DNA of 7,715 nt. Origin: Nitrospinae bacterium RIFCSPLOWO2_12_FULL_45_22. Its GTDB lineage: Bacteria > 2-12-FULL-45-22. Numbering within the stretch: position 1 is the stretch's first letter; each line of letters starts with the position of its first letter. Below, in pieces: positions 1-7,715 of this stretch. The notes below the pieces were generated by a model, which saw nothing but the letters and a program-made list of their open reading frames with translations, searched no databases and was not told where the DNA came from. The translations under genes were made by a program, and so were the position numbers. The stretch spans positions 1 to 7,715 of the forward strand of contig MHDQ01000300.1 in NCBI GenBank assembly GCA_001803565.1, given 5' to 3'.

Positions 1-16
1 AAGGGATCATAAATGG

Positions 17-44
17 TTGACAAAAAGTGGGAATCTGTTATATT
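17..44 (+). promoter_or_regulatory. Sigma70-type promoter for the tRNA-Gly gene
   Basis: A perfect -35 box TTGACA lies at 17-22 and a -10 box TATATT (5 of 6 consensus bases) at 39-44, separated by 16 bases. Transcription would start near 51, about 14 bases before the mature tRNA 5' end at 65. A short leader removed by RNase P is normal for a tRNA gene. The call is by eye from consensus match and position. Confidence 0.7.
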
Positions 45-64
45 TTTTTCAATGTAACTCTTGA

Positions 65-140
65 GCGGGCATAGCTCAGCTGGTAGAGTACGAGCTTCCC
101 AAGCTTGGGGTCACGGGTTCGATCCCCGTTGCCCGCTCCA
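65..140 (+). tRNA. tRNA-Gly, anticodon CCC
   Basis: This 76-nt sequence folds as a complete cloverleaf. The 7-bp acceptor stem GCGGGCA/TGCCCGC is perfect. The D stem is GCTC/GAGT with one G-U pair, the anticodon stem is CGAGC/GCTTG, and the T arm ACGGG/CCCGT carries the usual TTCGATC loop. The anticodon loop TTCCCAA places CCC at 98-100, which reads GGG glycine codons. The discriminator base is U, as expected for bacterial tRNA-Gly, and the 3' CCA is encoded in the DNA. It has its own promoter and stands alone rather than in a visible tRNA cluster, although upstream DNA is not shown. No intron, truncation or mismatched stem is seen. Confidence 0.97.
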
Positions 141-152
141 AAACTACTAATT

Positions 153-176
153 AAAGGAGGGCATTTCGCCTTTTTT
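153..176 (+). terminator. Weak intrinsic terminator after the tRNA
   Basis: A short stem GGC/GCC around the loop ATTTC extends outward through A-U and G-U pairs (AAGGAG against the T run) and runs into six T residues at 171-176. The stem is G-U rich and short, so termination may be leaky and DUF507 may partly be read from the tRNA promoter. The purine-rich left arm resembles a Shine-Dalgarno but has no start codon at a suitable distance. Confidence 0.45.
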
Positions 177-213
177 CCTTTTTGGGCCAAGCTGAAGAAG
201 GGCAGGATTTTTT

Positions 214-495
214 ATGCGCCTCCCGAAAGAGATGGTTGATTATCTTGCCAAGGCACTGGCAGAGCGACTGACTAAGGAAGGATTTATTGCCATCAAAGGG
301 CCTCAAGACGAAGTAGAAGGTAGGATTAAGCATGTAATTATGGAAGATTTATTAGTGGAAGACCGGCTGAATGAAGAGGTAAAAGAGCTCCTCAGAGAAT
401 ATGCCAGCGAGATTGATAAAAGAGAAGTGGATTATTCACGGATGTTTAACTTGATAAAGAGTAAACTGGTTAAGGAACGGGGCCTTATCCTATAG
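214..495 (+). CDS. DUF507 family protein
   Basis: The 93-residue product matches my recollection of the DUF507 family (Pfam PF04368) over its whole length. It has an N-terminal MRLPKEMVDYLAKAL helix, a central IKGPQDEVEGRIKHVIMEDL segment and a C-terminal YSRMFNLIKSKLVKERG segment, and it has the usual family size of about 90 residues. No signal peptide or membrane segment is seen, so it should be cytoplasmic and mostly helical. The biochemical role of the family is not established and I assign none. The start ATG is preceded by AGGA at 204-207 with a 6-base spacer. It sits 73 bases after the tRNA and 190 bases before prkA on the same strand. In other genomes DUF507 genes can occur in pairs, but only one copy is visible here. 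Confidence 0.85.
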   Translation: MRLPKEMVDYLAKALAERLTKEGFIAIKGPQDEVEGRIKHVIMEDLLVEDRLNEEVKELLREYASEIDKREVDYSRMFNLIKSKLVKERGLIL

Positions 496-500
496 GCCTC
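479..500 (+). terminator. Hairpin spanning the DUF507 stop codon
   Basis: GGGGCCT at 479-485 pairs with AGGCCTC at 494-500 (7 bp, one G-U) around an 8-base loop. The right arm contains most of the TAG stop. A T5 run follows only at 514-518, too far from the stem for a textbook intrinsic terminator. It may be a 3'-end stability structure or a partial terminator instead. Confidence 0.3.
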
Positions 501-673
501 GATAGTATAGTAGTTTTTCCCAAAAGAGGTGGTTTTTCCCTTTCCTTAAAGATATCTTCTTAGAAAGTAAGAATCTTCCATTAATTCTTCCGCCGACTGT
601 TGTTAATAACTTCGCCTGCTAGTATTTGATCTTTCAGATAATCCTAAATCTATAGAGCGCTAAAAATAAAGAC

Positions 674-680
674 GAGGTGA
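674..680 (+). promoter_or_regulatory. Ribosome binding site that decides the prkA start
   Basis: GAGGTGA is an exact match to the 16S anti-Shine-Dalgarno partner and lies 5 bases before a TTG at 686. The competing in-frame GTG at 677 lies inside this site and has no good ribosome binding site of its own. TTG at 686 is therefore preferred. Confidence 0.6.
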
Positions 681-685
681 GAGGA

Positions 686-2752
686 TTGCTCAGGAATAAT
701 GAGATAATTTCCCTGGTTCAAGAATTTCAGGATAAACAGGGTTTTAAAGAACTTCATTGGGAAGGCTCCTTTGAAGATTATCTAGAGATAATAAAAAAGA
801 AGCCTCGCCTAGCCCGCTCAGCTTTTCAAAGGGTCTATGATATGATCCTTTCTTATGGGACAGAAGTATATACAGTAAACAAGGAGCAGATAATTAAGTA
901 TCGCTTTTTTGATGACCCTATATCTGGTTGTCAGGATGCTGTATATGGGCTGGAAAGGCCCATTATGAAGATGGTAAACTTCTTCAAAGCTGCTGCCCAG
1001 CGCTATGGCGCTGAGAGACGGGTCTTATTACTGCACGGTCCGGTTGGCAGCGCCAAAAGCACTATAGTACGCCTATTAAAAAAGGGGCTGGAACGATACT
1101 CGCTGACCGATGAAGGTGCTATCTATTCCTTCCGCTGGAGGCATGGAGAGAAGTCTGATATGGTAACTTATGCTGAATGCCCCATGCGCGAAGAACCCCT
1201 TCATCTAATACCTACCGCATGGCGTGGAAAGCTCCTGGATGGGCTAAATGAAGGGTTTTCTGAGGAGCAGAAAATATATATAGAAGGAGAACCGTGCCCT
1301 TTTTGCCGCCATACTTATCGGGAATTGCTAAAGAAACATAAAGGTGACTGGGTAGAACTGGTCTCTAATGAAGTAAGGGTATATCGCTTTGTCCTATCAG
1401 AGAAAGACCGGATCGGTATTGGTACGTTTCAACCCAAGGATGAAAAGAACCAGGACTCTACCGAACTGACCGGCGATATAAACTACCGCAAGATTGCCGA
1501 GTATGGGTCTGATTCTGATCCCCGGGCCTTTAATTTTGATGGAGAATTTAATATTGCTAACCGAGGATTAGTGGAGTTTATTGAGATACTGAAGCTGGAC
1601 GTAGCCTTCTTATATGACTTGCTAGGAGCTACCCAGGAGCATAAGATTAAGCCCAAGAAGTTTGCCCAGACCGATATTGACGAGGTCATTATCGGCCACA
1701 CCAACGAGCCGGAATACCGCCGTCTCCAGAGCAACGAGTATATGGAGGCATTACGGGACCGGACTATAAAGATTGATTTCCCTTATGTGACCAAACTCTC
1801 TGATGAGATAAAGATCTATGGGAGGGATTTCAATCCCACAAAGATCAGAGGCCGCCATATTGCCCCTCATACTATTGAGATGGCCTCTATGTGGGCAGTG
1901 GCAACCCGCTTAGAGCTTCCTAAAGACAGCAAGATTACCATCCTGCAGAAACTAAGGCTATATGATGGCAAGAGTCTCTCCGGCTATACTGAGGATAATA
2001 TACGGGATATGCAGAAAGAGGCCGTCAGGGAGGGGATGGATGGGATCTCTCCTAGATATATCCAGGATAAGATATCCAATGCCCTGGTATCCATGGAACA
2101 TGACAAATGTATCAACCCCTTCATGGTATTGAATGAGCTGGGGAACGGTCTGCAACACCACTCTTTAATCACTGCTGAGGAAAAGCGAAAACACTACCGG
2201 GAGCTATTGGCGGTAGTAATGGCAGAATATGAGGATATCACCAAAACGGAGGTTCAGAAGGCTATATCGGCCGATGAAGAATCACTGAAGAAACTCTGCA
2301 CTAACTATCTTGAGAATGTTAAAGCCTATACCCAGAGGACGAAGGTAAAAAATAAATATACCGGGCAGGATGAACCGCCGGATGAAAGGCTCATGCGGGC
2401 TATAGAAGAAAAGATTGATATCCCCGAGACCCGCAAAGACGACTTCCGCCGTGAGGTAATGAACTATATCGGCGCCCTGGCCCTGAATGGTAAGACCTTT
2501 AGTTATAATACTAATGAGCGATTACAAAAGGCCTTTGAGCTGAAGCTATTTGAAGACCAGAAGGATACCATCAAACTGACTACCCTGGTCACCGGGGTAG
2601 TGGATAAGGATACCCAGGAGAAGATTGATGTAGTGAAGGCACGGTTGATAAGGGATTACGCCTATTGCGAAGTCTGCGCTACCGATGTGTTGAATTATGT
2701 AGCATCTATTTTTGCCCGCGGAGATATAAAAGGCGTTTGGACCAAGAAATAA
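686..2752 (+). CDS. prkA: PrkA (YeaG-type) AAA+ serine protein kinase/protease family protein
   Basis: The 688-residue product (from TTG 686; 691 if the GTG at 677 is used) is a full-length PrkA. The N-terminal PrkA AAA domain shows [12 protein letters not shown] near residues 43-54, a P-loop GPVGSAKS at 118-125, a sensor-1-like [10 protein letters not shown] at 335-344 and ALRDRTIKI with candidate arginine fingers around 357-359. The PrkA C-terminal domain follows, roughly from residue 390. PrkA proteins are cytosolic stress- or sporulation-linked proteins. They were named as kinases and act with partners in E. coli, while B. subtilis PrkA has been reported as an ATP-dependent protease, so the activity here is uncertain. 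The length slightly exceeds the roughly 630-645 residues of the E. coli and B. subtilis proteins. Two cysteine pairs stand out: CPFC at 204-207 and CEVC at 661-664. The usual partners YeaH/YhbH and YcgB/SpoVR are not adjacent. The gene after it is convergent, so it is probably transcribed alone or with DUF507. Confidence 0.95.
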
Positions 2753-2754
2753 AA

Positions 2755-2815
2755 TGCAAAGCTTAAAGCGAAGAGCGCAAGACTAAAGGATTATTCATCA
2801 GCTTTACACTTTGCA
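2755..2815. terminator. Long imperfect inverted repeat between convergent prkA and pgsA
   Basis: TGCAAAGCTTAAAGC at 2755-2769 pairs with GCTTTACACTTTGCA at 2801-2815, matching at 13 of 15 positions with a 31-base spacer. AAAA lies just outside the left arm and TTTT at 2817-2820 just outside the right arm, so RNA from either strand would carry a stem followed by a short U run. Placed 3 bases after the prkA stop and 17 bases from the pgsA stop, it could act as a bidirectional terminator. The long spacer and short T runs make it weaker than a classic one. It may also be a copy of a low-complexity dispersed repeat. Confidence 0.45.
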
Positions 2816-2831
2816 CTTTTAGCTTCCTACT

Positions 2832-3413
2832 TCAGTCTATGATAAGGTCTAGGTTTTGCCAGAAGGAGCGAAAGTAATCTATTCCTGAGGCCACCGATAG
2901 AAAGAGGGATAGATAGAGGATACCTTGACCTAAACCGATAAAAACGGGCGGATAATATAGAATCAGGAGGATCAAAGCCACTACCTGGCAAAGCATCTTA
3001 TACTTTCCCCAGTTGCTAGCCGCTATAATTACTCCCTTTGCCGCGGCAATACCTCGCAGGCCCGTCACAGCAAACTCGCGTCCAATAAGGATTACTGCAA
3101 TCCAGGGTGATACCCTTCCCAGGGCTACCAATGGTATTAGGGTGGCAGTAATAAGGAGTTTGTCAGCAATAGGGTCCAGCAGTTTCCCTAAGGTAGTTAT
3201 CTGGTGATTAGCCCTGGCCAGGTGCCCATCCAGCCAATCGGTAAAAGCCGCTGCCGCGAAGATCAAGGCCGCTATGAAGGAGCCACTGGTTGATGGTGAT
3301 ATTAAAAAGACCAGCATGACAGGTACCAGGAATATCCTGCACAAGGTTATCCTATTAGGGAGGTTAAGCTGGATAAAGAGGTCAAATTTTTTGGTTAAAT
3401 TATTGGCGAACAT
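2832..3413 (-). CDS. pgsA: CDP-diacylglycerol--glycerol-3-phosphate 3-phosphatidyltransferase
   Basis: This integral membrane enzyme makes phosphatidylglycerol phosphate from CDP-diacylglycerol and glycerol 3-phosphate, the committed step to phosphatidylglycerol and cardiolipin. The 193-residue product carries the complete CDP-alcohol phosphotransferase signature D-x2-DG-x2-AR-x8-G-x3-D-x3-D, seen as DWLDGHLAR followed by GKLLDPIAD, so all metal-binding aspartates are present. LNLPNRITLCRIFLVPVML near the N-terminus is typical of PgsA, and several hydrophobic segments span the protein. The ATG at 3413 was chosen because a longer frame reaching 3500 would add residues unlike PgsA and overlap the upstream gene by about 100 bases. 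Even so no good Shine-Dalgarno precedes 3413. It overlaps the lytic transglycosylase gene by 14 bases, suggesting translational coupling as last gene of the operon. Related phosphatidyltransferases (PssA, Cls-type) fit the sequence less well. Confidence 0.88.
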   Translation of the reverse strand: MFANNLTKKFDLFIQLNLPNRITLCRIFLVPVMLVFLISPSTSGSFIAALIFAAAAFTDWLDGHLARANHQITTLGKLLDPIADKLLITATLIPLVALGRVSPWIAVILIGREFAVTGLRGIAAAKGVIIAASNWGKYKMLCQVVALILLILYYPPVFIGLGQGILYLSLFLSVASGIDYFRSFWQNLDLIID

Positions 3414-4134
3414 TGGTAAATAAGACCACACCGTTGGGAGAGACATAGCGAAATATCTTATTGGCTTTCTTTGTTCTATTGTGATTGGCCACCTGACCAC
3501 TGTGGAGAGTACGAGGATTTTGGTAATAATAGAATACTCTATTGATATAATCTATGGTTTCAGGAAAGGGTGGCACCCCATTATATCGCTCTACCTGACC
3601 TTTGCCAGCATTATAAGCCGCTAAAACCCGCTCCAGATTATAATCATACTTGCTTAGAAGGTAGTCTAAATGCTGCACTCCCCCCTGGATATTTTCCCAG
3701 AGATTAAAAGGGTTCTCTACTCCGTATTGTTTGGCGGTTTCAGGCATTAATTGCATCAGGCCCATAGCTCCTTTAGGCGAAATAGCCTGGGGATTAAAAT
3801 TAGATTCCGTTTTTATCACCGCTTTTACCAGGTTAGAATTTACGCCATATCTTCTGGCTGCTAGCTCTACTGCTTTTGTGATCTCATCTTTCTCTTTCAC
3901 GGAAGCCTTTCGCCTTCGGCCCTTATAGCCTTCGGGAACCTCTTCCCATGCCTGATATCCCTCGGTCCCAGGAACATTGCTGAGATGGATAATTCCGCTA
4001 GAACTCACATATTTAAACATCTTAGCTACAGCCAGGCTATTGAGGCAGAGAATGGATACTAATGGGAGCAAAAAAATAAGCGCCAGGCTACTTAAGTTTA
4101 GCCAGATATTCTTCTGCCTCTTTCCGCAAGGCAC
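3400..4134 (-). CDS. Lytic transglycosylase (SLT domain) with DUF4124-like ends
   Basis: A periplasmic enzyme predicted to cleave the MurNAc-GlcNAc bond of peptidoglycan without water, giving 1,6-anhydroMurNAc ends. From the GTG at 4134 the product has 244 residues. A KRQK n-region and a hydrophobic segment end in AVA before K38, a good signal peptidase I site. A DUF4124-like strand pair, FKYVSSSGIIHLSN, follows at 40-53. The SLT domain covers about 80-200, with catalytic Glu110 in KTESNFNP, GLMQLMP at 125-131 and AYNAG at 173-177. A second DUF4124-like copy, IFRYVSPNGVVLFTN, closes the protein at 227-241. The frame stays open to an ATG at 4200, but that start would bury the signal peptide and overlap bamD by 113 bases. 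GTG 4134 overlaps bamD by 47 bases and has only a weak ribosome site, so translation probably depends on coupling to bamD. The domain call is firm, the start less so. Confidence 0.88.
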   Translation of the reverse strand: MPCGKRQKNIWLNLSSLALIFLLPLVSILCLNSLAVAKMFKYVSSSGIIHLSNVPGTEGYQAWEEVPEGYKGRRRKASVKEKDEITKAVELAARRYGVNSNLVKAVIKTESNFNPQAISPKGAMGLMQLMPETAKQYGVENPFNLWENIQGGVQHLDYLLSKYDYNLERVLAAYNAGKGQVERYNGVPPFPETIDYINRVFYYYQNPRTLHSGQVANHNRTKKANKIFRYVSPNGVVLFTNVRQ

Positions 4135-4837
4135 TTCTAGGATATTGGCCGATAAAATCCTTAAATACCTTGACTGCTTTATCAAAGCTCTCTTCTTCAT
4201 AGTAAGATTTACCTTTATAAAACAGGGCTTTATCCCGAAAACTTATATGAGGATAGTATGTTAGTATGGTATCAAATCTTTGAATAGCTGAAATATAAGC
4301 CCCTTTCTTAAAATAATATAACCCCACAGTAAGCTCATGGGCGGCAAGTTTATTCTTACAGAACAGGGTCTTGCTCAGGGCTTCCTGGGTATAACGACTG
4401 CGGGGATAGCTCAGTAGCAACCTCTCAAAGTCTGCTATTGCCTCCTGAGTATAGCCCTGATCCCGATCATCTGGCCGTAGCCGGGTAAAATTACTCATAC
4501 CTGCTTTGAACAAAACCGCATCGGCCTCAGGGTCGGTAGGATAAAGCTCAACATATTTTAAATAATGAAAGTGTGCAAGATCATACTCGGCATTCTTATA
4601 CTCCGATTCTGCCAGGTTAATGAGGGCTTTTTTCCTGAGGTCACTATCCGGGTATTCATTCAGTAGTTTTTGGAAGGCTTCCTGGGCCTCTTTATAATCT
4701 CCCCGCTCATAGACCTTAGTGCCAAAGATATAATAATCCTGCGCCGTCTCTTTTATATCTTTTTTGGAGATGGAACAACCTGTCTCTATAGTCATGACTA
4801 AGAGCAAAAAAGATATAAAAAATACCCTATATCTCAT
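4088..4837 (-). CDS. bamD: Outer membrane protein assembly factor BamD (YfiO/ComL family lipoprotein)
   Basis: BamD is the essential TPR lipoprotein of the BAM complex, held on the periplasmic face of the outer membrane, where it helps BamA insert beta-barrel proteins. The 249-residue product begins with a basic-hydrophobic signal ending in IETGC, so Cys21 would be lipidated. Glu at -3 is an unusual lipobox residue. Tetratricopeptide-like repeats follow from about residue 35: YERGDYKEAQEAFQKLLNEY, then YKNAEYDLAHFHYLKYVELY, a DRDQGYTQEAIADFERLL stretch characteristic of BamD, LYYFKKGAYISAIQRFDTIL and a final YYEEESFDKAVKVFKDFI. The length is close to E. coli BamD (about 245). The ATG follows a very purine-rich site, AAAGGGGGGAG, 4 bases upstream. 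It is the first gene of a minus-strand run bamD-transglycosylase-pgsA with overlapping ends. A generic TPR lipoprotein such as a YbgF-like protein is the alternative, but the DRD region favours BamD. Confidence 0.87.
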   Translation of the reverse strand: MRYRVFFISFLLLVMTIETGCSISKKDIKETAQDYYIFGTKVYERGDYKEAQEAFQKLLNEYPDSDLRKKALINLAESEYKNAEYDLAHFHYLKYVELYPTDPEADAVLFKAGMSNFTRLRPDDRDQGYTQEAIADFERLLLSYPRSRYTQEALSKTLFCKNKLAAHELTVGLYYFKKGAYISAIQRFDTILTYYPHISFRDKALFYKGKSYYEEESFDKAVKVFKDFIGQYPRSALRKEAEEYLAKLK

Positions 4838-4865
4838 ACTACTCCCCCCTTTACTCTTTGTAGCT

Positions 4866-4889
4866 ATTTAGCCGCCAAGGACGCTAAAT
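4866..4889. repeat. Hairpin in the bamD leader
   Basis: ATTTAGC at 4866-4872 and GCTAAAT at 4883-4889 form a perfect 7-bp stem around the 10-base loop CGCCAAGGAC. On the minus strand it lies about 13 bases upstream of the bamD Shine-Dalgarno. The loop and the adjoining CCCACGAAGAAG resemble, from memory, the 'CCAAGGACGC ... CACGAAG' words of short dispersed intergenic repeats in many environmental genomes. Confidence 0.4.
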
Positions 4890-4910
4890 CCCACGAAGAA
4901 GTAAAGCTAA

Positions 4911-4970
4911 AGTAACCATTTAACCAAATAAAGTCTTATAAATATTCTAATTTTGGCCTAAACGGTTACT
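4911..4970. repeat. 60-base palindromic structure between the secreted-protein gene and bamD
   Basis: AGTAACCATTTA at 4911-4922 matches the complement of TAAACGGTTACT at 4959-4970 at 11 of 12 positions. Inside it, CCAAA at 4924-4928 pairs with TTTGG at 4952-4956. Together they make a stem of about 17 pairs with a small internal bulge and a loop of roughly 20 bases. The right arm includes two bases of the TAG stop of the minus-strand gene at 4969. Read on the minus strand it could protect or end that mRNA, but no T run follows on that side. On the plus strand TTTTT follows at 4975-4979. Confidence 0.45.
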
Positions 4971-5358
4971 AATCTTTTTGTAATACCGCCGGGCTTTCTA
5001 GCTTTACTAAGAATTCTATGCTCTCTACCTCATCGGCAGAAAGTTCTAATTCAGCTTTTTTTAGATCCAGAAAGAACCTCTCTTCTTTGTCTATAATCCT
5101 ATCATTAATAATAAAGGTAGAATAAAACTGCTGGTACTCCAGTTGGCGGGTTTTATAGTCTTTATAAATCCGAATCCTCTTTTCTGTCTCCCCTTTGCCT
5201 GGTATCTTAGCTTTTCCTTTTTCTTTGCCTTTATGCTTATGCTCCCCTGGGGTAGGTATGGGTATATCACCCCACGGTGGTGTTTGAGCCAAGCTGCGAG
5301 GGAGTTCCAGCCAGCTAAGAATAAAGATAATTAATATGAGAAATACTATCTTTTTCAT
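4969..5358 (-). CDS. Small secreted protein, Lys/Pro-rich linker plus acidic helical tail, function unknown
   Basis: I do not recognise this 129-residue protein as a named family. It starts with a clear signal peptide (MKK, then a hydrophobic run) with a likely cleavage after SLA at 22-24. Residues 26-60 are a low-complexity linker rich in Pro, Gly, Lys and His (IPIPTPGEHKHKGKEKGKAK). Residues 65-120 look helical and end in FIINDRIIDKEERFFLDL and LELSADEVESIEFLVKL. That layout, a polar loop between two helices with D/N, E and LSxxE positions, resembles the TerB-like pattern, but this is a visual resemblance only. It should be exported to the periplasm or beyond. It lies upstream of the bamD operon on the same strand, separated by 131 bases of structured DNA. 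Its promoter is so close to the ATG that almost no leader exists, and no clear Shine-Dalgarno is present. Confidence 0.72.
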   Translation of the reverse strand: MKKIVFLILIIFILSWLELPRSLAQTPPWGDIPIPTPGEHKHKGKEKGKAKIPGKGETEKRIRIYKDYKTRQLEYQQFYSTFIINDRIIDKEERFFLDLKKAELELSADEVESIEFLVKLESPAVLQKD

Positions 5359-5366
5359 GGCACTTT

Positions 5367-5395
5367 AGTATAATCTTTTCGCCAAAAAACATCAA
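5367..5395 (-). promoter_or_regulatory. Sigma70-type promoter giving a nearly leaderless mRNA
   Basis: On the minus strand, TTGATG (4 of 6, at 5390-5395) and TATACT (5 of 6, at 5367-5372) are spaced by exactly 17 bases. The -10 box ends 8 bases before the ATG of the small secreted protein, so transcription would begin at or within about 2 bases of the start codon. No ribosome site is visible, which fits leaderless initiation. Confidence 0.6.
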
Positions 5396-5439
5396 GCCCC
5401 ATTAATAATGAATAATAAGTGTGGCCAGCCATCGGATAG

Positions 5440-5458
5440 AAATTGTTCTGGACAATTT
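5440..5458. promoter_or_regulatory. 19-bp palindrome, candidate operator
   Basis: AAATTGT and ACAATTT form perfect 7-bp inverted half-sites around TCTGG. The palindrome overlaps the proposed -35 box of the radical SAM gene promoter and sits in the divergent region, 45 bases beyond the minus-strand promoter. Its size and symmetry suit a dimeric repressor or activator. The regulator is not in this window and I do not recognise the site. Confidence 0.4.
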
Positions 5459-5477
5459 ACCGCTGATCAGATAACAT
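5449..5477 (+). promoter_or_regulatory. Candidate promoter for the radical SAM gene
   Basis: TGGACA (5 of 6) at 5449-5454 and TAACAT (4 of 6) at 5472-5477 are spaced by 17 bases. The predicted leader includes the start of a small perfect hairpin, TGAGC/GCTCA at 5477-5490, just upstream of the ribosome binding site. The -10 match is modest. Confidence 0.35.
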
Positions 5478-5500
5478 GAGCTATCGCTCACTATGCTTTT

Positions 5501-5505
5501 GGAGG
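5501..5505 (+). promoter_or_regulatory. Ribosome binding site that decides the radical SAM gene start
   Basis: GGAGG stands 5 bases before the ATG at 5511. An in-frame ATG at 5493 lies upstream of this site and has no comparable ribosome site, so 5511 is the start used. Confidence 0.75.
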
Positions 5506-5510
5506 TATTA

Positions 5511-6890
5511 ATGCGGGTCTTGCTGCTCAATCCCCCAAATCATTCTTCTTTGACCGCCCGGGTAGGGTGGCAGTTCCCACCATTGGGCTTGCTTTATATT
5601 GCGGCTGTGCTGCGGCAGGCGGGTTTTGAACCAAAAATTATTGACCTCTCTATTCATGATGGCGCTGAGGCCATAGACTTTTCTCCTTATGGAGCCGTTG
5701 GTATATCCTCTGATACTCCCAGGTTTAACCTGGCCTTAGGGTTAGCCAGGCAGGCCCATGCGGCTGGGAAAATGGTCTTTATGGGTGGATTACATCCTAC
5801 CTTTGAGGATACCGAGGCCCTGGAGTCAGGTTGTGTCCACTATGTAGTCAGGGGAGAGGGTGAACTAACGGCCCTAGAACTTCTGGAGTACTTCCGCAAG
5901 AAAAGATATACCTTAAGGCCAGAAGATATCCTGGGGCTATCCTGGAAAGATGAGAAAGGAGAATTGAGACGAAGCCCTGATCGCCCTTTTATTGAAGCCC
6001 TGGATACCCTCCCATTACCAGCCAGGGACTTGATCCCTCTCGGCGCTTACCCAAAGAAGATGGGGAGGAGAAAGGTAACTTCTATCATCTCCAGCCGGGG
6101 CTGCCCTAACCAATGCTCTTTCTGTTCTTGCAATGTCATGGCTGGTGTCCGGTGGCGCACGCGTTCCGTAGAGGCTATCCTGGAAGAGATAGCCCTACTG
6201 GATAGGGATTATGGGATAAAGGCTGTAGGTTTTGCCGATGACAACTTCACCCTGGATGCATCCCGGGTCTGGACTTTTACGGAGCAGATATTAAAGCGGC
6301 AGATGGATGTCCATTGGTTTTGTTCTGCTACCCCAGAGAAATTAGCCCGGAATGAAGAGCTGGTGAAGCAAATGGCCCGGGCAGGTTGTAAATATATGTA
6401 TTTAGGGCTAGAAAGCGGTACTGAACACCAATTGAAAGGTTATCATAAGAAGACCACCGTAGAGGCCGGGGCGCAGGCCATAAAACTCCTTAAAAAATAC
6501 CATATCAAGGCCATCGCTAGCTTTGTCATTGGTGGTATTGAGGAAACCTATGATGATATAATGAAGACCCTAAAATATGCCCTTCGCCTCAACCCACCCA
6601 CAGTCCAGTTTTGCCTCTTGACCCCTTACCCCGGTACAAAAATATATAAAGAGTATCAAGATCGGATTGTGAGTAAAGACTGGCACAAATATGATATCAT
6701 GCACGCTGTATTACGGACCACGCATTTCTCGCCCGAGGAATTGCAAAATATCTTGAAAAGAATGTATATCCGGTTTTATTTCAGGCCAAGACGTATCCCT
6801 ACTTTATTAAAAAACCTTATCCGGGGAACCTTGATCCCCAGAGGGACCAATAAGGTTAAGGTCACAATTACATCGGCTGAGCCGCTATAG
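5511..6890 (+). CDS. Radical SAM protein with N-terminal B12-binding domain
   Basis: The 459-residue protein begins MRVLLLNPPN, the typical opening of cobalamin-binding radical SAM enzymes. It has a Rossmann-like B12-binding domain over about residues 1-135 (QFPPLGLLYIAAVLRQAGFE, FMGGLHPTF, VVRGEGE). No canonical DxHxxG cobalt-ligand motif is evident, as is common in this class. The radical SAM barrel follows with the [4Fe-4S]-binding CPNQCSFC, cysteines 198, 202 and 205, then FADDNF, YLGLESG, SFVIGG and LLTPYPGTKIY. The basic C-terminal tail FYFRPRRIPTLLKNLIRG resembles membrane-associated members of the class. Enzymes of this type do methylations, ring formations and other radical chemistry on unactivated carbons, and the oxygen-sensitive cluster suggests anaerobic function. 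The substrate cannot be told from sequence. It ends in tandem stops TAG TAA. A mutase-family gene follows 149 bases later on the same strand, giving a possible B12-linked pair. Confidence 0.9.
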   Translation: MRVLLLNPPNHSSLTARVGWQFPPLGLLYIAAVLRQAGFEPKIIDLSIHDGAEAIDFSPYGAVGISSDTPRFNLALGLARQAHAAGKMVFMGGLHPTFEDTEALESGCVHYVVRGEGELTALELLEYFRKKRYTLRPEDILGLSWKDEKGELRRSPDRPFIEALDTLPLPARDLIPLGAYPKKMGRRKVTSIISSRGCPNQCSFCSCNVMAGVRWRTRSVEAILEEIALLDRDYGIKAVGFADDNFTLDASRVWTFTEQILKRQMDVHWFCSATPEKLARNEELVKQMARAGCKYMYLGLESGTEHQLKGYHKKTTVEAGAQAIKLLKKYHIKAIASFVIGGIEETYDDIMKTLKYALRLNPPTVQFCLLTPYPGTKIYKEYQDRIVSKDWHKYDIMHAVLRTTHFSPEELQNILKRMYIRFYFRPRRIPTLLKNLIRGTLIPRGTNKVKVTITSAEPL

Positions 6891-6908
6891 TAAACGACAA
6901 AACAAAAT

Positions 6909-6965
6909 TGTCATTTCGACCGTAGGGAGAAATCTTCAAGATTCCTCGCTTCGCTCGGAATGACA
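6909..6965. repeat. 57-bp palindromic dispersed-type repeat
   Basis: The left arm starts TGTCATTTCGACCG at 6909 and the right arm ends GAGCGAAGCGAGG-type sequence read in reverse, closing with GGAATGACA at 6965. The 28-base arms (6909-6936 and 6938-6965) match at 23 of 28 positions around a single central base. Words such as GTCATTCCGAGCGAAGCGAG and TCATTTCGACCG with GGGAGAAATCT recur, from memory, as multi-copy intergenic palindromes in many unrelated bacterial genomes. It starts 18 bases after the radical SAM stop and could also act as a 3' stability element. Confidence 0.75.
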
Positions 6966-6975
6966 GCTTACAAAT

Positions 6976-7004
6976 GTGAACTTATTTAATACGTTCACTA
7001 TAGA
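6976..7004 (+). promoter_or_regulatory. Candidate operator/promoter upstream of the mutase-family gene
   Basis: GTGAAC at 6976-6981 and GTTCAC at 6993-6998 are perfect inverted half-sites with an 11-base spacer. A -10-like TATAGA (4 of 6) follows at 6999-7004, and GTGAAC falls at the -35 position with a 17-base spacer although it matches the consensus poorly. The arrangement would suit a regulator that covers or replaces the -35 contact. Confidence 0.3.
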
Positions 7005-7039
7005 TTAGCAGCAAAAAGCGAAGAGGAGGGCAGGCGGTC

Positions 7040-7715
7040 ATGTTTACTAAGGAATTATTAACCGAATGTCAGAAATTAGAAGAAGCGTGGCAGGCAGAGT
7101 GCCAGCGGCTTTATAGTGAGAAGGGATACCTGGGCGCTACGGGCGCTGGCATCCCGGTGAAAGCCGTTTATACCCCGGCAGATATCCAAAACCTGGACTA
7201 TAAAGATATCAGTATGCCCGGCCTTTTCCCTTACACCCGCGGCATCCACCCATTAATGTATCAATATGCCCAATGGGCTACCCAACAAGGCTTAGGCTAT
7301 GGCTTGCCAGAAAATACCCGTGCCCGATACGACCTGCTAAGAAAAGAGGGTATGGAGGGCTATATCCCCCAGTATTTCATTGTCAATGATGCCGTGGTGC
7401 AGCATGGATATGACCCAGACCACCCGGCTGGTAAAGGCCAAGTCGGTAGATGCGGCACATCCTGGTCTAATATTAAGGATTATGAAATCCTTTTCCATGA
7501 CTTACCCCTGGATAAAACTGGCGTAGTTTTAGGTACCTTTGATACCTCGGCTCCTGCCCTGGCTATGTATATTGTCTGCGCAGAAAAGATGGGCTACCCT
7601 ACCCAAAAACTTCGGGGTCATACTATCAATTGTGCCTATCGGCAGACCGCTATGGATTTGCCCTCTTTCGTCCCGGAAAATGCCTTTAAGGTAGTAGCAG
7701 AAGTGATAAAATATT
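7040..7715 (+). CDS. Methylmalonyl-CoA mutase family large subunit, divergent, 3' end beyond window
   Basis: The open frame begins with ATG at 7040 behind AGGAGG (7024-7029, spacer 10) and runs off the right edge after 225 codons without a stop. The fold signature of the acyl-CoA mutase TIM barrel is clear: PGLFPYTRGIHPLMY at 60-74, HGYDPDHP at 122-129, VGRCGTSWSNIKDYEILFHD at 135-154, IPLD-like LPLDKTGVV and PALAMYIVCAEKMG. By-eye alignment to the Propionibacterium enzyme suggests that key substrate residues differ: Arg82 to Ala77, Arg87 to Gln82, Tyr89 to Gly84, and Arg207 to about Asp206. It is therefore unlikely to isomerise methylmalonyl-CoA, and isobutyryl-, hydroxyisobutyryl-, ethylmalonyl- or alkylsuccinyl-CoA-type mutases, or a non-catalytic role, are all open. 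Whether a C-terminal B12 domain is fused or encoded separately cannot be seen. Confidence 0.85.
   Translation, partial: MFTKELLTECQKLEEAWQAECQRLYSEKGYLGATGAGIPVKAVYTPADIQNLDYKDISMPGLFPYTRGIHPLMYQYAQWATQQGLGYGLPENTRARYDLLRKEGMEGYIPQYFIVNDAVVQHGYDPDHPAGKGQVGRCGTSWSNIKDYEILFHDLPLDKTGVVLGTFDTSAPALAMYIVCAEKMGYPTQKLRGHTINCAYRQTAMDLPSFVPENAFKVVAEVIKY

Follow-up and report, generated by a model that had tools for sequence, protein, structure and literature searches.

The window analysed here comprises the first 7,715 bases of a 23,563-base contig from a Nitrospinae genome that is 85% complete. A gene for a PrkA-type serine protein kinase (677–2752), consisting of an AAA_PrkA and a C-terminal PrkA domain, is found near a DUF507 gene and a tRNA (65–137). 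Towards the other end, a forward-strand gene (5493–6890) encodes a B12-binding radical SAM protein that was BchE/HpnJ-like in profile searches and fell below all curated cut-offs. This gene is directly upstream of, and co-directional with, a mutase gene, and a functional link between the two is possible. The 149-bp space between them holds an imperfect inverted repeat, TGTCATTTCGACC...GGAATGACA (6909–6965), which is the sole full copy in the stretches read and looks like a palindromic intergenic element. No cobalamin riboswitch was found within the window. The mutase large-subunit gene begins with an ATG at 7040 preceded by an AGGAGG ribosome-binding site (7024–7029, forward strand), and its N-terminal 225 codons (7040–7715, forward strand) encode the substrate-side half of a TIM barrel. 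This portion matched PF01642 with 125.5 bits (cut-off 22.1, E = 3e-36), in agreement with the fold markers PGLFPYTRG, HGYDPDHP and LPLD, all present in the reading frame and described as intact in an earlier note on this DNA. An AlphaFold2 model of the 225-aa half, using an alignment of three homologues, had a mean pLDDT of 41.6.

The reading frame (7040–7714) is open-ended at the window edge because a 7-N scaffold gap (7716–7722) comes next, inside the mutase gene. The sequence AAATATT is present on each side of the gap as a 7-bp overlap, and joining there (expected sequence GTGATAAAATATTGTTCC) preserves the frame, extending the large subunit past 7715 to 560 aa, with the gene reaching contig position 8736 beyond the window. 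We infer that the two gap-flanking halves are one gene, supported by each half, analysed alone, falling in the same small clade; misassembly was rejected on the same grounds. The joined protein scored 459 bits against TIGR00641 (curated cut-off 303.8) and, judged by these profiles, is a large subunit of the methylmalonyl-CoA mutase (MCM) family. It missed every equivalog model, scoring 370 bits against the MCM model PRK09426 (NCBIfam equivalog, cut-off 876), and did not reach the cut-off of the MCM small/beta chain model TIGR00642 (165.7 bits against 617.25). Overall identity to ordinary mutases was ~40%, and the best PDB relative was HcmA (360 bits).

Extension downstream also located the B12-binding subunit that the earlier note had proposed looking for. 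A 131-aa small subunit is encoded at contig positions 8819–9214, 82 bp downstream of the large subunit, and passed the TIGR00640 cut-off (118.6 bits against 57.45). It is closest to HcmB (101 bits, a near-best match) and to the archaeal-type stand-alone B12 mutase domain of PDB 2YXB. Alignment of the segment LLTKSAMDAHDRG with LLAKVGLDGHDRG of HcmB indicated that the equivalents of Lys604, Asp608 and His610 are retained, and the base-off/His-on B12 motif K..D.H..G is intact. A one-residue deletion is common to the small subunits of the clade described below, and another paralogue encoded in the genome has it as well; this shared deletion fits the large and small subunits having changed together. 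The MeaB-type chaperone and CoA ligases sought in the same place were not there: no CoA ligase, dehydrogenase or MeaB gene is adjacent to the target gene, opposite-strand genes come after, and the one MeaB in the genome is located on a different contig.

Active-site residues were numbered according to Propionibacterium MCM, anchored on PDB 1E1C and 5REQ. The residue of 1E1C that aligns to the human histidine is the known H244A change, and the substitution in 5REQ is Y89F. In a full-length MAFFT alignment of MCM, HCM and about 65 further homologues, the target segment MYQYAQWATQQGLGYGL (7256–7306, forward strand) corresponds to MCM MYAFRPWTIRQYAGFST, with Ala, Ala, Gln and Gly replacing Arg82, Thr85, Arg87 and Tyr89. 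The alignment is gap-free over MCM residues 71–108 with no frameshift near the site, and the Ala, Gln and Gly that had previously been assigned by eye to positions 82, 87 and 89 are confirmed. At position 207, formerly read as probably Asp, the residue is not Arg in either placement, being Met by MAFFT and Asp only when a one-residue gap is shifted. A proper alignment therefore restored neither Tyr89 nor Arg207, which contact the substrate carboxylate in MCM proper.

The change to the pocket, as aligned, is larger than the earlier note stated. Relative to MCM the target carries T77L, R82A, T85A, R87Q, Y89G, S114I, S164V, T166G, T195H, Q197I and H244I, of which the replacement of His244 by Ile is new, as are the disappearance of the small polar residues lining the barrel and a four-residue insertion before Asp118. 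Every residue of the conserved CoA-thioester site (Thr85, Arg87, Ser114, Thr166, Thr195, Gln197 and His244) is replaced. Across 43 homologues from other genomes these positions hardly vary (T85 and Q197 in 43/43; R87, S114, T166 and T195 in 42/43; H244 in 42/42), so the replacements in the target are not due to chance. Glu370 and Gly91 are invariant wherever readable among the homologues, the target included. For 1REQ, the catalytic residues given in the Catalytic Site Atlas are Tyr89, His244, Lys604, Asp608 and His610 (PMC3205055). Of this set, the target system lacks the two substrate-side residues and retains the three cofactor-side ones. The alignments of both subunits thus show wholesale replacement of substrate-side residues and retention of those facing the cofactor. 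At ten positions lining the pantetheine channel of 1REQ, ordinary mutases have TSSTTQSHQQ and the target has LIVGHIGQEN, a fall from ten polar residues to four. The target and two relatives from its own genome have the three least polar linings of about 70 sequences. Isobutyryl-CoA mutases typically have Phe89 and Gln207; the target, with Gly and Met/Asp, differs at both positions and lies outside the Phe/Gln group of the tree. It likewise lacks the Ile at 89, the otherwise conserved CoA residues and the HcmA clade placement that mark 2-hydroxyisobutyryl-CoA mutase.

Trees were built by FastTree from all columns, with active-site columns masked, and from the N- and C-terminal halves separately. 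The target consistently grouped with two paralogues from contig C286 of its own genome and a protein encoded on a plasmid of Sphingobium sp. WTD-1 (WP_284114471.1), with support of 1.0 for all columns, 1.0 with the active site masked, 0.995 for the N-terminal half and 0.955 for the C-terminal half. This clade falls outside the sampled MCM, ICM-like and HCM groups and by this placement appears to be without a characterised member. Neither of the two outcomes that the earlier note had named as refutations was thus observed. The altered pocket is not confined to the target, as at least three relatives share the pattern. In a leave-one-out profile test the target and the C286 pair separated from ordinary mutases. 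The Sphingobium protein was barely separated (535 against 533 bits), and it is the trees, together with motifs in common, that place it in the clade.

No orthologue with >45% identity to the target was found, and a clade profile run against 386 widely sampled genomes returned the own genome plus one match that was an ordinary mutase. The same genome search with the Sphingobium protein as query gave no further members, and the sole match among viral contigs was an ordinary mutase. Scoring was confined to the best three candidates in many genomes and may therefore overlook rare members. No description of such a clade was found in the open-access papers searched.

The Sphingobium protein, which is uncharacterised and annotated as a methylmalonyl-CoA mutase family protein, is 38% identical to the target and joins it with support of 0.95–1.0. 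Both contain YQYxxWxxxQ and GLPxxTRxRxDLL, both are without Arg at 82 and 87 and without His at 244, and both retain Arg283, although seven of the ten lining positions are polar in the Sphingobium protein compared to four in the target. Unlike the target gene, it sits in an apparent acyl-CoA catabolic operon, accompanied there by its own small subunit and MeaB. The other products of this operon are an AMP-dependent acyl-CoA ligase, acyl-CoA dehydrogenases, a biotin-dependent acyl-CoA carboxylase, an enoyl-CoA hydratase, an AtuA-family protein and two SnoaL-like proteins. The content of this operon argues that at least the Sphingobium member would be active, and on CoA esters. The strain has been reported as a chloramphenicol degrader (PMC13400229), a trait not known to be linked to the operon. 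The C286 paralogues are 42 and 40–41% identical to the target and are likewise without Arg82, Arg87, Gln197 and His244. They occur in a tandem large-small-small-large arrangement (L018, 273–6965) beside a molybdopterin oxidoreductase gene broken by an N gap.

Beyond this clade, the genome contains an unusual expansion of 11 mutase large-subunit genes (contigs C85, C134, C136, C207, C220, C265, C286 (two), C300, C309 and C318; loci L017–L026), several of which are altered at position 244 to Asn, Ala or Leu. At one of these loci (L023, 4782–13455), another diverged mutase and its small subunit lie near a glycyl radical enzyme and activase, together with benzoyl-CoA reductase/2-hydroxyacyl-CoA dehydratase-like genes. 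The best model for this glycyl radical enzyme was 3-sulfopropanediol dehydratase, far below cut-off. A 2.5 Mb genome of another phylum (G033, loci L059–L073) gave 16 mutase large-subunit matches, a second and apparently separate radiation of active-site-diverged mutases; Arg87 is kept in most of them, and position 244 is Asn, Asp, Ala or Ser in many.

Sequence establishes the fold family and subunit architecture of the target, along with its cofactor motif, its residue losses and its clade; activity, reaction and substrate are inferred. The target is reasonably likely to be an active two-subunit adenosylcobalamin (AdoCbl) mutase whose substrate differs from those of the characterised members, which lends support to the earlier suggestion of a mutase with a new substrate. 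A substrate outside the known family range is most likely because the grip residues are nearly all replaced and the B12 side is intact. The target would form the barrel subunit of a carbon-skeleton mutase organised in the manner of HcmAB and IcmAB, a proposal for which the full-length barrel, the adjacent intact small subunit and the genomic MeaB provide sequence support. As in all relatives, homolysis of AdoCbl would yield an adenosyl radical, which would abstract hydrogen from a substrate other than methylmalonyl-, isobutyryl- or 2-hydroxyisobutyryl-CoA, followed by a 1,2-shift. The substrate is probably a hydrophobic acyl-CoA bound in a new way, most likely branched or cyclic, with its thioester and pantetheine arm gripped by different residues. 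An acyl-CoA is proposed because the Sphingobium clade member is found in an operon with CoA ligase, dehydrogenases and carboxylase.

The same losses could be taken further. Arg82, the Ser/Thr/Gln residues of the channel and His244, which binds the thioester, have gone together, with the B12-side residues left in place. The C286 relatives have lost even more, and the gene beside them encodes a molybdopterin oxidoreductase and not a CoA enzyme. Both would fit an active AdoCbl mutase whose filled or re-lined pantetheine channel admits a free acid or other carrier-bound compound in place of a CoA thioester. Such a substrate seems unlikely given the acyl-CoA operon around the Sphingobium member and the Arg283 kept in both proteins, and MCM-type mutases are not known to act on substrates other than CoA esters. 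The broader notion, that an MCM-fold B12 mutase clade in a rarely sampled phylum abandoned the CoA-thioester channel, either for a non-CoA substrate or to hold CoA wholly anew, is similarly unlikely.

Within this family, a protein that lacks His244 and has a bulkier lining could instead have lost its function. A non-catalytic partner or decaying pseudo-enzyme, comparable to the Propionibacterium MCM beta chain, would account for two of the five Catalytic Site Atlas residues having gone and for a bulkier, more hydrophobic lining, a likely path to a blocked barrel. This is improbable, however, for a 560-codon frame that has stayed open with Glu370 and other core motifs, that scores 166 against a beta-chain cut-off of 617, and whose clade partner belongs to an intact catabolic operon; moreover, its own small subunit keeps the Lys604, Asp608 and His610 equivalents, residues for which a beta-type chain would have no use. 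Very little weight can be given to a methylmalonyl-, isobutyryl- or 2-hydroxyisobutyryl-CoA mutase of the ordinary kind that misalignment or assembly error has made to look unusual. The ~40% identity to ordinary mutases and the assembly gap within the gene would allow it, but the alignment around MCM 71–108 has neither gap nor frameshift, the same losses recur in three relatives belonging to two organisms, and the clade is stable when the active site is masked.

Known B12 acyl-CoA mutases are few, and the differences among them lie mainly in one or two positions at the acyl end, with the grip on CoA and thioester fixed. Replacement of that whole grip with the B12 machinery kept would mean that the radical scaffold can shift to substantially different substrates, and would offer a starting point for rearranging the carbon skeletons of compounds that are bulky or branched, for which the Sphingobium member is a cultivable entry point to the clade.

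Compared with characterised systems, the target combines familiar architecture with an altered pocket. The Propionibacterium MCM beta chain has lost both substrate and B12 sites; membership of that group was rejected for the target given its TIGR00642 score far below cut-off and its intact small subunit. MCM itself (Propionibacterium 1REQ, human 2XIJ) shares with the target the barrel fold, the GYDxDxP loop, Glu370 and the B12 motif, but its Tyr89, Arg207, Arg82, Arg87, His244 and channel lining are replaced, and the B12 domain is a separate protein in the target system. HcmAB, the 2-hydroxyisobutyryl-CoA mutase (PDB 4R3U), is like the target in having separate large and small chains with K..D.H..G intact. 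HcmA nevertheless differs in tree position and possesses Arg82, Thr85, Arg87, Ser114, Thr195, Gln197 and His244, whereas the target has none of the seven.
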